This document shows, in pieces, positions 1-64,000 of a stretch of 64,000 nucleotides of DNA. The DNA lies in NCBI RefSeq assembly GCF_009740395.1, contig NZ_WOXT01000003.1, positions 1 through 64,000 of the forward strand. Reading direction: 5' to 3'. Below the pieces are notes generated by a model. That model did not search any database. It saw only the letters and a program-made list of their open reading frames with translations, and had not been told where the DNA came from. A program made the translations under genes and the position numbers. This DNA comes from Noviluteimonas gilva (lineage in GTDB: Bacteria; Pseudomonadota; Gammaproteobacteria; Xanthomonadales; Xanthomonadaceae). Numbering within the stretch: position 1 is the first letter of the stretch; the number at the start of each line of letters is the position of its first letter.

Positions 1-322
1 TAAGAAACCGCTTCATTGCAGCTCTCCTTCAACCGGCTCTGCGTGCTGCATCCATCGACGACGTTGCTCATCCCGGCCCTAATTTTGACACGCGCGGCGT
101 CCCTGGCCGAATGTCCGCTCTGGGTCGAAAGCGGTCACTCGGCTCGTTGCCGTTGGCGAGACGCAGCAATTGCTTATTGACGAGAAGCAGCCCGCTCCAT
201 GCTGGCTCCTGGGACAAATTTGGGACAGCGCCGACAATATCTGTCCTCGGTCAGCCGTATCGCTCAACAGGTAAGTAGTTGATTCCAATGGCCAGCCGTC
301 ACTGTCAATAACCCCGGAACCC
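1..322. other. Non-coding stretch, probable end of an integrated element
   Basis: I see no convincing gene here. An open frame on the minus strand runs through this stretch and the tRNA fragment to its right, but it has no ribosome binding site and its N-terminal part is simply the antisense of the tRNA. The stretch carries a heptamer direct repeat, TGGGACA, at 210-216 and 221-227, separated by AATT, so the copies sit one helical turn apart. Because it abuts the 3' part of a tRNA-Leu gene, I infer that it is the terminal non-coding end of an integrative element whose body lies to the left of the window. Confidence 0.4.
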
Positions 323-379
323 GACTTAAAATCCCTCGACCGCAAGGTCATGTGGGTTCGATCCCCACTCCGGGCACCA
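323..379 (+). tRNA. tRNA-Leu(UAA) 3' fragment, likely attachment site
   Basis: The sequence from GACTTAAAATCC to the final CCA matches the anticodon loop (anticodon TAA), the long class II variable arm with stem GACC/GGTC, the T arm with stem GTGGG/CCCAC and TTCGATC loop, and the acceptor 3' strand CCGGGCACCA of a leucine tRNA. The 5' half (acceptor 5' strand, D arm, 5' side of the anticodon stem) is absent: the preceding bases do not pair. Integrases of genomic islands and phages commonly recombine within tRNA 3' ends and leave exactly such a fragment at the far end of the element. The intact copy would be outside the window. Confidence 0.75.
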
Positions 380-398
380 GGGCGCATTTCGATGTTGA

Positions 399-869
399 TT
401 ACTTGAACGCCGTCAGGTCGCGCGGCGTGATCCCGTTGGCCTTGCAGTAGGCGAGGTAGCGCTCCAACGCCGTCTTCCAGTTCTCGATCGCAATGACTTT
501 GTCGTTCTCGTCGAGATACACCAGGTCACCCGACACGATGTTCAGCGCGACCACGTCGCCCGCGCTGTCGGAAGCCTGCGGCGTGTGCGAGGACGCGGCG
601 GTTTCGTACACGATGCTGCCGGGCGTCGCGACCCAATCGTGTTCCTGGTACTTCCACTCGCCCTGGATCGTGTAAACGATGACGGTGCCGGAGTGATAGT
701 GGCGCGGCAGCACGGTGCTCGCCGGGGCCTTGAGCATGGCGACGACTTCGCCACGGATCGGGTCGAGCTTGAAGTACTTCACCATCACCGTATCGCTGTA
801 GGGCGCGAACGGAATCCACGGAACGGAATCGTCGGCGATGACGGCGGTTTCGATATTCGCGTACAGCAT
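399..869 (-). CDS. Cupin-fold protein, 2,4'-dihydroxyacetophenone dioxygenase-like
   Basis: This is a 156-residue single-domain cupin. The first cupin motif is visible around PRHYHSG, where two histidines three residues apart should bind the metal, followed by the glycine-rich turn TIQGEWKYQEHDW and a second strand set ending in SSHTPQA. Overall it resembles the 2,4'-dihydroxyacetophenone dioxygenase family, Fe(II) enzymes that cleave an aryl ketone C-C bond, but the true substrate is unknown. I chose the ATG at 869 because GAGGAA lies about seven bases upstream; an in-frame ATG at 884 has no binding site. It is divergent from yceH and stands alone. Confidence 0.75.
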   Translation of the reverse strand: MLYANIETAVIADDSVPWIPFAPYSDTVMVKYFKLDPIRGEVVAMLKAPASTVLPRHYHSGTVIVYTIQGEWKYQEHDWVATPGSIVYETAASSHTPQASDSAGDVVALNIVSGDLVYLDENDKVIAIENWKTALERYLAYCKANGITPRDLTAFK

Positions 870-947
870 GGTCGGTTTCCTCATCAGGTTGGAAAAGCGG
901 ACTGGCGATGCGCGGGGAATCTAGACCGTGCTGCACGGCGAACGAGT

Positions 948-959
948 GGGAAATTTCCC
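948..959. promoter_or_regulatory. Perfect 12-bp palindrome between divergent genes
   Basis: GGGAAATTTCCC is a perfect palindrome lying between the divergently oriented cupin gene (start 869) and yceH (start 1017). Its position would suit a dimeric repressor acting on either promoter, but nothing in the window identifies a binding protein and short palindromes also arise by chance. Confidence 0.25.
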
Positions 960-1016
960 CCTATGGATGAGGCATCTTCTGTGGCGCGAAGGCGAAGCGC
1001 CCGATACGCTACGCAC

Positions 1017-1682
1017 ATGACGCAAGACGCCGATTCCGCCCCGTCCTTCCCGGTCCTCAATGCGATCGAAGCGCGCATCCTCGGCTGCCTGATCGAGAAG
1101 CAGGCGACCACGCCCGAGCAATACCCGCTGACCGAAAACGCGATCCAGCTGGCGTGCAACCAGAAGACCAATCGCGAACCGATCATGGACGTCTCGCCCG
1201 GCGACGTCGCACATGCGGTCCGCCGCATGGAAGAACGCCGTCTCGTGCGAAATACGCAATCGGCGCGCGCGCTGCGCTTCGAGCACAAGGCCTCGCAGGC
1301 CTACAGCCTGACGCCGCCGCAACAAGCCATCGTCGCGATCCTGCTGCTGCGCGGGCCGCAAACTCCGAGCGAGATCCGCACGCGCACCAATCGCATGGCG
1401 ACGTTCGCCGATGCCGAGGACTTGCAGCACGCGTTGGATCGCCTGCAGCAACGCGATGCACCGTTGATCGTTCGCGTTCCGCGATCAGGCGGTCAACGCG
1501 AAGATCGGTACATGCACTTGTTGTCCGGCCCGATCGATGTGGAAGCGTTGCGCAGTGCGTCCGCGTCTGCATCCGCGCACGAAACCGGCGTCACACGTGA
1601 CGAGCTCAGCCAGCGCGTGGCCGAGCTCGAAGCACGCGTCGAAGCGCTGGAGCAACTGATGCGTCGCGCCGACGACGCTTGA
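1017..1682 (+). CDS. yceH: YceH family (DUF480) protein
   Basis: The 221-residue product matches the YceH/DUF480 family in length and in its conserved core: the opening segment LNAIEARILGCLIEKQATTPEQYPLT is cut here to motifs such as ARILGCLIEK and the asparagine-rich CNQKTNRE. The fold is two winged-helix units and the C-terminal 35 residues, rich in heptad-like E, L and R (SQRVAELEARVEALEQLMRR is exactly such a coiled coil). The biochemical role of YceH is not established. The ATG at 1017 is chosen because the family begins just before this conserved core; the longer open frame upstream runs antisense through the cupin gene. Confidence 0.9.
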   Translation: MTQDADSAPSFPVLNAIEARILGCLIEKQATTPEQYPLTENAIQLACNQKTNREPIMDVSPGDVAHAVRRMEERRLVRNTQSARALRFEHKASQAYSLTPPQQAIVAILLLRGPQTPSEIRTRTNRMATFADAEDLQHALDRLQQRDAPLIVRVPRSGGQREDRYMHLLSGPIDVEALRSASASASAHETGVTRDELSQRVAELEARVEALEQLMRRADDA

Positions 1683-1691
1683 TCCGACGCA

Positions 1692-2657
1692 CTACTTCAC
1701 AAGGTCAAGCTGCCCCGGCGCCGCGATCGATTCGGCGCCCGCGCGCACCGGCGTGATGCCGGGCCGCGGCGGCAGGTTCGACGGCAACTGCACGTTCCAG
1801 GCCAGGCCGAGGCGTTCGAGCACCTGGATGAAGCCATAGCCGATGTCGATCTGGCCCGGATACAGGCCATGGCGCGCCGAACCGGGAAACGCGTGGTGGT
1901 TGTTGTGCCAGCTTTCGCCCATCGTCGGGATCGCCGCGATCGGCACGTCGTGCGCCTGGATGCCCGCATGGTCGACGGTCCAACTCTGCGGCCCGCGCGT
2001 GTGCGCGAAGTAGGAAATGAACCAGTGCATCGTCGTGCAAGCCGCGACGCGCGCGAACACGCCCCACGCCACCCACGGCAAACCGCCGATCGCATACAGC
2101 GCCAGGCCAATCGGCAACTGATGCCACTTCCACGTGCGTTCGAGGAAGACGTGGAAGGGATCGTCGGCGATGCCGGGGCCGGGGTCGAAGCCCGGCGGCG
2201 TGTCGAGCACGAGCTTGCAATGCAGGTTCCACCAGCCGTCCTTCAACAGGCCGTGGCGGTGGGCGAGGAAGTCGTGGCAGGCGGGTTGGCGTTGCGCCCA
2301 GTCGCGCATGTCGTGTGTGCGGATCGTCCAGATGGGGCCGCCCATGCCGACGATCGCGCCCATCCATGCGAGCAGGCGTTCGAGCCATTTCGGACATTGG
2401 AAGCTGCGATGCACGAGCCGGCGATGGAAGCCGACCGAATGCCCCGTGCACAGGGTCACCGCGCAGAGCGCGAGGAACACCGCGAACGCGCCCCACGTGA
2501 AAAACATCGGCGCGAGCACGAGCGCGCCGAGCAGCATGCCGGCGTTCCACAACGAGCGCGCCGGATCCCAACGCACCACGCCGTGCACCGGATTGACGCC
2601 CGGCCCGAGGATCAGCGAGTTGACCTTGTACGGATCCCTGCGGGGTGTGTCAGTCAT
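1692..2657 (-). CDS. Membrane fatty acid (acyl-CoA) desaturase
   Basis: This is a 321-residue integral membrane di-iron desaturase. Hydrophobic segments flank the first histidine box GHSVGFHRRLVHR (H-x4-H type, near residue 80) and the third box WHNNHH lies near residue 250. Such enzymes introduce a double bond, usually delta-9, into acyl-CoA or lipid acyl chains and tune membrane fluidity. The second box, normally HxxHH, is replaced by THDMRDWAQRQP, which supplies only one histidine at the expected place; CHDFLAHRHG follows. I take the ATG at 2657, which overlaps the stop of a 41-codon open frame upstream. Convergent with yceH, whose stop is nine bases away. Confidence 0.85.
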   Translation of the reverse strand: MTDTPRRDPYKVNSLILGPGVNPVHGVVRWDPARSLWNAGMLLGALVLAPMFFTWGAFAVFLALCAVTLCTGHSVGFHRRLVHRSFQCPKWLERLLAWMGAIVGMGGPIWTIRTHDMRDWAQRQPACHDFLAHRHGLLKDGWWNLHCKLVLDTPPGFDPGPGIADDPFHVFLERTWKWHQLPIGLALYAIGGLPWVAWGVFARVAACTTMHWFISYFAHTRGPQSWTVDHAGIQAHDVPIAAIPTMGESWHNNHHAFPGSARHGLYPGQIDIGYGFIQVLERLGLAWNVQLPSNLPPRPGITPVRAGAESIAAPGQLDLVK

Positions 2658-2775
2658 CGGAAGTCCTTTCCGTGTAGGCAATGTGGTCGATGAAGCGATG
2701 CATGCGCGAATGCGCCGCGCGGAAATGCGGCAGCAGCTCGCGCAGCGTCGCTTCTGTCTCGACTCTCGTCCCCAT
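2650..2775 (-). CDS. Possible 41-residue peptide coupled to the desaturase
   Basis: A small frame begins at an ATG at 2775 and ends in a TGA that overlaps the desaturase start (ATGACTGA, eight shared bases). The predicted peptide is charged, with MGTRVETEATLRELLPHF at its start and three closely spaced histidines later, and looks like an amphipathic helix. The overlap is what one expects of a translationally coupled leader gene. Against this, the binding site before the ATG is weak and I do not recognise the peptide, so it may be only a leader region that happens to be open. Confidence 0.35.
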   Translation of the reverse strand: MGTRVETEATLRELLPHFRAAHSRMHRFIDHIAYTERTSDD

Positions 2776-2816
2776 GTCCCACGCGGTTCGATTGGGCCCC
2801 GCGGCAGCTTAACGCG

Positions 2817-3047
2817 CTACTCCATCAATCGCGCGATCAGGGCGATGTCTTCGCCCATTGTCGGCAGGTGCAGCACGCCGATGCCGTCGGTTTCGATCAC
2901 CAGGCCTTCGCCGAGGTAGGACCAATCGGCCTCGGGATAATCGGGCGCATAGAGGCCGTCGTCGATGACGGCGACGACCTTGCCCTTGAGTCCGTCGGCG
3001 TCGATGCGATCGCCGGGGAGGACGGCTTGTCCGGTCTTGTAATGCAT
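2817..3047 (-). CDS. Small conserved hypothetical protein
   Basis: The 76-residue product starts MHYKTGQAVLPGDRI and consists mainly of predicted beta strands with glycine turns (GLKGKVVAVIDDG, GEGLVIETDGIGVLHLP), as in KOW/SH3-like small barrels. It has no signal peptide or membrane segment. I do not recognise a function. Similar short barrel proteins are common near desaturase and immunity-type genes, but nothing here fixes a role. The ATG at 3047 is preferred to an upstream in-frame methionine codon, which would add only a short basic stretch; no strong binding site decides the matter. Confidence 0.55.
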   Translation of the reverse strand: MHYKTGQAVLPGDRIDADGLKGKVVAVIDDGLYAPDYPEADWSYLGEGLVIETDGIGVLHLPTMGEDIALIARLME

Positions 3048-3114
3048 GCGGCGCGAGTTTCGCACAGCGCGAATCTCGCTTTTTTCACGTCCGCTTTCGC
3101 GCGCGGGGTGCGTT

Positions 3115-3528
3115 TCAGTTGACCATCTTGACGCCGAACCGCGCAGTCAGCTCCTGCTGGTCCACGTTGCCGTCGCCGTTGGCGTCCATCCACTTGAAGC
3201 GCATCTCCGAGCCGCGATCCAGTTCGGCGGCATCGAGCTTGTCGTCGGCGTTGCGATCGGCGACGCGCACGCGATCCAGTGCGTCGGCTTCCGTGACCGA
3301 GGGTCCCAGCAGCGGCGCGAGTTCGGCGGGGCTGATCATCTGGTCGCCGTCGGTATCCAGGCCGGCAATGAAGACTTCCGCGTCGACTTCGTACTTGCTC
3401 AGCGCGCCATCGTGGTTCACGTCCAGGCGCGTGAAGCGTTCGGCCGCGGTGGTGGCGATCTGCTGCGCGGCCAGCGGCGCGCTCGCGAGGAACAAGAGGA
3501 CGGCGATTCCCTTCAAGGGCCCGGTCAT
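3115..3528 (-). CDS. Secreted EF-hand protein with four loops
   Basis: A signal peptide (GPLKGIAVLLFLASAPLAAQ) is followed by four EF-hand-type loops: DVNHDGALSKYE, DTDGDQMISPAE, DRNADDKLDAAE and DANGDGNVDQQE. The first, second and fourth have the D-x-D/N-x-D/G pattern with glutamate at position 12, so calcium binding is credible; the third has aspartate in place of glycine at position six and may be weak. The protein is 137 residues and would act in the periplasm or outside. The ATG at 3528 has GGAG about seven bases upstream. Similar EF-hand proteins are frequent in this bacterial group with no defined partner. Confidence 0.85.
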   Translation of the reverse strand: MTGPLKGIAVLLFLASAPLAAQQIATTAAERFTRLDVNHDGALSKYEVDAEVFIAGLDTDGDQMISPAELAPLLGPSVTEADALDRVRVADRNADDKLDAAELDRGSEMRFKWMDANGDGNVDQQELTARFGVKMVN

Positions 3529-3670
3529 GTCGATGCTCCACGCGAAAGAGGGCGCCAGCACACCAGCCGGCGCCCCGCCGATCAATTGGCCTTTCGGCTA
3601 GTACCTGCGCGCCCGCAGTGCACCGCCGTTGCGCTAGCATCTGCCCACGACCTTGGGGGAGGGCGTGGGG

Positions 3671-4369
3671 ATGGCGGTGACAGGGAGCGAGTCGGGGGCC
3701 GTGCGCAAGGCGGCCTGGAGCATCGGCGTGTTCGTGGTCGGGTTGGCGATCCTCGTCCTGGCGGGGAAGTCGGCGACGATGCGCGAGGCGCGCAGCAAGG
3801 AAGAAGCGGCGCATGCGGTCGCGGTGTCGCAGGTCGCGTCCGCGCTGTGGGCGGCGGCCGAGCGCAATCGCCAGGCACTGCGGACCTACCGCGGCAAGGT
3901 CGCCGCGTATTCGGCCGCGATGGACCCCCGGCGCATCGTCGAACCCGAAGGCGCGGCGCAAGCACGCGATGCGATCGATCGCTTCCGCGCGGCCTGCGCG
4001 GAACTCGACGTGGCACGCAGTGCATCGGACATGCGGTTGCTGCAGCAGGTCAATGCGATTCCCGCGGGCGGCGACGCCCCGCGCAACGTGCGCGATGCCC
4101 TCGAACGCATCGAAGCGTTCGGGCAAGGCCTGCGCGAAAACCAGCGCGCCCAGGCCGATGCGTTGTTGCAACTCGTCGCGTTCCTCGCCGACCACGCCGA
4201 CCGCATGACATTCGACAATCGCGGCCCGGTCTTCAACGACCCGGCCGACCTGGCGGCTTACCACACGCTCGCGCAGACAGCGCGCGGATTGTCGAACGAG
4301 GAGAGGCAATTGACAGAGTCCATCGAACTCGCGACGCGAGACGAGTTCGCGCGCCTCGCACGCCTGTGA
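3671..4369 (+). CDS. Single-span membrane protein of unknown function
   Basis: The 232-residue product has one N-terminal membrane segment (WSIGVFVVGLAILVLAG, about residues 17-33) followed by a long, largely helical soluble part rich in alanine, arginine and glutamate. I recognise no domain. The arrangement, a short cytoplasmic tail, one helix and an exported helical region, resembles sensory or scaffold proteins, but there is no HAMP or kinase part. The ATG at 3671 is chosen because GGGGGAGGG precedes it at a good distance; an in-frame TTG 18 bases upstream is less likely. It converges on the degenerate histidine kinase gene with no gap. Confidence 0.65.
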   Translation: MAVTGSESGAVRKAAWSIGVFVVGLAILVLAGKSATMREARSKEEAAHAVAVSQVASALWAAAERNRQALRTYRGKVAAYSAAMDPRRIVEPEGAAQARDAIDRFRAACAELDVARSASDMRLLQQVNAIPAGGDAPRNVRDALERIEAFGQGLRENQRAQADALLQLVAFLADHADRMTFDNRGPVFNDPADLAAYHTLAQTARGLSNEERQLTESIELATRDEFARLARL

Positions 4370-5524
4370 TCAACCGGTGTGCGTGAGCACGATGCGGCCG
4401 GGCGCGGCTTCCAGCATCCAGCCGGCGCGGTCGGCGGCGCGTGCGAGCAGCGGTGAGAGTGCGCCGGCATCGCTGCGTCGGGCCGAGGTATCGCGCGTTG
4501 CGTCGAGATCGACCACGCTGAGCTGACCGTTGTTGCGCGTGGCGACGAGCGTGCGCGCATCGCGCAGGTACTTGCGCACGAGCGCGCGCAGGAGCAGCAC
4601 CGTTTCGCGACGCGCGACGTCGAACGCGCCGACGGCATCGATGCGCGTCTTCTCCGACCACGGCGCCAGGCTTTCGGCCAATAGCGCGGCGGTGTCCATC
4701 GTTTCGCGCTGCACCGGCGTGCGGCGGGCGGCGCCGAACAACAGTTCGATCAGTTCGGCCAATTCCTGCGCGCCGCGATCGAGGCGTTGCAGGCGCGCGA
4801 TGTTCGCCGCGTCCTGGCCCGGTTCGTCGAGCAACACTTCGGCCACGCCTTGTACGACGGCGATCGGCGTGCGCAATGCATGGCTGGCATCGGCGAAGAA
4901 AGCGAGTTGTTGCGCATCGGCTTCGACCAGCCGCGCCTGGTAGTTGTCGATGGCGTGCGCGAGATGGCCGAGTTCGTCGTCGGGCGCGGTGTCGCGCAAG
5001 TGCGTCGGTTGCGGCGCGACGGGCAGTGCATCGACCGCCTTCGACAAGGCCCGCACCGGCGCGAGTGCGCGACCGGCGAAGACCCAGCCGAGCCACGCGG
5101 CGATCGCCACGCCCAGCACCACCATTGCCGCGAGCAGGAGGCGCAAGTGGACCTCGAGTTGCTCGATGTCGCCCAGGTCGATGGAAAACCACATGCGCCC
5201 CGCGGCGGTGTCGAATACGCCGACATGGATGCCTTCGTGGCGTTCGTCTTCGTGCACGCCGGGGCCGAAGCGCGCCAATTCCGGTGGCGGCTGTGCGAGA
5301 TAACCGCTGAGGCGTTGCGTGCGCGGAAGTTGGACGGGCAAACCATTGGCGATGCGCAGGCTGTAATCCTCGGCCTGGCCGTGCAGGACTTCCGACGCGA
5401 TGACGTGTTCGTAGTCTTCCGTGATCGCAATCACCGCGGCGGCGAACAGCAGGGTCATCACCAGCCCCAGCGCCGTGCAGGCGAGGGTGACGCGTCGGCG
5501 CAGGGAGGCGGGCGAGGCGCTCAT
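4370..5524 (-). CDS. Sensor histidine kinase with degenerate ATPase domain
   Basis: Two membrane helices (near residues 15-35 and 130-150) enclose a roughly 95-residue periplasmic part; a HAMP-like segment and a dimerisation domain follow, with the phospho-acceptor box FFADASHALRTPIAVVQG. The ATP-binding region is clearly abnormal: where the N box should read like NLLxNA there is RKYLRDA, and the glycine-rich G1 and G2 boxes are missing, the protein ending soon after a non-matching stretch. Family kinases of this layout need these boxes to bind ATP, so autophosphorylation is doubtful. The start overlaps (ATGA) the remains of a response-regulator gene, the usual operon arrangement. Confidence 0.8.
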   Translation of the reverse strand: MSASPASLRRRVTLACTALGLVMTLLFAAAVIAITEDYEHVIASEVLHGQAEDYSLRIANGLPVQLPRTQRLSGYLAQPPPELARFGPGVHEDERHEGIHVGVFDTAAGRMWFSIDLGDIEQLEVHLRLLLAAMVVLGVAIAAWLGWVFAGRALAPVRALSKAVDALPVAPQPTHLRDTAPDDELGHLAHAIDNYQARLVEADAQQLAFFADASHALRTPIAVVQGVAEVLLDEPGQDAANIARLQRLDRGAQELAELIELLFGAARRTPVQRETMDTAALLAESLAPWSEKTRIDAVGAFDVARRETVLLLRALVRKYLRDARTLVATRNNGQLSVVDLDATRDTSARRSDAGALSPLLARAADRAGWMLEAAPGRIVLTHTG

Positions 5525-5790
5525 GCCACGGGCACTTGGTAGCCGACGCCGCGCACCGAACGAATCAGTGCCGTGCCGAAGGGTTTGTCGACGAGCGCGC
5601 GCGACTCATACATCTGTGTGTGTAGCGCGCCCATGTCGGAAGGTTCAATTCCCCAGGCGGCGCGACGCGTCGGCGCCGTGCGCGAAGCCGCACACGATGT
5701 CGTCGAGCGTGTGTCGCGCGCGAATCGCCGCCGGACGATCGCGTGAAACCGGCAGCCGCGGCCTTGGTGCGCAATCGCCGAGGATGAACA
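5521..5790 (-). pseudogene. Response regulator remnant (OmpR type)
   Basis: Two frames carry recognisable pieces. From about 5752 to 5648 the minus strand reads a decayed receiver-domain end, RHTLDDIVCGFAHGADA, comparable to the family pattern TARDTLDDxLAGFxAGADDY. In another frame, from about 5655 to 5521, it reads the end of a winged-helix domain, KPFGTALIRSVRGVGYQVP. The N-terminal receiver part with the phospho-acceptor aspartate, the linker and the first half of the winged helix are missing, so deletions and a frameshift have destroyed it. Its stop still overlaps the kinase start as in a live regulator-kinase pair. Confidence 0.65.
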
Positions 5791-5876
5791 GTGCGAAGGA
5801 TGGAGTGCCGGATTGACCTGACGTTGATCGCGGAACGCGCAGGGTCGGGTCAACGTCGCATAAGGAAGCCCCGACG

Positions 5877-6128
5877 ATGGCCCGACCTTCACCCGCTGCA
5901 CTGGACGTGATGGAGCACATCGCCGACGCCGTCGACGATCTGGATGTGCTCCTCTCGCACGCCGACCGCATGAGCCCCGCGGAGACGGCGCGACGCATTT
6001 CGCATGCCCGCGCGTCGCTCGTGCGGGCCCAATCGGTGGGCGCCGAACTCCTCCTGGAAATGCTGAACCTGTCCGAGCGGCACGAGTTGATGCAATCGGA
6101 GATCGAAGCGATTCGCGAGTCGCATTGA
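5877..6128 (+). CDS. Small helical hypothetical protein
   Basis: The 83-residue product is almost entirely predicted alpha helix, with acidic and alanine-rich segments (MEHIADAVDDLDVLLSHADR, then ARASLVRAQSVGAELLLEML). There is no signal peptide. AAGGA about ten bases before the ATG and a terminator directly after the stop support it as a real monocistronic gene. I do not recognise a family; size and amphipathic helices suggest a small oligomerising protein, but no function can be assigned. Confidence 0.6.
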   Translation: MARPSPAALDVMEHIADAVDDLDVLLSHADRMSPAETARRISHARASLVRAQSVGAELLLEMLNLSERHELMQSEIEAIRESH

Positions 6129-6135
6129 TCAGTTC

Positions 6136-6165
6136 GTGCGGGCTTGCCTGAACCCGCGCATTTTT
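6136..6165 (+). terminator. Rho-independent terminator of the 83-residue gene
   Basis: A seven-pair stem (GTGCGGG with CCCGCGC, one G-T pair) closes a ten-base loop and is followed by A and five T residues at 6161-6165. It begins eight bases after the stop of the preceding gene. Confidence 0.7.
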
Positions 6166-6192
6166 CACCTGCCCTTGAGAACAGCTCGCCCA

Positions 6193-6213
6193 CTGTGGAG
6201 TTGCATTCCACAG
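6193..6213. promoter_or_regulatory. Perfect inverted repeat just upstream of the beta-propeller gene
   Basis: CTGTGGA (6193-6199) and TCCACAG (6207-6213) are perfect inverted arms separated by seven bases. The repeat ends 22 bases before the ATG at 6236, so it lies in the leader or core promoter and could be an operator or a leader hairpin. No T tract follows, which argues against a terminator. Confidence 0.4.
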
Positions 6214-6235
6214 CAGTCGATTTCAGGGGGTTGAA

Positions 6236-7357
6236 ATGAATACGCATCCGATTCGCCGCGCGGCCGTGGCCGCGGTGGTGGCCACCGCGTCCGCCGCTTC
6301 GGCACTGTCGGCCCAGGCCGCGACGCCGACCGGCAAGATCGTGTTCTCGCGCTCGACGCAGACCTCCACCAGCATCCCCCGCAGCCGCAGCCTGTGGTTG
6401 CTCGACGTGGGCACAGGCCAGGTGCGCGCGCTCACGACGGCGACGGACAGCGTGTACGACATGTCGGTGACCTGGTCGCCCGACGGCAGCAACCTGGTCT
6501 TCGAACGCGGCGTGGATCGCGTGCGCGAAGGCCAGCGCCACACGTTGCAGGTGGTATCGACCACCACCAACACGCGTCCGCATGCGTTGATCCACGGCGT
6601 GGGTCAGTTCTCCAAGCCCGCGTACGGTCCGAACAATCGCATCGCCTTCGTGTCGCTGAATTCGAGCGGGCAGTGCGTGTCGATCGTCGATGTCACCGGG
6701 CGCAACCGCCGCGATCTGTTCTGCGTTTCGGCGCCGGCCCAATTCGCGCAGCCGAAGTGGTCGGCGGATGGCACGCGCCTGTTCGTCGGCGCGGGCTATC
6801 CCGAAGGCCGCCTGGAACCGGTGTGGCACGCGCAGGCGTATCGCATCGACGTCGCCACCGGATCGGCCAAGCTGCTCAGCGACCTGGTGATGGAAGCGCC
6901 GCTGGACCTGACGATCTCGCCCGATGGCAACCGCGGCATCTACGCCGACGTCGTCGCCAACGACATGACGGTCGTGGATTTCCGCAACGGTGCGGCCAGG
7001 GCGATGCCGATGCGCGGCCATGCGCCGCTGTTCTCGCCGGACGGCCGCCGCATCGCCTTCACCGGCGAGGTGTACGAAGTCGGCCCGCAGACGCGTTACT
7101 ACGAGCCGCTGTACGTGATGAACGCGGACGGCTCGGGCGTGCGTCGCATCACCGACTCGCGCGTGGCCGACCATGCGTACACCGCCGCCCAGTGGTCGCG
7201 CGACAACGTGCACGTGCTGGTGAATCGCCGCACGTATACCGACGACAGCCTCACGCAGCCGATCTTCGCGCTGCGGATGATCGACGCGAACACACGCGCG
7301 CTGCAGAACCTGCCGTCGGGTTACGCGGAAGCCGGTGCGTGGTACGAGGGTCCGTGA
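6236..7357 (+). CDS. Periplasmic TolB-like beta-propeller (PD40 repeats)
   Basis: A signal peptide ending around SAQAATP precedes a 373-residue beta-propeller. PD40/WD40-like repeats are visible as VTWSPDGSNLVFE, PKWSADGTRLFVG, LTISPDGNRGIYAD and PLFSPDGRRIAF, plus AQWSRDNVHVLV. Such proteins resemble the C-terminal propeller of TolB or the N-terminal propeller of prolyl oligopeptidases, but there is no TolB N-terminal domain and no hydrolase domain, so it is probably a binding scaffold in the periplasm. GGGGG lies about eight bases before the ATG. It converges on the pilus operon. Confidence 0.8.
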   Translation: MNTHPIRRAAVAAVVATASAASALSAQAATPTGKIVFSRSTQTSTSIPRSRSLWLLDVGTGQVRALTTATDSVYDMSVTWSPDGSNLVFERGVDRVREGQRHTLQVVSTTTNTRPHALIHGVGQFSKPAYGPNNRIAFVSLNSSGQCVSIVDVTGRNRRDLFCVSAPAQFAQPKWSADGTRLFVGAGYPEGRLEPVWHAQAYRIDVATGSAKLLSDLVMEAPLDLTISPDGNRGIYADVVANDMTVVDFRNGAARAMPMRGHAPLFSPDGRRIAFTGEVYEVGPQTRYYEPLYVMNADGSGVRRITDSRVADHAYTAAQWSRDNVHVLVNRRTYTDDSLTQPIFALRMIDANTRALQNLPSGYAEAGAWYEGP

Positions 7358-7363
7358 CCCTCG

Positions 7364-7867
7364 CTAGAAGATGATCGTGACGTCGACCTGGTCGCTGTAA
7401 CTCCCGACGCCCACGTCCTGGGCGGTCGGGATGCGGCCGTAGATGGGCCGCGTCGCGCGCTGGAAGATGCCGAACACCGCGCTCGATCCCGTACATACAC
7501 CGCTGGTGACGCCGGTGGTGCAACTGACCGAGGTGGTGTTGGTGTTGCCCCACACGATGCCGCGCGCGGCATCGGTATACAGCTGGTAGGGCAGGTTGTA
7601 CGCGCCGGACACCATGCGCCGGTTGGCGACGTTGTTGCCCGGGGCGTTGTTGCCCGAGTCGAGCCGGATTTCGACGGGGATCTGCGCGAGCACGCACTCG
7701 ACCTGCACCGAGCCGTTGGCATCGCGCGGCACGGCGGACGTCGGATCGTAGGCGCCGAACGCGACGGCCGTGACTTCGACGTTGCAGTTCTGCGCGCGCG
7801 CGATCATCGGCGCGGCCCACGCGAGCGCGCCCAGCAACAGGACGATGAGCAACCGATGGGCCATCAT
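7364..7867 (-). CDS. Spore coat U domain protein, probable pilus tip subunit
   Basis: The 167-residue product has a signal peptide ending ARAQNC and one spore coat U (SCPU) domain: FGAYDP near the start, paired cysteines, PYQLYTDAARG and the closing motif YGRIP with a final alternating strand (QVDVTIIF). SCPU domains are the subunits of archaic chaperone-usher pili. The gene is last in the operon, where CsuE-type tip adhesins sit, but it has only one domain whereas CsuE has two. Its ATG overlaps the usher stop (ATGA), implying coupled translation; a second ATG follows at once. Confidence 0.8.
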   Translation of the reverse strand: MMAHRLLIVLLLGALAWAAPMIARAQNCNVEVTAVAFGAYDPTSAVPRDANGSVQVECVLAQIPVEIRLDSGNNAPGNNVANRRMVSGAYNLPYQLYTDAARGIVWGNTNTTSVSCTTGVTSGVCTGSSAVFGIFQRATRPIYGRIPTAQDVGVGSYSDQVDVTIIF

Positions 7868-10173
7868 TGCGTGCCCCCACACGCGACTTCGCCGAGATCG
7901 ATGATGCCCGGCTTTGCCTCCGTCGGCACGTCGAGCGTGCACTGCACGGCGCCGTTGCCGGTGTCGATGCGCACCGGCTGCGCGCCAGGCGACACGTTTT
8001 CGAGATAGAACAGGCCTTCGGAACCGAGCACGGACGCCGCGTCGCTACCGATCGTCACCACGTCGCCCGCGGCACCGCCGGTGTAACGGAAGCGGCCGGT
8101 GATCGCATGCAGCGCGGAAGATTGCAGCACGACCACCGAGCCGGTGTTGCGCGCGACCATCACCTGGCGCGACGGCGCATCGATCGACCACGCGGCGGGC
8201 ACCTGCGATTCGTCGATCTCCACGCGGTTGGCGTGGAAGGGCAGCATTTCGCGCACGAGCAGGTCGCCGTGCTTGTCGGTGCGGCCGATCGTCTGGTTTT
8301 CGCGGAGGATCGGCACGTCGGCCAGGCCCGGCGCGCGCACGAGCGCGAAGCCGTTCTCGACCGGCGGCGTGGCGAACACGCGACCGCCGATGCCGACCAG
8401 CGAGCCGGTCATGAGCGCACGGCCGCGCGTGTTGCCTTCGAGCGATTCGCCTTCCACCGCGAAGCGCGCCCACGCGTTCTGGTATTCGACCTGGCCGTAG
8501 CCGGTCTCGATGTCGCCATCGTCCTGCACGCTGGCGAGGTAACCCCAACCGGTGTCGGTGGGGCGCGAACGATGTGCGTCGACGCTGTAACCGTGCGTCG
8601 TGCGCGCACCGTCGTCGCGCTGGCGCGCGGTGACGTTGACGCTGTCGCGGTCGAAGGCGATGTTGAGGCTCAGCTGGATCGTGGTGTCTTCGAACAAGTC
8701 CGATTCGCGGCGCTGCGCCGACAGGAACAACGCACCGCGATCCCACGCGCGCAGCGAACCGGTGATGCCCCACGTGCGTTCCATCGGCCGGAACTGGCGC
8801 TGCTGCCGACCGGCATTGAACTGCAGCGACATCCCACCGTAGGGGGAGATGGAGACCGAAGCGTAGTCGTCGATGCGCAGCGCGCCGAACACGTCGTCGA
8901 GCGGATCGCTCATCGTGCGGTAATCCGCCGACGCGCGGCGCGACCCCAGTCCGATCGACCAGATCGCCATGTTGAAGGAGTAGTTGATGGCGTGCGCGTT
9001 GCCGCGACCCAGGACATCGCGGTCGCTGCCCGCCACGGCGAATGCGAACTCGCCCAGCGGCGTGCGGACGGCGGCGTCGAGGCCACCGTTGCGCACGAAC
9101 TCGTCGCCTTCCACGCGGCCACCGAGCGTGAACCAATCCGCCAGGCCGCGGCGATACCATGCCTGGTAGGCGAGTTGGTCTTCGTAATCGCCGCCGAGAC
9201 CGCCGCCGGTGCGCGGCGCGCCCAGGCGCACGGCGTACTCGCTCAGGCCCGTCGCGAGCAAGCGCGGGCTGCCGCCGTAGTACGTCTGCGTGGCCAGCTC
9301 GCTGCGATTGCCGAACGGATCGCGCACGATCACGCGCACGTCGTTGCGGCCCGGCTGCACGCCGAGTTGTTCGAGCGTGAACGGGCCCGCGCCCAGTTCG
9401 CGGCGGCCGATCAGCGTGCCGTTCGAAAACACTTCGACGGTGCCGGGGCTTTCGAGCAGGCCGGAAAAATACGGCTGCGGGAACGTGACCAGGTAAGGAT
9501 CGGTGTCGAACGCGCGCTCGACGCCGAAGCCACCGAGCAGGCGACCACCGCCGAGCGGATCGCGCGCGACGGCGAACTGGTCGCCGACGGTCCAGCGGCG
9601 CGTGACCGTGGGTTGGTCGTATTCGAAACGCGACAGGCCGCGACGCCAGCCGAAGTAGGGATCCCACTGCGCGGCGGTGCGCAGCGCGGCGTTGCCGCGG
9701 CCGAGGGCGCCGTCCAGGAACAATTCGCCGTCGCCGTCCTGGTTGACCGAGGTGGCGTAATTGACGAACGCGCTCCACGGCTGCAGGCCGACTTCCGACT
9801 GCTGTTGCGTCGCCATCGCCACGCGTTGGCGCGGCAGGCGATCGGCACGCAGGGTGAGGTCCAGGCGCAGCAGTTCGCGATCGATCTTGTACGTGCTGCC
9901 GTGGTTGAGCTGACGCAGCGAGACGAAGGAACGCTCGCCCACGAATTCGGGCACGACGCCCGTGGTGTCGAGTGCGGCGGCCTGCAGCGCGGCGGTGTCG
10001 ACGAGCACGTCGTCGCCGCGCGCGATCACCGGCGCCACGCCGATGCAGCGATCGTTGATGCAGACATCGAGCAGCATGGTCTCGTCGCCCGGCGCGGCAT
10101 GCGCGACGGGAAGGACGAGGGCCAGCAGGAGTGCGGACGCGAGCGCGCCGCGGCGCACGTTCAGGGCGCGCAT
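7864..10173 (-). CDS. Archaic-type fimbrial usher, outer membrane
   Basis: This 769-residue outer membrane protein has a signal peptide ending VAHAAPG, a long beta-rich central barrel region and the usher features GTVEVFSNGTLIGRRELGAG cut here to the plug-flanking segment, PGRNDVRVIVRDPFGN and, further on, FALVRAPGLADVPILREN, DKHGDLLVREMLPFH and the C-terminal plug-out domains. Ushers receive chaperone-subunit complexes and string the subunits across the outer membrane. The length fits Csu-type ushers (about 750-830 residues). It overlaps the chaperone gene by 13 bases and the tip gene by three. Confidence 0.9.
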   Translation of the reverse strand: MRALNVRRGALASALLLALVLPVAHAAPGDETMLLDVCINDRCIGVAPVIARGDDVLVDTAALQAAALDTTGVVPEFVGERSFVSLRQLNHGSTYKIDRELLRLDLTLRADRLPRQRVAMATQQQSEVGLQPWSAFVNYATSVNQDGDGELFLDGALGRGNAALRTAAQWDPYFGWRRGLSRFEYDQPTVTRRWTVGDQFAVARDPLGGGRLLGGFGVERAFDTDPYLVTFPQPYFSGLLESPGTVEVFSNGTLIGRRELGAGPFTLEQLGVQPGRNDVRVIVRDPFGNRSELATQTYYGGSPRLLATGLSEYAVRLGAPRTGGGLGGDYEDQLAYQAWYRRGLADWFTLGGRVEGDEFVRNGGLDAAVRTPLGEFAFAVAGSDRDVLGRGNAHAINYSFNMAIWSIGLGSRRASADYRTMSDPLDDVFGALRIDDYASVSISPYGGMSLQFNAGRQQRQFRPMERTWGITGSLRAWDRGALFLSAQRRESDLFEDTTIQLSLNIAFDRDSVNVTARQRDDGARTTHGYSVDAHRSRPTDTGWGYLASVQDDGDIETGYGQVEYQNAWARFAVEGESLEGNTRGRALMTGSLVGIGGRVFATPPVENGFALVRAPGLADVPILRENQTIGRTDKHGDLLVREMLPFHANRVEIDESQVPAAWSIDAPSRQVMVARNTGSVVVLQSSALHAITGRFRYTGGAAGDVVTIGSDAASVLGSEGLFYLENVSPGAQPVRIDTGNGAVQCTLDVPTEAKPGIIDLGEVACGGTQ

Positions 10174-10919
10174 CGCCGCGCACCGGCGGAGACTTGCGCG
10201 ACCAGCGGCTTGGCATCGCCCAGCGTGTATTCGACCGTCGCCGCGCGTGCGCAGGCCGAGGCCGGGATCTTCGCGTGCAGCGGCAGGCTGGCGCCGACGA
10301 GCACGTAGTTGGAATCGACGGTGCCTTCGTGCAGCGCTTTGCCCTTGGCGTCGAGCACGCGCAACTTGGCCGGCGCAGGCGCCGAGTAAGCGGTGCCGAT
10401 GTTGCGCAGGACCAGGGCGGCGTCGCCGCCGTCGATGCGATCGACCGTCATCGACAGGCCGGGCTTGGCGTTCGCGGGCTGCACGAACACCGGCATGCTG
10501 ACGTGCGTGAGCATGCGGATCTGCCCGGGGGCGGCGGCCGCCGGATCGGGCAATTCATTGAGTTCGATGCGGTAGGCCTGTTCGGCGACGACCGTCGGCG
10601 AGAGCGAACCGATGCGGATGCGCGCAGTGCCCGATTCGGGCAGCTTCACGATCAGCGGATGGACCACGAGGTCCTGCGAAGGCGCCAGTTCCCACGCGCC
10701 GTCGGGTTTCTGCGTCCAACGCTTCACCTTCACCTCGAAGGACACGTCGCGCGCTTCCTGGCTGGTGAGCACGAGCGTTTCGACCGAGTGCGATGCACTC
10801 AGCGCGATGCGGGTGTTGCTGAGGCCGAAATTGGCGGCGGCGGCCAGGCCCGCGAAGCAGGCGAGGGTGCCGCACGCGGTCAACGCGGCCGCGCGGACGC
10901 GGTTGCGAATGCAGGACAT
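10161..10919 (-). CDS. Periplasmic pilus chaperone, Csu type
   Basis: A signal peptide (ending FAGLAAAANF) is followed by the two immunoglobulin-like domains of fimbrial chaperones. Visible landmarks are GLSNTRIALSASHSVETLVL at the start, the subunit-binding strand around VVHPLIVKLPESGTARIRIG and AYRIELNELP, and a second domain from MLTHVSMPVFVQP. The 252-residue length is normal. The chaperone holds SCPU subunits in a folding-ready state by donor-strand complementation and passes them to the usher encoded next, which it overlaps. A strong hairpin separates it from the major pilin gene upstream. Confidence 0.9.
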   Translation of the reverse strand: MSCIRNRVRAAALTACGTLACFAGLAAAANFGLSNTRIALSASHSVETLVLTSQEARDVSFEVKVKRWTQKPDGAWELAPSQDLVVHPLIVKLPESGTARIRIGSLSPTVVAEQAYRIELNELPDPAAAAPGQIRMLTHVSMPVFVQPANAKPGLSMTVDRIDGGDAALVLRNIGTAYSAPAPAKLRVLDAKGKALHEGTVDSNYVLVGASLPLHAKIPASACARAATVEYTLGDAKPLVAQVSAGARRCAP

Positions 10920-10941
10920 TGCTTCAAGGCTCTACCCAAGC

Positions 10942-10961
10942 GCCCCGCCTTGCGGCGGGGC
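10942..10961 (-). terminator. Hairpin between pilin and chaperone genes, probable attenuator
   Basis: GCCCCGCC and GGCGGGGC form a perfect eight-pair stem with a four-base loop, immediately downstream of the major pilin stop and before the chaperone gene. No T tract follows in the minus direction, so it is more likely a partial terminator or an RNA stabiliser that raises pilin output relative to chaperone and usher. Confidence 0.5.
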
Positions 10962-10975
10962 AATGGAACAACGGA

Positions 10976-11494
10976 TCAGAACGTGACGTTGATGGCCACG
11001 GTGTCCGTGTAGGAGCCGGCGGCGACGTTCTGGCCAGCCGGGATGCGGCCGTAGACGGTCAGCACCGTCGCGGTGGCCGAGTTGGCCGACGTGAAGGTCG
11101 ACTCGGTGCCCAGTGTGCAGCCCCAAACCGCGGTGCGGAGGCTGTTGCTGTACAGCTGGTAGCCCAGGCGCTCGGCGCCCGAAGCCATCTGGCGCTGGGG
11201 GGCGCCGCAGTTCGAACCGGCGGCCGGGTTGGAACCCTGGGCCAGCTGGACGTGGGCGAGCGTGTTCTTGGTGCAGCGGATCGAGATCGAACCGTCGGCG
11301 TCACGATCGGCCGTCAGGTTGACGTCGGACGGATCGTAGGCACCGAAGGCCATGGTGTTCGGGCCCACGACCAGGCAGCTGGCGGCGACGGTGGCCGTCA
11401 CGGCCAGGTTGCCGGTCTGCGGCGAGGCGCCGGCGAAGGCGGTCGAGGTGAACAGCACGCCGGTGAGGGCGAGAGCAAGCGAAGCGGTACGCAT
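10976..11494 (-). CDS. Major pilin, spore coat U domain protein
   Basis: The 172-residue product has a clean signal peptide (cleavage after TAFA) and one SCPU domain: TVAASCLVVGP, FGAYDPS, a conserved cysteine set, YQLYSNSLRTAVWG and the end motif VYGRIPAGQ followed by a strand TDTVAINVTF. This is the pattern of CsuA/B-type major subunits, polymerised by donor-strand exchange into thin archaic pili that serve adhesion and biofilm formation. It is first in the four-gene operon, the usual place for the major subunit. GGGGA precedes the ATG by about seven bases. Confidence 0.9.
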   Translation of the reverse strand: MRTASLALALTGVLFTSTAFAGASPQTGNLAVTATVAASCLVVGPNTMAFGAYDPSDVNLTADRDADGSISIRCTKNTLAHVQLAQGSNPAAGSNCGAPQRQMASGAERLGYQLYSNSLRTAVWGCTLGTESTFTSANSATATVLTVYGRIPAGQNVAAGSYTDTVAINVTF

Positions 11495-11550
11495 TTGAAG
11501 TCCCCAAGGTTGTGGCGATTGCGGTCACCAAGGGGTGCCGCCGGGGTTAA

Positions 11551-11579
11551 AAACTAGTGAAGGACTATTTTCCTCGCAA
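11551..11579 (-). promoter_or_regulatory. Putative promoter of the pilus operon
   Basis: On the minus strand TTGCGA (11579-11574) and TAGTTT (11556-11551) are spaced by 17 bases. This would place the start of transcription near 11544, about 50 bases before the pilin ATG. The -10 element is a weak match, as expected for a promoter that needs an activator. Confidence 0.4.
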
Positions 11580-11616
11580 CGGAAACGACAACTGGTTCGC
11601 AATTGGCGCGCGAAAA

Positions 11617-11632
11617 TGTGACGTAGGTCACA
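11617..11632. promoter_or_regulatory. CRP/Clp-type operator upstream of the pilus operon
   Basis: TGTGA-CGTAGG-TCACA is a perfect match to the symmetric CRP consensus core (TGTGA-N6-TCACA), flanked by AAA on the left. Clp, the CRP homologue of xanthomonads, recognises the same core and is known to be antagonised by cyclic di-GMP. Its centre lies about 80 bases upstream of the inferred transcription start, near the class I activator position. The pilus operon is the only transcription unit that it fits. Confidence 0.7.
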
Positions 11633-11692
11633 GAAATGTCGCCATTCCGTTCAGGAACGGTACGTATTCAGGGGTGTGAAAAGGGTGTCAAT

Positions 11693-11715
11693 GCGCGTCA
11701 GTAGACATGACGCGC
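11693..11715. terminator. Inverted repeat after the Calx-beta gene
   Basis: GCGCGTCA (11693-11700) and TGACGCGC (11708-11715) are perfect eight-base arms around a seven-base loop, five bases beyond the stop of the Calx-beta gene. The minus-strand continuation contains only a short T run, so termination would be weak; a second repeat GGTGAC/GTCACC lies inside the last codons at 11724-11740. Confidence 0.4.
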
Positions 11716-11719
11716 GGTG

Positions 11720-13261
11720 TCAGGGTGACAACAAGTCACCGTGTGATGCCTTCTCCGGGTGGCGTGTAGACCGGGAGTCACCCTCAAAAATCGCCTTCGA
11801 CGGCGTTTTCGGCGCGCCGGTGGGTGACACGGCGGCTGTCAAGGGCATCGGCGACTTCTGACCCGGGCCGCCGGTGCGCGGGCCGTCGTCGTTGGAAATC
11901 GTGCCCGTCGCGCCGGCATCGGAAATCGGCGCGCCCGTGGCGTTGGACAGCAGGACCTGGAAGGTCTCGTTCGCCTCGCGCAGGCGGTCGCCGTTGATGG
12001 TCACGTCGAAGTTGCGTGCGGTCTGGCCCGGCGTAAAGGTCAGCGAACCCGAGGCCGCGACGTAATCGCTGCCCGCGATCGCGGTGCCGTTGGCAGTGGC
12101 CAGCGAAACGGTGACGTTCGATGTCGCCGCCGTCGACAACCGCACGGTGAAGCGCAACACCTTCGTGCCCGACGCGCCTTCGGCGACGGAGGCATCGGCG
12201 ATCGACAGCGTCGGCGCGGTCGGCTTCCAGCCCAGCTTCACCACTTCGAAATCGCTCGCCTGCAATCCGCTGAAGGCGGGATTGAGCGTGTCGTTGTTCC
12301 AGCGCACGTCGAACGTGCCGGAGATATACATGTCCGAACCGTTGTCGGCGACGATCAGCCCGTACTTCTGCATCGCGCGGAAGATCTTGCGCGCGACCGG
12401 ATCGGTGGTGCGCAGCGCGGGGTTGGCGCCGTTGACGCTGGTCTTCAGGCGCAGGCGCGCGCCCATCGGCAACGCACCGCTCGTGCCGCCCGCGGTATGC
12501 GACGCCGGAAACACGTGCCCGTTGCTCGTGCGCACGGTGACGCGCAAGGCGTGCTGGATTTCCGCGACGTTCGGATGCGCCGCTTCGTCGTAGCGCACCA
12601 GGCCGGGGAAGATCGCCAGGCCCGCGGCATCGGCCGACGTCCAGCCTTCGGGCCGGCGATCGCTGCGCTGCAGGTCGAAGAACGCACCGGAGCCGGCGTA
12701 CCAGCGCTGTTGCGCCGTCGAATACCACACGTTGTACAACTCATAGAGTGTGCGGTTGGTGCAATCGACGATCAGGATGTGGCGGTCGTTGTCGCCGCGC
12801 TGGTCCACGCTGGCCGGCGCGCCGCCTTCCATCCAGTGCGGCTGCGAGATGACGTTGGCGGGGATCGGATAGAAGGGAATGCCCTGGCCGGTCGACATGT
12901 TCACGCCGTCGCTCTCGTCCCAGTAATCGAAGGTCACGGCCGACTTGGCCGTCGAACCGTTGACCACGATGTACGGGAATCCGTACACGTCCGGGCTGCC
13001 GGTCTCGGCTTCGCCGCCGAAATCCGGATGCAGGCGGCGCGTCGAACCGATGAAGTTGATGAAGTTCGCGGAGTTCGCATCCACCGGCGCCTGCGAGATG
13101 TCGGTGTTCCACCAGTTGTCGGCGGAGAACACGGGCAGCGGCGGAGGAATGGGCGTGCCTTGCGTGGGCGCGTTGGGCGCGGGGCACGATTGCGCCAGCG
13201 CCAGGCCGGACAGGCACAGCGCGAGGGGCGCGACGGACAGGGCGAGGGCGCGAGCATCCAT
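11720..13261 (-). CDS. Secreted protein with C-terminal Calx-beta domain
   Basis: The 513-residue product carries a signal peptide (ending LALAQSC). Residues up to about 350 form a domain I do not recognise, with many tryptophans and aspartates (FSADNWWNTDIS, HILIVDCTNRTLYELYN, ARKIFRAMQKYGLIVADNGSDMY split in two). A Calx-beta domain follows, with VAEGASGTKVLRFTV, GSLTFTPGQTARNFDVTI, GDRLREANETFQVLL and GTISNDD, a calcium-binding surface-protein module. The last 45 or so residues after NDD look low-complexity and charged and are unlike a normal Calx-beta end. It is probably a cell-surface or secreted protein; enzymatic activity cannot be stated. Confidence 0.7.
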   Translation of the reverse strand: MDARALALSVAPLALCLSGLALAQSCPAPNAPTQGTPIPPPLPVFSADNWWNTDISQAPVDANSANFINFIGSTRRLHPDFGGEAETGSPDVYGFPYIVVNGSTAKSAVTFDYWDESDGVNMSTGQGIPFYPIPANVISQPHWMEGGAPASVDQRGDNDRHILIVDCTNRTLYELYNVWYSTAQQRWYAGSGAFFDLQRSDRRPEGWTSADAAGLAIFPGLVRYDEAAHPNVAEIQHALRVTVRTSNGHVFPASHTAGGTSGALPMGARLRLKTSVNGANPALRTTDPVARKIFRAMQKYGLIVADNGSDMYISGTFDVRWNNDTLNPAFSGLQASDFEVVKLGWKPTAPTLSIADASVAEGASGTKVLRFTVRLSTAATSNVTVSLATANGTAIAGSDYVAASGSLTFTPGQTARNFDVTINGDRLREANETFQVLLSNATGAPISDAGATGTISNDDGPRTGGPGQKSPMPLTAAVSPTGAPKTPSKAIFEGDSRSTRHPEKASHGDLLSP

Positions 13262-13379
13262 GGCGATCGGCTTCCGTGATGAATCGGGCCGAGCCTGTCC
13301 CGCATGCGCGCGCGGGTCAACGACCGGAAATTAACTCCGGGGGGCGCGTCACAGTCCCTGGAAACGCGAGGTTCAGCCT

Positions 13380-15911
13380 TCAGCCCCAGGCCGACAGATC
13401 CTGACGCAACGCGTCGATCCCTGCCCACGGATCCTTGCGTTGCCGCTTGATGCGCGCCAGCGTCTTGTCCATGTGGAAGGCATCGCCGCGCTTGAGCGCC
13501 TTGAGTTCCGACCACGCCAGCGGCACCGCGACCGGCGCGCCCGCACGCGCGCGCAGCGAATACGACGCCACCGCGGTCGCGCCGCGCCCGTTGCGCAGAT
13601 AGTCGATGAAGATCTTGCCGGGGCGCAGTTTCAACGTGGCGGTGGCGAGATAGCGATCGGGATCCGAACCGGCGAGCGCTTCGGCGAATCCCTTCGAGAA
13701 TTTCTTCACCAGCTTCCAATCGTTCGCCGGATTCAGCGGCACGACGACATGCAGGCCCTTGCCGCCGGTCGCGCGCAGGAAGGATTTCAGTTCGAGTTGT
13801 TCGAGCAAGTCGCGCACGTGCGTCGCGGCGCGTTTGACTTCGGCGAACGGCACGCCCGGCCCGGGGTCCAGATCGAAGATCACGCGATCGGCGTGGTCGG
13901 GATCGTCCGCGTGCGCGCCCCACGGATGGAACTCCAGGGTGTTGAACTGCACGAGTTCCATCAAGCCGCTGATGTCGTCGACGACGAGGTAGTTCGCGTT
14001 GATGCCGGCTTCTTCCTTCAACCGCACGAAGCGCACGATTTCCAAGCCTGCCGTGTGGTGCTTCTGGAAGAAGCACGCTTTGCCCACGCCGTCGGGGCAG
14101 CGGATGGCCGACAACGGACGGCCCGCGATCTCGCGCAGCAGGTGCGGCGCGACGGCCTTGTAGTAGTCGGCGACTTGCTGCTTGGTGATGTTGCGATCCG
14201 GGAAGATGATCTTCGTCGGGCTGCTGAGGCGGACTTCGGGCGCGGCCACGCGTTCGCGCGCGGTGGTTTTCTTCGCCGCTTTCTTCGCAGGTTTGCCGCG
14301 ATCGGAATCCAGCAAGTCCCCGACGTCCTTGTCCATGCGCACGGTCTTCAGCGACGGCTGGCGCAGGATCCCCGAGTTGCCCAGGCCGCGAATGAACACC
14401 TCGACGACGAACAGCGGCGGAAACCACGTCGCGCGCTTGAGTTCGGCATCCAGCGGAATCGGCACGTGCACGCTCGGCTTCGACGAACCGATGTCGCCGA
14501 TGTGTTTCGACAGTTGCCGCAGTTGCTCGCTCGAAAACCCGGTGCCCACGCGCCCCGCGTACACCCAACCGTGTTTCGCATCGGGGCGCGCAAGTAGCAA
14601 GGACCCGAAGCCCGTGCGCGATCCCTGGCCCTTCGTCGTGCCCACGACCGCGAACTCGTCCGACTCCAGGCGCTTGGTCTTGCGCCAATCATCGCTGCGA
14701 CCGGCGGTGTAGGGCCGGTCCGCGCGCTTGGAGATGATTCCTTCGAATTGTTGCTCGGACGCAAGCGCAAACGCGGCCGTTCCTTCATCGCCGGGCACGT
14801 GCGAGCTGTACGACAGATGCGGGATCGGTGCTTTCAACAAGACTTCGAGCAGCGCCTTGCGTTCGACCAACGGCGCCTTGCGGACATCGACGCCCTCCAG
14901 GTGCAACAGGTCGAACAGGACATACGCCAGCCCACCTTGTTCCTCGCCCGACAAGGTCGACTGCAGCAGGTTGAAATCCGCCTGCGTGCCGCGGCCCGCG
15001 ATCAACTCGCCATCGAGTGCGGCGCTTTTCACGCCGAGCTGTTCCAGCGCCGCGCGCAGCTCGGGCACCTTGTCGGTCCATTCGATCGCGTTGCGCGACC
15101 AGATGCGCACCTTCCCGTCGACGATCGTCGAAACCAGGCGGTAACCATCCCACTTCACTTCGTGGATCCATTGCGCACCGTTGGGCGCGACGTCGCCGAG
15201 CTTGGCGAGCTGTGGTTCGAAGGCTTCGTTGCGCAAGCTCGATTTTCTTCCGCCGGTCAGTTTCAAAGCCTTCGCGGCCCAGTCGACCTTGCGCCGGGTT
15301 TTCGGAGCGATCGTCTTCGCCGCTTTCTTCACGACTTTCTTCCCCGCTGGCGCCGCCACATCCTGCAACAGATCGTCGGCTTCCACCTTGCCCGCGTACG
15401 CATCGTTCTCCTTGAACAGCAGCCACTGCGGCTGTCGCGCCGGCTTGCCCGAACGCACCAGGTGCCATTCGCCCTTCAACTTCTCGCCGAACAATTCGAA
15501 GCGGATATGGCCTTTCGCCAACTGTGCTTCGGGATCGTAGGGCGTGGTCCACACGCCCTGGTCGAAGGTCGCGACGTGGCCGCCGCCATATTCGCCTTGC
15601 GGAATCTCGCCTTCGAAACCCGCGTACGACAGCGGGTGATCCTCGACTTCCACCGCCATGCGCTTGATCGTCGGGTCGTAACTCGGTCCCTTGGGCACGG
15701 CCCAGCTCTTGAGCGCATCGCCGATCTGCAAACGGAAGTCGTAATGCCGGCGCGAGGCGTGGTGCAGTTGCACGACGAAGATCGGGCGATGCACTTCCGG
15801 TGTCTTCGCCGCTTTGCGTTTGACCGCCTTTTTCGCGGGCGCGCGCGCTTCCGGCGAAGGCTCGCGCGTCTTGTCGAAATGCCGCTTGCGGCGGTATTCG
15901 GTGAGGCTCAT
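13380..15911 (-). CDS. ligD: ATP-dependent DNA ligase LigD (PE-ligase-polymerase)
   Basis: The 843-residue protein has all three LigD modules. The 3'-phosphoesterase is at residues 40-170 (QLHHASRRHYDFRL, VEDHPLSYAGFEG, GEYGGG). The ligase is at about 225-530, with motif I HEVKWDGYR and its adenylated lysine at 253, then ALDGEL and EGIISKR. The primase-like polymerase is at about 560-843, with the metal-binding DLDPGPG (680-686) and ATGGKGLHVVVPL. LigD repairs double-strand breaks by end joining with Ku. The order PE-ligase-polymerase is one of the known permutations. Lysine-rich linkers join the modules. No ku gene lies in the window. Confidence 0.95.
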   Translation of the reverse strand: MSLTEYRRKRHFDKTREPSPEARAPAKKAVKRKAAKTPEVHRPIFVVQLHHASRRHYDFRLQIGDALKSWAVPKGPSYDPTIKRMAVEVEDHPLSYAGFEGEIPQGEYGGGHVATFDQGVWTTPYDPEAQLAKGHIRFELFGEKLKGEWHLVRSGKPARQPQWLLFKENDAYAGKVEADDLLQDVAAPAGKKVVKKAAKTIAPKTRRKVDWAAKALKLTGGRKSSLRNEAFEPQLAKLGDVAPNGAQWIHEVKWDGYRLVSTIVDGKVRIWSRNAIEWTDKVPELRAALEQLGVKSAALDGELIAGRGTQADFNLLQSTLSGEEQGGLAYVLFDLLHLEGVDVRKAPLVERKALLEVLLKAPIPHLSYSSHVPGDEGTAAFALASEQQFEGIISKRADRPYTAGRSDDWRKTKRLESDEFAVVGTTKGQGSRTGFGSLLLARPDAKHGWVYAGRVGTGFSSEQLRQLSKHIGDIGSSKPSVHVPIPLDAELKRATWFPPLFVVEVFIRGLGNSGILRQPSLKTVRMDKDVGDLLDSDRGKPAKKAAKKTTARERVAAPEVRLSSPTKIIFPDRNITKQQVADYYKAVAPHLLREIAGRPLSAIRCPDGVGKACFFQKHHTAGLEIVRFVRLKEEAGINANYLVVDDISGLMELVQFNTLEFHPWGAHADDPDHADRVIFDLDPGPGVPFAEVKRAATHVRDLLEQLELKSFLRATGGKGLHVVVPLNPANDWKLVKKFSKGFAEALAGSDPDRYLATATLKLRPGKIFIDYLRNGRGATAVASYSLRARAGAPVAVPLAWSELKALKRGDAFHMDKTLARIKRQRKDPWAGIDALRQDLSAWG

Positions 15912-15980
15912 TCCGTCACGAATCCTGCACGCCGGGGCGGGGTATCAGGACGCTATCCAAGGCACGCGAAGGAGATCGTG

Positions 15981-16163
15981 ATGGCGGGCAAGCGCGAACT
16001 CAACGAACCGACTCCCGGTGACAAACGCCTGCAGCGACGCGACAACAAGGGGCGGTTCGCCGAATCCGACGACCTGGGCCGCTCGCTCGGGCAGGATCAA
16101 CAGCGGGACGGCGAGCACGACGCCAAGCCCGGGCAGGGCGATCGCGGCGACCGCAAACACTAG
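15981..16163 (+). CDS. Small highly charged hypothetical protein
   Basis: A 60-residue, extremely hydrophilic protein (about half of the residues are D, E, K, R or Q) starts at an ATG preceded by AAGGAGA at ideal spacing. It has no hydrophobic core, so it is probably disordered. Motifs such as PGDKRLQRRDNKGRF occur in small basic-acidic stress-type proteins, but I cannot assign a family. It is divergent from ligD and precedes the SRAP gene by 31 bases, so both may be transcribed together. Confidence 0.6.
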   Translation: MAGKRELNEPTPGDKRLQRRDNKGRFAESDDLGRSLGQDQQRDGEHDAKPGQGDRGDRKH

Positions 16164-16194
16164 GTTCGTCGGCCGCCTGCGCTAGCATCGACGC

Positions 16195-16887
16195 ATGTGC
16201 GGCCGATTCACCCGCGACTTCACGTGGCAGCAGGTGCGCGAGTTCTCGCGCATGCTGGACCTGGTCGTGCCTGCCGAAGACCCGACGCCGGCCTGGAACA
16301 TCGCACCCACCGATCCGCATCCGGTCATCGTCGCGCACGGCGAGGGCGGCGCCGTGCAGGAGATGCGCTGGGGCCTGCTTCCGCCCTGGCAGAAGGACAC
16401 CAAGCTCGCCTTCGCCACGATCAACGCTAGGCTGGAATCAGTGGCGGACAAGCCCGCCTTCCGCGGCGCGTGGAAACAACGCCGCGCGCTGGTCCCTGCC
16501 TCGGGCTACTACGAGTGGCCCGTCATCGATGGGAAGAAGCGCCCGCACTGGATCCACCTGGCCGATTCGCCGGTGATGCTGTTCGGCGGCGTGTGGGAAA
16601 CGCGCTCCGACGGCGCGGGCGGCGCGCTGCTCACCTATAGCATCGTCACGCGCGCGGCCGATCCGGTGATCCGGCAGGTGCATGATCGGATGCCGCTGAT
16701 CCTCCCGCCCGAGGTGCTGCACGACTGGCTGCATGGCGACGCGGAGCAAGCGATGGCCATCGCGCACGCGGTCCCCGAGCCGGCGCTGGCGTTCCATGAG
16801 GTCGATCCGGCCGTGGGCAACGTGCGCAACCAGGGCGCGCAGCTGATCGCGCCGATGCCGTGCGCGGCGGACGGCCTGTTTCCCTGA
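16195..16887 (+). CDS. SRAP domain protein (HMCES/YedK family)
   Basis: The 230-residue product starts MCGRFTR, giving the catalytic cysteine at position 2 after removal of methionine. Other active-site elements are the asparagine in WNIAPT, the glutamate in ASGYYEWP and the histidine in HDRMPLILPP. SRAP proteins form a thiazolidine crosslink with abasic sites in single-stranded DNA, shielding them from error-prone processing. The length and all key residues are normal. It lies near ligD, but on the other strand, so the two repair genes are not an operon. Confidence 0.95.
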   Translation: MCGRFTRDFTWQQVREFSRMLDLVVPAEDPTPAWNIAPTDPHPVIVAHGEGGAVQEMRWGLLPPWQKDTKLAFATINARLESVADKPAFRGAWKQRRALVPASGYYEWPVIDGKKRPHWIHLADSPVMLFGGVWETRSDGAGGALLTYSIVTRAADPVIRQVHDRMPLILPPEVLHDWLHGDAEQAMAIAHAVPEPALAFHEVDPAVGNVRNQGAQLIAPMPCAADGLFP

Positions 16888-16947
16888 CACGGGGTAAGTG
16901 CCAAACTCCCGCCGGCCAAGAAGCTGCTTCATTTTAGGGGAATACCA

Positions 16948-18228
16948 ATGCGGGACGTCGCATCGGCGCGCATCGCCGTCATCGGCCTGGGCTACGTCGG
17001 GCTGCCGCTCGCCGTTGCGTTCGGGCGCGCGCACGAGACGCTGGGCTTCGACATCGACCCCACGCGCGTGGCCGCGCTGCAGGGCGGGGAAGGCGACCGC
17101 AACCGCGAGGTGGCGGCCGACGAACTCGAACTGGCCGCACGCCTGCGCTTCAGCGCCACGCCCGCCGACCTGCGCGAATGCGACGTCTTCATCGTCACCG
17201 TTCCCACGCCGATCGACGAACACAAGCGCCCCGACTTCAGCCCGCTGATCAGCGCCAGCCGCACGATCGGTGGCGTGCTCAAGCGCGGCGACGTCGTCGT
17301 CTACGAATCCACGGTGTACCCGGGCGCGACCGAAGAAATCTGCGTGCCCGAACTCGAACGCGCCTCGGGCCTGCGCTTCAACCACGATTTCACCGTCGGC
17401 TACAGCCCCGAACGCATCAATCCCGGCGACCGCGAACGCCGCCTGACGAACATCCCCAAGGTCACCTCCGGCTCCACGCCCGAGGCCGCGGATTTCGTCG
17501 ATGCGTTGTACGGCACGATCATCACCGCCGGCACGCACAAGGCTTCGAGCATCCAGGTCGCCGAAGCGTCCAAGGTGATCGAGAACACGCAGCGCGACGT
17601 CAACATCGCGCTGGTCAACGAGTTCGCGCTGATCTTCCATCGCCTGGGCATCGACACGACCGAAGTGCTCGAAGCTGCGTCGACCAAGTGGAACTTCCTG
17701 CCGTTCCGCCCCGGCCTGGTCGGCGGCCACTGCATCGGCGTGGACCCGTATTACCTGATCCAGAAAGCGCAGGCGCACGGTTACTACCCCGACATCCTGC
17801 TTGCATGCCGCCGCATCAACGATGCGATGGGCCACCAGATCGCCGCCGAAGTGGTGAAGCTGATGGTGCAGCGCGGGCTCACCGTCGCCGGCGCGCGCAT
17901 CTTGCTGCTCGGCCTGACGTTCAAGGAAAACTGCCCCGACCTGCGCAACACGCGCGTGGTGGAACTGGCCGGGGAACTCGAGGAATACCGCGCGGTCGTG
18001 GATATCCATGATCCATGGGCCAATCCGCGCGAAGCGATGCAGGAATACGGCATCCGCCTGGTCGAGGATCCCGCGCAGGGCGCCTATGACGCGGTCGTGA
18101 TCGCCGTGGGGCATGATGACTTCAAGGCGATGGGCGTCGAAGGCCTGCATCGGTTGGGCCACCCGCGCACCGTGTATTACGACATCAAGGGCGTGTTCCC
18201 GAAGGATGCGGTGGACGCGCGGCTCTAG
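16948..18228 (+). CDS. tviB: UDP-N-acetylhexosamine 6-dehydrogenase, TviB/WbpA type
   Basis: The 426-residue protein is a nucleotide-sugar dehydrogenase. The N-terminal Rossmann motif is VIGLGYVGLPLAVAFG, followed by VPTPID, ESTVYPG and SPERINPGD. The catalytic cysteine is in VGGHCIGVDPYYL. The C-terminal domain has LGLTFKENCPDLRNTRV. Sequence features (SPERINPGDR, KVTSG) match the UDP-GlcNAc/GalNAc 6-dehydrogenases that make uronic acids for surface polysaccharides rather than plain UDP-glucose dehydrogenases. AGGGGA precedes the ATG. No other polysaccharide genes are adjacent, which is unusual for this family. Confidence 0.9.
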   Translation: MRDVASARIAVIGLGYVGLPLAVAFGRAHETLGFDIDPTRVAALQGGEGDRNREVAADELELAARLRFSATPADLRECDVFIVTVPTPIDEHKRPDFSPLISASRTIGGVLKRGDVVVYESTVYPGATEEICVPELERASGLRFNHDFTVGYSPERINPGDRERRLTNIPKVTSGSTPEAADFVDALYGTIITAGTHKASSIQVAEASKVIENTQRDVNIALVNEFALIFHRLGIDTTEVLEAASTKWNFLPFRPGLVGGHCIGVDPYYLIQKAQAHGYYPDILLACRRINDAMGHQIAAEVVKLMVQRGLTVAGARILLLGLTFKENCPDLRNTRVVELAGELEEYRAVVDIHDPWANPREAMQEYGIRLVEDPAQGAYDAVVIAVGHDDFKAMGVEGLHRLGHPRTVYYDIKGVFPKDAVDARL

Positions 18229-18245
18229 GCCAACAAGAAGGTCGC

Positions 18246-19877
18246 ATGTCCCTCAGTCGCTACTCGCTCTACATCGCCAGCCTCGTCCTCACCGTCGTCT
18301 TCGGCTGGGCCACGCTGCGCGATCCCACGTGGGGCTGGGCGCTGATCATCTCGGCTGGCGTTGCCGCGATCGGCACGGTCGACCTGCTGCAGAAAAAGAG
18401 CACGCTGCGCCGCAACTACCCGGTGCTCGCGCATTTCCGCTATGGGCTGGAATCCATCGGCCCGGAGATGCGGCAGTACTTCATCGAATCGGACATCGCC
18501 GAAACACCGTTCTCGCGCCAGCAGCGCGCGCTGATCTACCAGCGCTCGAAATCGGTGCGCGACACGCGCCCCTTCGGCACGCTGCACGATGTCTACAGCG
18601 TCGACTACGAGTGGATCAATCATTCGCTGTCGCCGGCGGCCATTCCGTCCGACGACTTCCGCATCGACATCGGCGGCGATCGCGTTTCCAAGCCGTATTC
18701 GGCCAGCGTCTTCAACATCTCCGCGATGAGCTGGGGCGCGCTGTCGGCCGCGGCGATCCGCGCCTTGAACGAAGGCGCGCGGCGCGGCAAGTTCTACCAC
18801 GACACCGGCGAGGGTTCGATCTCGCCGTATCACCTGGAAAACGGCGGCGATCTGGTGTGGGAGATCGGCTCGGGTTACTTCGGTTGCCGCGATGAGAAGG
18901 GCGGGTTCGATCCCGACAAGTTCGCGAAAGCCGCGCAACGCGAATCGGTGCGCATGATCGAGGTAAAGCTTTCGCAGGGTGCGAAGCCTGGGCACGGTGG
19001 TGTGTTGCCCGGCGCGAAGGTGACGCAGGAAGTCGCGGACACGCGCGGTGTCGCGCCCGGTGTCGACTGTGTTTCGCCGGCGAAGCACTCCGCGTTCTCG
19101 ACGCCCGTGGGCTTGCTCGAATTCGTCGCCAAACTGCGCGAACTCTCCGGCGGCAAGCCGACCGGTTTCAAACTCGCGATCGGGCATCCGTGGGAATGGT
19201 TCGGCATCGCGAAGGCGATGCAGGAAACCGGGCTGTTGCCCGATTTCATCGTCGTCGACGGCGCGGAAGGTGGCACGGGCGCGGCGCCTTCGGAATTCAT
19301 CGACCACGTCGGCGTGCCGATGCACGAAGCCTTGATGCTCGTGCACAACACGCTCGTGGGCCTGGACCTGCGCGACAAGATCCGCATCGGCGCCGCCGGC
19401 CGCATCGTCAGCGCGTTCGACATGGCCAAGACGATGGCGATGGGCGCGGACTGGTGCAACGCCGGGCGCGGTTTCATGTTCGCGCTGGGGTGCATCCAGT
19501 CGCTGTCGTGCCATACCGACAAGTGCCCGACGGGCGTAGCGACACAGGATCCGCGCCGCTTCAAGCAACTCGACCTGGCCGACAAGGCCACGCGCGTGCA
19601 CAACTTCCACCAGAACACCGTGCATGCGTTGCGCGACCTGCTGTGCGCGGCGGGCCTGGATCATCCGGGTCAGTTGGGGCCCGAACACATCCTGCGTCGC
19701 GTCTCGCCGATCGAAGTGCGTTCGCTCGCGGCGATCTACAACTTCCTCAAGCCCGGCGAGCTGCTGACCAGCATCCCCGACCACGCGGTGTTCCAGCAGT
19801 TCTGGGCCTGCGCACGCAGCGATACCTTCGATGCGCCGGACAAAGTCAGCGCGATGCGGATCGGCAAATCTGTGTAG
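18246..19877 (+). CDS. FMN-binding glutamate synthase family protein
   Basis: An N-terminal membrane segment (about residues 5-45, two helices) precedes a glutamate-synthase-like alpha/beta barrel. The barrel shows MSWGALSAAAIRALNEGA, the glycine-rich DTGEGSISPYH, LSQGAKPGHGGVLPG and the phosphate-binding loop DGAEGGTGAAP. The 3Fe-4S cysteines are in CIQSLSCHTDKCPTG. At 543 residues it lacks the glutaminase domain of full GltB, so it belongs to the stand-alone membrane-linked group whose reaction is unproven. It starts 18 bases after the dehydrogenase stop and may share its transcript, though no functional link is obvious. Confidence 0.9.
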   Translation: MSLSRYSLYIASLVLTVVFGWATLRDPTWGWALIISAGVAAIGTVDLLQKKSTLRRNYPVLAHFRYGLESIGPEMRQYFIESDIAETPFSRQQRALIYQRSKSVRDTRPFGTLHDVYSVDYEWINHSLSPAAIPSDDFRIDIGGDRVSKPYSASVFNISAMSWGALSAAAIRALNEGARRGKFYHDTGEGSISPYHLENGGDLVWEIGSGYFGCRDEKGGFDPDKFAKAAQRESVRMIEVKLSQGAKPGHGGVLPGAKVTQEVADTRGVAPGVDCVSPAKHSAFSTPVGLLEFVAKLRELSGGKPTGFKLAIGHPWEWFGIAKAMQETGLLPDFIVVDGAEGGTGAAPSEFIDHVGVPMHEALMLVHNTLVGLDLRDKIRIGAAGRIVSAFDMAKTMAMGADWCNAGRGFMFALGCIQSLSCHTDKCPTGVATQDPRRFKQLDLADKATRVHNFHQNTVHALRDLLCAAGLDHPGQLGPEHILRRVSPIEVRSLAAIYNFLKPGELLTSIPDHAVFQQFWACARSDTFDAPDKVSAMRIGKSV

Positions 19878-19889
19878 TCGAAGCGGGCG

Positions 19890-20573
19890 CTAGCGTTCGT
19901 GGCGCAGCGACCAGAAGCCGATGTCGCGGCGCAGGCGGAAGCCGATGCGTTCGTACATTTCCTTCGCGCGCTCGTTCTCGTGGCTGACGTGCAGGAAGGG
20001 CTGGATGTTCGAGGCGATCAGATCGTTGGTCAGGTACGCCATCAGCCGTCGCGCGTAACCGCGTCCGTTGCAGTCCGGGCTCGTGCACACCGCGCTGATC
20101 TCGCGCGTGGTCGTCGAGCCCAGGCGTTCACCGATCATCGCCGCGAGCTGGCCGCCTTCGTAGATGCCGAAGTAACGGCCCATTTCCATCGTGCGCGGGC
20201 GGAAGTAGTGCGGATACACCACCGCGGTGAGCGCGAGCACGTCGTCGCGATGGTCGATGCCCAGGGGCATGATCGGCGGGCCGTCGATGCTCGGCAGCGG
20301 CGCATCGCACACCATCTGCGCCAGCGGGGCGAAGGCGTGCATCTTCGCGTCGCGCACTTTTTTCGGCGCAACGCCCAGCAGGTAGACGGTTTCGACCGGC
20401 GCGACGAGCGCGTCGAGCGATTCGTCGACATCGCTGGTTTCGTCCGGCACGGCGAAGAACGGCGCGTACGCCGACGGATAACGCAACGCCACGCCGGCTT
20501 GCATCGCGATCCCGTGGTGCAGGGTGCGCAACGCGGCGTGGATGGGGTTGTCGAGGTCGTCCATGATGGCCAT
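19890..20573 (-). CDS. GNAT family acetyltransferase
   Basis: The 227-residue product ends in a GNAT fold: the acetyl-CoA pyrophosphate loop is CNGRGYARRLMAYL and the last strand is LHVSHENERAKEMYERIGF. The N-terminal half is longer than a minimal GNAT domain, with a degenerate first copy of the fold, as in the FR47-type acetyltransferases. The acceptor is unknown. Its ATG shares one base with the stop of the upstream membrane-protein gene (TGATG), indicating coupled translation; this decides the start at 20573 over the ATG nine bases further in. Confidence 0.85.
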   Translation of the reverse strand: MAIMDDLDNPIHAALRTLHHGIAMQAGVALRYPSAYAPFFAVPDETSDVDESLDALVAPVETVYLLGVAPKKVRDAKMHAFAPLAQMVCDAPLPSIDGPPIMPLGIDHRDDVLALTAVVYPHYFRPRTMEMGRYFGIYEGGQLAAMIGERLGSTTTREISAVCTSPDCNGRGYARRLMAYLTNDLIASNIQPFLHVSHENERAKEMYERIGFRLRRDIGFWSLRHER

Positions 20574-21328
20574 CAAATTCCGGAGCGAATTGCGCCCCTT
20601 GCTTGTTCGAAAGCGTCTGGCTCCACTCTCACCAATCCGGCGAAGGGGCGGGACAAGTCGTAGATCATGTACAGCACCAGGCCCGAATAGATCGCGTATG
20701 CGCCGACGATCATCACGTGCTTGCGCGAGGTGGGATAGATGAACATCAGGCCGCCGATCAGCGCCAGGCCGGCGATGGCCGCGAACCAGAACTCGAACGG
20801 CACGTGCATCGCCGATTCGTAGCCGCGCACCTGGCGTTCGCGTTCGATGACCCACAGGTTGTTTTCGATCTCCTGCGCCAGCACGTGTTCCCGGCGCGAG
20901 GCAGGCGCGAGTGCGAGCGTGCTCGCCTGGAGGGCGCGGACGGCGACCCACCCCGCGGCGCTCACCTCGCCGGTGGCTTCCTGCGCCGGCCAATCCTGGT
21001 CGATGACCGCGTCGATGTAGCGCGCGGCGGCGGCCTGCACGGCCGGTGCGCGGTACTCGCCCGCGAGGAAATACACGTGTTCGACGGCCGCCGCTTCCGT
21101 GCGCTGGCCCGCGCGCAGATCGCCCGCCTGCGTCACCACGTGGCCGAACACCAGGCCGAGGATCACGCCGTGCAGCACGCCCAGGCGATTGGTGATGTCG
21201 CGCGCGAGGTCGCGCGTTTCGCCTTCGTGCTCGTCCCCGTGGCGCCGGCGCATCCAGGCCGCGGGCAGGGCGGCGACGAGGAAGGCGACCAGCACGAACC
21301 CAAGGGCGATGGCGAGGCTGGTCCACAT
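20573..21328 (-). CDS. DUF4239-like integral membrane protein
   Basis: The 251-residue product has an N-terminal membrane helix, a second hydrophobic stretch around VLHGVILGLVFGHVV and two more near the C-terminus (FWFAAIAGLALIGGLMFIY and VGAYAIYSGLVLYMIYDL). Between them is a helical region of roughly 120 residues. This layout matches the DUF4239 family of membrane proteins of unknown function. It is the first of two coupled genes, with the acetyltransferase, and lies 19 bases downstream of the arsC-like gene, so the three may form one leftward operon. Confidence 0.75.
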   Translation of the reverse strand: MWTSLAIALGFVLVAFLVAALPAAWMRRRHGDEHEGETRDLARDITNRLGVLHGVILGLVFGHVVTQAGDLRAGQRTEAAAVEHVYFLAGEYRAPAVQAAAARYIDAVIDQDWPAQEATGEVSAAGWVAVRALQASTLALAPASRREHVLAQEIENNLWVIERERQVRGYESAMHVPFEFWFAAIAGLALIGGLMFIYPTSRKHVMIVGAYAIYSGLVLYMIYDLSRPFAGLVRVEPDAFEQARGAIRSGI

Positions 21329-21347
21329 GGCGGCAATGTACTCCCGG

Positions 21348-21692
21348 TCAGAGCAGTTGCAGGACGTTCTCGATGGGGCGGCCGATGACCGCGCGGTCGC
21401 CGCGGACGAAGATCGGGCGCTCGATGAGGATCGGATGGGCGTGCATGGCGTCGATCAGGGCCGCGTCGGTCAGCGCCGGATCGGCGAGTCCGAGGTCCTT
21501 GTAGGCGTCCTCGCCGGTGCGCAGCAGGGCGCGGGCGGGCAGGCCGAGCTTGCGGACGATCTCGCGGATCTGCGCCTTGCTCGGCGGCGTGTCGAGGTAG
21601 GCCACGACCTGTGGTTGCACCCCATGCTCGGCCAGCAGCGCGAGCGCACCGCGCGACTTGGAACAACGCGGATTGTGGAAGTACTGGTCCAT
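21348..21692 (-). CDS. arsC: ArsC-family reductase (glutaredoxin-dependent type)
   Basis: The 114-residue thioredoxin-fold protein opens MDQYFHNPRCSKSRGAL, giving the single catalytic cysteine, and ends with the arginine-bearing ERPIFVRGDRAVIGRP typical of ArsC. Such proteins reduce arsenate with glutaredoxin and glutathione, but the family also holds members (YfgD-like) of unproven arsenate activity. No arsR, arsB or acr3 gene lies nearby, so a role in arsenic resistance is uncertain. The ATG at 21692 aligns with the family start; longer frames upstream lack homology. Confidence 0.85.
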   Translation of the reverse strand: MDQYFHNPRCSKSRGALALLAEHGVQPQVVAYLDTPPSKAQIREIVRKLGLPARALLRTGEDAYKDLGLADPALTDAALIDAMHAHPILIERPIFVRGDRAVIGRPIENVLQLL

Positions 21693-21840
21693 GCCGGCAT
21701 TGTAGGACCGGGCCGCGAAAAAATAACTGCGGCCGCTTGCACACTGAATACGCACAACACATAAAAATTCCGTTGTATGCATGAACTTCCCGCGATAACG
21801 TCAGTCCATGGCTTGGGGAAGCTGATTGGGGATGATTGCG

Positions 21841-22446
21841 ATGAAACGGGGACTGATTCTTGCGATGGTGCTCTGCGGTGCGCATGGCACGGCGCTGGCC
21901 GTCGACGCGGCCAGCAATGCCGCCAACACCGCCGCCAACAACGCCGCGGTGGTCATCGACAGCCGCTACTCCAGCAGCGGCAGCTTCCTGCCCGCCGTCA
22001 ACGCCGCGCGCGACGCCGCCGCCGGCTTCGCGCTCTCGCGCGCGATGCTCACCAACGTGGTCGCCAAGCATTGCGCGCAGATCGACGTCGCCCACGCCCT
22101 GCGTGCCGACGAAGCCCGCAACCGCTGGTGGCAACACAACGAAGGCGCGGTCGGCGCCGCCAAGGGCTACGTCCAGTTGCAGCGGGCCATCGTGCAGGTG
22201 AAGCAGGGCGAAGCGGCGGCCACGCAGTACCGCGACGGCGTGATGGCGCAGGCGAAGGCCGATGCGATCGCCACGATGGAATCCTGGTTCCCGGAAGGCG
22301 AACAGGACGGCGCAACCTGCGACAAGGTCGTGGACGAATACTTCGCCGGCACGCGCGACATCGGCAGCAACGAGGAATTCGGCACGGTCCTCGGCCGCCT
22401 GGAAGGCGACATGCAGGCTTACCGGGACGCCCAAAGCACCGAGTGA
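21841..22446 (+). CDS. Exported helical protein of unknown function
   Basis: The 201-residue product has a signal peptide (KRGLILAMVLCGAHGTALAVD) and a mature part that is mostly helical and alanine-rich, with two cysteines (KHCAQID and GATCDKV) that could form a disulfide in the periplasm. I do not recognise a family. The start at 21841 gives the cleanest signal peptide, with GGGG upstream; an ATG nine bases earlier is possible. The upstream 150 bases, shared with the divergent arsC-like gene, must hold both promoters. Confidence 0.6.
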   Translation: MKRGLILAMVLCGAHGTALAVDAASNAANTAANNAAVVIDSRYSSSGSFLPAVNAARDAAAGFALSRAMLTNVVAKHCAQIDVAHALRADEARNRWWQHNEGAVGAAKGYVQLQRAIVQVKQGEAAATQYRDGVMAQAKADAIATMESWFPEGEQDGATCDKVVDEYFAGTRDIGSNEEFGTVLGRLEGDMQAYRDAQSTE

Positions 22447-22460
22447 GGCATGCGATCATG

Positions 22461-22480
22461 GCGGGCCCGAACGAGCCCGC
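22461..22480. terminator. Stem-loop after the exported protein gene
   Basis: GCGGGC and GCCCGC form a six-pair stem with an eight-base loop 14 bases beyond the stop codon. No T run follows, so it is at best a weak terminator and it ends four bases before the yjdM start. Confidence 0.3.
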
Positions 22481-22483
22481 CCG

Positions 22484-22819
22484 ATGTCCACGCCTTGCCC
22501 GCAATGCACGCTCGAAAACACCTACGTCGACGGTGCCAACCATGTCTGCGCCGACTGCGGTTTCGAATGGCCGTTGGCGGGTGACGAAGCGGCGGTCGAT
22601 TCGCTCGCGGTGCGCGACAGCAACGGCAACGTGCTTGCCGACGGCGACACGGTCGTCGTGATCAAGGATCTGAAGGTCAAAGGCAGCTCGATCCCGCTCA
22701 AACAGGGCACGGTGATCAAACACATCCGCCTGGTGCCCGACGATGCGGAACACATCGAAGGCAACTCGGACAAGATCAAGGGGCTGGTGCTGAAGACGTG
22801 CTTCCTGCGGAAGGCGTGA
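22484..22819 (+). CDS. yjdM: YjdM (PhnA) family zinc-ribbon protein
   Basis: The 111-residue protein has an N-terminal zinc ribbon (CPQC at residues 5-8 and CADC about 17 residues later) and a C-terminal SH3-like barrel (DGDTVVVIKDLKVKGSS, GTVIKHIRLV, KIKGLVLKTCFLRK). This is the full family layout. The name phnA comes from its place near phosphonate genes in E. coli, but it is not a phosphonoacetate hydrolase and its function is open. The ATG at 22484 is the only start that includes the zinc ribbon. Confidence 0.9.
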   Translation: MSTPCPQCTLENTYVDGANHVCADCGFEWPLAGDEAAVDSLAVRDSNGNVLADGDTVVVIKDLKVKGSSIPLKQGTVIKHIRLVPDDAEHIEGNSDKIKGLVLKTCFLRKA

Positions 22820-22850
22820 GGCACCGAAGCGCACGAAGGGGGCGGGGACG

Positions 22851-23348
22851 ATGCACTTCAAAATGCCATTCAAGAAGCGGCGCGCGCTCTCCGTGACGCA
22901 GACGTGGTTCGGAGCGCGATACGCGGGATTCCTCTTCGATCACGGATTCCAGGTGGCTGCGATCAATACCGCCGAGGTCGCTTGGCATGGTGCTGAGGTG
23001 GAGGTCTTCCAGAGCCAGGAAGTGATGCTGGCATCCACTGTGCTGCGCCACGACGGCTGGACTGTGTTGGTCGCAGTGCCCGGCTCGACGATGGATGCAG
23101 ATGCGATCCTGGATCGAAGTGAGGGGTGGAGCCTGATCTCGGAGGTCTGGATCGACTTCTACCAGCGCACTTCAGAGGCACGTCACCAGTTGCCGTACCC
23201 GCATGCCTTGCCCGAGGAGCGGGAGCGTGCGTTGTTCGATCAAACCTTCCGCGAGTTCCTTCGACTGGTTCGAAGCGGCGAGTTGTCGATCGACGCCCCT
23301 CGACATCGGCTCGAGGCGGAAGAAACTAGCGATCCGGAAATCCTATAG
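22851..23348 (+). CDS. Hypothetical protein, 165 residues
   Basis: The product has mixed alpha and beta content, with no signal peptide or membrane segment. Recognisable features are a basic start (FKMPFKKRRAL), beta-rich middle (QEVMLASTVLRHDGWTVLVAVPGS) and a helical acidic end. I do not recognise the family. Codon use is slightly less GC-biased than its neighbours, which may point to a more recent arrival. Its stop and the stop of the convergent acetyltransferase share the palindrome CTATAG, each reading TAG. Confidence 0.5.
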   Translation: MHFKMPFKKRRALSVTQTWFGARYAGFLFDHGFQVAAINTAEVAWHGAEVEVFQSQEVMLASTVLRHDGWTVLVAVPGSTMDADAILDRSEGWSLISEVWIDFYQRTSEARHQLPYPHALPEERERALFDQTFREFLRLVRSGELSIDAPRHRLEAEETSDPEIL

Positions 23349-23807
23349 ATCACGCCGCAGATACTTCGTCCCGGGCACCGGGTTGAAGACGTACGCCTGC
23401 GTCGGCACGAAGCCGATGTCCGCGTAGAGCTGTTGCGCCGTCGCCATCGACGGCAGCGTGTCGAGAAACATCCGCGAATAGCCCGAATCCTTCGCTTCAT
23501 CGCACAAGCGTTCGACGAGTCGTCGGCCCAGTCGAAGGCCACGCGCGTCGGGCCGAACGTAAAGGCGCTTCATTTCGCAATCGTCCGCCGACAGCGGGCG
23601 AAGGCAAACGCAACCCAGAACACGCTCGCCGTCCTTCGCGAGCAACACGCGACCGCCGGGCCGCGCGTACTTGCCCGGCAGCGCCGCGAGCTCCGCATCG
23701 AAATCCTGGAAGTCGAGATCGACCTCCAGCCCCGACGCGTACTCGCGGAACAACGCGCGCACCGTGGCCAGGTCTTCGGGGAATGCGGCGTCGTCGATCG
23801 CGATCAT
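23343..23807 (-). CDS. GNAT family acetyltransferase
   Basis: A compact 154-residue GNAT enzyme. The fold is clear: helix-strand start FPEDLATVRALFREYASGL, strand VLLAKDGERVLGCVCLRPL, the acetyl-CoA loop VRPDARGLRLGRRLVERL, and the final strand-helix MFLDTLPSMATAQQLYADIGF. The segment AEMKRLYV-like (CEMKRLYV) preceding the loop matches the subgroup that often sits beside hydrolases or peptidases. Its ATG overlaps the stop of the upstream hydrolase (ATGA), so the two are translated in a coupled way. Confidence 0.9.
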   Translation of the reverse strand: MIAIDDAAFPEDLATVRALFREYASGLEVDLDFQDFDAELAALPGKYARPGGRVLLAKDGERVLGCVCLRPLSADDCEMKRLYVRPDARGLRLGRRLVERLCDEAKDSGYSRMFLDTLPSMATAQQLYADIGFVPTQAYVFNPVPGTKYLRRDL

Positions 23808-24751
23808 GTCCAGAGTCGCAGGGCTTCCTCCGCGATGATATCCGGGCGCTCCTCCGGCCAGAACAGCTTGGCCCCCGCGATCCGCCGCACACCCATCGAA
23901 TTGCCGAACGTGCGATCGAGGTAGCCCGCGCTCTCGGGCGAAAAGATCGTATCGCCGGTGCCCCAGAGAATGCGAACGGGAACGCGAACCGCCGAGAGCT
24001 TCGCCGCGATGCCCGCCAGCGGATTCGGATCCAGCCCCATCGCGTACGCATGCACCAAGGCCTTGCGCTGCGGCGATGCGACCAGCGGGCCGAGATACAT
24101 CGCGATGGCTTCGTCCGTCGGATGCGCAGCGTCGGCATAACACATGCCGCCGATGCCTTCGGAAGATCGCGCCAGGCCCGTGTCCGCGTGCCACGGCGCG
24201 AGCCATTGATCGACGAACTTGCCTTCCTTCGAGAGCTCGATCACTGGCAACAGCGCGGGCGGTGGACTGTCGGGCTCCGCATCGCAGTTGGTGAGCAACA
24301 ACGTGCGCACGCGTTCGGGATGTTGCACGACGAACAGTTGCGCGACTGCGCCGCCGCTGTCGTTCGCGACGAGATCGACATCATCGATGCCCAGCGTATC
24401 GAGCAGCGATACGAGCATCGCGACCTGCGCAGCCGGCGCAACGCTTTGGCCCTCGGCGACCGCAGTGAACCCGAGCGCCATGAAATCCGGCGCGATGCAG
24501 CGGCGATACGGCGACAGCCGGGGGAGGGCGCCGCGCCACTGGAATCCGTTGAGCGGAAAGCCGTGCAGGAACAACGCAACACGCCCGACGCCCCGCTCGA
24601 CATACGCGATGTCGCCGAACGGCGTGTTGACGAATTTGCGCGCCGCGGTCCATTCCGCCGCGCGTAAACCATCCGCGCTCGCCGGCCCGATGCCGAACGA
24701 ACCCGCCGCGACCACCACGGCGGCCGCGCGCAAAAATTCCCGACGATTCAT
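23804..24751 (-). CDS. Tat-exported alpha/beta hydrolase
   Basis: The 315-residue product starts with a twin-arginine signal (NRREFLRAAAVVVAAGSFG, then an A-x-A cleavage site near PASA). The mature part has the alpha/beta-hydrolase oxyanion strand LFLHGFPLNGFQW, the nucleophile elbow NDSGGAV with a serine, and the acid at GTGDTIF. It resembles the epoxide-hydrolase and haloalkane-dehalogenase branch. The usual C-terminal catalytic histidine is not evident: the expected place reads KLFWPEERPD. GGAG seven bases upstream supports the ATG at 24751. Export by Tat means it folds in the cytoplasm first. Confidence 0.8.
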   Translation of the reverse strand: MNRREFLRAAAVVVAAGSFGIGPASADGLRAAEWTAARKFVNTPFGDIAYVERGVGRVALFLHGFPLNGFQWRGALPRLSPYRRCIAPDFMALGFTAVAEGQSVAPAAQVAMLVSLLDTLGIDDVDLVANDSGGAVAQLFVVQHPERVRTLLLTNCDAEPDSPPPALLPVIELSKEGKFVDQWLAPWHADTGLARSSEGIGGMCYADAAHPTDEAIAMYLGPLVASPQRKALVHAYAMGLDPNPLAGIAAKLSAVRVPVRILWGTGDTIFSPESAGYLDRTFGNSMGVRRIAGAKLFWPEERPDIIAEEALRLWT

Positions 24752-24817
24752 GACCAACTCCGATACCGATCGAAAACGGGCGGGCCCGCGCGTCGCGAGG
24801 CCCGCCCGCGGTAACCG

Positions 24818-24967
24818 TCAGCCTTCCTGCTTGGCCGACACGTGCGCTTCCTTCAACTTCGTCGCGCACTCTTCGCAACACACTTCGACGGTCTGGCCGC
24901 CGATCTTCACCTGGATGGCGTTTTCATCCAGGGGGTAATCGCAGGCGGCACAAGTCTTCTGGGACAT
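24818..24967 (-). CDS. Small metal-binding protein with two cysteine pairs
   Basis: A 49-residue protein, MSQKTCAACDYPLDEN at its start, with CAAC and a later CCEEC. The spacing and the VEVCCEECATKLKEA end are those of YHS/TRASH-type metal-binding modules that bind zinc or copper through four cysteines. It may be a metallochaperone or an uncharacterised zinc knuckle. The start at 24967 has no rival that keeps this compact domain. Sixty-six bases separate it from the Tat hydrolase downstream. Confidence 0.7.
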   Translation of the reverse strand: MSQKTCAACDYPLDENAIQVKIGGQTVEVCCEECATKLKEAHVSAKQEG

Positions 24968-25045
24968 GGCGAAACTCCAGGGGGCATACCCGTATCGGGT
25001 AGGCGCATTGAACCGCCACGGCGGGTTCAACCGCTTTCGGAATCT

Positions 25046-25879
25046 TTAGCGACGTCGCAGGGCCGTCTGCCGGAACTCCGACGGCGAGCGTCCATACACC
25101 TGCTGGAAGGCCGCGCTGAAGTGGCTGTGGCTGGAGAAACCGAGCGACAGGCCCAGCGTCGTGAGGTCCTCGACTTCGCTCAACTGATCCAACGCACGCG
25201 CAAGCCGCAGGCGCAATTGATAGCGATATAGCGGCATGCCTTCGACCATCTGGAAACTCTGCGTGAGATACACCGGCGAGACGCCGACTTCGGCGGCGAC
25301 GCCCGCGAGCGTCCAGCGCCGCGCGAGGTCGCGCATCAGCACGAGCTTGGCGCGATCGACCAAACGCTGGCGCCCGACGCTCGAGGCCGCTGCATGCGTC
25401 GTGCGCGGGCCGATGGCGCGTTGCACGAGTGTCAACGCGAGGCTTTCGCCTTCGAGCGGCTCGGCGATGCCTTCGCGCAGGCTGTGGCGGAGCAGGGCGA
25501 CCAGCACCTGCGCACGCGCATCGATGCGCAGGCGATGCAGTCGGAAAGCGAAGGCGTCGCCCTCGCGCAGCAGGTCCTTCGGCACGATCTCCTGGAGCAG
25601 GGCTTCGTCGACGGAAATCGTCAGGCTGGCGTCGCCACCCGGGTTCGGATGGCTCACGCGATAGCTTTCGCCGCGGTTGAAGATCAGGACCTGGCTTGCA
25701 TCGGCAACGGCTTCTTCTTCGCCGACATGCACGACGTACGTGCCGCGATAGGGGAAGACGAGTTCGGTCGTGCCCGAGCGTTCTTCCTCGCTCAGGTGAC
25801 GGTGCGTTCCTGCGCAAACGACATCTCGCACTGCAACAGTGGGCGTTTGCAACAGCAGATGGGTGGCAAATTCGGACAT
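25046..25879 (-). CDS. AraC family transcriptional regulator
   Basis: The 277-residue product has an N-terminal cupin-like sensor part (residues about 10-130, with ELVFPYRGTYVVHVG) and a C-terminal AraC DNA-binding domain with two helix-turn-helix units: AGVAAEVGVSPVYLTQSFQ cut here to its core and TLGLSLGFSSHSHFSAAFQQVYGRSPSEFR split across the second. The final signature is intact. It reads leftward into the small metal-binding gene and is divergent from the TonB-dependent receptor, a common arrangement for a regulator and its target. The ligand is unknown. Confidence 0.9.
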   Translation of the reverse strand: MSEFATHLLLQTPTVAVRDVVCAGTHRHLSEEERSGTTELVFPYRGTYVVHVGEEEAVADASQVLIFNRGESYRVSHPNPGGDASLTISVDEALLQEIVPKDLLREGDAFAFRLHRLRIDARAQVLVALLRHSLREGIAEPLEGESLALTLVQRAIGPRTTHAAASSVGRQRLVDRAKLVLMRDLARRWTLAGVAAEVGVSPVYLTQSFQMVEGMPLYRYQLRLRLARALDQLSEVEDLTTLGLSLGFSSHSHFSAAFQQVYGRSPSEFRQTALRRR

Positions 25880-26094
25880 CGGCGCCAAGCTTAGGGGTTT
25901 GCGCACAAAACGCCGATGCCCGCGCGCAGCAACGGCGTAACCGTTTTCTGCTGCAGCGCCACATGTGAACCACTCATCGGTTCTACATTCAAGGCGTTAG
26001 CAATTCGTTACGAAGCTGTTACACAGTCCGTGTGGCGCATCGGGGCGCCACCGGCGCGGAGTGCGCCGACCACACGTGCAGGAGTGACCCAGGC

Positions 26095-28653
26095 ATGGCG
26101 ATGGAAACACGCAAAGGACTCATGAAGGTATCGGCCTTGGCCCTGGGCTTGTCGTTCGCATTGGCGGCGCAGGCGCAGGAAGCAAGCACGGGGGCGCCCG
26201 CCGCCGACCAGCAGGACGCGGCGCAATCCCCCGCGCAACTCGACACCGTGCAGGTGCTCGGTTCGCGCGCCCGCGGCCGAACGGCGTCGGAAACCGCCGC
26301 ACCGGTCGATGTGATCACCAGTGAACAACTCCGCCAGGCGGGCGTGCAGGAAGTGGGGCAGATCCTGCAGATGCTCGAACCCAGCTTCAATTTCTCCCGC
26401 ACCTTCGTGAGCGACGGCACGGACATCCTCCGCCCCGCCACGTTGCGTGCCCTCGGGCCCGACCAGGTGCTCGTGCTCGTCAACGGCAAGCGTCGCCACC
26501 AGCAGGCGCTGGTGAACGTGCAGCAGACGATCGGTCGCGGTTCGGCCGGTACCGACATCAACGCGATTCCGATCTCGGCGATCGACCGCGTCGAAGTGCT
26601 GCGCGACGGTGCGTCGGCGCAGTACGGTTCCGACGCGATCTCCGGCGTGATCAACATCGTGCTGCGCCAGCAGACCGATGCCACGCTGATGAACTTCGAA
26701 GTCGGGCAAACGTACGAAGGCGACGGCCGCGTGCTGCACGGCGGCGCCAACACCGGTTGGAAGATCGGCGACGGTGGCTTCTTCAACCTCACCGGCGAAT
26801 ACCGCGATCGCGAAGAAACCAATCGCGCGGGCCCCGACCTGTTGCGCGTGGATCCGCCGCGCGTCACGCAACGCCTCGGCGATGCGGATGCGAAGGACAT
26901 GTATTTGTGGATGAACGGTGAACTGCCGATCGGCGGCGGCGAGCTGTACTGGTTCGGTGGGCTCTCCAAGCGCGAAGGCGATTCGTCGGGCTTCTTCCGC
27001 ACCGGCGGCGACAACCGCACCGTGCCCGACCTGTATCCCAACGGCTTCCTGCCCAACATCATCACCACGGTGGAGGATGGATCGCTCGCGGTCGGTTATC
27101 GCAGGGTACTCAACGACGCGTGGGACATGGACCTGTCGGTCAACCACGGCAAGAGCAAGTTCGGTTTCGAAGAGCGCAATTCGGTCAACGTCAGCTGGTG
27201 GTACGAGCCGATCGATCCGCTCAATCCCGCCGCCGGCATCTACGGCGCATCGCCGGTGGAAGCCGATACCGGCACGCTCGAGTTCACGCAGACCACGGTC
27301 AACCTCGACTTCCGCGGCAACATCGACTGGGGCATCGGCAACAGTCCGCTGTCGCTGGCCACGGGTGCGGAATGGCGCACGGACGGTTACGCCATCGAAG
27401 CGGGCGACCCGGTGTCGTACACGTACGGCCGCACCGACGATCGCAACATTCCGATCTTCGGCCAGGACGGCGTCGGCATCGCGCAACCGGGCATGCAGGG
27501 CTTCCCCGGCTTCTCGCCGCGCGAAGCGGTCGACGAAAGCCGCCACAACTGGGCGGTGTACCTGGACAGCGAGTCCAAGCTCACCAACGACTTCCTGCTC
27601 GGCGCGGCGATCCGTTACGAGGATTACTCGGACTTCGGCACCACGGTCACCGGCAAGTTGTCGGCGCGCCTGGACATGAGCCCGACCTTCGCGATCCGCA
27701 GTACGGTCTCCACCGGCTTCCGCGCGCCGGGCGTGCAGCAGTTGTTCTACGGCCAGCGCTCGACCAACCTCAACGCCGAGGGCGTGCTCACCGATACGCT
27801 CACCGCGCGACAGGACAGCGACGTCACGCGCGCATTCGGCATCCAGCCGCTGAAGGAAGAGGAATCCACGGCGTTCACGCTGGGCCTGGCATGGCGGCCG
27901 AACGAGAAGTTCGCGCTGACCGTCGACTTCTTCCAGATCGACATCAACGACCGCATCATTTTCTCCAGCAACATCCAGCCCGAGGACATCACCACGTGCG
28001 GCCCGGCGCTGGAAGGCTGCCCGATCCGCCAGATCCTCGATCCGATCGGCGTGGGGCAGGTGCTCTTCTTCACCAACGCCATCGACACCAAGACCGAAGG
28101 CGTCGACATCGTCGCCGACTACAACACCGACCTGTGGGGCGGCGCGCTCGACCTGACGGCGTTGATGCACTGGAACAAGACGGTGGTGAACAAGCGTCGC
28201 TCGCAGTCGACCGTGCTGTCGCCGGAAGTGTTGTTCGACGACACGCAGATCACGCTGCTGGAAGAAGGCCAGCCCGGCGCCAAGCATGTGTTCCAGGGCT
28301 TCTGGCACAACGACCAGTGGGAGTTCACGCTGCGCGAGAACTACTTCGGTTCGGTTTCGGGCGAAGGCTTCACGCCGGGCCTGAAGGAAACCTGGGGCGG
28401 CAAGTGGCTGACGGACGTCGCGGTCGGTTACAACTTCAGCGAAAACATCCGCCTCACCGTCGGCGCCAACAACGTTTTCGACGTGTATCCGGACAAGTGG
28501 GACGCGGGCGTCACCAATCCCAACGATCCAAACTTCGGCGTTTCGCCGCAGACCAACGTGTTCCCCGCGCTGGGCTTCATCTACGGCTGGGAAACGATGC
28601 CCTTCGGCATGAACGGCGGGTATTACTACGCCAAGATGGATTTCAAGTTCTAA
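26095..28653 (+). CDS. TonB-dependent outer membrane receptor
   Basis: The 852-residue product has a signal peptide (VSALALGLSFALAAQAQE), a TonB box-like stretch near LDTVQVLGSR, the plug domain (PVDVITSEQLRQAGVQEVGQ cut here, then VLVNGKRRHQQ, IDRVEVLRDGASAQYGSDAI) and a 22-strand barrel ending in YYYAKMDFKF with a terminal aromatic residue. Receptors of this kind import siderophores, carbohydrates or other substrates; the ligand cannot be told from sequence alone. The ATG at 26095 follows GGAG at a longish gap; an internal ATG at 26122 has AAGGA just before it and would give a tighter signal peptide. Confidence 0.95.
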   Translation: MAMETRKGLMKVSALALGLSFALAAQAQEASTGAPAADQQDAAQSPAQLDTVQVLGSRARGRTASETAAPVDVITSEQLRQAGVQEVGQILQMLEPSFNFSRTFVSDGTDILRPATLRALGPDQVLVLVNGKRRHQQALVNVQQTIGRGSAGTDINAIPISAIDRVEVLRDGASAQYGSDAISGVINIVLRQQTDATLMNFEVGQTYEGDGRVLHGGANTGWKIGDGGFFNLTGEYRDREETNRAGPDLLRVDPPRVTQRLGDADAKDMYLWMNGELPIGGGELYWFGGLSKREGDSSGFFRTGGDNRTVPDLYPNGFLPNIITTVEDGSLAVGYRRVLNDAWDMDLSVNHGKSKFGFEERNSVNVSWWYEPIDPLNPAAGIYGASPVEADTGTLEFTQTTVNLDFRGNIDWGIGNSPLSLATGAEWRTDGYAIEAGDPVSYTYGRTDDRNIPIFGQDGVGIAQPGMQGFPGFSPREAVDESRHNWAVYLDSESKLTNDFLLGAAIRYEDYSDFGTTVTGKLSARLDMSPTFAIRSTVSTGFRAPGVQQLFYGQRSTNLNAEGVLTDTLTARQDSDVTRAFGIQPLKEEESTAFTLGLAWRPNEKFALTVDFFQIDINDRIIFSSNIQPEDITTCGPALEGCPIRQILDPIGVGQVLFFTNAIDTKTEGVDIVADYNTDLWGGALDLTALMHWNKTVVNKRRSQSTVLSPEVLFDDTQITLLEEGQPGAKHVFQGFWHNDQWEFTLRENYFGSVSGEGFTPGLKETWGGKWLTDVAVGYNFSENIRLTVGANNVFDVYPDKWDAGVTNPNDPNFGVSPQTNVFPALGFIYGWETMPFGMNGGYYYAKMDFKF

Positions 28654-28665
28654 GTCGGAACCTCT

Positions 28666-28691
28666 CCCTCCCCTGCAGTGGCAGGGGAGGG
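28666..28691. terminator. Strong hairpin between convergent genes
   Basis: CCCTCCCCTGC (28666-28676) and GCAGGGGAGGG (28681-28691) are perfect 11-base arms around a four-base loop, placed between the receptor stop and the stop of the convergent peptidase. It should work as a shared terminator. The purine-rich flank continues as GGGGAGGGG, so it may belong to a dispersed intergenic repeat family. Confidence 0.6.
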
Positions 28692-28713
28692 CCGGGGAGG
28701 GGTTGCGTCAACT

Positions 28714-29640
28714 TCAGCGCGCAACTTGCCCCAGCGCAAAATCAATCGCCGCACGTACCGCCGCCACCTGCGCATCGTTGCACTGCTGCGGCGTCGCGCG
28801 CGGGCTGTCCGGATACACCTCGGTCGTCGTGCGATAGCGCGCCTTCGTGATCGACGTGCAGAGCCCGAGATCGCGCAGCGCATAGTTGATGACGCCGTGC
28901 GCGACGACGGGTGAACCGATGATCTCGTTGTTCTCGTCCGGCGGCGCGATGTGCGTGACTTTTTCGACCGCCGCGATGATCGCCTGCTGGAATTCCGGCT
29001 GCGGGTCTTCGGTGTCGCCGACGAGATAGAAACCGTCGGGAATGCCTTCGGGCGCGGTCGGCTTGCCGTCGCGCGCGGCGAGGGCGGGGCGGAATTCGGT
29101 TTCGTCGGTGTCGGTGGTTTCGTGCAGGTCGATGTGCACGAGCGCCTTGTCGCGAATCGGTGCGACCAAACGCAGCAACGCGGCCGATTCCTCCGACGGG
29201 CTGTTCTCGCGGAACGAACGATTGGGGTCGATCGCGTTCGGGTTCCAGCGATGGATGCGCTCGTAGGCCCACGGGCTCACGCACGGGACGACCAGGAGAT
29301 TCACGCGCCCGGCGTAGTCCTCGCCGTGTTGCTCGACGAACTGCAGCGCGCCGTGCACGCCGCTGGTTTCGTAACCGTGCACGCCGCCGGTGACAAGAAT
29401 CGTCGGGAGCGCGTCGTTCCAGTTGCGCGAACGGATCGCGAGTTGCGGAAACGTTTCATCGCCGTAAACAAGGCGGCCGTATTCGCTCACGTCGAAGCGC
29501 GAACGCAGGCGATCGACGCGCGCGACGACATCGTCGGCGTAACTGCGATGGCGCACCTGGGCGGCGAGCCAGGCCTGTTTCTCGGCGGCGCCCCACGGTT
29601 GCAGCGGCGTGCCGATGGGATAGAAGGAAGCGGAAGTCAT
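28714..29640 (-). CDS. M14 family zinc carboxypeptidase-like protein
   Basis: The 308-residue product has the M14 zinc site: GGVHGYETSG supplies histidine 88 and glutamate 91, and the third ligand is a histidine in HIDLHETTD (173 or 169). RWNPNAIDPNRSF carries the substrate-binding arginine and asparagine pair, and the catalytic glutamate is likely in TTTEVYPD. No signal peptide is present, so it is probably cytoplasmic and may act on amino acid or peptide amides, in the manner of succinylglutamate desuccinylase relatives. The start has no serious competitor. Confidence 0.85.
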   Translation of the reverse strand: MTSASFYPIGTPLQPWGAAEKQAWLAAQVRHRSYADDVVARVDRLRSRFDVSEYGRLVYGDETFPQLAIRSRNWNDALPTILVTGGVHGYETSGVHGALQFVEQHGEDYAGRVNLLVVPCVSPWAYERIHRWNPNAIDPNRSFRENSPSEESAALLRLVAPIRDKALVHIDLHETTDTDETEFRPALAARDGKPTAPEGIPDGFYLVGDTEDPQPEFQQAIIAAVEKVTHIAPPDENNEIIGSPVVAHGVINYALRDLGLCTSITKARYRTTTEVYPDSPRATPQQCNDAQVAAVRAAIDFALGQVAR

Positions 29641-29818
29641 GGGGGGAGAACGTCAGTGGGCGAACGCGCACTTTAAGCCAGACCGCGAGCGCTTTGCGTC
29701 GTCGGCCGGGGAACCGAGCGTTCTTATCGCCTGGCGCGCAGGCAGGCTGCATCCGCCTGCGGTGCCAGCGCGTAACTTGGTCGAATACCGCGTCGCATCG
29801 GCGCGGAGGGAGACAGCC

Positions 29819-30697
29819 ATGCGACGTTTGATCGGCGTACTGTTGGGTTGTCTGTTCGCGGCGGCGGCCCTCGCGCATCCCGGCGCATCGATCCACGTGG
29901 CGGCCGACGGTCGCATCTACTTCGTCGATACCGGCGGCGGCATGTTCGTCGTCGGGCGCGACGGGAAACTCGTGCGGCAACCCGGGCCGGCGTTCCACTG
30001 GTTCGCGCTGGACGAGACATCGGGCTTGGCGAAGACCCGCTGGCCTTCGATCCCGGGTTCCGAAATCACCGCGGTCGGCACGCGTCCGACGATCGTGTTG
30101 TCGAGCGACTTCCCGGTCGCCGTCGGGTCCGACGGTGCGTTGTATTACCCGCGGCTGGTCGGCGAGACGCGTTGGGAAATCGTGCGGGTCGCGCCGGGCG
30201 GCGCGCTCTCGGTGCATGCGCGCTTCCCCGCGATGAAACGCTCCGACGGCGACATGCAATACGTCAACGGCATGGCCGCGACACCGGACGGCGCGCTGTA
30301 TTTCAGCCACGATCGATCGGTGCACAAGATCGATGCGAAAGGGAAGGTCACGACACTCGTTCGCGATGTCGTCGTGCCGGGGTGCACGCGCATTCCCGGT
30401 GTCGAGTCGAAAGTCGGCCCTTACCTGCGCGGCCTGGATGTCGCACCGAACGGCACGGTCTTCATCGCCGCCGCAGGCTGCGGGGCGGTCCTGATGATCT
30501 CGCCCAAATGGGTCATCACGCCCGTCCTGCGCTCCGCGCCGCCGTATTCGCCGACCGCCGTCGCGGTGGCCAACGGCGAGGTCTACGTCCTGGAATACCT
30601 GCACACCAACTCCGACGACCGCAGCGAGTGGTTGCCGCGCGTGCGGAAGATCACGTCGAAGGGGAAGGTCGAAGTCGTGGTCGCCACGACCCGCTGA
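29819..30697 (+). CDS. Secreted beta-propeller protein (NHL/SMP-30-like)
   Basis: A signal peptide (RRLIGVLLGCLFAAAALAHP) precedes about 270 residues of repeated beta sheets: HVAADGRIYFVDTGGGMFV, AATPDGALYFSHDRSVHKI, DVAPNGTVFIAAAGCGAVL and AVANGEVYVLEY are successive blades of a six-bladed NHL or SMP-30-like propeller. No catalytic residues can be fixed. It would act in the periplasm or outside the cell. GGAGGGAG at good spacing supports the ATG at 29819; a long in-frame stretch upstream is unlikely to be translated. Confidence 0.75.
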   Translation: MRRLIGVLLGCLFAAAALAHPGASIHVAADGRIYFVDTGGGMFVVGRDGKLVRQPGPAFHWFALDETSGLAKTRWPSIPGSEITAVGTRPTIVLSSDFPVAVGSDGALYYPRLVGETRWEIVRVAPGGALSVHARFPAMKRSDGDMQYVNGMAATPDGALYFSHDRSVHKIDAKGKVTTLVRDVVVPGCTRIPGVESKVGPYLRGLDVAPNGTVFIAAAGCGAVLMISPKWVITPVLRSAPPYSPTAVAVANGEVYVLEYLHTNSDDRSEWLPRVRKITSKGKVEVVVATTR

Positions 30698-30702
30698 GTG
30701 CT

Positions 30703-30729
30703 CCGGAACGGCCGAACTCGGCCGTCCGG
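30703..30729 (+). terminator. Hairpin after the beta-propeller gene
   Basis: CCGG-A-ACGGCCG and CGGCCGT-CCGG pair to form an 11-pair stem with one bulged A and a four-base loop, five bases after the stop codon. There is no T tract, so it may terminate weakly or depend on Rho. It separates the propeller gene from the TldD-like gene. Confidence 0.5.
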
Positions 30730-30835
30730 CCCGCAAGCCGCCCCCCAACTAGCCCGTTGGTCATCTTGTCTTTCCCAACGCCCCTCCGCACAGTCGGCGG
30801 GGTTTACGGAATCCTATTTCCTCGGGGAGTCACTG

Positions 30836-32464
30836 ATGGACAGACGCACGTTCCTTACGATGTCGGGTCTCGGCGTAGCCGGCCTGGCGTTGCCTTTCGG
30901 TCGCGTCATCGCCGCCGAGGCGCTGGTCGAGACGCTGGATGTGGCGAAGAAGAAGGCGCTCGCCGACGCCGCGATGCAGGCAGCCACCTCCGCCGGGGCC
31001 ACATACTGCGACGTGCGCATCGGGCGCTACCTGCGCCAGTTCGTGATCACGCGCGAGGACAAGGTCGAGAACGTGGTCAACACCGAGTCGACCGGCATCG
31101 GCGTGCGCGTGCTCGTGAATGGCGCCTGGGGCTTCTCGGCCACCAACGCGCTGAACACGCAGGGCGTGGTGAAAGCCGCGCAGCAGGCCGCCGCGATCGC
31201 CAAGGCCAACTCGAAGATGCAGACCGCACCGGTGCAGCTGGCCAAGACCCCGGGCGTCGGTGAAGTGGCGTGGAAGACGCCCATCGTGAAGAACTCGATG
31301 GAAGTGGCGATCAAGGACAAGGTGGACCTGCTGCTCGGCGTCAACGCCGCGGCCACCAACGCCGGCGCCGACTTCGTCAACTCGATGCTGTTCCTGGTCA
31401 ACGAGCAGAAGTATTTCGCTTCGACCGACGGCAGCTACATCGACCAGGACGTGCACCGCATCTGGGCGCCGATGACGGTCACCGCCATCGACAAGGCCAG
31501 CGGCAAGTTCCGCACGCGCGACGGCCTGTCCGCGCCCATGGGCATGGGCTTCGAATATCTCGACGGCGCGCAGTCCGGCAAGTTCGTCTCGCCCAACGGC
31601 GTGGTGAACTACGGCCTGTCCTACGACATGAAGGAAGACGCGATCGCCTCGGCCAAGCAGGCGCGCGCCAAGCTCACCGCGCCGTCGGTGAAGCCGGGCA
31701 AGTACGACCTCGTGCTCGACCCTTCGCACACCTGGCTCACGATCCACGAATCGATCGGCCATCCGACCGAACTCGACCGCGTGCTCGGCTACGAAGCCAA
31801 CTATGCGGGCACCAGCTTCGCCACGCTCGACAAGCGCACCAACAAGTTCAAGTACGGCAGCGACAAGGTCACCGTCTATGCCGACAAGGTGCAGAAGGGC
31901 AGCCTGGGCGCGGTGGGTTACGACGACGAAGGCGTGAAGACCAAGCGCTGGGACATCATCAAGGACGGCACGCTGGTGGATTACCAGACCATCCGCGACC
32001 AGGCCCACATCCTCGGCAAGACCGAGTCCGATGGTTGCTGCTACGCCGACTCCTGGTCGAGCGTGCAGTTCCAGCGCATGGCCAACATCTCGCTGGAACC
32101 GGGCAAGGACAAGCAAAGCGTCGCGGACATGATCAAGGGCGTCGAGAACGGCATCTACATCATCGGCGACGGCTCGTTCTCCATCGACCAGCAGCGCTAC
32201 AACGCGCAGTTCGGCGGCCAGCTGTTCTACGAAATCAAGAACGGGCAGATCACCAAGCAGATCGAAGACGTGGCCTACCAGATCCGCACGCCGGAATTCT
32301 GGAATGCCTGCGTCGGTGTCTGCGACGAGAGCGACTATCGCCTCGGCGGTTCGTTCTTCGACGGCAAGGGGCAGCCGGGCCAGGTCTCGGCGGTCTCGCA
32401 CGGGTCGAGCACGGCGCGCTTCAACGGCATCAACGTCATCAACACCGCCCGCAACCTCGGCTGA
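30836..32464 (+). CDS. Tat-exported TldD-like metalloprotease
   Basis: The 542-residue product is a TldD/PmbA family protein carrying an N-terminal twin-arginine signal (DRRTFLTMSGLGVAGLALPFG). The zinc-protease motif HESIGHPTE has both histidines and the glutamate (H304, E305, H308), and the late glycine-rich core ISLEPGKDKQSVADMIKGVE is split by normal family spacing. TldD with TldE degrades unfolded peptides inside the cytoplasm, for example maturing microcin B17. A Tat signal on this subunit places it in the periplasm instead. GGGGAG precedes the ATG. The partner gene follows after 19 bases. Confidence 0.9.
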   Translation: MDRRTFLTMSGLGVAGLALPFGRVIAAEALVETLDVAKKKALADAAMQAATSAGATYCDVRIGRYLRQFVITREDKVENVVNTESTGIGVRVLVNGAWGFSATNALNTQGVVKAAQQAAAIAKANSKMQTAPVQLAKTPGVGEVAWKTPIVKNSMEVAIKDKVDLLLGVNAAATNAGADFVNSMLFLVNEQKYFASTDGSYIDQDVHRIWAPMTVTAIDKASGKFRTRDGLSAPMGMGFEYLDGAQSGKFVSPNGVVNYGLSYDMKEDAIASAKQARAKLTAPSVKPGKYDLVLDPSHTWLTIHESIGHPTELDRVLGYEANYAGTSFATLDKRTNKFKYGSDKVTVYADKVQKGSLGAVGYDDEGVKTKRWDIIKDGTLVDYQTIRDQAHILGKTESDGCCYADSWSSVQFQRMANISLEPGKDKQSVADMIKGVENGIYIIGDGSFSIDQQRYNAQFGGQLFYEIKNGQITKQIEDVAYQIRTPEFWNACVGVCDESDYRLGGSFFDGKGQPGQVSAVSHGSSTARFNGINVINTARNLG

Positions 32465-32483
32465 CCTTCGGAGACCCACCTAA

Positions 32484-33818
32484 ATGAGCATCCTCAACGA
32501 AGCGCAGGCCAAGGCCATCCTCGACAAGGTCATCAAGCTGTCGAAGGCCGACCAGACCACGGCGCAGCTGACCGGCTCGGTCGACGGCAACATCCGCTTC
32601 GCCCTCAACAACATTTCCACCAGCGGCATCGTCGAAGACACCGACCTCGCGGTCGAAGTGGCCTTCGGCAAGCGCGTGGGCGTGGCGACGATCAACGAGT
32701 TCGACGATGCCTCGCTCGAACGCGTGGTGCGCCGCGCCGAAGAACTCGCGCGCCTCGCACCCGAAAACCCGGAGTTCATGCCGGCGATCGACAAGCAGAC
32801 CTACGCGCCCACGCCGACCTTCAGCGAATCGACCGCGGCGATCACGCCGGAATATCGCGCGCAGGTCGCGGCCGATTCGATCGCGCCGTGCAAGAACGAA
32901 AAGCTGATCGCCGCAGGCTTCCTCGAAGACGGCCAGAGCTTCGTGGCCTTCGCCAACAGCAAGGGCAACTTCGGTTACCAGCGCGCGACGAGCTTCGACT
33001 ACACCTGCACGGTGCGGACCGAAGATGGTCGCGGTTCGGGCTGGGTGGGGCGCAACGTCAAGGCGTCCAACGAGTTCAAGGCCGACGACGACATCCGCGT
33101 CGCGATGCGCAAGGCCACCGAATCGGCCGAAGCCAAGGCGCTGGAGCCCGGCAAGTACACGGTGATCCTGGAACCGGCCGCGGCCGCGGGCCTGATCTCC
33201 TTCATGTTCAATTTCTTCGGTGCGCGCGAGGCCGATGAAGGCCGCAGCTTCCTGTCGAAGAAGGGCGGCGGCAACAAGCTCGGCGAGCAGGTCTTCGACC
33301 CGCGCGTGAACTTCAGCGCCAACCCGGCCGACCCCAATGCGCCGGTGCTTCCGTGGGATGGCGAAGGCCTGCCGCGCGAGAACATGCCGATCGTGAAGGA
33401 CGGCAAGGTGGTCGCCATGCAGTACTCGCGCTACTGGGCGAAGAAGCAGGGCAAGACCGCGCAGGCCGAGCCGGGCAACCTGATCATGTCCGGTGGCGAC
33501 AAGAGCACCGCGCAACTGGTGGCCGGCACGCAGAAGGGCATCCTCGTCACGCGCACCTGGTACATCCGCCTGGTCGATCCGCAGACGGTGCTGCTCACGG
33601 GCCTGACGCGCGACGGCACGTTCTACATCGAGAACGGGCAGATCAAGCATCCGGTGAAGAACTTCCGCTTCAACGAATCGCCGGTGATCATGCTCAACAA
33701 CATCGAGGAACTCGGCAAGCCGGTGCGCGTTGCGGGCGACGAGTCCTCGCTGATCATGATGATCCCGCCGATGAAGTTGCGCGACTTCACCTTCACCTCG
33801 CTCTCGGACGCGGTGTGA
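32484..33818 (+). CDS. TldD/PmbA family partner subunit without signal peptide
   Basis: The 444-residue product is the PmbA/TldE half of the pair: it has the family fold (MPIVKDGKVVAMQYSRYWAKK cut here, AEPGNLIMSGGDKS, GILVTRTWYIRLVDPQTVLLTG, DGTFYIENGQIKHPVKNFRF) but no HExxH zinc motif, as expected for the inactive subunit that completes the TldD active chamber. It has no signal peptide of its own, so if the dimer works in the periplasm it must ride through the Tat pore bound to its signal-bearing partner. It is followed after four bases by the DUF4159 gene. Confidence 0.9.
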   Translation: MSILNEAQAKAILDKVIKLSKADQTTAQLTGSVDGNIRFALNNISTSGIVEDTDLAVEVAFGKRVGVATINEFDDASLERVVRRAEELARLAPENPEFMPAIDKQTYAPTPTFSESTAAITPEYRAQVAADSIAPCKNEKLIAAGFLEDGQSFVAFANSKGNFGYQRATSFDYTCTVRTEDGRGSGWVGRNVKASNEFKADDDIRVAMRKATESAEAKALEPGKYTVILEPAAAAGLISFMFNFFGAREADEGRSFLSKKGGGNKLGEQVFDPRVNFSANPADPNAPVLPWDGEGLPRENMPIVKDGKVVAMQYSRYWAKKQGKTAQAEPGNLIMSGGDKSTAQLVAGTQKGILVTRTWYIRLVDPQTVLLTGLTRDGTFYIENGQIKHPVKNFRFNESPVIMLNNIEELGKPVRVAGDESSLIMMIPPMKLRDFTFTSLSDAV

Positions 33819-33822
33819 GCAC

Positions 33823-34524
33823 GTGAATCGCGCGCAGTTCCTCCGGCTGCTCCTGCTCGGGGCAGCCGGAGCTGCATTGCCGCCGCTGGCGCGTGCGGCG
33901 CGCGTGGAGTACGACTTCTGGCTCACGCGGCTGAAGTACGACTCGGGCGATTGGGATGTCGACCAGCGCATGCCGTCGAACCTGGTGACGTCGCTGATCG
34001 ACTACACCAACCTGCGCGTGGACCCGAAGGAACACGTGCTGGCGCTGGCCGATCCGAAGATGCTCACCGCGCCGTTCTGCTACCTGGCCGGGCACAAGCT
34101 GGTGGAGTTCAATCCGCAGGAGCGGCGCAACTTCGAGCGCTACGTGCGCAATGGCGGGTTCGTGTTCGTCGACGACTGCAACCACGACATCGATGGGTTG
34201 TTCGCAAAATCCTTCGAAGCGCAGATGGCGTCGATCTTCGGGCCGAAGGCGCTGCGCAAGCTGCCGAACACGCATCCGTTGTATCGCAGCTTCTTCAAGT
34301 TTCCCGACGGGCCGCCGGCGACAGGCTTCGAGTTGAACGGGTGGGGCGACGACCTCGTGCACGATTACCTGCGCGGGATCGAGATCGACGGGCGCCTGGG
34401 CATCCTCTACAGCAACAAGGACTATGGTTGCGAGTGGGATTACGACTGGCGCAACAAGCGCTTCCTGGCCGAGGACAACACCAAGTTCGCGGTCAACATC
34501 GTGATGTACGCATTGAACAGCTGA
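33823..34524 (+). CDS. DUF4159 protein with signal peptide
   Basis: The 233-residue protein starts at a GTG directly after the previous stop. An N-terminal signal (NRAQFLRLLLLGAAGAALPPLARA) precedes a DUF4159 domain: EYDFWLTRLKYDSGDWDVDQ, NGGFVFVDDCNHD, the helical middle and GWGDDLVHDYLRGIEIDGR. DUF4159 has a flavodoxin-like or glutamine-amidotransferase-like fold and is often the C-terminal part of larger BatA-type membrane proteins; here it is separate. The signal resembles a Tat signal in shape but has only one arginine pair position filled. Role unknown; it travels with MoxR and DUF58 genes. Confidence 0.85.
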   Translation: MNRAQFLRLLLLGAAGAALPPLARAARVEYDFWLTRLKYDSGDWDVDQRMPSNLVTSLIDYTNLRVDPKEHVLALADPKMLTAPFCYLAGHKLVEFNPQERRNFERYVRNGGFVFVDDCNHDIDGLFAKSFEAQMASIFGPKALRKLPNTHPLYRSFFKFPDGPPATGFELNGWGDDLVHDYLRGIEIDGRLGILYSNKDYGCEWDYDWRNKRFLAEDNTKFAVNIVMYALNS

Positions 34525-34537
34525 CGGGCGAACGCGC

Positions 34538-35548
34538 ATGAACGACACCGGCTCCAACACGACATTCACCGAAGCTGATCTGAAGGCGCAGCTCGCGCGT
34601 CTGTCCACGTTGCGCGATGCGATCGCGCAGGCGATCGTCGGGCAGGAGGCGGTGGTCGAGCAGCTGCTGATCGGCTTGCTCGCCGGCGGGCATTGTTTGC
34701 TCGAAGGCGTGCCGGGCCTGGGCAAGACGCTGCTCGTGCGCTCGCTCGGGCAAGCGCTTGACTTGCAATTCCGCCGCGTGCAGTTCACGCCCGACCTGAT
34801 GCCCAGCGACATCCTCGGCACCGAGTTGCTGGAAGAAGACCACGGCACCGGCCATCGTCACTTCCGTTTCCAGCCGGGCCCGATCTTCACCAATCTGCTG
34901 CTTGCGGATGAATTGAATCGCACGCCGCCGAAGACGCAGGCCGCGTTGCTCGAAGCGATGCAGGAACGCACGGTGAGCTATGCCGGCGTGACGCATGCGT
35001 TGCCGTCGCCGTTCTTCGTGCTCGCCACGCAGAATCCGCTGGAGCAGGCCGGCACGTATCCGTTGCCCGAAGCGCAGCTCGATCGCTTCCTGCTGCACAT
35101 CCGCGTCGATTATCCGAGCGAGCGCGAGGAATACGACATCCTCGCGCAGACCACCGGCTCGACGATGGGCCAGGTGCCCGAGGTGATGCACGGTGAGGAA
35201 GTGCTGGCCTTGCAGGCGCGCGTGCGCGAAGTGCATCTCGGCCCCGATCTGCTTGCATGGATCACGCGCCTGGTGCGCGCGAGCCGTCCGAGCGAACACG
35301 CCCCGGCCGAAATTCGCCAATGGGTGAAGTGGGGCGCGGGCCCGCGTGCGGGCCAATCGCTCGTGCTCGCTGCGAAGGCGCGTGCGTTGTTGCACGGCCG
35401 CCTCGCGGCCACGCGCGAGGACATCCTCGCGCTCGCCGCACCCGTGATGCGCCATCGCCTGCTGCTGTCCTTCGCTGCCGAAGCCGAACAGAAGAGTGCG
35501 GACGACGTGATCGCGGCGCTGTTGCGCAGCGTGCCGTTCGCCGCCTGA
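34538..35548 (+). CDS. MoxR family AAA+ ATPase
   Basis: The 336-residue ATPase has Walker A GVPGLGKT (residues 57-64), the MoxR-specific LEGVPG context, Walker B LLLADELNRTPPKTQAALLEAMQE (read as LLLADE plus the sensor helix) and sensor 1 at VLATQNPLEQAG. The C-terminal lid domain is normal. MoxR ATPases act as chaperones for metal insertion or complex assembly together with DUF58 and von Willebrand proteins. It lies 13 bases after DUF4159 and 13 bases before DUF58. Confidence 0.95.
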   Translation: MNDTGSNTTFTEADLKAQLARLSTLRDAIAQAIVGQEAVVEQLLIGLLAGGHCLLEGVPGLGKTLLVRSLGQALDLQFRRVQFTPDLMPSDILGTELLEEDHGTGHRHFRFQPGPIFTNLLLADELNRTPPKTQAALLEAMQERTVSYAGVTHALPSPFFVLATQNPLEQAGTYPLPEAQLDRFLLHIRVDYPSEREEYDILAQTTGSTMGQVPEVMHGEEVLALQARVREVHLGPDLLAWITRLVRASRPSEHAPAEIRQWVKWGAGPRAGQSLVLAAKARALLHGRLAATREDILALAAPVMRHRLLLSFAAEAEQKSADDVIAALLRSVPFAA

Positions 35549-35561
35549 CGCGAGGCACGAC

Positions 35562-36473
35562 GTGCGTGCAGGCCCAACTATCGCCGAGTTGATCCCGCCG
35601 CAAGTGCGCGCGCGGTTGAAGGACTTGCGCCTGGTGTCGCGTCGCGCCGTGGGGTTGCAGGGCGTGGGGTTGCATCACAGCCGCAGTCGCGGCGCCGGCC
35701 TGGAGTTCGCGCAGTATCGTGCGTACGAGCCGGGCGACGAATTACGCCAGGTCGATTGGAAGCTCTACGCGCGTTCGGATCGCTTCTTTGTTCGGGAGGC
35801 TGAGCGCGAGAGTCCGCTCGCCGTGTGGTTGCTCGTCGATGCGACCGCGTCGATGGCGCAGGAAGATGCGGCGCGGCCCGGTTGGTCGCGCTTGTCGGCC
35901 GCGAAGGGCCTTGCGGCGTGCATCGCGGAGCTCGCGTTGCGACAGGGCGATCGCTTCGGCATGGCGGTGTTGCGCGGCGATGGCGTGCGCCTGGTGCCGC
36001 CGGGATCGTCGGTGCGGCAACGCGATCGATTGTTCCTCGAATTGCACGGGCTCGCGCCGGAAGGCCGCTGGCCGACCGCGGAGCAGTTGCGACCCTTGTG
36101 GGAACGCATCGGCGCGGGCGATCTCGTGGTGTTGCTCAGCGATCTGTTCGACGAAGGCGCGGTCGATGTCGTCACGCGCATGGCGGCGGCGCGGCGCGAA
36201 GTGCTTGCGATCCAGATCTTGACGGCGGAAGAGCGCGACTTCCCGTTCGAAGGCGGGCATCGCTTTCGCGATCCGGAGACTGGCGAAGAATTGCTCGGCG
36301 ATGGGCCGGCGATGCAGGCGGATTTCCTCGCGCGTTTCGCAGAAGCGCGACGTGCGATGCAGGCGCGGCTGGATGCGGCCGGTATCCGCCACGCCGATTA
36401 CGTGCTCGATCAACCGCTGGATCTGCCGCTGCGGCGCCTGTTCGGCGCGCGCGACGCCGCGGAGTACACGTGA
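35562..36473 (+). CDS. DUF58 protein (MoxR partner)
   Basis: The 303-residue product starts at a GTG and matches the DUF58 family: RAVGLQGVGLHHSRSRGAGLEFAQ (split), the signature YRAYEPGDELRQVDWKLYAR and a von Willebrand-like part with DATASMAQED, a MIDAS-like D-x-T-x-S pattern. DUF58 proteins nearly always accompany MoxR, probably as the substrate-binding cofactor of the ATPase. It has no membrane segment. Its stop overlaps the start of the BatA-like gene by four bases (GTGA). Confidence 0.9.
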   Translation: MRAGPTIAELIPPQVRARLKDLRLVSRRAVGLQGVGLHHSRSRGAGLEFAQYRAYEPGDELRQVDWKLYARSDRFFVREAERESPLAVWLLVDATASMAQEDAARPGWSRLSAAKGLAACIAELALRQGDRFGMAVLRGDGVRLVPPGSSVRQRDRLFLELHGLAPEGRWPTAEQLRPLWERIGAGDLVVLLSDLFDEGAVDVVTRMAAARREVLAIQILTAEERDFPFEGGHRFRDPETGEELLGDGPAMQADFLARFAEARRAMQARLDAAGIRHADYVLDQPLDLPLRRLFGARDAAEYT

Positions 36474-37618
36474 ACCTGGCGTTCCTGTTGCCCGCCGGGC
36501 TCGCCGCGCTGGCGGCCGTGCTGCTGCCGCTGATCATTCATCTCGCGCGTCGCAGCGAGCAACGCCCGACGGTGTTCGCCGCATTGCAATGGCTGCGACA
36601 GAAGCCGAAGCCGCGGCATCGCATCCGGTTCGACGAGTGGCCGCTGTTGCTGGTGCGCGTGGGGCTCGTCGCGTTGGTGGGCGTGTTGCTCGCCAAGCCG
36701 GTGGTGTTCGGCGCGGCGAGTCATGCGCCGTATGTGGCGGTGGCGCCCGGGATCGACGTGGCACAAGCGAAGCGTGTCGCCGTGGCGAAGAATGCGCGGT
36801 GGCATTGGTTGGCGCCTGGGTTTCCTGCGTTGACGTCGACGCCGGCGCAATCGGATGCGTCGGTCACCAGCGTGTTGCGTGAGCTGGATGCGACGTTGCC
36901 GCCGGATGTTGCGTTGACGGTGGTCGTTCCGGCGACGCTCGATGGGGTCGATGGACAGATTCCGAAGTTGAGTCGCCAGGTCGATTGGCGCGTTGTTCAA
37001 AACCATTCTCCGCCGAGCAGAGGGGCAGGCGAGAATCAGCCGACGAGTCTCTCGATTCGCTACGCACCCGAACGCAAGGATGCCGTTCGCTATCTGCGCG
37101 CTGCCAACCTCGCGTGGCAATCGAAGCCCGATGTCGCCCCATCGCAACAGCCCATCGATCCGAAAGCGAAGCACGCTGCCTGGCTCGTTCCCGGCCCCGT
37201 GCCGGTGGACGTCATCGAGTGGGTGCGCGCGGGCGGCACGGTGGTGCTCGACGCACAGGCCACCATCGCCGACATGCCGGCCGTCGTACCCGTGTGGCGC
37301 GATGACGATGGAGCGGTGTTGATGGAAGGCGCGGCCTTCGGGCGTGGCCGCGTGTTGCGCTTCGCAAAGCCGCTCGTGCCCGCCCAGATGCCCGTCCTGC
37401 TTGAAGGTGCGTTTCCGCAACGCTTGCGCGCGGCGCTCGAACCGGCAGCCGCGATGCCCGCGCGCGTCTCGGCCGCCGATCATGCGCCGACCGCCGGCGC
37501 CGCTGCGTTCCCACCGGCACCGCGCGACCTCGCGCCATGGCTAGTGCTGTTGATCCTGCTCGTGTTCGCAATGGAGCGCTGGATGGCCACGCGTCCCCGC
37601 CGCGGAGTCGCACCATGA
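36470..37618 (+). CDS. BatA-like membrane protein
   Basis: The 382-residue product starts at a GTG with a BatA N-terminal domain: FLLPAGLAALAAVLLPLIIHLARR, then a second helix (LLLVRVGLVALVGVLLAKPVVFG). A periplasmic portion of about 270 residues follows and a C-terminal helix (LAPWLVLLILLVFAMERWM) ends it. The usual von Willebrand domain of BatA is not seen. An in-frame palindromic insertion near residues 178-189 (HSPPSRGAGE) looks like a dispersed repeat that has been tolerated. The stop overlaps the next gene (ATGA). Confidence 0.8.
   Translation: MNLAFLLPAGLAALAAVLLPLIIHLARRSEQRPTVFAALQWLRQKPKPRHRIRFDEWPLLLVRVGLVALVGVLLAKPVVFGAASHAPYVAVAPGIDVAQAKRVAVAKNARWHWLAPGFPALTSTPAQSDASVTSVLRELDATLPPDVALTVVVPATLDGVDGQIPKLSRQVDWRVVQNHSPPSRGAGENQPTSLSIRYAPERKDAVRYLRAANLAWQSKPDVAPSQQPIDPKAKHAAWLVPGPVPVDVIEWVRAGGTVVLDAQATIADMPAVVPVWRDDDGAVLMEGAAFGRGRVLRFAKPLVPAQMPVLLEGAFPQRLRAALEPAAAMPARVSAADHAPTAGAAAFPPAPRDLAPWLVLLILLVFAMERWMATRPRRGVAP
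37005..37036. repeat. Palindromic repeat inside the BatA-like gene
   Basis: ATTCTC-C-GCC at the left and GGC-GAGAAT at the right form an inverted pair with one bulged C around a purine-rich centre. It is translated in frame as HSPPSRGAGEN, a composition unlike the surrounding protein, and resembles dispersed intergenic palindromes that sometimes land inside genes. Confidence 0.5.
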
Positions 37619-39756
37619 GTGCTGCGAGCCGCTTGCGTGGGATGTTGCACGATGCGCGCGTTCGGCGCGGCCTCGACGTCGTGCTCGCGTGTTTGCCGTG
37701 GATCGCATTGTCGATCGTCTTGGCGTGGCGGCTCGGAGGCGCACGCGTTGCGGGACTCGTGGCCATGCTCGCCATTGTCGCGACCGCTGCATTCGTGCGA
37801 CATCGAGTGCGACAGCTCGACACCGCGTGGTTGGTGCGCGAACTCGACGCGCGTCGCCCCGACCTCGAAGACAGCACCGATCTGTTGTTCGCGGCGCCGG
37901 AAAAACTCACGACGCTCGAACGCCTGCAGATCGCGCGCCTCACCGCGCGCCTGGAATCCGCGCCCACGCCGGACCTGCGCCCGCGTTGGTCGTCGCGCGT
38001 CATTGCCATCGGCGCCGTGTTCGCGACGCTCGCCATCGCGGGCATCCTCGCGTGGCCCGAACGTCAGCCGGTGACGTTCGAGAACGTCCTCGCGAACATG
38101 GGCGTTTCCTCCGGAAAGCCGACGCACACGCGCATCGTCGCGCAAACGCTTGCCATCACGCCGCCGGCCTACACACGCCTGCCGGCGCGCGAGTCGACGA
38201 CACTCGATGCAAAGGCGCCGCAGGGCACGCGCCTGCAATGGACGCTGCGCTTCGCGCCGCAACCCGAACATGCCGAACTGGTTTTCCACGACGGCCGGCG
38301 TCTCGCGCTCGCACGCGAAGGCGATACTTGGCGCGCAACCGACACGCTCGCACGCTCCGCGCTCTACCGCATCGTCCTGCAGGACGCCCCGCCGTTGCAG
38401 AAGACGACGCTGCATCGCCTCGACGCGATCGCCGATCGCCCGCCGGAGTTGCGCGTCGTTACGCCGGATCGCGGATTGACCTTGATGAAGTCCGGTCAAC
38501 GCACGTGGGCGCTCGCGTTCGAAGCGACCGATGATTACGGTGTGTCGCCGAATGCGCGCCTGCGCATCACCGTCGCGCATGGCAGCGGCGAGGCGATCGA
38601 GTTCCGCGAGCAGGAACTCGGCGTCGGTGGAACGGGTGCGGCCACGTCGAAGCGCTACGTGCGCCAAATCGATCTCGGCGCGCTCGGGCTGGCCGAAGGC
38701 GACGACCTCGTCGCGCAACTGCGCGTCGACGACAACCGATCGCCCGGTGCGCAGAGTGCGCGCAGTGCGAGCGTGATCCTGCGCTGGCCGCCGGACCTCG
38801 GCGCGGAAGCCACGGGTGTCGACGGCATGGTCAAGAAAGTGTTGCCTGCGTATTTCCGCAGCCAGCGCCAGATCATCATCGATGCCGAAGCGCTGTTGAA
38901 GGAAAAGCGCACGCTCGCCAACGAGCGCTTCCTCGCGAAGAGCGACGCGATCGGCGTCGACCAGCGCATCCTGCGTATGCGCTACGGCCAGTTCCTCGGC
39001 GAGGAGGCCGAAGGCGAGCCGCAGCCGCCGCCAACGAACGATGCGACCGACGATCACGACAGCGCGCAGCCGGCCGACGATCACGATCACGCCGCGAGCA
39101 ATGCGACGTCTGCGCCCGCATTCGGCCAGGAACAGGCGGTCGTCCAACAGTTCGGCCATACGCACGATCAACCCGAGGCCGCCACGCTGCTCGATCCGGA
39201 AACGCGTGCGACCCTCAAGAAAGCGCTCGACCAGATGTGGCAATCCGAATTGCAGCTGCGGCAGGGCAAGCCGGACGATGCGTTGCCGTTTGCGTATCGC
39301 GCACTTGGGTTCATCAAGGAAGTGCAGCAAGCGACGCGCATCTACCTGGCGCGCGTGGGCACCGAGTTGCCGCCGATCGACGAGACGCGCCGCATGACTG
39401 GCGACCGCGGCGCGGTGACGCGCGGAGATGCCGTGGCCGCGGCACCGGCGGCCGATCCGGAACTCGCGGCCCTGTGGCGCGCGTTGGAAGACGGCCCGCG
39501 AACGTCGACCGTCGATTTCGCATCGCTCGAACGCTGGCTGGGCGCGCATCAGTCGCAATTGCCGGATCCGCTCGCGTTCGTCGCGGCCATCGAGGCATTG
39601 CGTGCGGAGCCGCAGTGCGTCCGATGCCGCCGCGACTTGCGGGCGTTGTTGTGGCACTTGCTGCCGCGACCCGCGGCCAATGTGTCGCGCCGCGCCGGCG
39701 ATGATCCTGCATCGCGTGCGTATCTGGATGCGCTGCGCGAGGAGCGGGCGCCATGA
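37615..39756 (+). CDS. DUF4175-like membrane protein
   Basis: The 713-residue protein begins with two membrane helices (about residues 22-60) and a third near 125-145, then a long periplasmic region. The latter contains beta-rich segments (TRIVAQTLAITPPAYTRLP, LRFAPQPEHAELVFHDGRR) and a helical stretch with many glutamines and glutamates near residues 420-580, including a histidine-aspartate-rich low-complexity patch (DDHDSAQPADDHDHAAS) that might bind metal. The layout follows DUF4175 proteins that accompany MoxR-DUF58-BatA genes. The ATG overlaps the previous stop and the stop overlaps the next start. Confidence 0.7.
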   Translation: MSAASRLRGMLHDARVRRGLDVVLACLPWIALSIVLAWRLGGARVAGLVAMLAIVATAAFVRHRVRQLDTAWLVRELDARRPDLEDSTDLLFAAPEKLTTLERLQIARLTARLESAPTPDLRPRWSSRVIAIGAVFATLAIAGILAWPERQPVTFENVLANMGVSSGKPTHTRIVAQTLAITPPAYTRLPARESTTLDAKAPQGTRLQWTLRFAPQPEHAELVFHDGRRLALAREGDTWRATDTLARSALYRIVLQDAPPLQKTTLHRLDAIADRPPELRVVTPDRGLTLMKSGQRTWALAFEATDDYGVSPNARLRITVAHGSGEAIEFREQELGVGGTGAATSKRYVRQIDLGALGLAEGDDLVAQLRVDDNRSPGAQSARSASVILRWPPDLGAEATGVDGMVKKVLPAYFRSQRQIIIDAEALLKEKRTLANERFLAKSDAIGVDQRILRMRYGQFLGEEAEGEPQPPPTNDATDDHDSAQPADDHDHAASNATSAPAFGQEQAVVQQFGHTHDQPEAATLLDPETRATLKKALDQMWQSELQLRQGKPDDALPFAYRALGFIKEVQQATRIYLARVGTELPPIDETRRMTGDRGAVTRGDAVAAAPAADPELAALWRALEDGPRTSTVDFASLERWLGAHQSQLPDPLAFVAAIEALRAEPQCVRCRRDLRALLWHLLPRPAANVSRRAGDDPASRAYLDALREERAP

Positions 39757-41627
39757 ACGCGATGACGTTCGGGACGCACACGTTCGATCTGGCCGTCGTG
39801 GTCGGATGCGTGCTGGCGATCGTCGTCGTGTTTTCGATGACGCGCCTGATCGTGCGGCACATGCGGACCGCTGCGACGCAACGCGCGGCAACCTGGCGTG
39901 TCGCGGTGCTCGTGCTCGCGCAACCGGTTTGCGCGGCGTTGTTGTACTTCGCGTTGTTGCCGCCCACCACGCCGGGCGAGGCGGGCACGCTTGTCGTCGC
40001 GACCGCGGAGACGCCCGCTTCGGCGTTGGGCGCGGGGCAGGGGGGCGATGCCGTCGTGGCCTTGCCGGAAGCGCCTGCATTGGCGGGTGTCGAGCGCGCG
40101 CCGGATCTGGGAACGGCGTTGCGTCGCCATCCGGGCATGCAACGGATTCGCGTGCTCGGTGCGGGCCTGGAGGCACGCGATCGGGAAGCGGTTCATGGCG
40201 ATGCGGTCGCCTTCGTTCCCAATGCGCTGAAGCCCGGCCTGATCGAACTCGATGCACCGGTGCGTGCCATTGCGGGCGGCACGTTCCGCATTGACGGCCG
40301 CGCGCACGGCCTGCGCGGAGGAAGTGCGGAATTGCGCGATCCCGCTGGTCTGCGCGTCGATCGGGCTGCGCTCAACGAAGAAGGCCGTTTCACCTTGAGC
40401 GCAACGACGCGTGTTCCCGGCGCCGCGACTTTCACGCTGCGTCTGCGCGATGCGGCCCAGCGCGTCGTCGAAGAGATCGCGTTGCCGCTGGAGGTCGAAG
40501 CGCAACCTGCGCCGCGCGCGTTGTTGCTCGCCGGTGCGCCCGGCCCCGAGATCAAGTACCTGCGTCGCTGGGCGCGCGATGCGGGCATCGCGCTGCAGGT
40601 GCAGATGTCGGTCGGCGGCGGCGCGCAACTCGGCGATGCGCCGATTGCATTGAATGCCACGAGCTTGAAGGGATTCGACCTCGTGATTCTCGACGATCGC
40701 GCATGGTCGAGCCTGGGCGAGGGCCAACGTGTGGCCTTGACCGATGCGCTCCATGGCGGCCTCGGCGTGCTGTTGCGCGTCACCGCCGCGTTGTCGGAGT
40801 CGGAGCAGCGTCGTCTGCGCGCACTCGGCTTCGCCGTCGATGCAGGTCGCGATGCCGTCGACGTCCATTTGCTCGAATCGCGTCGCGATGACGACGCGCT
40901 GCGCGCCCGCATCGGGCCCGGCACGCGCGACCAGGCCCGCAGTGCTGCGGCGCCCGTTCCCGAATCACCCGCGCTGACGCGACGTACCTTGCGCGTTGCG
41001 GCGAACGACGGCATCGCACTCCTGCGCGACCAGGGCGATCAACCGCTCGCGCTCTGGCGTGCCGAAGGCCGCGGTCGCGTGGCCGTTTGGCCGCTGACCG
41101 ATACGTATCGGCTGGTCCTCGCCGGTCGAGATGATCTGCATGCCGAAACGTGGAGCGATGCCGTCGCGACACTTGCGCGCGCGCAGTCGAGTTCTCCGAT
41201 CAGCGTCGAAGGTGAATCGCGCGTCGGCGAACGCGTCGCACTGTGCGGCCTTTCGCGTGCAGCGACGGTCGCATCGCCGAGTGGAAAGCAAACCCCCTTG
41301 TCGATCGATCCCGCGAGCGGCACGCGCGCATGCGCCGCTTACTGGCCGCGCGAAGCGGGTTGGCACCAGGTCACGTCGCAATCGCGCACGCAGCGCTTCA
41401 ACGTCAGGGCCGTGAACGAAGCCCCGAACTTGCACGCGAACCTCGTGCGCGAAGCCACGCTTCGCCTGGCGGCCGAGTCCTCTGCGGCGAATTCGGCGAA
41501 CGCGGCCAATCGCCCGGTTCCGCAGAACCCCGGCGAACGCTGGCCGTGGTGGCTCGCATGGCTGCTGGCAAGCGCCGCGCTCTGGTGGTTCGAACGCGCG
41601 CGCATCGGCTTCGCAAAGGCGTCTTAG
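39753..41627 (+). CDS. Large membrane protein of the MoxR cluster
   Basis: The 624-residue product has two N-terminal helices (DLAVVVGCVLAIVVVFSM and VAVLVLAQPVCAALLYFALL), a periplasmic region with beta-sandwich character and a segment like a class I glutamine-amidotransferase fold (RALLLAGAPGPEIKYLRRWARDAG split, LKGFDLVILDDRAW, HGGLGVLLRVTA), and a C-terminal helix (WPWWLAWLLASAALWWFERAR). The amidotransferase-like part lacks an obvious catalytic cysteine, so it is probably structural. Comparable proteins close MoxR operons in many Gram-negative bacteria. The start overlaps the previous stop by four bases. Confidence 0.75.
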   Translation: MNAMTFGTHTFDLAVVVGCVLAIVVVFSMTRLIVRHMRTAATQRAATWRVAVLVLAQPVCAALLYFALLPPTTPGEAGTLVVATAETPASALGAGQGGDAVVALPEAPALAGVERAPDLGTALRRHPGMQRIRVLGAGLEARDREAVHGDAVAFVPNALKPGLIELDAPVRAIAGGTFRIDGRAHGLRGGSAELRDPAGLRVDRAALNEEGRFTLSATTRVPGAATFTLRLRDAAQRVVEEIALPLEVEAQPAPRALLLAGAPGPEIKYLRRWARDAGIALQVQMSVGGGAQLGDAPIALNATSLKGFDLVILDDRAWSSLGEGQRVALTDALHGGLGVLLRVTAALSESEQRRLRALGFAVDAGRDAVDVHLLESRRDDDALRARIGPGTRDQARSAAAPVPESPALTRRTLRVAANDGIALLRDQGDQPLALWRAEGRGRVAVWPLTDTYRLVLAGRDDLHAETWSDAVATLARAQSSSPISVEGESRVGERVALCGLSRAATVASPSGKQTPLSIDPASGTRACAAYWPREAGWHQVTSQSRTQRFNVRAVNEAPNLHANLVREATLRLAAESSAANSANAANRPVPQNPGERWPWWLAWLLASAALWWFERARIGFAKAS

Positions 41628-41634
41628 GCCCCGC

Positions 41635-41664
41635 TTGACAACCTACTAAGACGTTAGTACTAAT
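41635..41664 (+). promoter_or_regulatory. Promoter with embedded BlaI-type operator
   Basis: A perfect -35 box TTGACA (41635-41640) and TACTAA (41659-41664) are spaced by 18 bases. Between and over them lies the palindrome TACTAA-GACG-TTAGTA (41645-41660). Transcription would start near 41671, 20 bases before the blaI-like ATG. Placement inside the promoter core is what one expects for auto-repression by a BlaI/MecI-type dimer; the exact half-site differs from the TACA/TGTA core of staphylococcal operators. Confidence 0.75.
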
Positions 41665-41690
41665 GGCGCCGTAGTCAATCGGACGCCACC

Positions 41691-42080
41691 ATGCCCGCCA
41701 CGCCGCACCCCACCGAAGGCGAACTCGCACTGCTCCGCGTCCTGTGGGCGGGAGCCGCCCCGATGAGCGTGCGCGAGGTCCACGCCGTGCTGTCGCAACA
41801 GAAGGACACGGCCTACACGACGGTCCTGAAGATGCTGACGATCATGGCCGACAAGGGCCTGGTCCTCCGCGACGACGCGCAGCGCACGCACACCTATCGC
41901 GCGGTGCACGCCGAGCCGGTGGTGCAGGCCTCGCTGTTGAAGGATCTCGTGCGCAAGGCCTTCTCGGGTTCGGCGACGGCATTGGTGCAACGTGCGCTCG
42001 ATGATGCGATGACGAGTCCGGAAGAACTCGACGCCATCGCCAAACTCATCGCCGACGCGAAAAAGAAGCGCAAGACGTGA
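41691..42080 (+). CDS. BlaI/MecI/CopY family repressor
   Basis: The 129-residue protein opens with the family winged helix: TEGELALLRVLWAGAAPMSV, EVHAVLSQQKDTAYTTVLKML cut to the recognition helix, and ADKGLVLRDDAQRTHTY. The C-terminal helical part mediates dimerisation and holds the site that a BlaR1-type protease clips. It is auto-regulated, judging from the operator just upstream. Its TGA overlaps the ATG of the sensor gene (TGATG), so repressor and sensor are coupled. Confidence 0.9.
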   Translation: MPATPHPTEGELALLRVLWAGAAPMSVREVHAVLSQQKDTAYTTVLKMLTIMADKGLVLRDDAQRTHTYRAVHAEPVVQASLLKDLVRKAFSGSATALVQRALDDAMTSPEELDAIAKLIADAKKKRKT

Positions 42081-43573
42081 TGGAAACGTTCGCCACGCTG
42101 CAATTCGGCTTCGTTCCGGCCCTCGCGTCGGCGTTGTTGCACGCGGTGTGGCAAGCGGCGCTGATCGGCGTCGCGGCGGCGCTCGGATTGCGTGCGATGA
42201 CGCGCGCGAGTGCGGCCACCCGTCATCTGGTCGGGATGGGGTTTCTCCTTGCGATGCTCGTCGTGCCTGCATTGCAGTTCGTCCTGGGCTTTAGCGATCC
42301 GCGGGCGCTCGATCCCATGCCCTGGGCGACCATCGGCGCGCCCACGTTGGCCGATGCGGGGGCGCTCGTTCGCCAAACCTCGCCGATCGCCGCATGGATC
42401 GTGTTGCCGTGGATGCTCGGCGTCGCCGCGATGCTGTTGCGTCATGTCGCAGGATTGCGCGCGTTGTCGGCGATGGAACGCGCGCCGCATGTGTCACTCC
42501 CGCTGCACTGGCAGCAACGCGTCGAATCGCTGCGCCGCACGCTGGGCATTACGCGCGACGTCATCGTCCGCGTCTCGAACGACGTCGTGACGCCGTGCGC
42601 CGCCCGCTGGCTGCGGCCCATCGTCTTCGTGCCCGCGGGTCTGCTCGCGCGTGCGCCGGCCGATCAACTCGAAGCCTTGCTCGCCCACGAACTCGCGCAC
42701 GTCGCGCGCAAGGATTGGCTGTGGAACGGCGTGCAATGCGGCGTCGAAACCGTCCTGTTCTTCCACCCCGCGGTGTGGTGGCTCGGCAAGCGCATCCGCC
42801 AGGAACGCGAACACGCCTGCGACGATCTCGCGGTCGCCGCCTGCGGCAATCCGATCGCCCTCGCCGAAGCGCTGGCCGCGCTCGCTGCGCAACGCCACGC
42901 CCTCGCACCACCCACGCTCGCCGCCACCGGAGGTTCGCTCATGCCACGCATCACGCGCTTGTTGTCGGTTCCGCCCACCCGTGCACGCCGCGGTGCGCTC
43001 GTCGCATTCGGCGCCCTGGCGATCGGCGGGTTGTTGCTCGCCGTGCAACTAGGCTTCGCGGGCGGCCACATGCCGGATCTCGAGGTGCGTGCGTCGACCG
43101 ATGGTCCGCTGAAGGCCGGCGACTATCGCGAGATCTCCGCCAACGGTGTCGACAAACGCCGCTTCTATCGCGTGAGCGTCGATGCCAATGGCCGCGCAAC
43201 CGAGGTGTACGAAGAGAACGGCGATGCGCGTGCCATCGACGCCGCGTCGCGCCGCTGGATCGACGATGTCACGCAAAAGTGGACGACGGACGTCGCCAGG
43301 ATCGCGGTGCCGCCGCCGCTGGACTTCGACCGCGACGTGCACTTTCAGGCATTGCTGGCGCAGGTCGTGATGCAGGACAGTGTCGTTGCACGCCTCGGCT
43401 CGCCGGTGCATGCGACGATGCAACCCGTCAACGGCAACGTGCAGGTCGACGGTGCGGGCGGCGAGGCGGACATCGAAGTCGAACTCGCGGGTCCGAAGGG
43501 ACGTGCAACGTTCGCCGTCCAAGCCGATCGTGCGTCGGATGTCTGGACCGTGCGTCGCGTCGCCGCGCGTTGA
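42080..43573 (+). CDS. BlaR1-type M56 sensor metalloprotease without penicillin-binding domain
   Basis: The 497-residue product has four membrane segments, at about residues 12-40, 48-70, 102-125 and 313-335. The M56 zinc motif LLAHELAHVARKDW has its histidines at 203 and 207, and the third ligand is in EREHACDDL. After the last helix a roughly 165-residue periplasmic domain of unknown kind follows (EVRASTDGPLKAGDY, FYRVSVDANGRATEVYEENG, ending in a beta-rich stretch). True BlaR1 carries a class D beta-lactamase-like sensor with an SxxK motif; none is present, so the signal sensed is not clearly a beta-lactam. Confidence 0.9.
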   Translation: METFATLQFGFVPALASALLHAVWQAALIGVAAALGLRAMTRASAATRHLVGMGFLLAMLVVPALQFVLGFSDPRALDPMPWATIGAPTLADAGALVRQTSPIAAWIVLPWMLGVAAMLLRHVAGLRALSAMERAPHVSLPLHWQQRVESLRRTLGITRDVIVRVSNDVVTPCAARWLRPIVFVPAGLLARAPADQLEALLAHELAHVARKDWLWNGVQCGVETVLFFHPAVWWLGKRIRQEREHACDDLAVAACGNPIALAEALAALAAQRHALAPPTLAATGGSLMPRITRLLSVPPTRARRGALVAFGALAIGGLLLAVQLGFAGGHMPDLEVRASTDGPLKAGDYREISANGVDKRRFYRVSVDANGRATEVYEENGDARAIDAASRRWIDDVTQKWTTDVARIAVPPPLDFDRDVHFQALLAQVVMQDSVVARLGSPVHATMQPVNGNVQVDGAGGEADIEVELAGPKGRATFAVQADRASDVWTVRRVAAR

Positions 43574-43641
43574 TGCTTGTCGACGGGACTTCGGTTCCGT
43601 AGTGTCGGCGGAGAGCGACGTCGAGTCGCGGTGGAGCAGCG

Positions 43642-43962
43642 ATGAAGTTCGAACAAGTTCGCGCTGAAGCGTTGTCGCTTGCCGAAGTCACGCAGGCGCC
43701 GCACTTCGATTTCGCTTCCTTCCGCGTCGGCGGGAAGATCTTCATGACCGTGCCGCCCGACGAGAAGCACGTGCACCTGTTCGTCGCGGAAGAGGATCGC
43801 GAGCTGGCATTGGCGCTGCATCCGGGCTTCGCGGAGAAGCTGATGTGGGGTACGCGCGTTGCCGGCCTGCGTATCGCGCTGCACGAAGCGAAGCCCGACA
43901 TCGTCCTCCAACTCGTGCACAAGGCCTGGGCGAACAAGGCGCCGAAACGCCTGTCGCGGTAA
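43642..43962 (+). CDS. MmcQ/YjbR family protein
   Basis: The 106-residue protein matches the MmcQ/YjbR family, a double-wing fold: FEQVRAEALSLAEVTQAPHF, ASFRVGGKIFMTVPPDEKHVHLFV, and the conserved tail LVHKAWANKAPKRL. Some members bind DNA, but function is not settled. It stands 68 bases after the sensor gene and 40 bases before the next gene, in the same direction, with GGAGC upstream of the ATG. No link to the neighbouring sensor is evident. Confidence 0.85.
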   Translation: MKFEQVRAEALSLAEVTQAPHFDFASFRVGGKIFMTVPPDEKHVHLFVAEEDRELALALHPGFAEKLMWGTRVAGLRIALHEAKPDIVLQLVHKAWANKAPKRLSR

Positions 43963-44002
43963 CCTTGGCCGTCATGGCCCTCCAACCGCCCGCGCGCGCG
44001 CG

Positions 44003-44548
44003 ATGACCGCCATTCGCGCCTCGGTCTTCGTCGGAACCAGCGTCGACGGATTCATGGCGCGCGCCGACGGCGCACTCGATTTCCTGCCGCCCGGCGGCGG
44101 TGAGCCGCACGGCTACGAAGAATTCATCGCGTCGGTGGACGCACTGGTGATCGGCAGCAAGACGTACGACGTCGTGCTGGCGTTCGATCAATGGCCGTAT
44201 GGCGACAAGCCCGTCTTCGTCCTCAGCAGCAGGCCGCTACGCGACGCACCCGCCGGCGCCGTCGTCGAACGCATGTCGGGCGAGGCGAGCGACATCGCAT
44301 CGCAGCTCGCAGCCCGCGGATTTCGGCATCTGTATATCGATGGCGGACGCACCATCCAGCAATTCCTGCGCGCCGGATTGATCCAGCGCCTGATCGTCAC
44401 GCACGTGCCCGTGCTGATCGGCAGCGGCGTTCCGCTCTTCGGCCCGTTGGACCAGGACATCCACCTCACGCATGTCGCCACGCGGCAGTACGCGAGTGGC
44501 CTGGTGCAGAGCGAATATCGCGTCGGGAACGAAAAAGGCCACCGCTAG
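44003..44548 (+). CDS. Dihydrofolate reductase-like (RibD C-terminal) protein
   Basis: The 181-residue product has the RibD_C/dihydrofolate-reductase-like fold: SVFVGTSVDGFMARADGALDFL at the start, the adenine-binding ALVIGSKTYDVVL, VFVLSSRPL, and HLYIDGGRTIQQFLRAGLI with the glycine pair that binds NADPH, closing with LIVTHVPVLIGSGVPLFG. Members of the YwjB/YyaP group reduce unknown substrates and do not replace FolA. The final codons form part of the terminator for the convergent tRNA gene. Confidence 0.9.
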   Translation: MTAIRASVFVGTSVDGFMARADGALDFLPPGGGEPHGYEEFIASVDALVIGSKTYDVVLAFDQWPYGDKPVFVLSSRPLRDAPAGAVVERMSGEASDIASQLAARGFRHLYIDGGRTIQQFLRAGLIQRLIVTHVPVLIGSGVPLFGPLDQDIHLTHVATRQYASGLVQSEYRVGNEKGHR

Positions 44549-44557
44549 GGTGGCCTT
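44532..44557 (-). terminator. Rho-independent terminator of tRNA-Val
   Basis: AAGGCCACC and GGTGGCCTT pair in a nine-base stem with a five-base loop (44535-44557). On the minus strand it is followed by TTTTTC. It lies 11 bases past the tRNA 3' end and overlaps the last codons and stop of the convergent reductase gene, serving both. Confidence 0.85.
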
Positions 44558-44567
44558 CGTCCAGATC

Positions 44568-44642
44568 TGGTGGGCGGTGCAGGGTTCGAACCTGCGACCC
44601 TTGCCGTGTGAAGGCAATGCTCTACCGCTGAGCTAACCGCCC
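44568..44642 (-). tRNA. tRNA-Val (anticodon CAC)
   Basis: The minus strand folds as a complete tRNA: acceptor GGGCGGT with ACCGCCC, D arm GCTCAGCGGTAGAGC, anticodon stem TTGCC/GGCAA with loop TTCACAC (anticodon CAC, reading GUG), T arm GCAGG/CCTGC with TTCGAAC, and an encoded CCA tail. The length is 75 bases with CCA. Confidence 0.95.
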
Positions 44643-44682
44643 GGGTGCTTCGACTACCGCCGCGGGGCGGGGCAGGCGCGGC

Positions 44683-44711
44683 ATTCTACGGAAGCTGCGC
44701 CATTCGGGCAA
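44683..44711 (-). promoter_or_regulatory. Promoter of tRNA-Val
   Basis: On the minus strand TTGCCC (44711-44706) and TAGAAT (44688-44683) are separated by 17 bases, giving a start near 44676 and a leader of about 33 bases before the mature 5' end. Confidence 0.6.
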
Positions 44712-44749
44712 CGGGTCGCGCGCTTTCCACGCTTGCGCCCGCACCCCAT

Positions 44750-45598
44750 TCACTCGATCTGGTCGCGGGCGTACGCCGCGTCGAGGGTCTCCATGGCGTC
44801 CTTCGGCTTGGCCTTCGCGGCTTTTTCGAAGGCCGCGGCGGCCGCGTCTTCCTGTTTGTCGCCGTGGAGCAGCAGCAGGACGTTGGCGTGTTCCACATGC
44901 GCGATGGGCGAGTCGGGCGTGAGCTTCAGCGCGGTCTTGATGTGGGATTCGGCCTCGCTCGCCTTCGCGCCATACGTAAGGCCGCCGATCATCGCGCCGA
45001 TCTTGCCGATGATTTCGGCGTGGTAGAGCGCCAGCGCGGTGTGCGCTTCGGCGTGCTTGGGCGCGAGCTTCAGCGCGGCATCGAGCGAGGCGCGGACCTT
45101 GCCGGCGATGCCTTGCTTCAGCGCCTTGGCGATCGACAGGCCCTGGCTGTAGCGGCCGAGGGCGAAGGCGTGGCGATAGTGGCTGTTGGCTTCGTCGGGC
45201 AGGGCCTGGATGGCGGCTTCGGCCAGTTTGGCGGCGTGTTCGAAGCGCTTGAGCTTTTCGGCGTCGTCGTCGACCAGATAGGTGGCGTGGATGCCGATGG
45301 CCTTGGTGGCGACCGAGGCACCGATGGGGCCGAGTTTTTCGCCGGCGTCGAACGCGGCCTGGAAATCGCCGCGATGGAAGGCGCGCCAGGCGTCCTGCAG
45401 GGCGGCGGCGAGCGCGTCGGCATCGAGTTTCGGCGCCGACTTTCCTGCGGCTTTCAACAACTTGCCGGCGTGCTTGGCATCCGGGAAGGGCTCCGCGTCG
45501 CCCGCGTGCAACTGCGGCCAGGCCTTCTTCAGCGCATCGCCCGCGTAGGCGAAGGCTTTCGCGTCATGCGGGAACGGCGCCCATTTCGACTTGGCCAT
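44750..45598 (-). CDS. TPR-like helical repeat protein
   Basis: The 282-residue product is almost entirely helical, with alanine- and lysine-rich pairs of antiparallel helices: AWRAFHRGDFQAAFDAGEKL, AAIQALPDEANSHYRHAFALGRYS and AALKLAPKHAEAHTALALYH correspond to TPR-like units with the small-residue and aromatic spacing of the motif. It has no signal peptide. TPR proteins are protein-binding scaffolds; no partner is evident. The gene ends 108 bases before the tRNA gene on the same strand. Confidence 0.75.
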   Translation of the reverse strand: MAKSKWAPFPHDAKAFAYAGDALKKAWPQLHAGDAEPFPDAKHAGKLLKAAGKSAPKLDADALAAALQDAWRAFHRGDFQAAFDAGEKLGPIGASVATKAIGIHATYLVDDDAEKLKRFEHAAKLAEAAIQALPDEANSHYRHAFALGRYSQGLSIAKALKQGIAGKVRASLDAALKLAPKHAEAHTALALYHAEIIGKIGAMIGGLTYGAKASEAESHIKTALKLTPDSPIAHVEHANVLLLLHGDKQEDAAAAAFEKAAKAKPKDAMETLDAAYARDQIE

Positions 45599-45729
45599 GC
45601 GGACCTTCCTGGATTCGATGGAAGCGGCAGCATTGCGCCGCGGGCGCGTCTTCGCAAGATGTCAGCGTGACCCGTGGTGTGATTACTCCAGGTGCAGCCG
45701 GCAACGTGCGCTCTCAAGCAGGAGGCTTC

Positions 45730-45963
45730 ATGTCACGGGAAACCACGCTCCGTCATCTCTGGCTCGCGGGCCTCGGGGCGCTCGCGCGTTTGCGCCGCAG
45801 CGCCGACCGCATCGCCGGGCGCATGCCCATCGCGGAAGAGCCGCCGGCCGAGCCGCCGTTCGTGACGACGCAGAAGGTCGCAAAGCGCAGTGCGCATTCG
45901 TCGGGTTCGCGCAAGGCGGGCGAGCGCGATGCGCAGCGCAGGCTCGCCGGGAAGGGCCGGTGA
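45730..45963 (+). CDS. Small basic hypothetical protein
   Basis: A 77-residue product starts at an ATG preceded by a perfect AGGAGG at six bases. The first part (TLRHLWLAGLGALARLRRSADR) recalls the conserved segment LWLAGLGA of phasin-like PHA-granule proteins, and a basic, disordered tail rich in K, R and S follows. A similar phrase, QIWLAGVGAFGRA, occurs in the phasin encoded at 50.2-50.8 kb, so it may be a short relative of that family. It is followed directly by the G-rich inverted repeat. Confidence 0.6.
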   Translation: MSRETTLRHLWLAGLGALARLRRSADRIAGRMPIAEEPPAEPPFVTTQKVAKRSAHSSGSRKAGERDAQRRLAGKGR

Positions 45964-45967
45964 AGCA

Positions 45968-46057
45968 GGGAATGGGGAATAGGGAATAGTTGTTACGAGG
46001 CGACCGGGGCGCGATGGCGACCTGCGTCGAGATAACTATTCCCTATTCCCCATTCCC
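45968..46057. repeat. G-rich inverted repeat, copy 1
   Basis: Two perfect 24-base arms lie at 45968-45991 and 46034-46057, separated by 42 bases. The left arm consists of GGGAAT/GGGGAAT/AGGGAAT units ending in AGTT. It sits between two convergent gene ends. The centre contains its own short palindromes. A related element is at 52.1 kb. Confidence 0.85.
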
Positions 46058-46063
46058 CGCCCT

Positions 46064-46690
46064 TCAGTCGATGTAGGCGCGCGTCAGCGTATTCAAATGC
46101 ACGCGCTCGGCGTCGCGCAGGAACGGCGCGAGCAACATCATCACTTGCACGATACCCGCGCGGATCGAGGCCTGTTCGTCCTTGTCGCCGCGCGCGGACG
46201 CGTAGTTCAGCCAGAACGTCGCGATCACCAGGACATTCGTCGCCGCCGCGTCGAGTTCATCGGCGCTCGCACGCATCACGCCGCCCTGCGACAGGCCGCG
46301 CATCACCGTGTGCGTCTGTTCGTCCGCGCGCCGCAGGATGCGCGCGAAGCGAATGCGCAGGCGGCGGTTGCGACTGAGGATGTTCGCCAGGTCGCGATAG
46401 AGGAAGCGATAGTCCCAGATGCACTCGAACACCTGGTGCAACTGCAGCCAGATGTCTTCCAGGCCGGGCAAGCGGCCTTCCGGTGCGCCAAGGGCGGTAT
46501 CGATGCGCTCTTCGTAACGACCGAAGAGGTGCTCGATGATGTCGTCCTTGTTGCGGAAGTGGTAGTACAAATTGCCCGGGCTGATCTCCAGCTCGTCGGC
46601 GATGTGGTTGGTGGTGACGTTGGGTTCGCCCTGCGCGTTGAACATCGCGAGCGACGCATCGAGGATGCGCTGTCGAGTTTGGCGGGCCAC
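46064..46690 (-). CDS. TetR family regulator
   Basis: The 208-residue protein has a classic TetR helix-turn-helix: RQRILDASLAMFNAQGEPNVT (split), TNHIADELEISPGNLYYHFRNKDDII with the recognition helix at SPGNLYYHF. The C-terminal ligand domain is helical and begins LPGLEDIWLQLHQVFE, matching a group often linked with fatty acid or lipid genes. The gene follows the acyl-CoA-binding protein gene after one base and is close to the divergent acyl-CoA reductase, which it may control. Confidence 0.9.
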   Translation of the reverse strand: MARQTRQRILDASLAMFNAQGEPNVTTNHIADELEISPGNLYYHFRNKDDIIEHLFGRYEERIDTALGAPEGRLPGLEDIWLQLHQVFECIWDYRFLYRDLANILSRNRRLRIRFARILRRADEQTHTVMRGLSQGGVMRASADELDAAATNVLVIATFWLNYASARGDKDEQASIRAGIVQVMMLLAPFLRDAERVHLNTLTRAYID

Positions 46691-46691
46691 G

Positions 46692-46949
46692 TCAGGCGGT
46701 CAGCTTGCCCACCAGGTCGATGTATTTCTGCATCGCCTCGTCCTGCCCGGTGCCGCTCAACTTGGCCCAGGCTTCGTACTTGGCGGTGCCGACGAAATCG
46801 AAGAACCCCGGCTTCGGGCCGGTGACGTCGCCTTCCGAGCCCTGTTTGTAGAGCGCGTACAGGCGCAGCAGCGTGTCGTTGTCGGGGCGCTCGGACAGGC
46901 CCTGGACATCCTTGGCGGCCTGTTCGAAGCGGGCTTTCAGGTCGGACAT
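46692..46949 (-). CDS. Acyl-CoA-binding protein
   Basis: The 85-residue four-helix protein has the acyl-CoA-binding signature: LKARFEQAAKDVQGL, TLLRLYALYKQGSEGDV, the YKQ motif with lysine, and KYEAWAKLSGTGQDEAMQKYI. The length equals that of the eukaryotic family. It carries long-chain acyl-CoA in the cytoplasm. The gene is the first of a two-gene unit with the TetR gene and divergent from the reductase gene, suggesting a common lipid pathway. Confidence 0.95.
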   Translation of the reverse strand: MSDLKARFEQAAKDVQGLSERPDNDTLLRLYALYKQGSEGDVTGPKPGFFDFVGTAKYEAWAKLSGTGQDEAMQKYIDLVGKLTA

Positions 46950-47078
46950 GTGCGCGTGCTCCCGGGCGGCAGGCGGGCATCACAGCATGTGGTGTCGACG
47001 TTTTCAATACGCAGGGGAATTGTGGCGCCGACAAGGGCGTGGCAACGTAGGCGCAGGACATCGGGGAGCACGCAGGAC

Positions 47079-49070
47079 ATGAGCTACTTCGTCACCGGGG
47101 CCACCGGCTTCGTCGGCCGCCACCTGGTCAGCGCGCTGCTCAAGCGCAAGGGCCCCATCCACGTGCTCGTGCGCAAGGATTCGCGCAAGAAGCTCGACGC
47201 CATCGGCGCGAAGATGGGCTGGGACATGAAGCGCATCGTGCCGGTCGAGGGCGACATGGCCGGCGCCAAGTGCGGCCTCAGCCCCGCGCAGGTGCGTGCG
47301 CTCAACGGCAAGGTGAAGCACTTCTTCCACCTGGCCGCGGTGTACGACCTCACGGCCAAGGCCGAAGTGCAGCGCGTGGCCAATGTCGAAGGCACGCAGC
47401 ACGCGCTGGACCTGGCCGCCGCCATCGGCGCCGGCACCTTCCACCACACCTCGTCGATCGCCGCCGCCGGCCTGTATCCGGGCGTGTGGCGCGAGGACAT
47501 GTTCGACGAAGCCGAAGGCCTCGACGATCCCTACCTGCGCACCAAGCACGATTCGGAAGGCCTGGTCCGCAACGAAAAACGCATCAAGTGGCGCATCTAC
47601 CGGCCGGGCATGGTCGTCGGGCATTCGCAGACCGGCGAGATGGACAAGATCGACGGCCCGTACTACTTCTTCTCCTTCATCAAGAAGCTGCGCGAAATGC
47701 TGCCGCAGTGGATGCCGATGCTCGGCCTGGAAGGTGGGCGCATCAACATCGTGCCCGTGGATTTCGTCGCCGATGCAATGGACCACATCGCGCACAAGCC
47801 CAAGCTCGACGGGCACACGTTCCATCTCACCGATCCCGAACCGATGCGCGTGGGCGAGGTGCTCAACGCGTTCGCGCGCGCCGGCCATGCGCCGGAAATG
47901 ACGATGCGCATCGATGCGCGCATGTTCGCGTTCGTGCCCGGTGGCGTGCGCGCGGCGGTGGGCAATCTGCCGCCCGTGAGACGTTTCATCGGCATGTTGC
48001 TGCGCGACTTCCGCATTCCGAAGGAAGTGCTGAAATTCATCACCTATCCCACGCGCTTCGACAATCGCGAAGCCGAGCGCGCGCTCAAGGGCAGCGGCAT
48101 CGCGGTGCCGCGCCTGGACAGCTATGCGTGGCGTTTGTGGGATTACTGGGAACGCCACCTGGATCCGGATCTGTTCGTCGACCGCTCGCTCAAGGGCAAG
48201 GTGCGCAACCGGGTCGTCGTGATCACCGGTGGTTCGTCGGGCATCGGCTTGTCGACGGCGCAGCGCGTGGCCGAAGCCGGCGCGGTCACGATCATCGTGG
48301 CGCGCGGCGAAGAGGAGTTGTTCAAGGCCCGCGATGAGATGAAGGCCAAGGGCGGCAAGGTGTTCGCCTACACCGCGGACCTGGCGGACATGGCCGATTG
48401 CGATCGGCTCATCGCCACCGTGCTGAAGGAGCACGGCCACGTCGACATCCTGATCAACAACGCCGGGCGTTCGATCCGTCGTTCGATCGAACTCAGCTAC
48501 GACCGCTTCCACGACTTCGAACGCACGATGCAGCTGAATTATTTCGGCAGCCTGCGCCTGATCATGGGCTTCCTGCCGACGATGACCCATCGCCGCAAGG
48601 GTCACATCATCAACATCAGTTCGATCGGCGTGCTGGCCAATTCACCGCGTTTCTCGGCCTATGTCGCGTCGAAGGCGGCGCTGGATGCGTGGTCGCGCTG
48701 CGCGCAGGGCGAGTTGTCGGGCAAGGGCATCGCGTTCACCACGATCAACATGCCGTTGGTGAAGACGCCGATGATCGCGCCGACCAAGATGTACGACAGC
48801 GTGCCGACGCTGACGACCGAAGAAGCCGCGGACCTGTGCGTGAAGGCGATCATCGAACGCCCGAGCCGAATCGCCACGCGCCTGGGCATCTTCGCCTCGG
48901 TGATCAACGCGCTGGCGCCGAAGGCCTACGAAGTGGTGATGAACACCGCGTTCGAATTGTTCCCGGATTCGGCCGCCGCAAAGGGCGACCGCAAGGCGCT
49001 CAAGGGCGAGCTGGAACCGAGCGGGGAGCAGATCGCATTCGCCGCGCTGATGCGCGGGGTGCACTGGTAA
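47079..49070 (+). CDS. Two-domain fatty acyl-CoA reductase, Marinobacter type
   Basis: The 663-residue protein fuses two short-chain dehydrogenase domains. The first (residues 1-360) has TGATGFVGRHL, the pair YLRTK (Y152, K156) and the acyl reductase signature FHLAAVYDL and IYRPGMVVGHSQTGEMDK. The second (about 375-660) has TGGSSGIG (383-390), NNAG (460-463), S515, Y528 and K532. Length, domain order and many stretches, for example the FHDFERTMQLNYFGS segment, fit the Marinobacter reductase that turns fatty acyl-CoA into fatty alcohol with NADPH. The ATG at 47079 fits GGGGAG upstream. Confidence 0.9.
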   Translation: MSYFVTGATGFVGRHLVSALLKRKGPIHVLVRKDSRKKLDAIGAKMGWDMKRIVPVEGDMAGAKCGLSPAQVRALNGKVKHFFHLAAVYDLTAKAEVQRVANVEGTQHALDLAAAIGAGTFHHTSSIAAAGLYPGVWREDMFDEAEGLDDPYLRTKHDSEGLVRNEKRIKWRIYRPGMVVGHSQTGEMDKIDGPYYFFSFIKKLREMLPQWMPMLGLEGGRINIVPVDFVADAMDHIAHKPKLDGHTFHLTDPEPMRVGEVLNAFARAGHAPEMTMRIDARMFAFVPGGVRAAVGNLPPVRRFIGMLLRDFRIPKEVLKFITYPTRFDNREAERALKGSGIAVPRLDSYAWRLWDYWERHLDPDLFVDRSLKGKVRNRVVVITGGSSGIGLSTAQRVAEAGAVTIIVARGEEELFKARDEMKAKGGKVFAYTADLADMADCDRLIATVLKEHGHVDILINNAGRSIRRSIELSYDRFHDFERTMQLNYFGSLRLIMGFLPTMTHRRKGHIINISSIGVLANSPRFSAYVASKAALDAWSRCAQGELSGKGIAFTTINMPLVKTPMIAPTKMYDSVPTLTTEEAADLCVKAIIERPSRIATRLGIFASVINALAPKAYEVVMNTAFELFPDSAAAKGDRKALKGELEPSGEQIAFAALMRGVHW

Positions 49071-49097
49071 TTCGAGGGAACCGAAGTGCGGCGCTCG

Positions 49098-50072
49098 TCA
49101 GAGCGTCGCACATTGCTTGAACCGCGGGTTCTGCTCGCTGTTCTCCGGCGGCTCCAGGTACACGCGCGCGGTGCGCAGGGTCGCGTACCGCGTCAGCACC
49201 GTGCACACGGCGTCGAAGCGTTCGGTCGTCGTTTCGTCGACCTGCACCTGCAGCGTGGACTTCGTCGACCACGTCGCGCGGTAGACGCCGGGCAACGACG
49301 ACACGCGGCGGATGACTTCGACGCGCTGCAATTCTTCTTCCTCGGTCGTCACGGGCATCGCGGCGCCGGCGGGCTGCACAGGGGCGGCAGGGGCGGTGCT
49401 GGCCTTCGCGAGTTCGGCCGATGCGTTGGCCGGCGGCATCTTGATCGGCGTGATGTCCTTCGGCGGCGGCGCGTCCTTGCTGCCCACCATCCAGCCGATG
49501 GCCAGGCCCACGACCAGTGCGCCCGCCCAGGAGATCCACACCATGCGGCGCGCGCGCTGGCTCGCGTCCTTGCGCACGTCCTCGGCCAGGCTCTGCGGCA
49601 GCAGCGGCGCGATCTCCGGCCACAGCGCCGTCCCATCGATGAGTTCGACGCGCGCTTCTTCGGCGGCCTTGCGTGCATCGGGATCGATCGAACCCGGCGT
49701 GACGAGCAGGCCGCTGCGCGCGCCCTGGAACTTCATCGCGCCGACGAACTCGGCCACCGATTGCTTGGTGAGCTTGTAGGCCGAGCCGTGCTTGCAGCCG
49801 AGCACCGCGCGTTCGCCGTTGCGCGTCAGCAGGAATTCGGTCTGTTGCCCGCGGTCGACTTCGTCGTCGGTCGTGATCACGTCGTAGCCGCGGTGGCGCA
49901 TCGCGTCGATGACGAAATGCGAGAACTCGCGCCAGCGCATCGCCGACAGCGCGCGTACGCCGTTGAGCGCTTCGTCCTGCCGGCGGCGGATCGTCCAGAA
50001 GTAGAGCGTGCCGAGCGCGCCGGTGAGCGCGATCACGACAAGGGCGACCAGAAACGATGTCGCTGAAGGCAT
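49098..50072 (-). CDS. Membrane-anchored Mrr-like nuclease-fold protein
   Basis: The 324-residue product starts with a membrane helix (SFLVALVVIALTGALGTLYFW) and carries a PD-(D/E)xK-like Mrr domain at residues 45-155: MRWREFSHFVIDAMRHRGYDV, the acidic QQTEFLL, the CKHGSAY where the family has QxKRW and AEFVGAMKFQGARSGLLVTPG. A second helix (AGALVVGLAIGWMVGS) and a proline- and alanine-rich periplasmic part of 120 residues follow. The usual catalytic lysine motif is present as CKH. Membrane Mrr-like proteins are of unknown function; nuclease activity is unproven. Confidence 0.7.
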   Translation of the reverse strand: MPSATSFLVALVVIALTGALGTLYFWTIRRRQDEALNGVRALSAMRWREFSHFVIDAMRHRGYDVITTDDEVDRGQQTEFLLTRNGERAVLGCKHGSAYKLTKQSVAEFVGAMKFQGARSGLLVTPGSIDPDARKAAEEARVELIDGTALWPEIAPLLPQSLAEDVRKDASQRARRMVWISWAGALVVGLAIGWMVGSKDAPPPKDITPIKMPPANASAELAKASTAPAAPVQPAGAAMPVTTEEEELQRVEVIRRVSSLPGVYRATWSTKSTLQVQVDETTTERFDAVCTVLTRYATLRTARVYLEPPENSEQNPRFKQCATL

Positions 50073-50142
50073 GCGGGGTCTGCGAATGCGGGGTGGCGCA
50101 TCTTACGCCAGCAGCCGCTGTACGCCATGTAACGCATGCCGC

Positions 50143-50208
50143 AAAAAAGCCCGCCAGTCCGAAACCGTCAGGGGAGGGGAGCGACGGAACCGCGTGGACT
50201 GGCGGGCT
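50143..50208 (-). terminator. Rho-independent terminator of the phasin gene
   Basis: AGCCCGCCAGTCC (50148-50160) and GGACTGGCGGGCT (50196-50208) form a perfect 13-pair stem. The enclosed 35 bases hold an inner CCGTC/GACGG pair. On the minus strand the stem is followed by TTTTTTGC. Confidence 0.9.
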
Positions 50209-50232
50209 GAGCTGTTTGTTTGCGCGGGTGGA

Positions 50233-50769
50233 TCAGACGGCGGCTTTCTTCGTCGCCTTCTTGCGCGCGCGCTTGGCCGGTGCCTTCGCCGGCGCGGCGG
50301 CGGTCGTGGTGCGACGCGGCGAAACGCGGCGAAGCTCAGCCGTCAGCGCATCGACGCGATCGGCCAGCGCCGTCAGGTCTTCGCGGTTGGGAACGCCGAG
50401 CTTGACCAGCGCGCGCTGCACGCGATCTTCGAACACCTTTTCCAGGCGGTCCCAAGTATCCACGGCGCGTTCACGCGCCTGGCCCACGCGGCTCTCGACG
50501 GCGTCGCGCACGACATCGGCGCGATTGCCCGCAAGCTTGCGCGCGGTCTGTTCCAGGTTGAGGCCTTCCTTCACCAGGCCTTCGAACAGGCGCGTGCCTT
50601 CGGCCTGCGCGCGTCCGAACGCGCCGACGCCGGCGAGCCAGATCTGCTGCGCCGATTCGCTGATGGACTTGGACAGACGCTCGGCCTGCGCCTGTTGCGC
50701 GGCGGCGCTGGCGGATAAGGATTTGCGGGCGGTCTTCGCGGTCTTTGCGGTCTTCTTCAGCTTGGCCAT
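50233..50769 (-). CDS. Phasin, PHA granule-associated protein
   Basis: The 178-residue product has the phasin core ISESAQQIWLAGVGAFGRAQAEGT cut here, a long amphipathic helix region with a coiled-coil stretch (TWDRLEKVFEDRVQRALVKLGVP) and LTALADRVDALTAELRR, ending in an alanine-lysine-proline tail like histone-like PhaF. Phasins coat polyhydroxyalkanoate granules; the basic tail can attach them to DNA. AAGGG precedes the ATG at 50769 at the normal distance. A strong terminator follows the stop. No PHA synthase gene is in the window. Confidence 0.9.
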   Translation of the reverse strand: MAKLKKTAKTAKTARKSLSASAAAQQAQAERLSKSISESAQQIWLAGVGAFGRAQAEGTRLFEGLVKEGLNLEQTARKLAGNRADVVRDAVESRVGQARERAVDTWDRLEKVFEDRVQRALVKLGVPNREDLTALADRVDALTAELRRVSPRRTTTAAAPAKAPAKRARKKATKKAAV

Positions 50770-50837
50770 GGCGTGGTTGCCCTTCAAGGATTACGACGGA
50801 GAATCCGGCGCTCCGCTAGAGCATTCACACCAAGGCG

Positions 50838-52076
50838 TCAGGCCTGGCGCCGGGAAGCGATCAGATGGTCGACTTCGTCCAGCGCCCGGCGCAGGCGCGC
50901 GGTGGTTTCGGTGGCGCGCGGCGGATGGGGCAGGCCGTCGAGGATCGAGCGGGTGGTGTCGTTGATGACCTCTTCGCGCAGGGACAGGCCGTGCGCTTCG
51001 AGTACCGGTCGCAGTTCGGCGGCGCGCTTGCGCAGATCGTCGAGCGTGTTGCGATAGGCGATCTCGCACACCCGGCGGCGCGCGGAGAAGGAGAAGACGT
51101 TGGTGAAGAACAACTCGCCGTCGTCGCTGTTGGGTTCGAACACGAGCTGGTCGATGTTCGGATAGGTCTGCGCGTAACGCTGCAGGCCGACCTGCATGCG
51201 CGATTGCAGCAGCGTGCGGAAGGTCTGCGACAGCACCATCGGCAGGCCGCCTTCGGACAGGCGCGACTCGATGCCGTCGGGCGAACGCTTGGCGACATTC
51301 GCATCGAACGGGACCAGCGGATTGATGCCGATCAACAGATCGACGCCGCGTTCGAGCAACAACGAAGCATGCATCGTGCGACGCAGCGCACCGTCGACGA
51401 AATGCCGCCCGCGCACTTCCACCGGCGCATACAGGCCCGGCAACGCGGCACTGGCCTGCACCGCGCGCGAGATCGGCACGTCATCCCAGTCTTCGCCGCC
51501 GAAGCGCACGGCCTTGCCGCTGTCCAGTTCGACCGCGACCACGTACAGCGGCGCGGCCAGTTCGCGGAAATCGTTGCTGCGGCCACGACGCGTGAACACA
51601 TCGCGCAGGAAGCGTTCGATCTCCGCGCTGTCGAACAGGCCCGTCGGCACCAGCCCGCCGAAGCGGTTGATCGCATCGGACCAGCGCGAATCGCCGCGGC
51701 GGAACACGATGTCGCGCCACCATTCCATCGCCAGGCGCGGCGCGCTCGCGGCGCGGCGCATGTATTCGATGAAGGCCGGGCGCAGGAAGGTTTCGGGGCG
51801 GAACTGCACGTCGTCGCTGTCGCCGGTGATGAAGATCCGGCACATCTCCGCGGTGTCCATGCGGTTGGCCAGGCCCGCGGCGAGGAACGCACCGGAGCTG
51901 ACGCCGACGTAGCAATCCAGGCGCGTGAGATCCAGGCCCCCGATCGCCTCGTCCATCGCGCGCAGCGCACCGAGCTCGTACATGCCGCCGATGGGGCCGC
52001 CGCCCGCGACGGCCAGGCCGATCTTGGGAGGGCGGGAGGCGGAGGGGCGGTCGAGTGCGGTGTGGAGGGAGAGCAT
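50838..52076 (-). CDS. Patatin-like phospholipase
   Basis: The 412-residue product shows the patatin catalytic pair: glycine-rich oxyanion loop AVAGGGPIGGMYELGAL, nucleophile serine in GVSSGAFLAAG and catalytic aspartate in FVDGALRRTMHA. A helical C-terminal part of about 130 residues follows. The fold hydrolyses ester bonds of phospholipids or, in some PHA-related members, polyester chains. It sits between a phasin gene and genes of the PHA system family, which favours a granule or lipid-droplet link, but the evidence is only positional. Confidence 0.9.
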   Translation of the reverse strand: MLSLHTALDRPSASRPPKIGLAVAGGGPIGGMYELGALRAMDEAIGGLDLTRLDCYVGVSSGAFLAAGLANRMDTAEMCRIFITGDSDDVQFRPETFLRPAFIEYMRRAASAPRLAMEWWRDIVFRRGDSRWSDAINRFGGLVPTGLFDSAEIERFLRDVFTRRGRSNDFRELAAPLYVVAVELDSGKAVRFGGEDWDDVPISRAVQASAALPGLYAPVEVRGRHFVDGALRRTMHASLLLERGVDLLIGINPLVPFDANVAKRSPDGIESRLSEGGLPMVLSQTFRTLLQSRMQVGLQRYAQTYPNIDQLVFEPNSDDGELFFTNVFSFSARRRVCEIAYRNTLDDLRKRAAELRPVLEAHGLSLREEVINDTTRSILDGLPHPPRATETTARLRRALDEVDHLIASRRQA

Positions 52077-52108
52077 CGGGCGAGTTTAGCGGTGGGGCGG
52101 ATGAAAAG

Positions 52109-52197
52109 CGGGAATAGGGAATGGGGAATGGTTGTGGCGACGTGACCTGAAGCGCCGCGCATTTCCTATTCCCCATTCCCCATTCCCCATTCCCGCT
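52109..52197. repeat. G-rich inverted repeat, copy 2
   Basis: A left arm of GGGAAT-type units (52109-52132) faces a C-rich right arm (about 52164-52197), paired with one mismatch over 24 bases. The minus strand of the right arm has four tandem G runs separated by AAT, the pattern of a parallel G-quadruplex. It lies between the divergent patatin and hypothetical genes, so it overlaps their promoters. Confidence 0.8.
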
Positions 52198-52213
52198 CTA
52201 TATCCTCCCCCGC

Positions 52214-52936
52214 ATGTCGCGCCACGCCGACGTCGTCCATCGCCTCCAACGCCGCCTGGCCTGCCACCAGGCGCTGCACGATCCGGCGCGCGAGCCCCGC
52301 AACGGCCTGCGCTGGCTGCCGGAACTCCGGCGCTGGCAGGCGGCGCGGCTGGAGCGCAGCTTCCGGCGCTTCCTCGAAGACCCGCAACGCGCCGCGGCCG
52401 CGCGCTTCTTCCTGACCGACGTCTACGGCGACCACGACTTCACGCAGCGCGACGCCGACATCGTCCGCGTCCTGCCCACGATGCAGCGCCTGTTGCCGGC
52501 CTCGTTGCTCGCCGCGGTGGCCGACGGCATCGCGTTGGGCAACCTGACCCATGCACTGGACCTGCGGATGGCGCAGGCGCTCGGATCGATCGCGCCCCGG
52601 GGCAAGCGCCTGGACGACGCGCGCTATGCGGAGGCCTATCGGCGCGTGGGGCTACCGCGATTGCGGTCGAAACAGATCGACCTGATCCGGGATGTCGGCC
52701 ATGGCGTGGGCAGTGCCTTGCGCCTGCCGGGGATCACGACCTTGCTCAAACTCTCGCGCGGACCCGCGCATGCGGCGGGTTTGTCGGAGTTGCAGGGGTT
52801 TCTCGAACGCGGCGTCGCTGCGTTCAAACAACTGGGCGATGCCGATGCGTTCCTCGCCGAGATCCAGCGCGGCGAGCGCGTCGTGGCGGCGCGCCTGTTC
52901 GCGGCCGAACCTGACCCCTTCAGGGAACCGCGTTAG
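52214..52936 (+). CDS. Conserved hypothetical protein with an FFLTDVYG motif
   Basis: The 240-residue product has no signal peptide or membrane segment and is mainly helical. A striking conserved-looking segment is FFLTDVYGDHDFTQRDADI, followed by VLPTMQRLLPASLLAAV. Arginine and leucine content is high. I recognise the FFLxDxYG pattern as that of a widely distributed but unassigned bacterial family; no function can be offered. Its start lies 17 bases after the G-rich repeat, and its end overlaps the end of the convergent PHA-system gene by four bases. Confidence 0.7.
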   Translation: MSRHADVVHRLQRRLACHQALHDPAREPRNGLRWLPELRRWQAARLERSFRRFLEDPQRAAAARFFLTDVYGDHDFTQRDADIVRVLPTMQRLLPASLLAAVADGIALGNLTHALDLRMAQALGSIAPRGKRLDDARYAEAYRRVGLPRLRSKQIDLIRDVGHGVGSALRLPGITTLLKLSRGPAHAAGLSELQGFLERGVAAFKQLGDADAFLAEIQRGERVVAARLFAAEPDPFREPR

Positions 52937-53208
52937 GCAAACTTCTCGTCGAGCACGCGACGGATTTCCTGCTCGATCGAGCCCTTCATCGCCGAAAGCA
53001 GGAAGCCCAATTGCGCGGTGACGTGCAGCGATTCGGGTTCCAGTGCGATGTGCCCGTCCACGCCCGAGCGGCTGAAGTGGAGCGTGTCGCCTTCCCAGCG
53101 CGATTGCATGCCGAAACGGTCGTCGAGCTTGGCGGCGACTTGTTCGAGCGACTTGCGCGCGGTGGCCATCGGTTGGGAATGCGGGTGGCGGATATCGATC
53201 TTCGACAT
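52933..53208 (-). CDS. Polyhydroxyalkanoic acid system family protein
   Basis: The 91-residue product matches the PHA_gran_rgn family: MSKIDIRHPHS, LEQVAAKLDDRFGMQSRWEGDTLHFSR (split), VDGHIALEPESLHVTAQLGFLLSAMKGSIE and the EQEIRRVLDEKF end. These small alpha-beta proteins are found with phasins and PHA synthases in proteobacteria; the biochemical function is not known. It stands apart from the phasin gene by two genes in this window. Confidence 0.9.
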   Translation of the reverse strand: MSKIDIRHPHSQPMATARKSLEQVAAKLDDRFGMQSRWEGDTLHFSRSGVDGHIALEPESLHVTAQLGFLLSAMKGSIEQEIRRVLDEKFA

Positions 53209-53264
53209 GGGGCGCCGGGCTCGTCGTGTGGTTTGGAGCGCATTGTCTGCTAGATTCCCGCGCG

Positions 53265-54077
53265 GTGGATACCTTGCGCTTACGCTTCCCTGATTCGAAC
53301 CAGCCCGACGCCGGCATCGGCCCCGGGCTGCACGGCATCGGCCGCGCGGCCGATGGCGCGCTCGCGATCGTGGCCGAAGGCGCCCGCATGCTTGCGCAGT
53401 TGTGCGTCGATCGCCGCGGGACGTGGCTCAAGCTCACCGACGGTGCGCGCACAGTGCACGTGAACGGGCGCCCGGTGAAGCACATGGCGATGCTGCGCGT
53501 GGGCGATGCGATCTACATCGACGGGCGCGAAGCGGTGTTGCTCGGCGCGCCGCGCGAACGCGAGGAACTGCCGCCGCCCGGCGGCGAAGGCGGCGATCCG
53601 CGCGTGCTGTTGCGCGGTGTCGGCGGCCAGTACCACGGGCGCAGCTTCACGCTGGATCGGCCGCGCCTGGTCGGCCGCGGCGCGGAATGCGACATCCGCA
53701 TCGACGACCCTGCATTCCCCGAACGCCACGCGCGCATCGACGTGCAGCAGGGGCTGGTCGTGCTTCGCGGCATCAACGGCGCCGAGCCCAGTCAGGTGAA
53801 TGGCGAGCCGGCGCGCGATGCGGTTCTGCGCACCGGCGACCAGATCGTGTTCGACGCGCACCATCGCTTCGTCGTCGAATCGCCCGGGCGTCCTTCGCTG
53901 GTGCACGACGCGATGGCGCCGGCGCTGCCCGACGACATCGATCTCGAACATTCCGACGCGCCGATTCGCGGCCCGCGCCGCACCCGCAATGCGCGGCGAC
54001 TGCCGTGGCTGTTGTTCGCCGCGCTGCTGCTGGCCGCGGCCCTCAGCGCGATCCTGCTGTTCGGCTCGTCGGGTTGA
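53265..54077 (+). CDS. FHA domain protein with C-terminal membrane anchor
   Basis: The 270-residue product starts at a GTG. The first 95 residues form a degenerate FHA-like sandwich (GTWLKLTDGARTVHVNGRPV), and the second part has a good FHA domain: RPRLVGRGAECDIRIDDPAFPERHARI with the GR and RH residues that read phosphothreonine, then GEPARDAVLRTGDQIVFDAHH. The C-terminus is one membrane helix (LPWLLFAALLLAAALSAILLF), so the FHA parts face the cytoplasm. FHA proteins link to Ser/Thr kinases or type VI secretion, but no such gene is adjacent. Confidence 0.8.
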   Translation: MDTLRLRFPDSNQPDAGIGPGLHGIGRAADGALAIVAEGARMLAQLCVDRRGTWLKLTDGARTVHVNGRPVKHMAMLRVGDAIYIDGREAVLLGAPREREELPPPGGEGGDPRVLLRGVGGQYHGRSFTLDRPRLVGRGAECDIRIDDPAFPERHARIDVQQGLVVLRGINGAEPSQVNGEPARDAVLRTGDQIVFDAHHRFVVESPGRPSLVHDAMAPALPDDIDLEHSDAPIRGPRRTRNARRLPWLLFAALLLAAALSAILLFGSSG

Positions 54078-54693
54078 CCGCCAGGGCGGCCATGCGCCGC
54101 CGGGTCGCCAGGTACTTCCACAGCCGCCAGCCCAGCAACACCGCGAGGATGCCGGCGTACAGCGCGGGCTCGCGGATGTCGGACTTCACCAGCCACCAGA
54201 AGTGCAGCACCGCGAGCACACCGATCGCGTAAACGAGCTTGTGCAGGCGCGCCCAGTTGCGCCCGAGGCGCTTGATCCAACCCTTGGTCGAGGTGATCGC
54301 CAGCGGCACAAGCAGCAGCCACGCAGTAAATCCAACCGTGATGTACGGACGCTTGGCGATCTCGGCGAAGATCGTCGTCCAGTAGCCGCGCAGGTCGAGC
54401 ACGAGATACGCGCCGAAATGCACGCTCGCGTAGAAGAACGCGTACAGCCCGAGCATGCGGCGGAAGCGCACGAGCACCGGTTGGTTCGTCAACTGCCGCA
54501 GCGGCGTGATCGCGAGCGCAAGCATCAGAAAGCGCAGCGCCCACAAGCCGAGGAAGTGTTCGATCTCGGCGACCGGATCCGCACCCAGCCCGCTGCCGGT
54601 CTGCGCGACTTCATTGATCTTCAGGCCGATCCAGACGGCCGGCAGCAGCGCGAGGGCGTGCACGACGCCCTTGGCGATGGGCACCGCCTTCAA
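54043..54693 (-). CDS. msrQ: Heme-binding membrane subunit MsrQ
   Basis: The product of about 216 residues has six membrane helices, from VHALALLPAVWIGLKI to PALYAGILAVLLGWRLW, and the ferric-reductase-like heme core: HFLGLWALRFLMLALAITPL, RRMLGLYAFFYASVHFGAYL and RLHKLVYAIGVLAVLHFWWL with histidines in the third and fifth helices. MsrQ passes electrons from the quinone pool to MsrP. No ATG fits; TTG at 54693 preceded by GGGGCGGGG, or GTG at 54684, are the candidates. The gene overlaps the convergent FHA gene end by 35 bases. Confidence 0.85.
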   Translation of the reverse strand: MKAVPIAKGVVHALALLPAVWIGLKINEVAQTGSGLGADPVAEIEHFLGLWALRFLMLALAITPLRQLTNQPVLVRFRRMLGLYAFFYASVHFGAYLVLDLRGYWTTIFAEIAKRPYITVGFTAWLLLVPLAITSTKGWIKRLGRNWARLHKLVYAIGVLAVLHFWWLVKSDIREPALYAGILAVLLGWRLWKYLATRRRMAALAVNPTSRTAGSR

Positions 54694-54704
54694 AACCCCG
54701 CCCC

Positions 54705-55676
54705 TCAAAACCACTTCCTCAAATCCATGCCTGCATACAGCGAAGCCACCTGCGGCCCGTAACCATTGAACGGCTTCGTCGGAATGCGATCGGCGAACAA
54801 CTTGCTCGCCGTGCCCGCGATGCGGCGCTCGGTCTTCTGGCTCCAGCGCGGATGGTCGACCGCCGGATTGACGTTGGAGAAGAACCCGTACTCCTGCGGT
54901 TGCAACGCGTGCCACGCCGTTTCCGGCATTTTCTCGACGAACTCGATGCGCACTATCGACTTGATGCTCTTGAACCCGTACTTCCACGGCACGACCAGCC
55001 GCAGCGGCGCGCCGTTCTGCTGCGGCAGCGGCTTGCCGTAGAGCCCGGTGGCCAGGAAGGCGAGGGGATGCATCGCTTCATCGATGCGCAGGCCTTCGCG
55101 ATACGGCCAGTCGAGGATCGCCGAGCGAATGCCCGGCATCTGCGATGCATCGCCGAGGGTGACGAAGGCGACGTACTTGGCCTTCGACGTCGGCTGGAAG
55201 CGCTTGAGCACCGAAGCCAGCGGTACGCCGAGCCACGGGATCACCATCGACCAGCCTTCCACGCACCGCAGGCGGTACACGCGCTCCTCGGGTTTGAGGC
55301 CCTTGAGCAAATCGCCGAGTTCGAGGTTGCCGGGCTTCGCGCATTCGCCATCGACGAGCACGCGCCACGGCTTGGTGCGCAGCGTCTTGCGCGCCTGCGA
55401 CGGATCGGCCTTGCCGCTGCCGAACTCGTAGAAGTTGTTGTACGAGGTCACGTCCTCGTAACGCGTGCGTTCCTCGTTGGTGCGAAAGCCCGACTTCGCC
55501 TGCTCAGGCGTGATCGTCACCTTCGACGGCGGCGGCGGAGGCGCGGCTTCACTGCATCCGGCCAAGGCCAGCGCGGGGCTCGCGGCGAAGGCAGCAAGCA
55601 AGCGACGGCGATCGAGGTAGACCGCTTCGTCGGTGATCTGCGATGCGGGGATGCGCAAGGCGTCGCGCAGGGACAT
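54705..55676 (-). CDS. msrP: Periplasmic methionine sulfoxide reductase MsrP
   Basis: The 323-residue molybdoenzyme has a twin-arginine type N-terminus ([19 protein letters not shown]) and a molybdopterin domain. The molybdenum-binding cysteine is in [19 protein letters not shown], with [15 protein letters not shown] before it and [16 protein letters not shown] after. MsrP repairs oxidised methionine in periplasmic proteins. AGC directly after the signal resembles a lipobox, so a lipid-anchored form is possible. It is followed by msrQ after 11 bases and forms the usual pair. Confidence 0.9.
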
Positions 55677-55798
55677 GGAAGGCTCCTCGGGGACGGACAC
55701 AACAGTTACGCCTGAAAGCGTCGAGCGGATGCGATGGCCGAGTGTCGGCTCCAATTTCGGTGTTGCATACTGCCGGCAACCCACATCGACGACGCCCA

Positions 55799-56884
55799 AT
55801 GCCACGTGCCTGGAATTTCAGTGCCGGTCCCGCCACGCTTCCCGAACCGGTGTTGCGCAAGGCGCAATCGGAAATGCTGGAATGGCGCGACGCCGGGGCG
55901 TCCATCGTCGAGATCAGCCATCGCGGCCCCGAGTTCATGGAAGTGGCCGCGGCCGCCGAAGGGGCGCTGCGCACGCTGCTGTCGATCCCCGATGACTACG
56001 CGGTGCTGTTCACCCAGGGCGGCGCGACGACGCAGCAGGCCCTGATCCCGCTGAACTTCGCCGCGCCCGGGCAGCCGGCCGACTACGTGCTGACCGGCCA
56101 TTGGGGCAAGACCGCGCTGAAGCAGGCCAAGCCGTACGTGGCCACGCATGTGTCGGCGACCAGCGAAGCCGACAATTTCCGCTCGATCCCCGCGCGCGAC
56201 ACCTGGCAATTCGCCGCCGACTCGGCCTACGTGCACATCACGGCGAACGAGACCATCCACGGCGTCGAGTTCCGCGACATCCCCGACACCGGCGAGATTC
56301 CGCTGGTCGCCGACTTCAGCTCCTCGATCGCCAGCGAGCCGGTGGATATCTCGAAGTTCGGGATCATCTACGCCGGCGCGCAGAAGAACCTCGGCCCGGT
56401 GGGCATCAGCGTGACCATCGTGCGGCGCGACCTGCTCGAACGCGACGGCCAGCCGCGCGCCGACATCTTCGACTATCGCTCGCAGCTCAAGGCCGAGTCG
56501 ATGCTCAACACGCCGCCGACGTGGAACTGGTACATGCTCGGCCTCAACGTGCAGTGGATGCTGGACGAGGGCGGCGTGGAAGCGTTCGCCCAACGCAATG
56601 CGCGCAAGGCACAGCTGTTGTACGCGGCGATCGACGGCTCCAACGGCTTCTATCGCAACGAAGTCGAGGCGTCCGTGCGTTCGCGCATGAACGTGCCGTT
56701 CTTCCTGCGCGACGAAGCGCTGGAGAAGGCCTTCCTCGCCGAATCGAAGGACGCGGGCCTGCTCGCGCTGAAGGGGCATCGCGCCGTCGGCGGCATGCGT
56801 GCGTCGATCTACAACGCGATGCCGGAGGCCGGCGTGCAGGCGCTGGCGGATTTCATGCGGGATTTCGCTGGCCGCCATGGCTAA
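55799..56884 (+). CDS. serC: Phosphoserine aminotransferase
   Basis: The 361-residue PLP enzyme opens [18 protein letters not shown], the SerC hallmark. [16 protein letters not shown] is the phosphate-binding segment, and the PLP lysine lies in [14 protein letters not shown]. It makes phosphoserine from 3-phosphohydroxypyruvate for serine and one-carbon metabolism, and in vitamin B6 synthesis. It leads a run of four overlapping or nearly overlapping genes. The next gene, pheA, begins inside the last eight bases. Confidence 0.97.
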
Positions 56885-58004
56885 GAAAACCAAAGCACCT
56901 CCGCCGCCTCCCTCGGGTGATGCAGCGCCGCTGGATCTGGTCGCGGTGCGCACGCAGATCGACGGGATCGATCGACAGATCCAGGCGCTGATCGCCGAGC
57001 GCGCGCAGTTCGCGCGGCAGGTGGGCAAGGCGAAGGGCAAGCTCGCGGCGGCGGTGGATTACTACCGGCCCGAGCGCGAAGCGATGGTGTTGCGCGGTGT
57101 GGTCGATCGCAACGACGGGCCGCTGGCCGACGACGTGCTGGTGCGTTTGTTCCGCGAAATCATGTCGGCGTGCCTGGCGCAGCAGGAACCCTTGAAGATC
57201 GGTTATCTCGGGCCGGAAGGCACGTTCTCGCAGCAGGCCGTGCAGAAGCACTTCGGGCATTCGGCGAAGGGCTTGCCGCTCGCCAGCGTGGAGGAAGTGT
57301 TCGACGAAGTGGCCGCCGGGCATGCGGATTTCGGTGTCGTGCCGGTCGAGAACTCGGGGCAGGGCACGATCCAGTCGACGCTCGATCTGTTCCTCACCTC
57401 GCCGCTGAAGATCTGCGGTGAAGTCGAGTTGCGCGTGCATCAGTACCTGCTCTCGCGCACGGGCCATATCGAAGACATCGAGCGCGTGTATTCGCACGCG
57501 CTGTCGCTCGCGCAATGCCGTGCATGGCTGCGCCAGCACGTGCCCGATGCGGAAAAGCTGCCGGTGGCCAGCAATGCCGAGGCCGCGCGCCGCGCGCGCA
57601 ACGCGGACGACGCGGCGGCCATCGCCGGCGAGAACGCGGCGCACGTGTACGGTTTGAAGATCGTCGCCGGCCCCATCGAAGACCGGCCCGACAATACGAC
57701 GCGCTTCTTGGTGATCGGCCGCAGCATGTTCCCGCCGTCGGGCAACGATCGCACCTCGCTGATGGTGTTCGTGCGCAACCAGCCCGGTGCGTTGTTCCGC
57801 GTGCTCGAACCGCTGTCGCGCCGCGGCGTGAGCATGAACCGCATCGAATCGCGGCCCGCGCATACGGGGCTGTGGCAATACGCCTTCTTCATCGACGTGG
57901 GCGGGCACGTGACCGAAGCGCCGCTGAGCGAGGCGCTGGCCGACCTTGCCGACTTCGCGGAAAACGTGACCGTGCTCGGTTCGTATCCGGTGGCCGTGCC
58001 GTGA
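56877..58004 (+). CDS. pheA: Chorismate mutase / prephenate dehydratase
   Basis: The 375-residue bifunctional P-protein has a chorismate mutase domain (residues 18-105, [22 protein letters not shown] cut, [14 protein letters not shown]), a dehydratase domain (110-290, [32 protein letters not shown], and the essential TTRF at [10 protein letters not shown]) and a C-terminal ACT domain (about 298-375, [24 protein letters not shown]) that binds phenylalanine. The product is phenylpyruvate. A proline-rich tail at the N-terminus (KAPPPPPS) is unusual but harmless. It overlaps serC and hisC. Confidence 0.97.
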
Positions 58005-59104
58005 ACTTCGATCGCCTCGCGGTGCCGGCGCTGCAGGGCTTGCGCGCCTACGATCCGGGGCACGATCTGGTCGCGTGGCGTCGCCGCGTCGGGCCGTCGC
58101 TCGTGGAGCTCGGATCGAACGAGAATCCCTGGGGCGCTTCACCGGCCGCGCGCGCGGCGGTGCTCGATCAATTGCATGCGATCCATCGCTATCCCGATCC
58201 GCTGGGCGGCGATCTCAAGCGTGCGCTCGCGCAGAAGCACGGGCTCGCGGTCGAGCAATTGATCCTCGGCAATGGCTCGCATGAATTGCTGATGCAATTC
58301 GCGCAGGTGTTCGCGGGGCCGGGCGATGAAGTGGTGGCCTCGCAGTACGGGTTTGCGGTGTATGCGATCGCGACGCAGGCCGCGGGAGCGACGCTGCGTG
58401 CGGCGCCGGCATTGCCGCGCGAACACGCGACGATGCCGCGCGGGCACGACCTCGATGCGATTGCAGAAGCCGTCGGTCCGCGGACCAAGCTCGTGTACCT
58501 GGCCAATCCGAACAATCCGACCGGCACGCATTTCACGATCGACACGCTGGCGAATTTCCTGCGGAAGCTGCCGCCCGAGGTGTTGGTCGTCGTCGACGAG
58601 GCCTACGCGGAATTCGTGGAGGGTGGAGAATCGGCGCTGTCGCTGCTGGCGCACCATCCCAACCTGATCGTCACCCGCACCTTCAGCAAGGCGTATGCGC
58701 TGGCGGGATTGCGGGTTGGATTCGCCGTCGCACATCCGGGCCTGATCGCCGTGATCGAACGCGTGCGCGAAAGCTTCAACGTCAATTGCATGGGCCTTGC
58801 GGCGGCCGAAGCGGCGCTCGGCGATGTCGAACACCTGCAATGGGGCCTTGCGCGCAACGCGGAAGAACGCGCGCGGCTCGCCGATGCGTTGCGCTCGCGC
58901 GGCTGGTTCGTGCATCCCTCGCAAACCAATTTCCTGCTCGTCGAATTCGGCGCGCGGACCGCGGCCATCGAAGCGGGCCTGCTCGATCGCGGCGTGATTC
59001 CGCGCCCGATGATCGGCTACGGCCTGGGCGATTGCCTGCGCATCACGGTCGGCGATCGCAACGAGAACCGCCGCTTCCTCGACGCACTGGACGCACTCGC
59101 ATGA
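58001..59104 (+). CDS. hisC: Histidinol-phosphate / aromatic aminotransferase
   Basis: The 367-residue class I/II PLP aminotransferase starts at a GTG overlapping the pheA stop. ELGSNENPWGASP, the phosphate-binding LGNGSHELLMQ, YLANPNNPTGT and the PLP lysine in TRTFSKAYALAGLRVGF are all normal. The fold is that of HisC, which makes histidinol phosphate, but its place after pheA suggests it transaminates phenylpyruvate or 4-hydroxyphenylpyruvate, as HisC-type enzymes can. If a second hisC sits in a histidine operon elsewhere, this copy is the aromatic one. Confidence 0.9.
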   Translation: MNFDRLAVPALQGLRAYDPGHDLVAWRRRVGPSLVELGSNENPWGASPAARAAVLDQLHAIHRYPDPLGGDLKRALAQKHGLAVEQLILGNGSHELLMQFAQVFAGPGDEVVASQYGFAVYAIATQAAGATLRAAPALPREHATMPRGHDLDAIAEAVGPRTKLVYLANPNNPTGTHFTIDTLANFLRKLPPEVLVVVDEAYAEFVEGGESALSLLAHHPNLIVTRTFSKAYALAGLRVGFAVAHPGLIAVIERVRESFNVNCMGLAAAEAALGDVEHLQWGLARNAEERARLADALRSRGWFVHPSQTNFLLVEFGARTAAIEAGLLDRGVIPRPMIGYGLGDCLRITVGDRNENRRFLDALDALA

Positions 59105-60417
59105 TCGCTGCCGAACCGCGCGAAGCCTGGGTCGCATCGCCCGGTGGTCCGCTGCGCGGCGAAGTCCATGTGCCCGGCGACAAGTCGGTGTCGCATCGCG
59201 CGATCATGCTGGCCGCCATCGCCGATGGCACCTCGCGCATCGAAGGCTTCCTCGAAGGCGAAGACACGCTCGCGACGGCGCGGATCTTCGAAAAGCTCGG
59301 CGTGCGCATCGAAGTCCCCGGCGCCAGCACGCGCATCGTGCACGGCGTGGGCCTCGACGGCCTGCAGGCGCCGACGCACCCGCTCGACTGCGGCAACGCG
59401 GGAACGGGCATGCGATTGCTGGCGGGGCTGCTGTCCGGTCAACGCTTCGACAGCGTGCTGATCGGCGATGGCTCGCTGTCGCGGCGGCCGATGCGGCGCG
59501 TACTCGATCCGCTCGCGCGCATGGGCGCTTCGATCGCCGCGCACGATGGATTCCCGCCGCTGAAGATCGCGGGCGGCAAATCGTTGCGCGGTATCTCCTA
59601 CGCGTCCGATATCGCGAGCGCGCAGGTGAAGTCCGCCGTGCTGCTCGCGGGCCTGCATGCGAAGGGCGATACCGAAGTGCGCGAACCGCATCCCACGCGC
59701 GATTACACCGAGCGGATGTTGCGCGCCTTCGGTTGGCCGATCGAGTTTTCGCCGGGCGTCGCGCGGCTTTCGGGCGGGCATCGCCTGCGCGCGACGGATG
59801 TGTCGGTGCCGGCGGATTTCTCGTCTGCGGCGTTCTTCCTGGTCGCCGCGTGCGTGATTCCCGGTTCCGACATCGTGCTGCGCCGCGTGGGCATGAATCC
59901 GCGCCGCACGGGCTTGCTGCGCGTGCTGCGTGCGATGGGTGCGCACGTCGACATCGAAGCGATGGGCGAGCAGGGCGGCGAAGCGGTCGCGGACCTGCAC
60001 GTGCGTTATGCGCCGCTGCACGGCATCGACGTGCCCGTGGACGCGGTGCCCGACATGATCGATGAGTTTCCCGCGTTGTTCGTTGCCGCGGCCTGCGCCT
60101 CAGGCACGACCCGCGTGCGTGGCGCGGCGGAGTTGCGCGTCAAGGAATCCGACCGCATCGCGACGATGGCGAGCGGCTTGCGTTCGCTCGGCATCGCGGT
60201 GGAAGAAACCGAAGACGGCGCGGCGATCCATGGCGGCCCGTTGCGCGGCGGCCATGTCGCTTCGCATGGCGATCATCGCGTGGCGATGGCCTTCGCGATC
60301 GCGGGGCAGGTGTGCGACGGCGAGGTGCAGGTGTGCGACACCGCGAATGTCGCGACCTCGTTCCCCGCATTCGATTCACTGGCGCGCAGCACGGGGTTCG
60401 CGCTGCGCGAAAGCTGA
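59101..60417 (+). CDS. aroA: 3-Phosphoshikimate 1-carboxyvinyltransferase (EPSP synthase)
   Basis: The 438-residue enzyme makes EPSP from shikimate 3-phosphate and PEP. HVPGDKSVSHRAIML, SLSRRPMRRVLDPL, the ASAQVKSAVLLAGL stretch, RDYTERMLRAFG and ELRVKESDRI are visible. These motifs are those of class II enzymes (the CP4 type), rather than class I of E. coli. The residue that is alanine in CP4 and lowers inhibitor binding is glycine here, in GNAGTGMR. The ATG overlaps the hisC stop (ATGA). The operon serves serine, aromatic acid and perhaps pyridoxal synthesis together. Confidence 0.97.
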   Translation: MIAAEPREAWVASPGGPLRGEVHVPGDKSVSHRAIMLAAIADGTSRIEGFLEGEDTLATARIFEKLGVRIEVPGASTRIVHGVGLDGLQAPTHPLDCGNAGTGMRLLAGLLSGQRFDSVLIGDGSLSRRPMRRVLDPLARMGASIAAHDGFPPLKIAGGKSLRGISYASDIASAQVKSAVLLAGLHAKGDTEVREPHPTRDYTERMLRAFGWPIEFSPGVARLSGGHRLRATDVSVPADFSSAAFFLVAACVIPGSDIVLRRVGMNPRRTGLLRVLRAMGAHVDIEAMGEQGGEAVADLHVRYAPLHGIDVPVDAVPDMIDEFPALFVAAACASGTTRVRGAAELRVKESDRIATMASGLRSLGIAVEETEDGAAIHGGPLRGGHVASHGDHRVAMAFAIAGQVCDGEVQVCDTANVATSFPAFDSLARSTGFALRES

Positions 60418-60421
60418 CCCG

Positions 60422-61042
60422 TTACAGACGAAATTCGATCGGCACGACCACCGAGCCTGCGACGGGCTGCCCGCCACGCTGCGCGGGACGGAAGCGCCAT
60501 TTGCGAACCGCTTCCAGCGCCGCGCGATCCAGGTCGCGCGACTGGCTGCTGCTTTCGACGCTGACATCGGTCGGCACGCCATCGGCGCCGACGGCGACCA
60601 ACACGCGCACCGTGCCGGTTTCGCGCATGCGCAACGCACGCGAGGGATAGCGCGGCGGCGGACGCGAGATGGGCGACGGGCTCGCGCTATCCGCCATCGC
60701 AGGCGGCGCCGTGGGCGCAGGCGCGACCGGCGCCGGCGCGGGCGGGGCTTCACGGCGCGGCGCTTCTTCCAGGCGCGGTCGTTCGGCGAGCGCTTCTTCG
60801 TCGGGTTCTTCCATGCCGCTCGCGCCGTCGGCGTTGCCCGCCATCGGCGCGGGAAGCGGTGCGAAATCCGGGCGATCGGCGGTGGCGCGCACCGGCGCGG
60901 GCGCGTTGCTGCGCTGGCCCGACCACACGATGAGGAACAGGACCAGGCCGACGAGAACGGCCGCGGCGATCATCGCAAGGCCGCGCTGCGTGGGGCGCCA
61001 GGCGGCCAGGCGCGCCGCGAAAGAGGAGGAATGGCTCGACAT
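60422..61042 (-). CDS. TonB-family energy transducer-like protein
   Basis: The 206-residue product has one membrane helix (MIAAAVLVGLVLFLIVWSG), a proline- and alanine-rich spacer (about residues 45-120, PAPAPVAPAPTAPPA) and a C-terminal TonB domain: RYPSRALRMRETGTVRVLVAVGADG, VSVESSSQSRDLDRAALEAVRKWRFRPA cut here and PIEFRL. The family signature YPxxAxxxxxxGxVxv is intact. It may energise outer membrane receptors, though without exbB-exbD genes next to it the role may be envelope binding only. It converges on aroA. Confidence 0.85.
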   Translation of the reverse strand: MSSHSSSFAARLAAWRPTQRGLAMIAAAVLVGLVLFLIVWSGQRSNAPAPVRATADRPDFAPLPAPMAGNADGASGMEEPDEEALAERPRLEEAPRREAPPAPAPVAPAPTAPPAMADSASPSPISRPPPRYPSRALRMRETGTVRVLVAVGADGVPTDVSVESSSQSRDLDRAALEAVRKWRFRPAQRGGQPVAGSVVVPIEFRL

Positions 61043-61106
61043 GCGGCCGATTCTGTCACGTCGTTACGGCCGAGCCGGTCGGCAAGCGCGCTTGGAGGCC
61101 GCATAA

Positions 61107-62426
<1,320 letters not shown>

Positions 62427-62430
62427 TCGT

Positions 62431-63012
62431 TTACGCGGCTTCCGCGACGGGCTCCGAAATCGAAGCGTGCGCGCCGGCCATCGCATCGGTGCGATGCTGC
62501 GGCGAATACGCCACGCCTTCGGCGCGGACGAACTCGACGTCCGTGACACCCAGGAACCCGAGCGTGTGGCGCAGGTAGGCTTCCTGGAAATCGGCCGGGC
62601 TGCTGTCGCCGTAGATGCCGCCGCGGCCGCTGGCCACGATCAACTTCTTGCCCGTCGCCAGGCCTTCGGGCCCGTTCTCGGTGTAATGGAACGTCTTGCC
62701 GGCCACCGCGACGCGGTCGATCCACGCCTTCAGCGTCGAGGGGATGCCGAAGTTGTACATCGGCGCGCCGATCACGATGACGTCGCTGGCCAGGAACTGG
62801 TCCATGATCGCGTCGCCCTCGGCCTTGGCGGCCGCGTCGGTACCGCTGAGCACCGCACCGGTGAGGTGGGGGAGCGGATGGGTGTCGAGATCGCGATATT
62901 CGACCGTCAGACCCGGCACGGCAGCCTGCCAACGCGCGACAATTGCCGCACTCAGCTCGCGGGTCACGGAGTTTGCGCCCAGGGCGCTGGTGTCGAGATG
63001 GAGGAGTTTCAT
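62431..63012 (-). CDS. azoR: FMN-dependent NADH:azoreductase
   Basis: The 193-residue flavodoxin-fold enzyme has LLHLDTSALGANSVTRELS at the start, the FMN-binding APMYNFGIPSTLKAWIDR loop and ASGRGGIYGD. AzoR-type enzymes reduce azo bonds and quinones with NADH and are commonly induced by electrophiles. It is divergent from a LysR gene across 127 bases, the classic regulator-target arrangement. The active-site loops are complete. Confidence 0.95.
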   Translation of the reverse strand: MKLLHLDTSALGANSVTRELSAAIVARWQAAVPGLTVEYRDLDTHPLPHLTGAVLSGTDAAAKAEGDAIMDQFLASDVIVIGAPMYNFGIPSTLKAWIDRVAVAGKTFHYTENGPEGLATGKKLIVASGRGGIYGDSSPADFQEAYLRHTLGFLGVTDVEFVRAEGVAYSPQHRTDAMAGAHASISEPVAEAA

Positions 63013-63108
63013 GGCTAGGCCTCAAGTCCGGGCAGCGGGTCTGCTGCGTTGGGGCGAACTCTAGGCCGTTGCATCAGTGGGATAAAGATGGTCCAATGCC
63101 ACGCATCG

Positions 63109-63123
63109 TTGCAATAGTGGCAA
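63109..63123. promoter_or_regulatory. LysR-type operator between azoR and the regulator gene
   Basis: TTGC-AATAGTG-GCAA contains the LysR box pattern T-N11-A with dyad symmetry. It lies 17 bases before the LysR ATG, where autorepression would act, and about 100 bases upstream of azoR, where activation would be exerted. Confidence 0.5.
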
Positions 63124-63139
63124 TAGTCCGGAGCCCGTC

Positions 63140-64000
63140 ATGCAGGATCTCAACGATCTCTATTACTTCTCCGCCGTGGTCGACAACGGCGGCTTCGCGG
63201 CGGCCGAGCGCGCCCTGGGCATTCCCAAGTCCCGCCTGAGCCGCCGCATCAGCGCGCTGGAGAACGAGCTGGGCGTTCGCTTGCTTCAGCGTTCGACGCG
63301 CCGCTTCGCCGTCACCGACGTCGGCAGCGCAGTGCATCGCCACGCGCAGACGATGCTGGAAGAGGCCAAGGCCGCGCGCGAAGTGGTCGACCGGCTGAGT
63401 TCGGAGCCGCGCGGCACCATTCGCATGAGCGTGCCGGTGAGCTTCGCGCAGGAAATGATTCCGCGGCTGATGCCCGAGTTCCTCGCCAAGTACCCGCAGG
63501 TGCGCGTGCAACTGCACGTGAGCAATCGCCGCGTGGACGTGATCAACGAAGGCTTCGATCTTGCGATGCGCGTGCGCAACAAGCTCGACGACGACGGCAG
63601 CCTGGTGATGCGCACGTTCGGCCAGATCCAGGAATTGCTGGTGGCCAGCCCCGGTTATCTCGATCGCATGGGCCGCCCGAAGGATCCCGACGAACTGAAG
63701 GACCACGTCACGCTCAGCATGAACGAGGACGAGGCGCGCCAGCGTTGGGACCTGCAGGATGCGAACGGCGACATGCGCCGCGTCGATCTCAAGCCGCGCC
63801 TGGCGGGTTTCGATTTCCCGATGTTGATGGCGCTCGCGCGCCAGGGCATCGGCATCACGATGCTGCCCGAAACCGTGTGCGCCGATGCGATCCGCAATGG
63901 CGAGCTGGAAGTGGTGCTGCCCGAATGGCGCCTGCCGCAGGGCATCGCGCACCTGGTGTTCGCGTCGCGTCGTGGGTTGTTGCCCGCGGTGCGTGCGCTG
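63140..64000 (+). CDS. LysR family regulator (runs off the window)
   Basis: At least 287 codons are present and the frame stays open to the right edge. The N-terminal winged helix is typical: LYYFSAVVDNGGFAAAERAL, GIPKSRLSRRISALENELGV and RLLQRSTRRFAVTDVG. The effector domain begins PRGTIRMSVPVSFAQ and shows VQLHVSNRRVDVINEGFDLAMRV cut, PRLMPEFLAKYP and ARQGIGITMLPE. Regulators of this group control divergent quinone or azo reductases. Probably only a few residues are missing at the end. Confidence 0.95.
   Translation, partial: MQDLNDLYYFSAVVDNGGFAAAERALGIPKSRLSRRISALENELGVRLLQRSTRRFAVTDVGSAVHRHAQTMLEEAKAAREVVDRLSSEPRGTIRMSVPVSFAQEMIPRLMPEFLAKYPQVRVQLHVSNRRVDVINEGFDLAMRVRNKLDDDGSLVMRTFGQIQELLVASPGYLDRMGRPKDPDELKDHVTLSMNEDEARQRWDLQDANGDMRRVDLKPRLAGFDFPMLMALARQGIGITMLPETVCADAIRNGELEVVLPEWRLPQGIAHLVFASRRGLLPAVRAL

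Follow-up and report, generated by a model that had tools for sequence, protein, structure and literature searches.

A conserved gene neighbourhood around a Marinobacter-type fatty acyl-CoA reductase in Noviluteimonas gilva points to wax-ester storage

The window, i.e. the whole analysed stretch of 64,000 nucleotides, contains a gene for a two-domain fatty acyl-CoA reductase (FAR) surrounded by genes for an acyl-CoA-binding protein (ACBP), a TetR-family regulator, a tetratricopeptide-repeat (TPR) protein, phasin-like proteins and a patatin-like lipase, which are arranged as follows.

44750..45598, minus strand: TPR protein, 282 residues, no signal peptide recognisable by eye
45730..45963, plus strand: short phasin-like reading frame, 77 residues, weak (PF05597 E 0.0088, TIGR01837 E 0.0045)
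46064..46690, minus strand: TetR-family regulator, 208 residues (PF13972 143.3 bits, PF00440 47.2 bits)
46692..46949, minus strand: ACBP, 85 residues (PF00887 104.3 bits, cut-off 28.3)
46950..47078, no strand: divergent promoter region between ACBP and FAR, read by eye
47007-47002 and 46984-46979: predicted ACBP promoter, -35 TTGAAA and -10 TGTGAT, spacing 17 bp
47005-47022: dyad CAAT-N10-ATTG, candidate operator
47079..49070, plus strand: FAR, Marinobacter-type two-domain SDR, 663 residues, reading frame from ATG to TAA
50233..50787, minus strand: phasin (granule-associated), 184 residues (PF05597 151.2 bits, TIGR01837 122.4 bits)
50838..52076, minus strand: patatin-like phospholipase/lipase, 412 residues (PF01734 100.5 bits)

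The first-pass annotation had confined the locus to 46064-49070; these coordinates are correct as given but too narrow, as the conserved neighbourhood reaches at least from 44750 to 52076.

FAR is composed of an N-terminal extended SDR half, which is thioester-reductase-like, and a C-terminal Acr1-like SDR half, reflected in the Pfam search by PF07993 (residues 5-234, 160.9 bits) and PF00106 (residues 378-568, 172.5 bits), respectively. A single NCBIfam profile, NF005539/PRK07201.1, spans residues 1-663 with 996.2 bits (cut-off 549), and a Marinobacter litoralis homologue is identical in 421 of 663 positions (63%, 2 gaps) over the whole length. Residues 371-663 share 53% identity with an Acinetobacter Acr1-like protein. 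In an alignment of the window protein with 24 homologues, two Marinobacter sequences among them, the catalytic residues Y152/K156 and S515/Y528/K532 are invariant, as are the cofactor glycine motifs T6-G7-G10-G13 and G384-G388-G390 in an alignment likewise of 25 sequences; both SDR domains thereby possess the cofactor glycine motif and the Y-x-x-x-K on which we base family membership. Judged by its sequence, the protein belongs over its full length to the Marinobacter-type fatty acyl-CoA reductases, as the first reading of the DNA had proposed. It retains the catalytic residues of both domains and very probably produces fatty alcohols from fatty acids. A generic SDR is ruled out because FAR matches one equivalog model over its full length. 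The NCBI name of this model is nevertheless 'SDR family oxidoreductase', so that the suspicion of an enzyme hidden under a generic short-chain dehydrogenase annotation proved justified; the name conceals the pathway in annotations. The predicted structure is of moderate confidence (pLDDT 76), and a PDB sequence search revealed no protein spanning both domains among the best 60 of 629 matches.

The ACBP gene lies directly divergent to FAR and is followed on the same strand by the TetR gene, in agreement with the divergent placement originally described. ACBP was aligned to solved ACBPs (best E 3.3e-19), and in the alignment with 2fdq the YxxYK, AK and YID positions, which we take to be the acyl-CoA-contacting tyrosine and lysine sites, are retained. 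A named-locus survey covered up to 10 kb on each side of FAR; the proteins of the window served as queries for blastp (E 1e-4). Homologues of TetR, phasin and patatin were found near FAR in 64, 55 and 39 of the 80 named loci, respectively. The TetR protein probably regulates the FAR cluster, and the patatin-like protein is a candidate lipid-mobilising enzyme. The phasin at 50233..50787 exceeds both family cut-offs (PF05597 28.8; TIGR01837 94.7), and the reading frame at 45730..45963 stays below them with 16.5 and 17.1 bits; it may be what is left of the phasin found there in some relatives, or a short version of it, a fuller phasin-like gene occupying this position e.g. in L230, L232, L243 and L244. 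The ACBP-FAR gap was compared in 61 sequences, namely the window and 60 of the 80 named loci. TTGACC occurs at the position of the window's TTGAAA in 44 of them (about 1.9 expected), and CAAT-N8..12-ATTG in 16 of the 23 close relatives (shuffled sequences: 0.0 expected) and in none of the 38 more distant ones, the expected values being flattering because the patterns were chosen after reading those same sequences. Palindrome counting in the ACBP-FAR gap gave no widely shared dyad.

A search of the genome for a wax ester synthase, suggested along with the first reading, yielded a single WS/DGAT, 213 kb from FAR. It is recognised by TIGR02946 (434.6 bits, cut-off 309.95), contains PF03007 and PF06974 as well as an HHxxxDG motif in the form HHSYADG, and matches the solved structures 7nxg (E 1.8e-35) and 6chj (E 3.5e-34). 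The gene is unlinked to FAR here and adjoins alanine racemase and DnaB genes; FAR and WS/DGAT, by whose joint presence we recognise the wax-ester pathway, coexist in one genome. In seven named loci, several of them from Wenzhouxiangella, the genes for WS, TPR protein, phasin, TetR, ACBP and FAR are kept together, the order WS-TPR-phasin-TetR-ACBP<>FAR being found in L224, L230, L232, L234, L243, L244 and L255. The betaproteobacterial loci L246, L251, L253 and L261 contain the majority of them, differently ordered, and in genome G043 all six lie within ca. 6 kb.

The genes are also coupled in their distribution. FAR and WS/DGAT share one distribution over 60 relatives, of which 37 have both and 23 have neither (one FAR-positive genome, G038, has seven WS/DGAT copies, three of which were compared). 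When 55 of these relatives are placed on an rpoB tree, FAR and WS/DGAT change jointly in 10/10 independent pairs, whereas the control, class III PhaC, changes with FAR in 0.3/10 pairs. This tree rests on one gene and a quick method; it omits G011, G028, G034, G038 and G056, which have no rpoB row, and includes partial rows for G015 and G052, the latter on a very long branch. Among 378 Pseudomonadota, WS/DGAT is found in 14/14 genomes with FAR and in 26/364 without it (Fisher test), i.e. 26 of 40 WS genomes are devoid of such a FAR, which was counted only at E 1e-120 or better, so that strongly cut FAR genes would escape. A FAR without WS/DGAT was encountered neither in the order sample (37/37) nor in the phylum sample (14/14). 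ACBP occurs in 34/37 FAR-positive and 2/23 FAR-negative relatives and, at phylum level, in 13/14 and 12/364 genomes, respectively, making 25 of 378 in total and substantiating the earlier remark that bacterial ACBPs are uncommon; it was not found in the FAR-positive genomes G018, G027, G059 and G090 of the two samples. The two relatives that retain ACBP without FAR, G023 and G025, lack both WS and TPR protein, and at the conserved site the gap between Mrr and ACBP is closed, nothing of FAR being left. The TPR protein is present in 35/37 FAR-positive relatives, missing from G038 and G049, and in 0/23 FAR-negative ones, and it tracks FAR and WS among the 60 relatives and in the rpoB tree pairs; in the phylum sample it is missing from 7/14 FAR genomes and present in 5 without FAR. 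This comparison of gene content shows that the gain or loss of FAR goes along with that of WS/DGAT, of ACBP and of the TPR protein.

Because FAR comes and goes with these three genes, wax-ester storage is very probable in this Lysobacter-type bacterium, and the fatty alcohol or wax ester reading, originally drawn from one protein, gains support from the genome comparison. The best explanation of the whole, to which we give a probability of roughly 0.78, is that FAR supplies the alcohol in a module for wax-ester storage; that FAR serves wax ester synthesis together with WS/DGAT is likewise highly likely. In the proposed scenario, long-chain acyl-CoA would be held by ACBP, reduced to the aldehyde by the C-terminal Acr1-like domain of FAR at the expense of NADPH and further to the alcohol by the N-terminal domain. 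This assignment of the domains, based on the Acr1 likeness of the C-terminal half, is tentative and less likely than not. The alcohol and a second acyl-CoA would then be joined to a wax ester by the WS/DGAT encoded elsewhere in the genome. The TPR protein might bind the neutral lipid, or one of its precursors, and help it into a cytosolic lipid body, which would be coated by phasins and mobilised by the patatin lipase. TetR might sense the acyl-CoA or fatty-acid state and control the divergent promoters. To our knowledge, it is poorly understood how neutral lipids in bacteria pass from the synthase to coated bodies; the TPR protein and the phasins of the cluster are candidates for this transfer that can be tested directly.

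We propose the TPR protein to be a cytosolic lipid-binding or neutral-lipid assembly factor; whether it acts as the lipid carrier of the wax-ester module appears evenly balanced. TPR repeats usually bind proteins, and it is possible, if somewhat unlikely, that the protein is an ordinary protein-protein scaffold with no lipid ligand, e.g. one that anchors FAR or WS at the membrane. Many generic TPR structures reach Z 12-17 with its confident model (pLDDT 96), and the profile of the RMD1-3 / PTPIP51 family (PF21033) stays below cut-off for the window protein (10.9 bits vs 26.7, E 0.27). However, 19 of 26 orthologues match the same profile at E<=1 (best 1.9e-5), and the nearest solved folds are 8g52 (TPAT, Z 20.2), 7t1s (BstC, 19.3), 7cc7 (PTPIP51, 18.2) and 3u64 (TatT, 18.1), followed at a small margin by other kinds at 17.2 and 16.1, while a second TPAT entry, 8g53, reaches only 14.9. 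The alignments cover ca. 200 residues at 15-20% identity. TPR folds resemble one another generally. BstC has been shown to bind sterols (PMC10942540) and the PTPIP51 TPR domain binds phospholipid (PMC9239997); the ligand of their TPAT/TatT relatives is unsettled. The relatives also differ in location, BstC being described as outer-membrane-associated and TatT as periplasmic (PMC10942540), PTPIP51 being eukaryotic, and the present protein proposed to be cytosolic. A more far-reaching idea, which we regard as unlikely, is that it represents a new family of lipid carriers in the bacterial cytosol that serve wax esters specifically. With ACBP, phasins, FAR and WS/DGAT it would then form a self-contained neutral-lipid-droplet assembly module, based on the helical-repeat fold seen in BstC, which binds sterols, and in PTPIP51, which carries phosphatidic acid.

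WS/DGATs are often bifunctional and also make triacylglycerol. The fatty alcohol might accordingly enter mainly another product (an alkylglycerol or other ether lipid, free alcohol or a secondary metabolite) while WS/DGAT makes triacylglycerol, an alternative in line with the unlinked WS gene of this genome and the WS genes in 26/364 Pseudomonadota without FAR. A WS restricted to triacylglycerol would, however, need no tie to FAR, and their joint change in 10/10 pairs together with the absence of any FAR genome without WS from both samples renders this alternative improbable; moreover, the Pfam hits within the cluster include no ether-lipid gene among those named.

Very improbable is a polyhydroxyalkanoate locus into which a lipid reductase has drifted, with phasin and TPR protein acting on polyhydroxyalkanoate granules: the phasin families are named for that role and class III PhaC is above cut-off in 45/60 relatives including this genome (G000:C2:731176), but it hardly changes with FAR, 9 of 37 FAR-positive genomes are without it (class III was the class searched), phasin at E 1e-15 or better is found in 37/37 FAR-positive against 9/23 FAR-negative genomes, and the TPR protein follows FAR and WS. 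Since the genome has a class III PhaC, the phasin itself may serve polyhydroxyalkanoate instead of wax esters. The notion of FAR accompanying any storage pathway is unsupported, as the PhaC control does not track it.

Returning to the wax-ester storage module, its enzymes are already known, as is the occurrence of ACBP and this type of reductase beside WS/DGAT. A 2023 metagenome paper (PMC10351704) describes betaproteobacterial and gammaproteobacterial scaffolds from sediments whose WS/DGAT loci contain ACBP and an SDR 49.5-61.9% identical to MAQU_2507, i.e. the same gene types as here; a phasin is present on one scaffold and a PHA-system gene on two. The paper offers no cross-genome comparison of gain and loss like the one made here, and its main text does not mention tetratricopeptide, TPR, TetR, Lysobacter or Wenzhouxiangella. 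No paper in the literature collection searched combines tetratricopeptide, wax ester synthase and bacteria; among the papers listed, as judged by titles and abstract starts, PMC10351704 is the nearest. The TPR protein in the pathway and the coupled gain or loss of the genes appear to be new. Should the storage module prove real, Lysobacter and a large part of its order would join the bacteria that store wax esters, the trait having been gained or lost repeatedly as a unit, and the pathway would have a companion in an unstudied TPR protein that occurs along with it.

The Marinobacter fatty acyl-CoA reductase Maqu_2507 was reportedly described by Willis et al. in 2011. FAR resembles this enzyme, which PMC3522743 and PMC7744569 describe, in the two-domain layout and both sets of catalytic motifs, the 63% identity being that with the M. 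litoralis member. The settings differ: FAR resides here in a conserved cluster, while none of ACBP, TetR, TPR protein, phasin, patatin and WS was detected by blastp (E 1e-4) within up to 10 kb on each side of FAR in five Marinobacter loci (L249, L260, L264, L265 and L269). Acr1, akin to the C-terminal half, has one domain and stops at the aldehyde as sole product (PMC3522743). The mycobacterial FCR1/FCR2 also count among the closest known systems; a two-domain homologue from Tsukamurella is 43% identical to FAR over 639 aligned columns.

The first-pass annotation had described a two-domain reductase (FAR) with genes for an acyl-CoA-binding protein (ACBP) and a TetR regulator divergently beside it, and this anatomy proved correct in Pfam searches, FAR carrying PF07993 at residues 5–234 and PF00106 at 378–568. 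The genes concerned are:

44750–45598, minus strand, TPR protein
45730–45963, plus strand, small phasin-like ORF
46064–46690, minus strand, TetR (Pfam)
46692–46949, minus strand, ACBP (Pfam)
47079–49070, plus strand, FAR ORF, 663 residues
49098–50072, minus strand, Mrr-type protein
50233–50787, minus strand, phasin
50838–52076, minus strand, patatin
G000:C3:262239–263021 (own genome), minus strand, WS/DGAT wax ester synthase (WS), the sole one in the genome, on the same contig as FAR and 213 kb beyond it

The NCBIfam model NF005539/PRK07201.1 covers FAR residues 1–663 (996 bits; cut-off 549) and bears only the name 'SDR family oxidoreductase', the generic naming that had been anticipated. FAR homologues were scanned in one genome per species, yielding at least 594 candidate stretches, of which 589 were confirmed and the best 80 kept as named loci. 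The closest homologue among the matches listed belongs to Lysobacter lactosilyticus (94%). The claimed whole-length likeness to the Marinobacter enzyme was borne out by Marinobacter species (62–63% along the full length); the M. litoralis member, compared in place of Maqu_2507 itself, shares 421 of 663 residues with 2 gaps. According to excerpts of two papers (PMC3522743, PMC7744569), Maqu_2507 converts acyl-CoA to the alcohol with NADPH as reductant, and the product of Acinetobacter Acr1 is the aldehyde. Over residues 371–663, FAR shares 53% identity with an Acr1-like protein from Acinetobacter, which hints that the first reduction might be carried out by the C-terminal domain. Across an alignment of 25 sequences, that of the window and 24 homologues, neither domain varies in its catalytic residues.

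The genome search for a wax ester synthase proposed in the first-pass annotation revealed one WS/DGAT, which scores 434.6 bits against TIGR02946 (cut-off 309.95), contains PF03007 and PF06974, displays the motif HHxxxDG as HHSYADG and matches the solved WS/DGATs 7nxg and 6chj. Judged by these sequence features, it is a true family member. Genes for alanine racemase and DnaB are among those around it, and it therefore lies outside any lipid cluster here.

The presence of these genes is coupled across genomes. Among 60 relatives at order level (51 genera, own genome counted), FAR occurs in 37, namely 36 above cut-off plus G058, whose copy reaches a contig end, as do those of G018 and G027. WS/DGAT is found in exactly these 37 genomes and in none of the 23 others, the TPR protein in 35/37 versus 0/23, and ACBP in 36 of the 60 (34/37 and 2/23). 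Relatedness was handled by an rpoB tree covering 55 of the 60 genomes, on which FAR requires 11 changes. In 10 independent pairs on well supported branches, counts that do not distinguish gain from loss, WS changes with FAR in 10.0 (sign test p 0.002), the TPR protein in 9.9 and ACBP in 8.3 (median p 0.008), against 0.3 for class III PhaC, which served as control. An even draw of 378 Pseudomonadota, with FAR counted at E 1e-120 or better, contained 14 FAR genomes. All 14 possess WS/DGAT (40 genomes overall at E 0.001, 39 above cut-off), 13 ACBP (25 overall) and 7 the TPR protein (12 overall), corresponding to Fisher p values, uncorrected for relatedness, of 2e-15, 2e-16 and 1e-8, respectively.

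A WS at least 52% identical to the own one is present in 33 of the 37 FAR-carrying genomes; G045, G049 and G054 contain solely copies of 26–30% identity, a range also found for the three compared copies of G038 (seven present). Of the 33 own-type enzymes, 32 retain an intact HHxxxDG motif. In the exception, G008, the own-type gene (locus L098, 2663–4041) breaks across two reading frames and its motif region is unreadable; a further WS, belonging to the other type, is present in this genome.

Many FAR-carrying relatives share the layout TPR – small phasin-like ORF – TetR – ACBP <-> FAR – (Mrr-like gene) – phasin – patatin. Of the 34 FAR genomes with an ACBP, 28 have it no more than 2.5 kb from FAR; in G008, G010, G031, G039, G045 and G058 it is either more distant or placed on a different contig or stretch. 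Within up to 10 kb on each side of FAR in the 80 named loci (best 80 of 589; some loci short), ACBP was counted in 65, TetR in 64, phasin in 55, patatin in 39, TPR in 38 and WS in 11. FAR, ACBP, TetR, phasin, TPR and WS are packed into about 6 kb in G043, and WS, TPR, phasin, TetR and ACBP into about 4 kb in G058. The order WS-TPR-phasin-TetR-ACBP<>FAR is kept in L224, L230, L232, L234, L243, L244 and L255, three of them from Wenzhouxiangella, and the betaproteobacterial loci L246, L251, L253 and L261 hold most of these genes in differing orders. In view of such compact loci, the Lysobacter arrangement looks like a dispersed form of the compact cluster. The FAR-less genomes G023 and G025 also lack WS and TPR; tblastn detected no FAR remnant between Mrr and ACBP (E below 0.6), and the ACBP promoter is still readable by eye. 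As the two sit close together in the rpoB tree, the absence may reflect one single loss.

The TPR protein (282 residues, N-terminus without evident signal peptide) was modelled from an alignment of the window sequence and 25 of 38 homologues (pLDDT 96, pTM 0.92). Foldseek ranked BstC (7t1s) and PTPIP51 (7cc7) on top. VIA-align gave Z scores of 20.2 for 8g52 (TPAT family), 19.3 for 7t1s, 18.2 for 7cc7, 18.1 for 3u64 (TatT) and 17.9 for 4di3 (TatT complex), followed by 2pl2 (17.2), 8jal (16.1) and a long series of generic TPR proteins; the second TPAT entry, 8g53, reached only 14.9. By sequence, the TPR profile matches 7cc7 weakly (E 0.015, ranked under many designed TPR proteins), and Pfam RMD1-3 appears at E<=1 in 19 of 26 members (best 1.9e-5). 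Published excerpts describe BstC as a sterol binder and the TatT ligand as not settled (PMC10942540), and the PTPIP51 TPR domain as binding phospholipid and transferring phosphatidic acid in vitro (PMC9239997). Because a sterol and a phospholipid binder are among the nearest folds, our best guess from the model is a lipid carrier, although these folds score only slightly above those of ordinary TPR proteins. The TPR protein also has relatives in four genomes of family f17 (G116, G120, G203, G316; E about 1e-57) and in G280 (E 8e-75), all without this FAR or WS/DGAT, and the family may therefore have another role there.

The FAR family, WS/DGAT and ACBP are already known. A 2023 study reports sediment scaffolds with ACBP and SDRs 49.5–61.9% identical to MAQU_2507 beside WS/DGAT, some with PHA-type genes nearby (PMC10351704). 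Our literature search found no paper linking a TPR protein with wax ester synthase and, among titles and abstract openings, none on Lysobacter wax esters. What the comparisons demonstrate is family membership and coupled presence; for the chemical and cellular steps, all of them inferred, we propose a scenario in which acyl-CoA, supplied with ACBP, would be reduced by FAR with NADPH via the aldehyde to the alcohol, which WS/DGAT would then esterify. The TPR protein might move the product into phasin-coated bodies, from which the patatin lipase could mobilise stored lipid, and TetR would control this wax-ester module.

ACBP-FAR gaps were surveyed in the window and in 60 of the named loci (themselves the best 80 of 589). 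Of these 61 gaps, 44 carry the ACBP promoter box TTGACC, with about 1.9 expected, followed after 16–17 bp by TGnT(A/G)TnA-like boxes. The window promoter reads TTGAAA-N17-TGTGAT (47007–46979). A dyad CAAT-N8..12-ATTG, at 47005–47022 in the window and overlying the -35 box, is present in 16 of 23 close relatives, which are not independent rows, and in 0 of 38 others; it is a candidate operator for the close group only.

The Mrr-type protein contains a restriction-endonuclease domain (PF04471) and, on visual inspection, a hydrophobic stretch at its N-terminus; 20 of the 80 named loci (best 80 of 589) have a homologue close to FAR, and the gene remains beside ACBP in two FAR-less genomes. A tRNA-Val gene (anticodon CAC; 44568–44642, minus strand) is located just past the TPR gene. 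REP/MITE-like intergenic palindromic elements at 45965–46060 and 52094–52210, with arms of GGGAATAGGGAATGGGGAAT type (longest 37–38 nt, 86–87% complementary), bracket the TetR-ACBP-FAR-Mrr-phasin-patatin block, one on each side; their core has 11 matches in the window (0.18 expected), 10 of them within these two elements.
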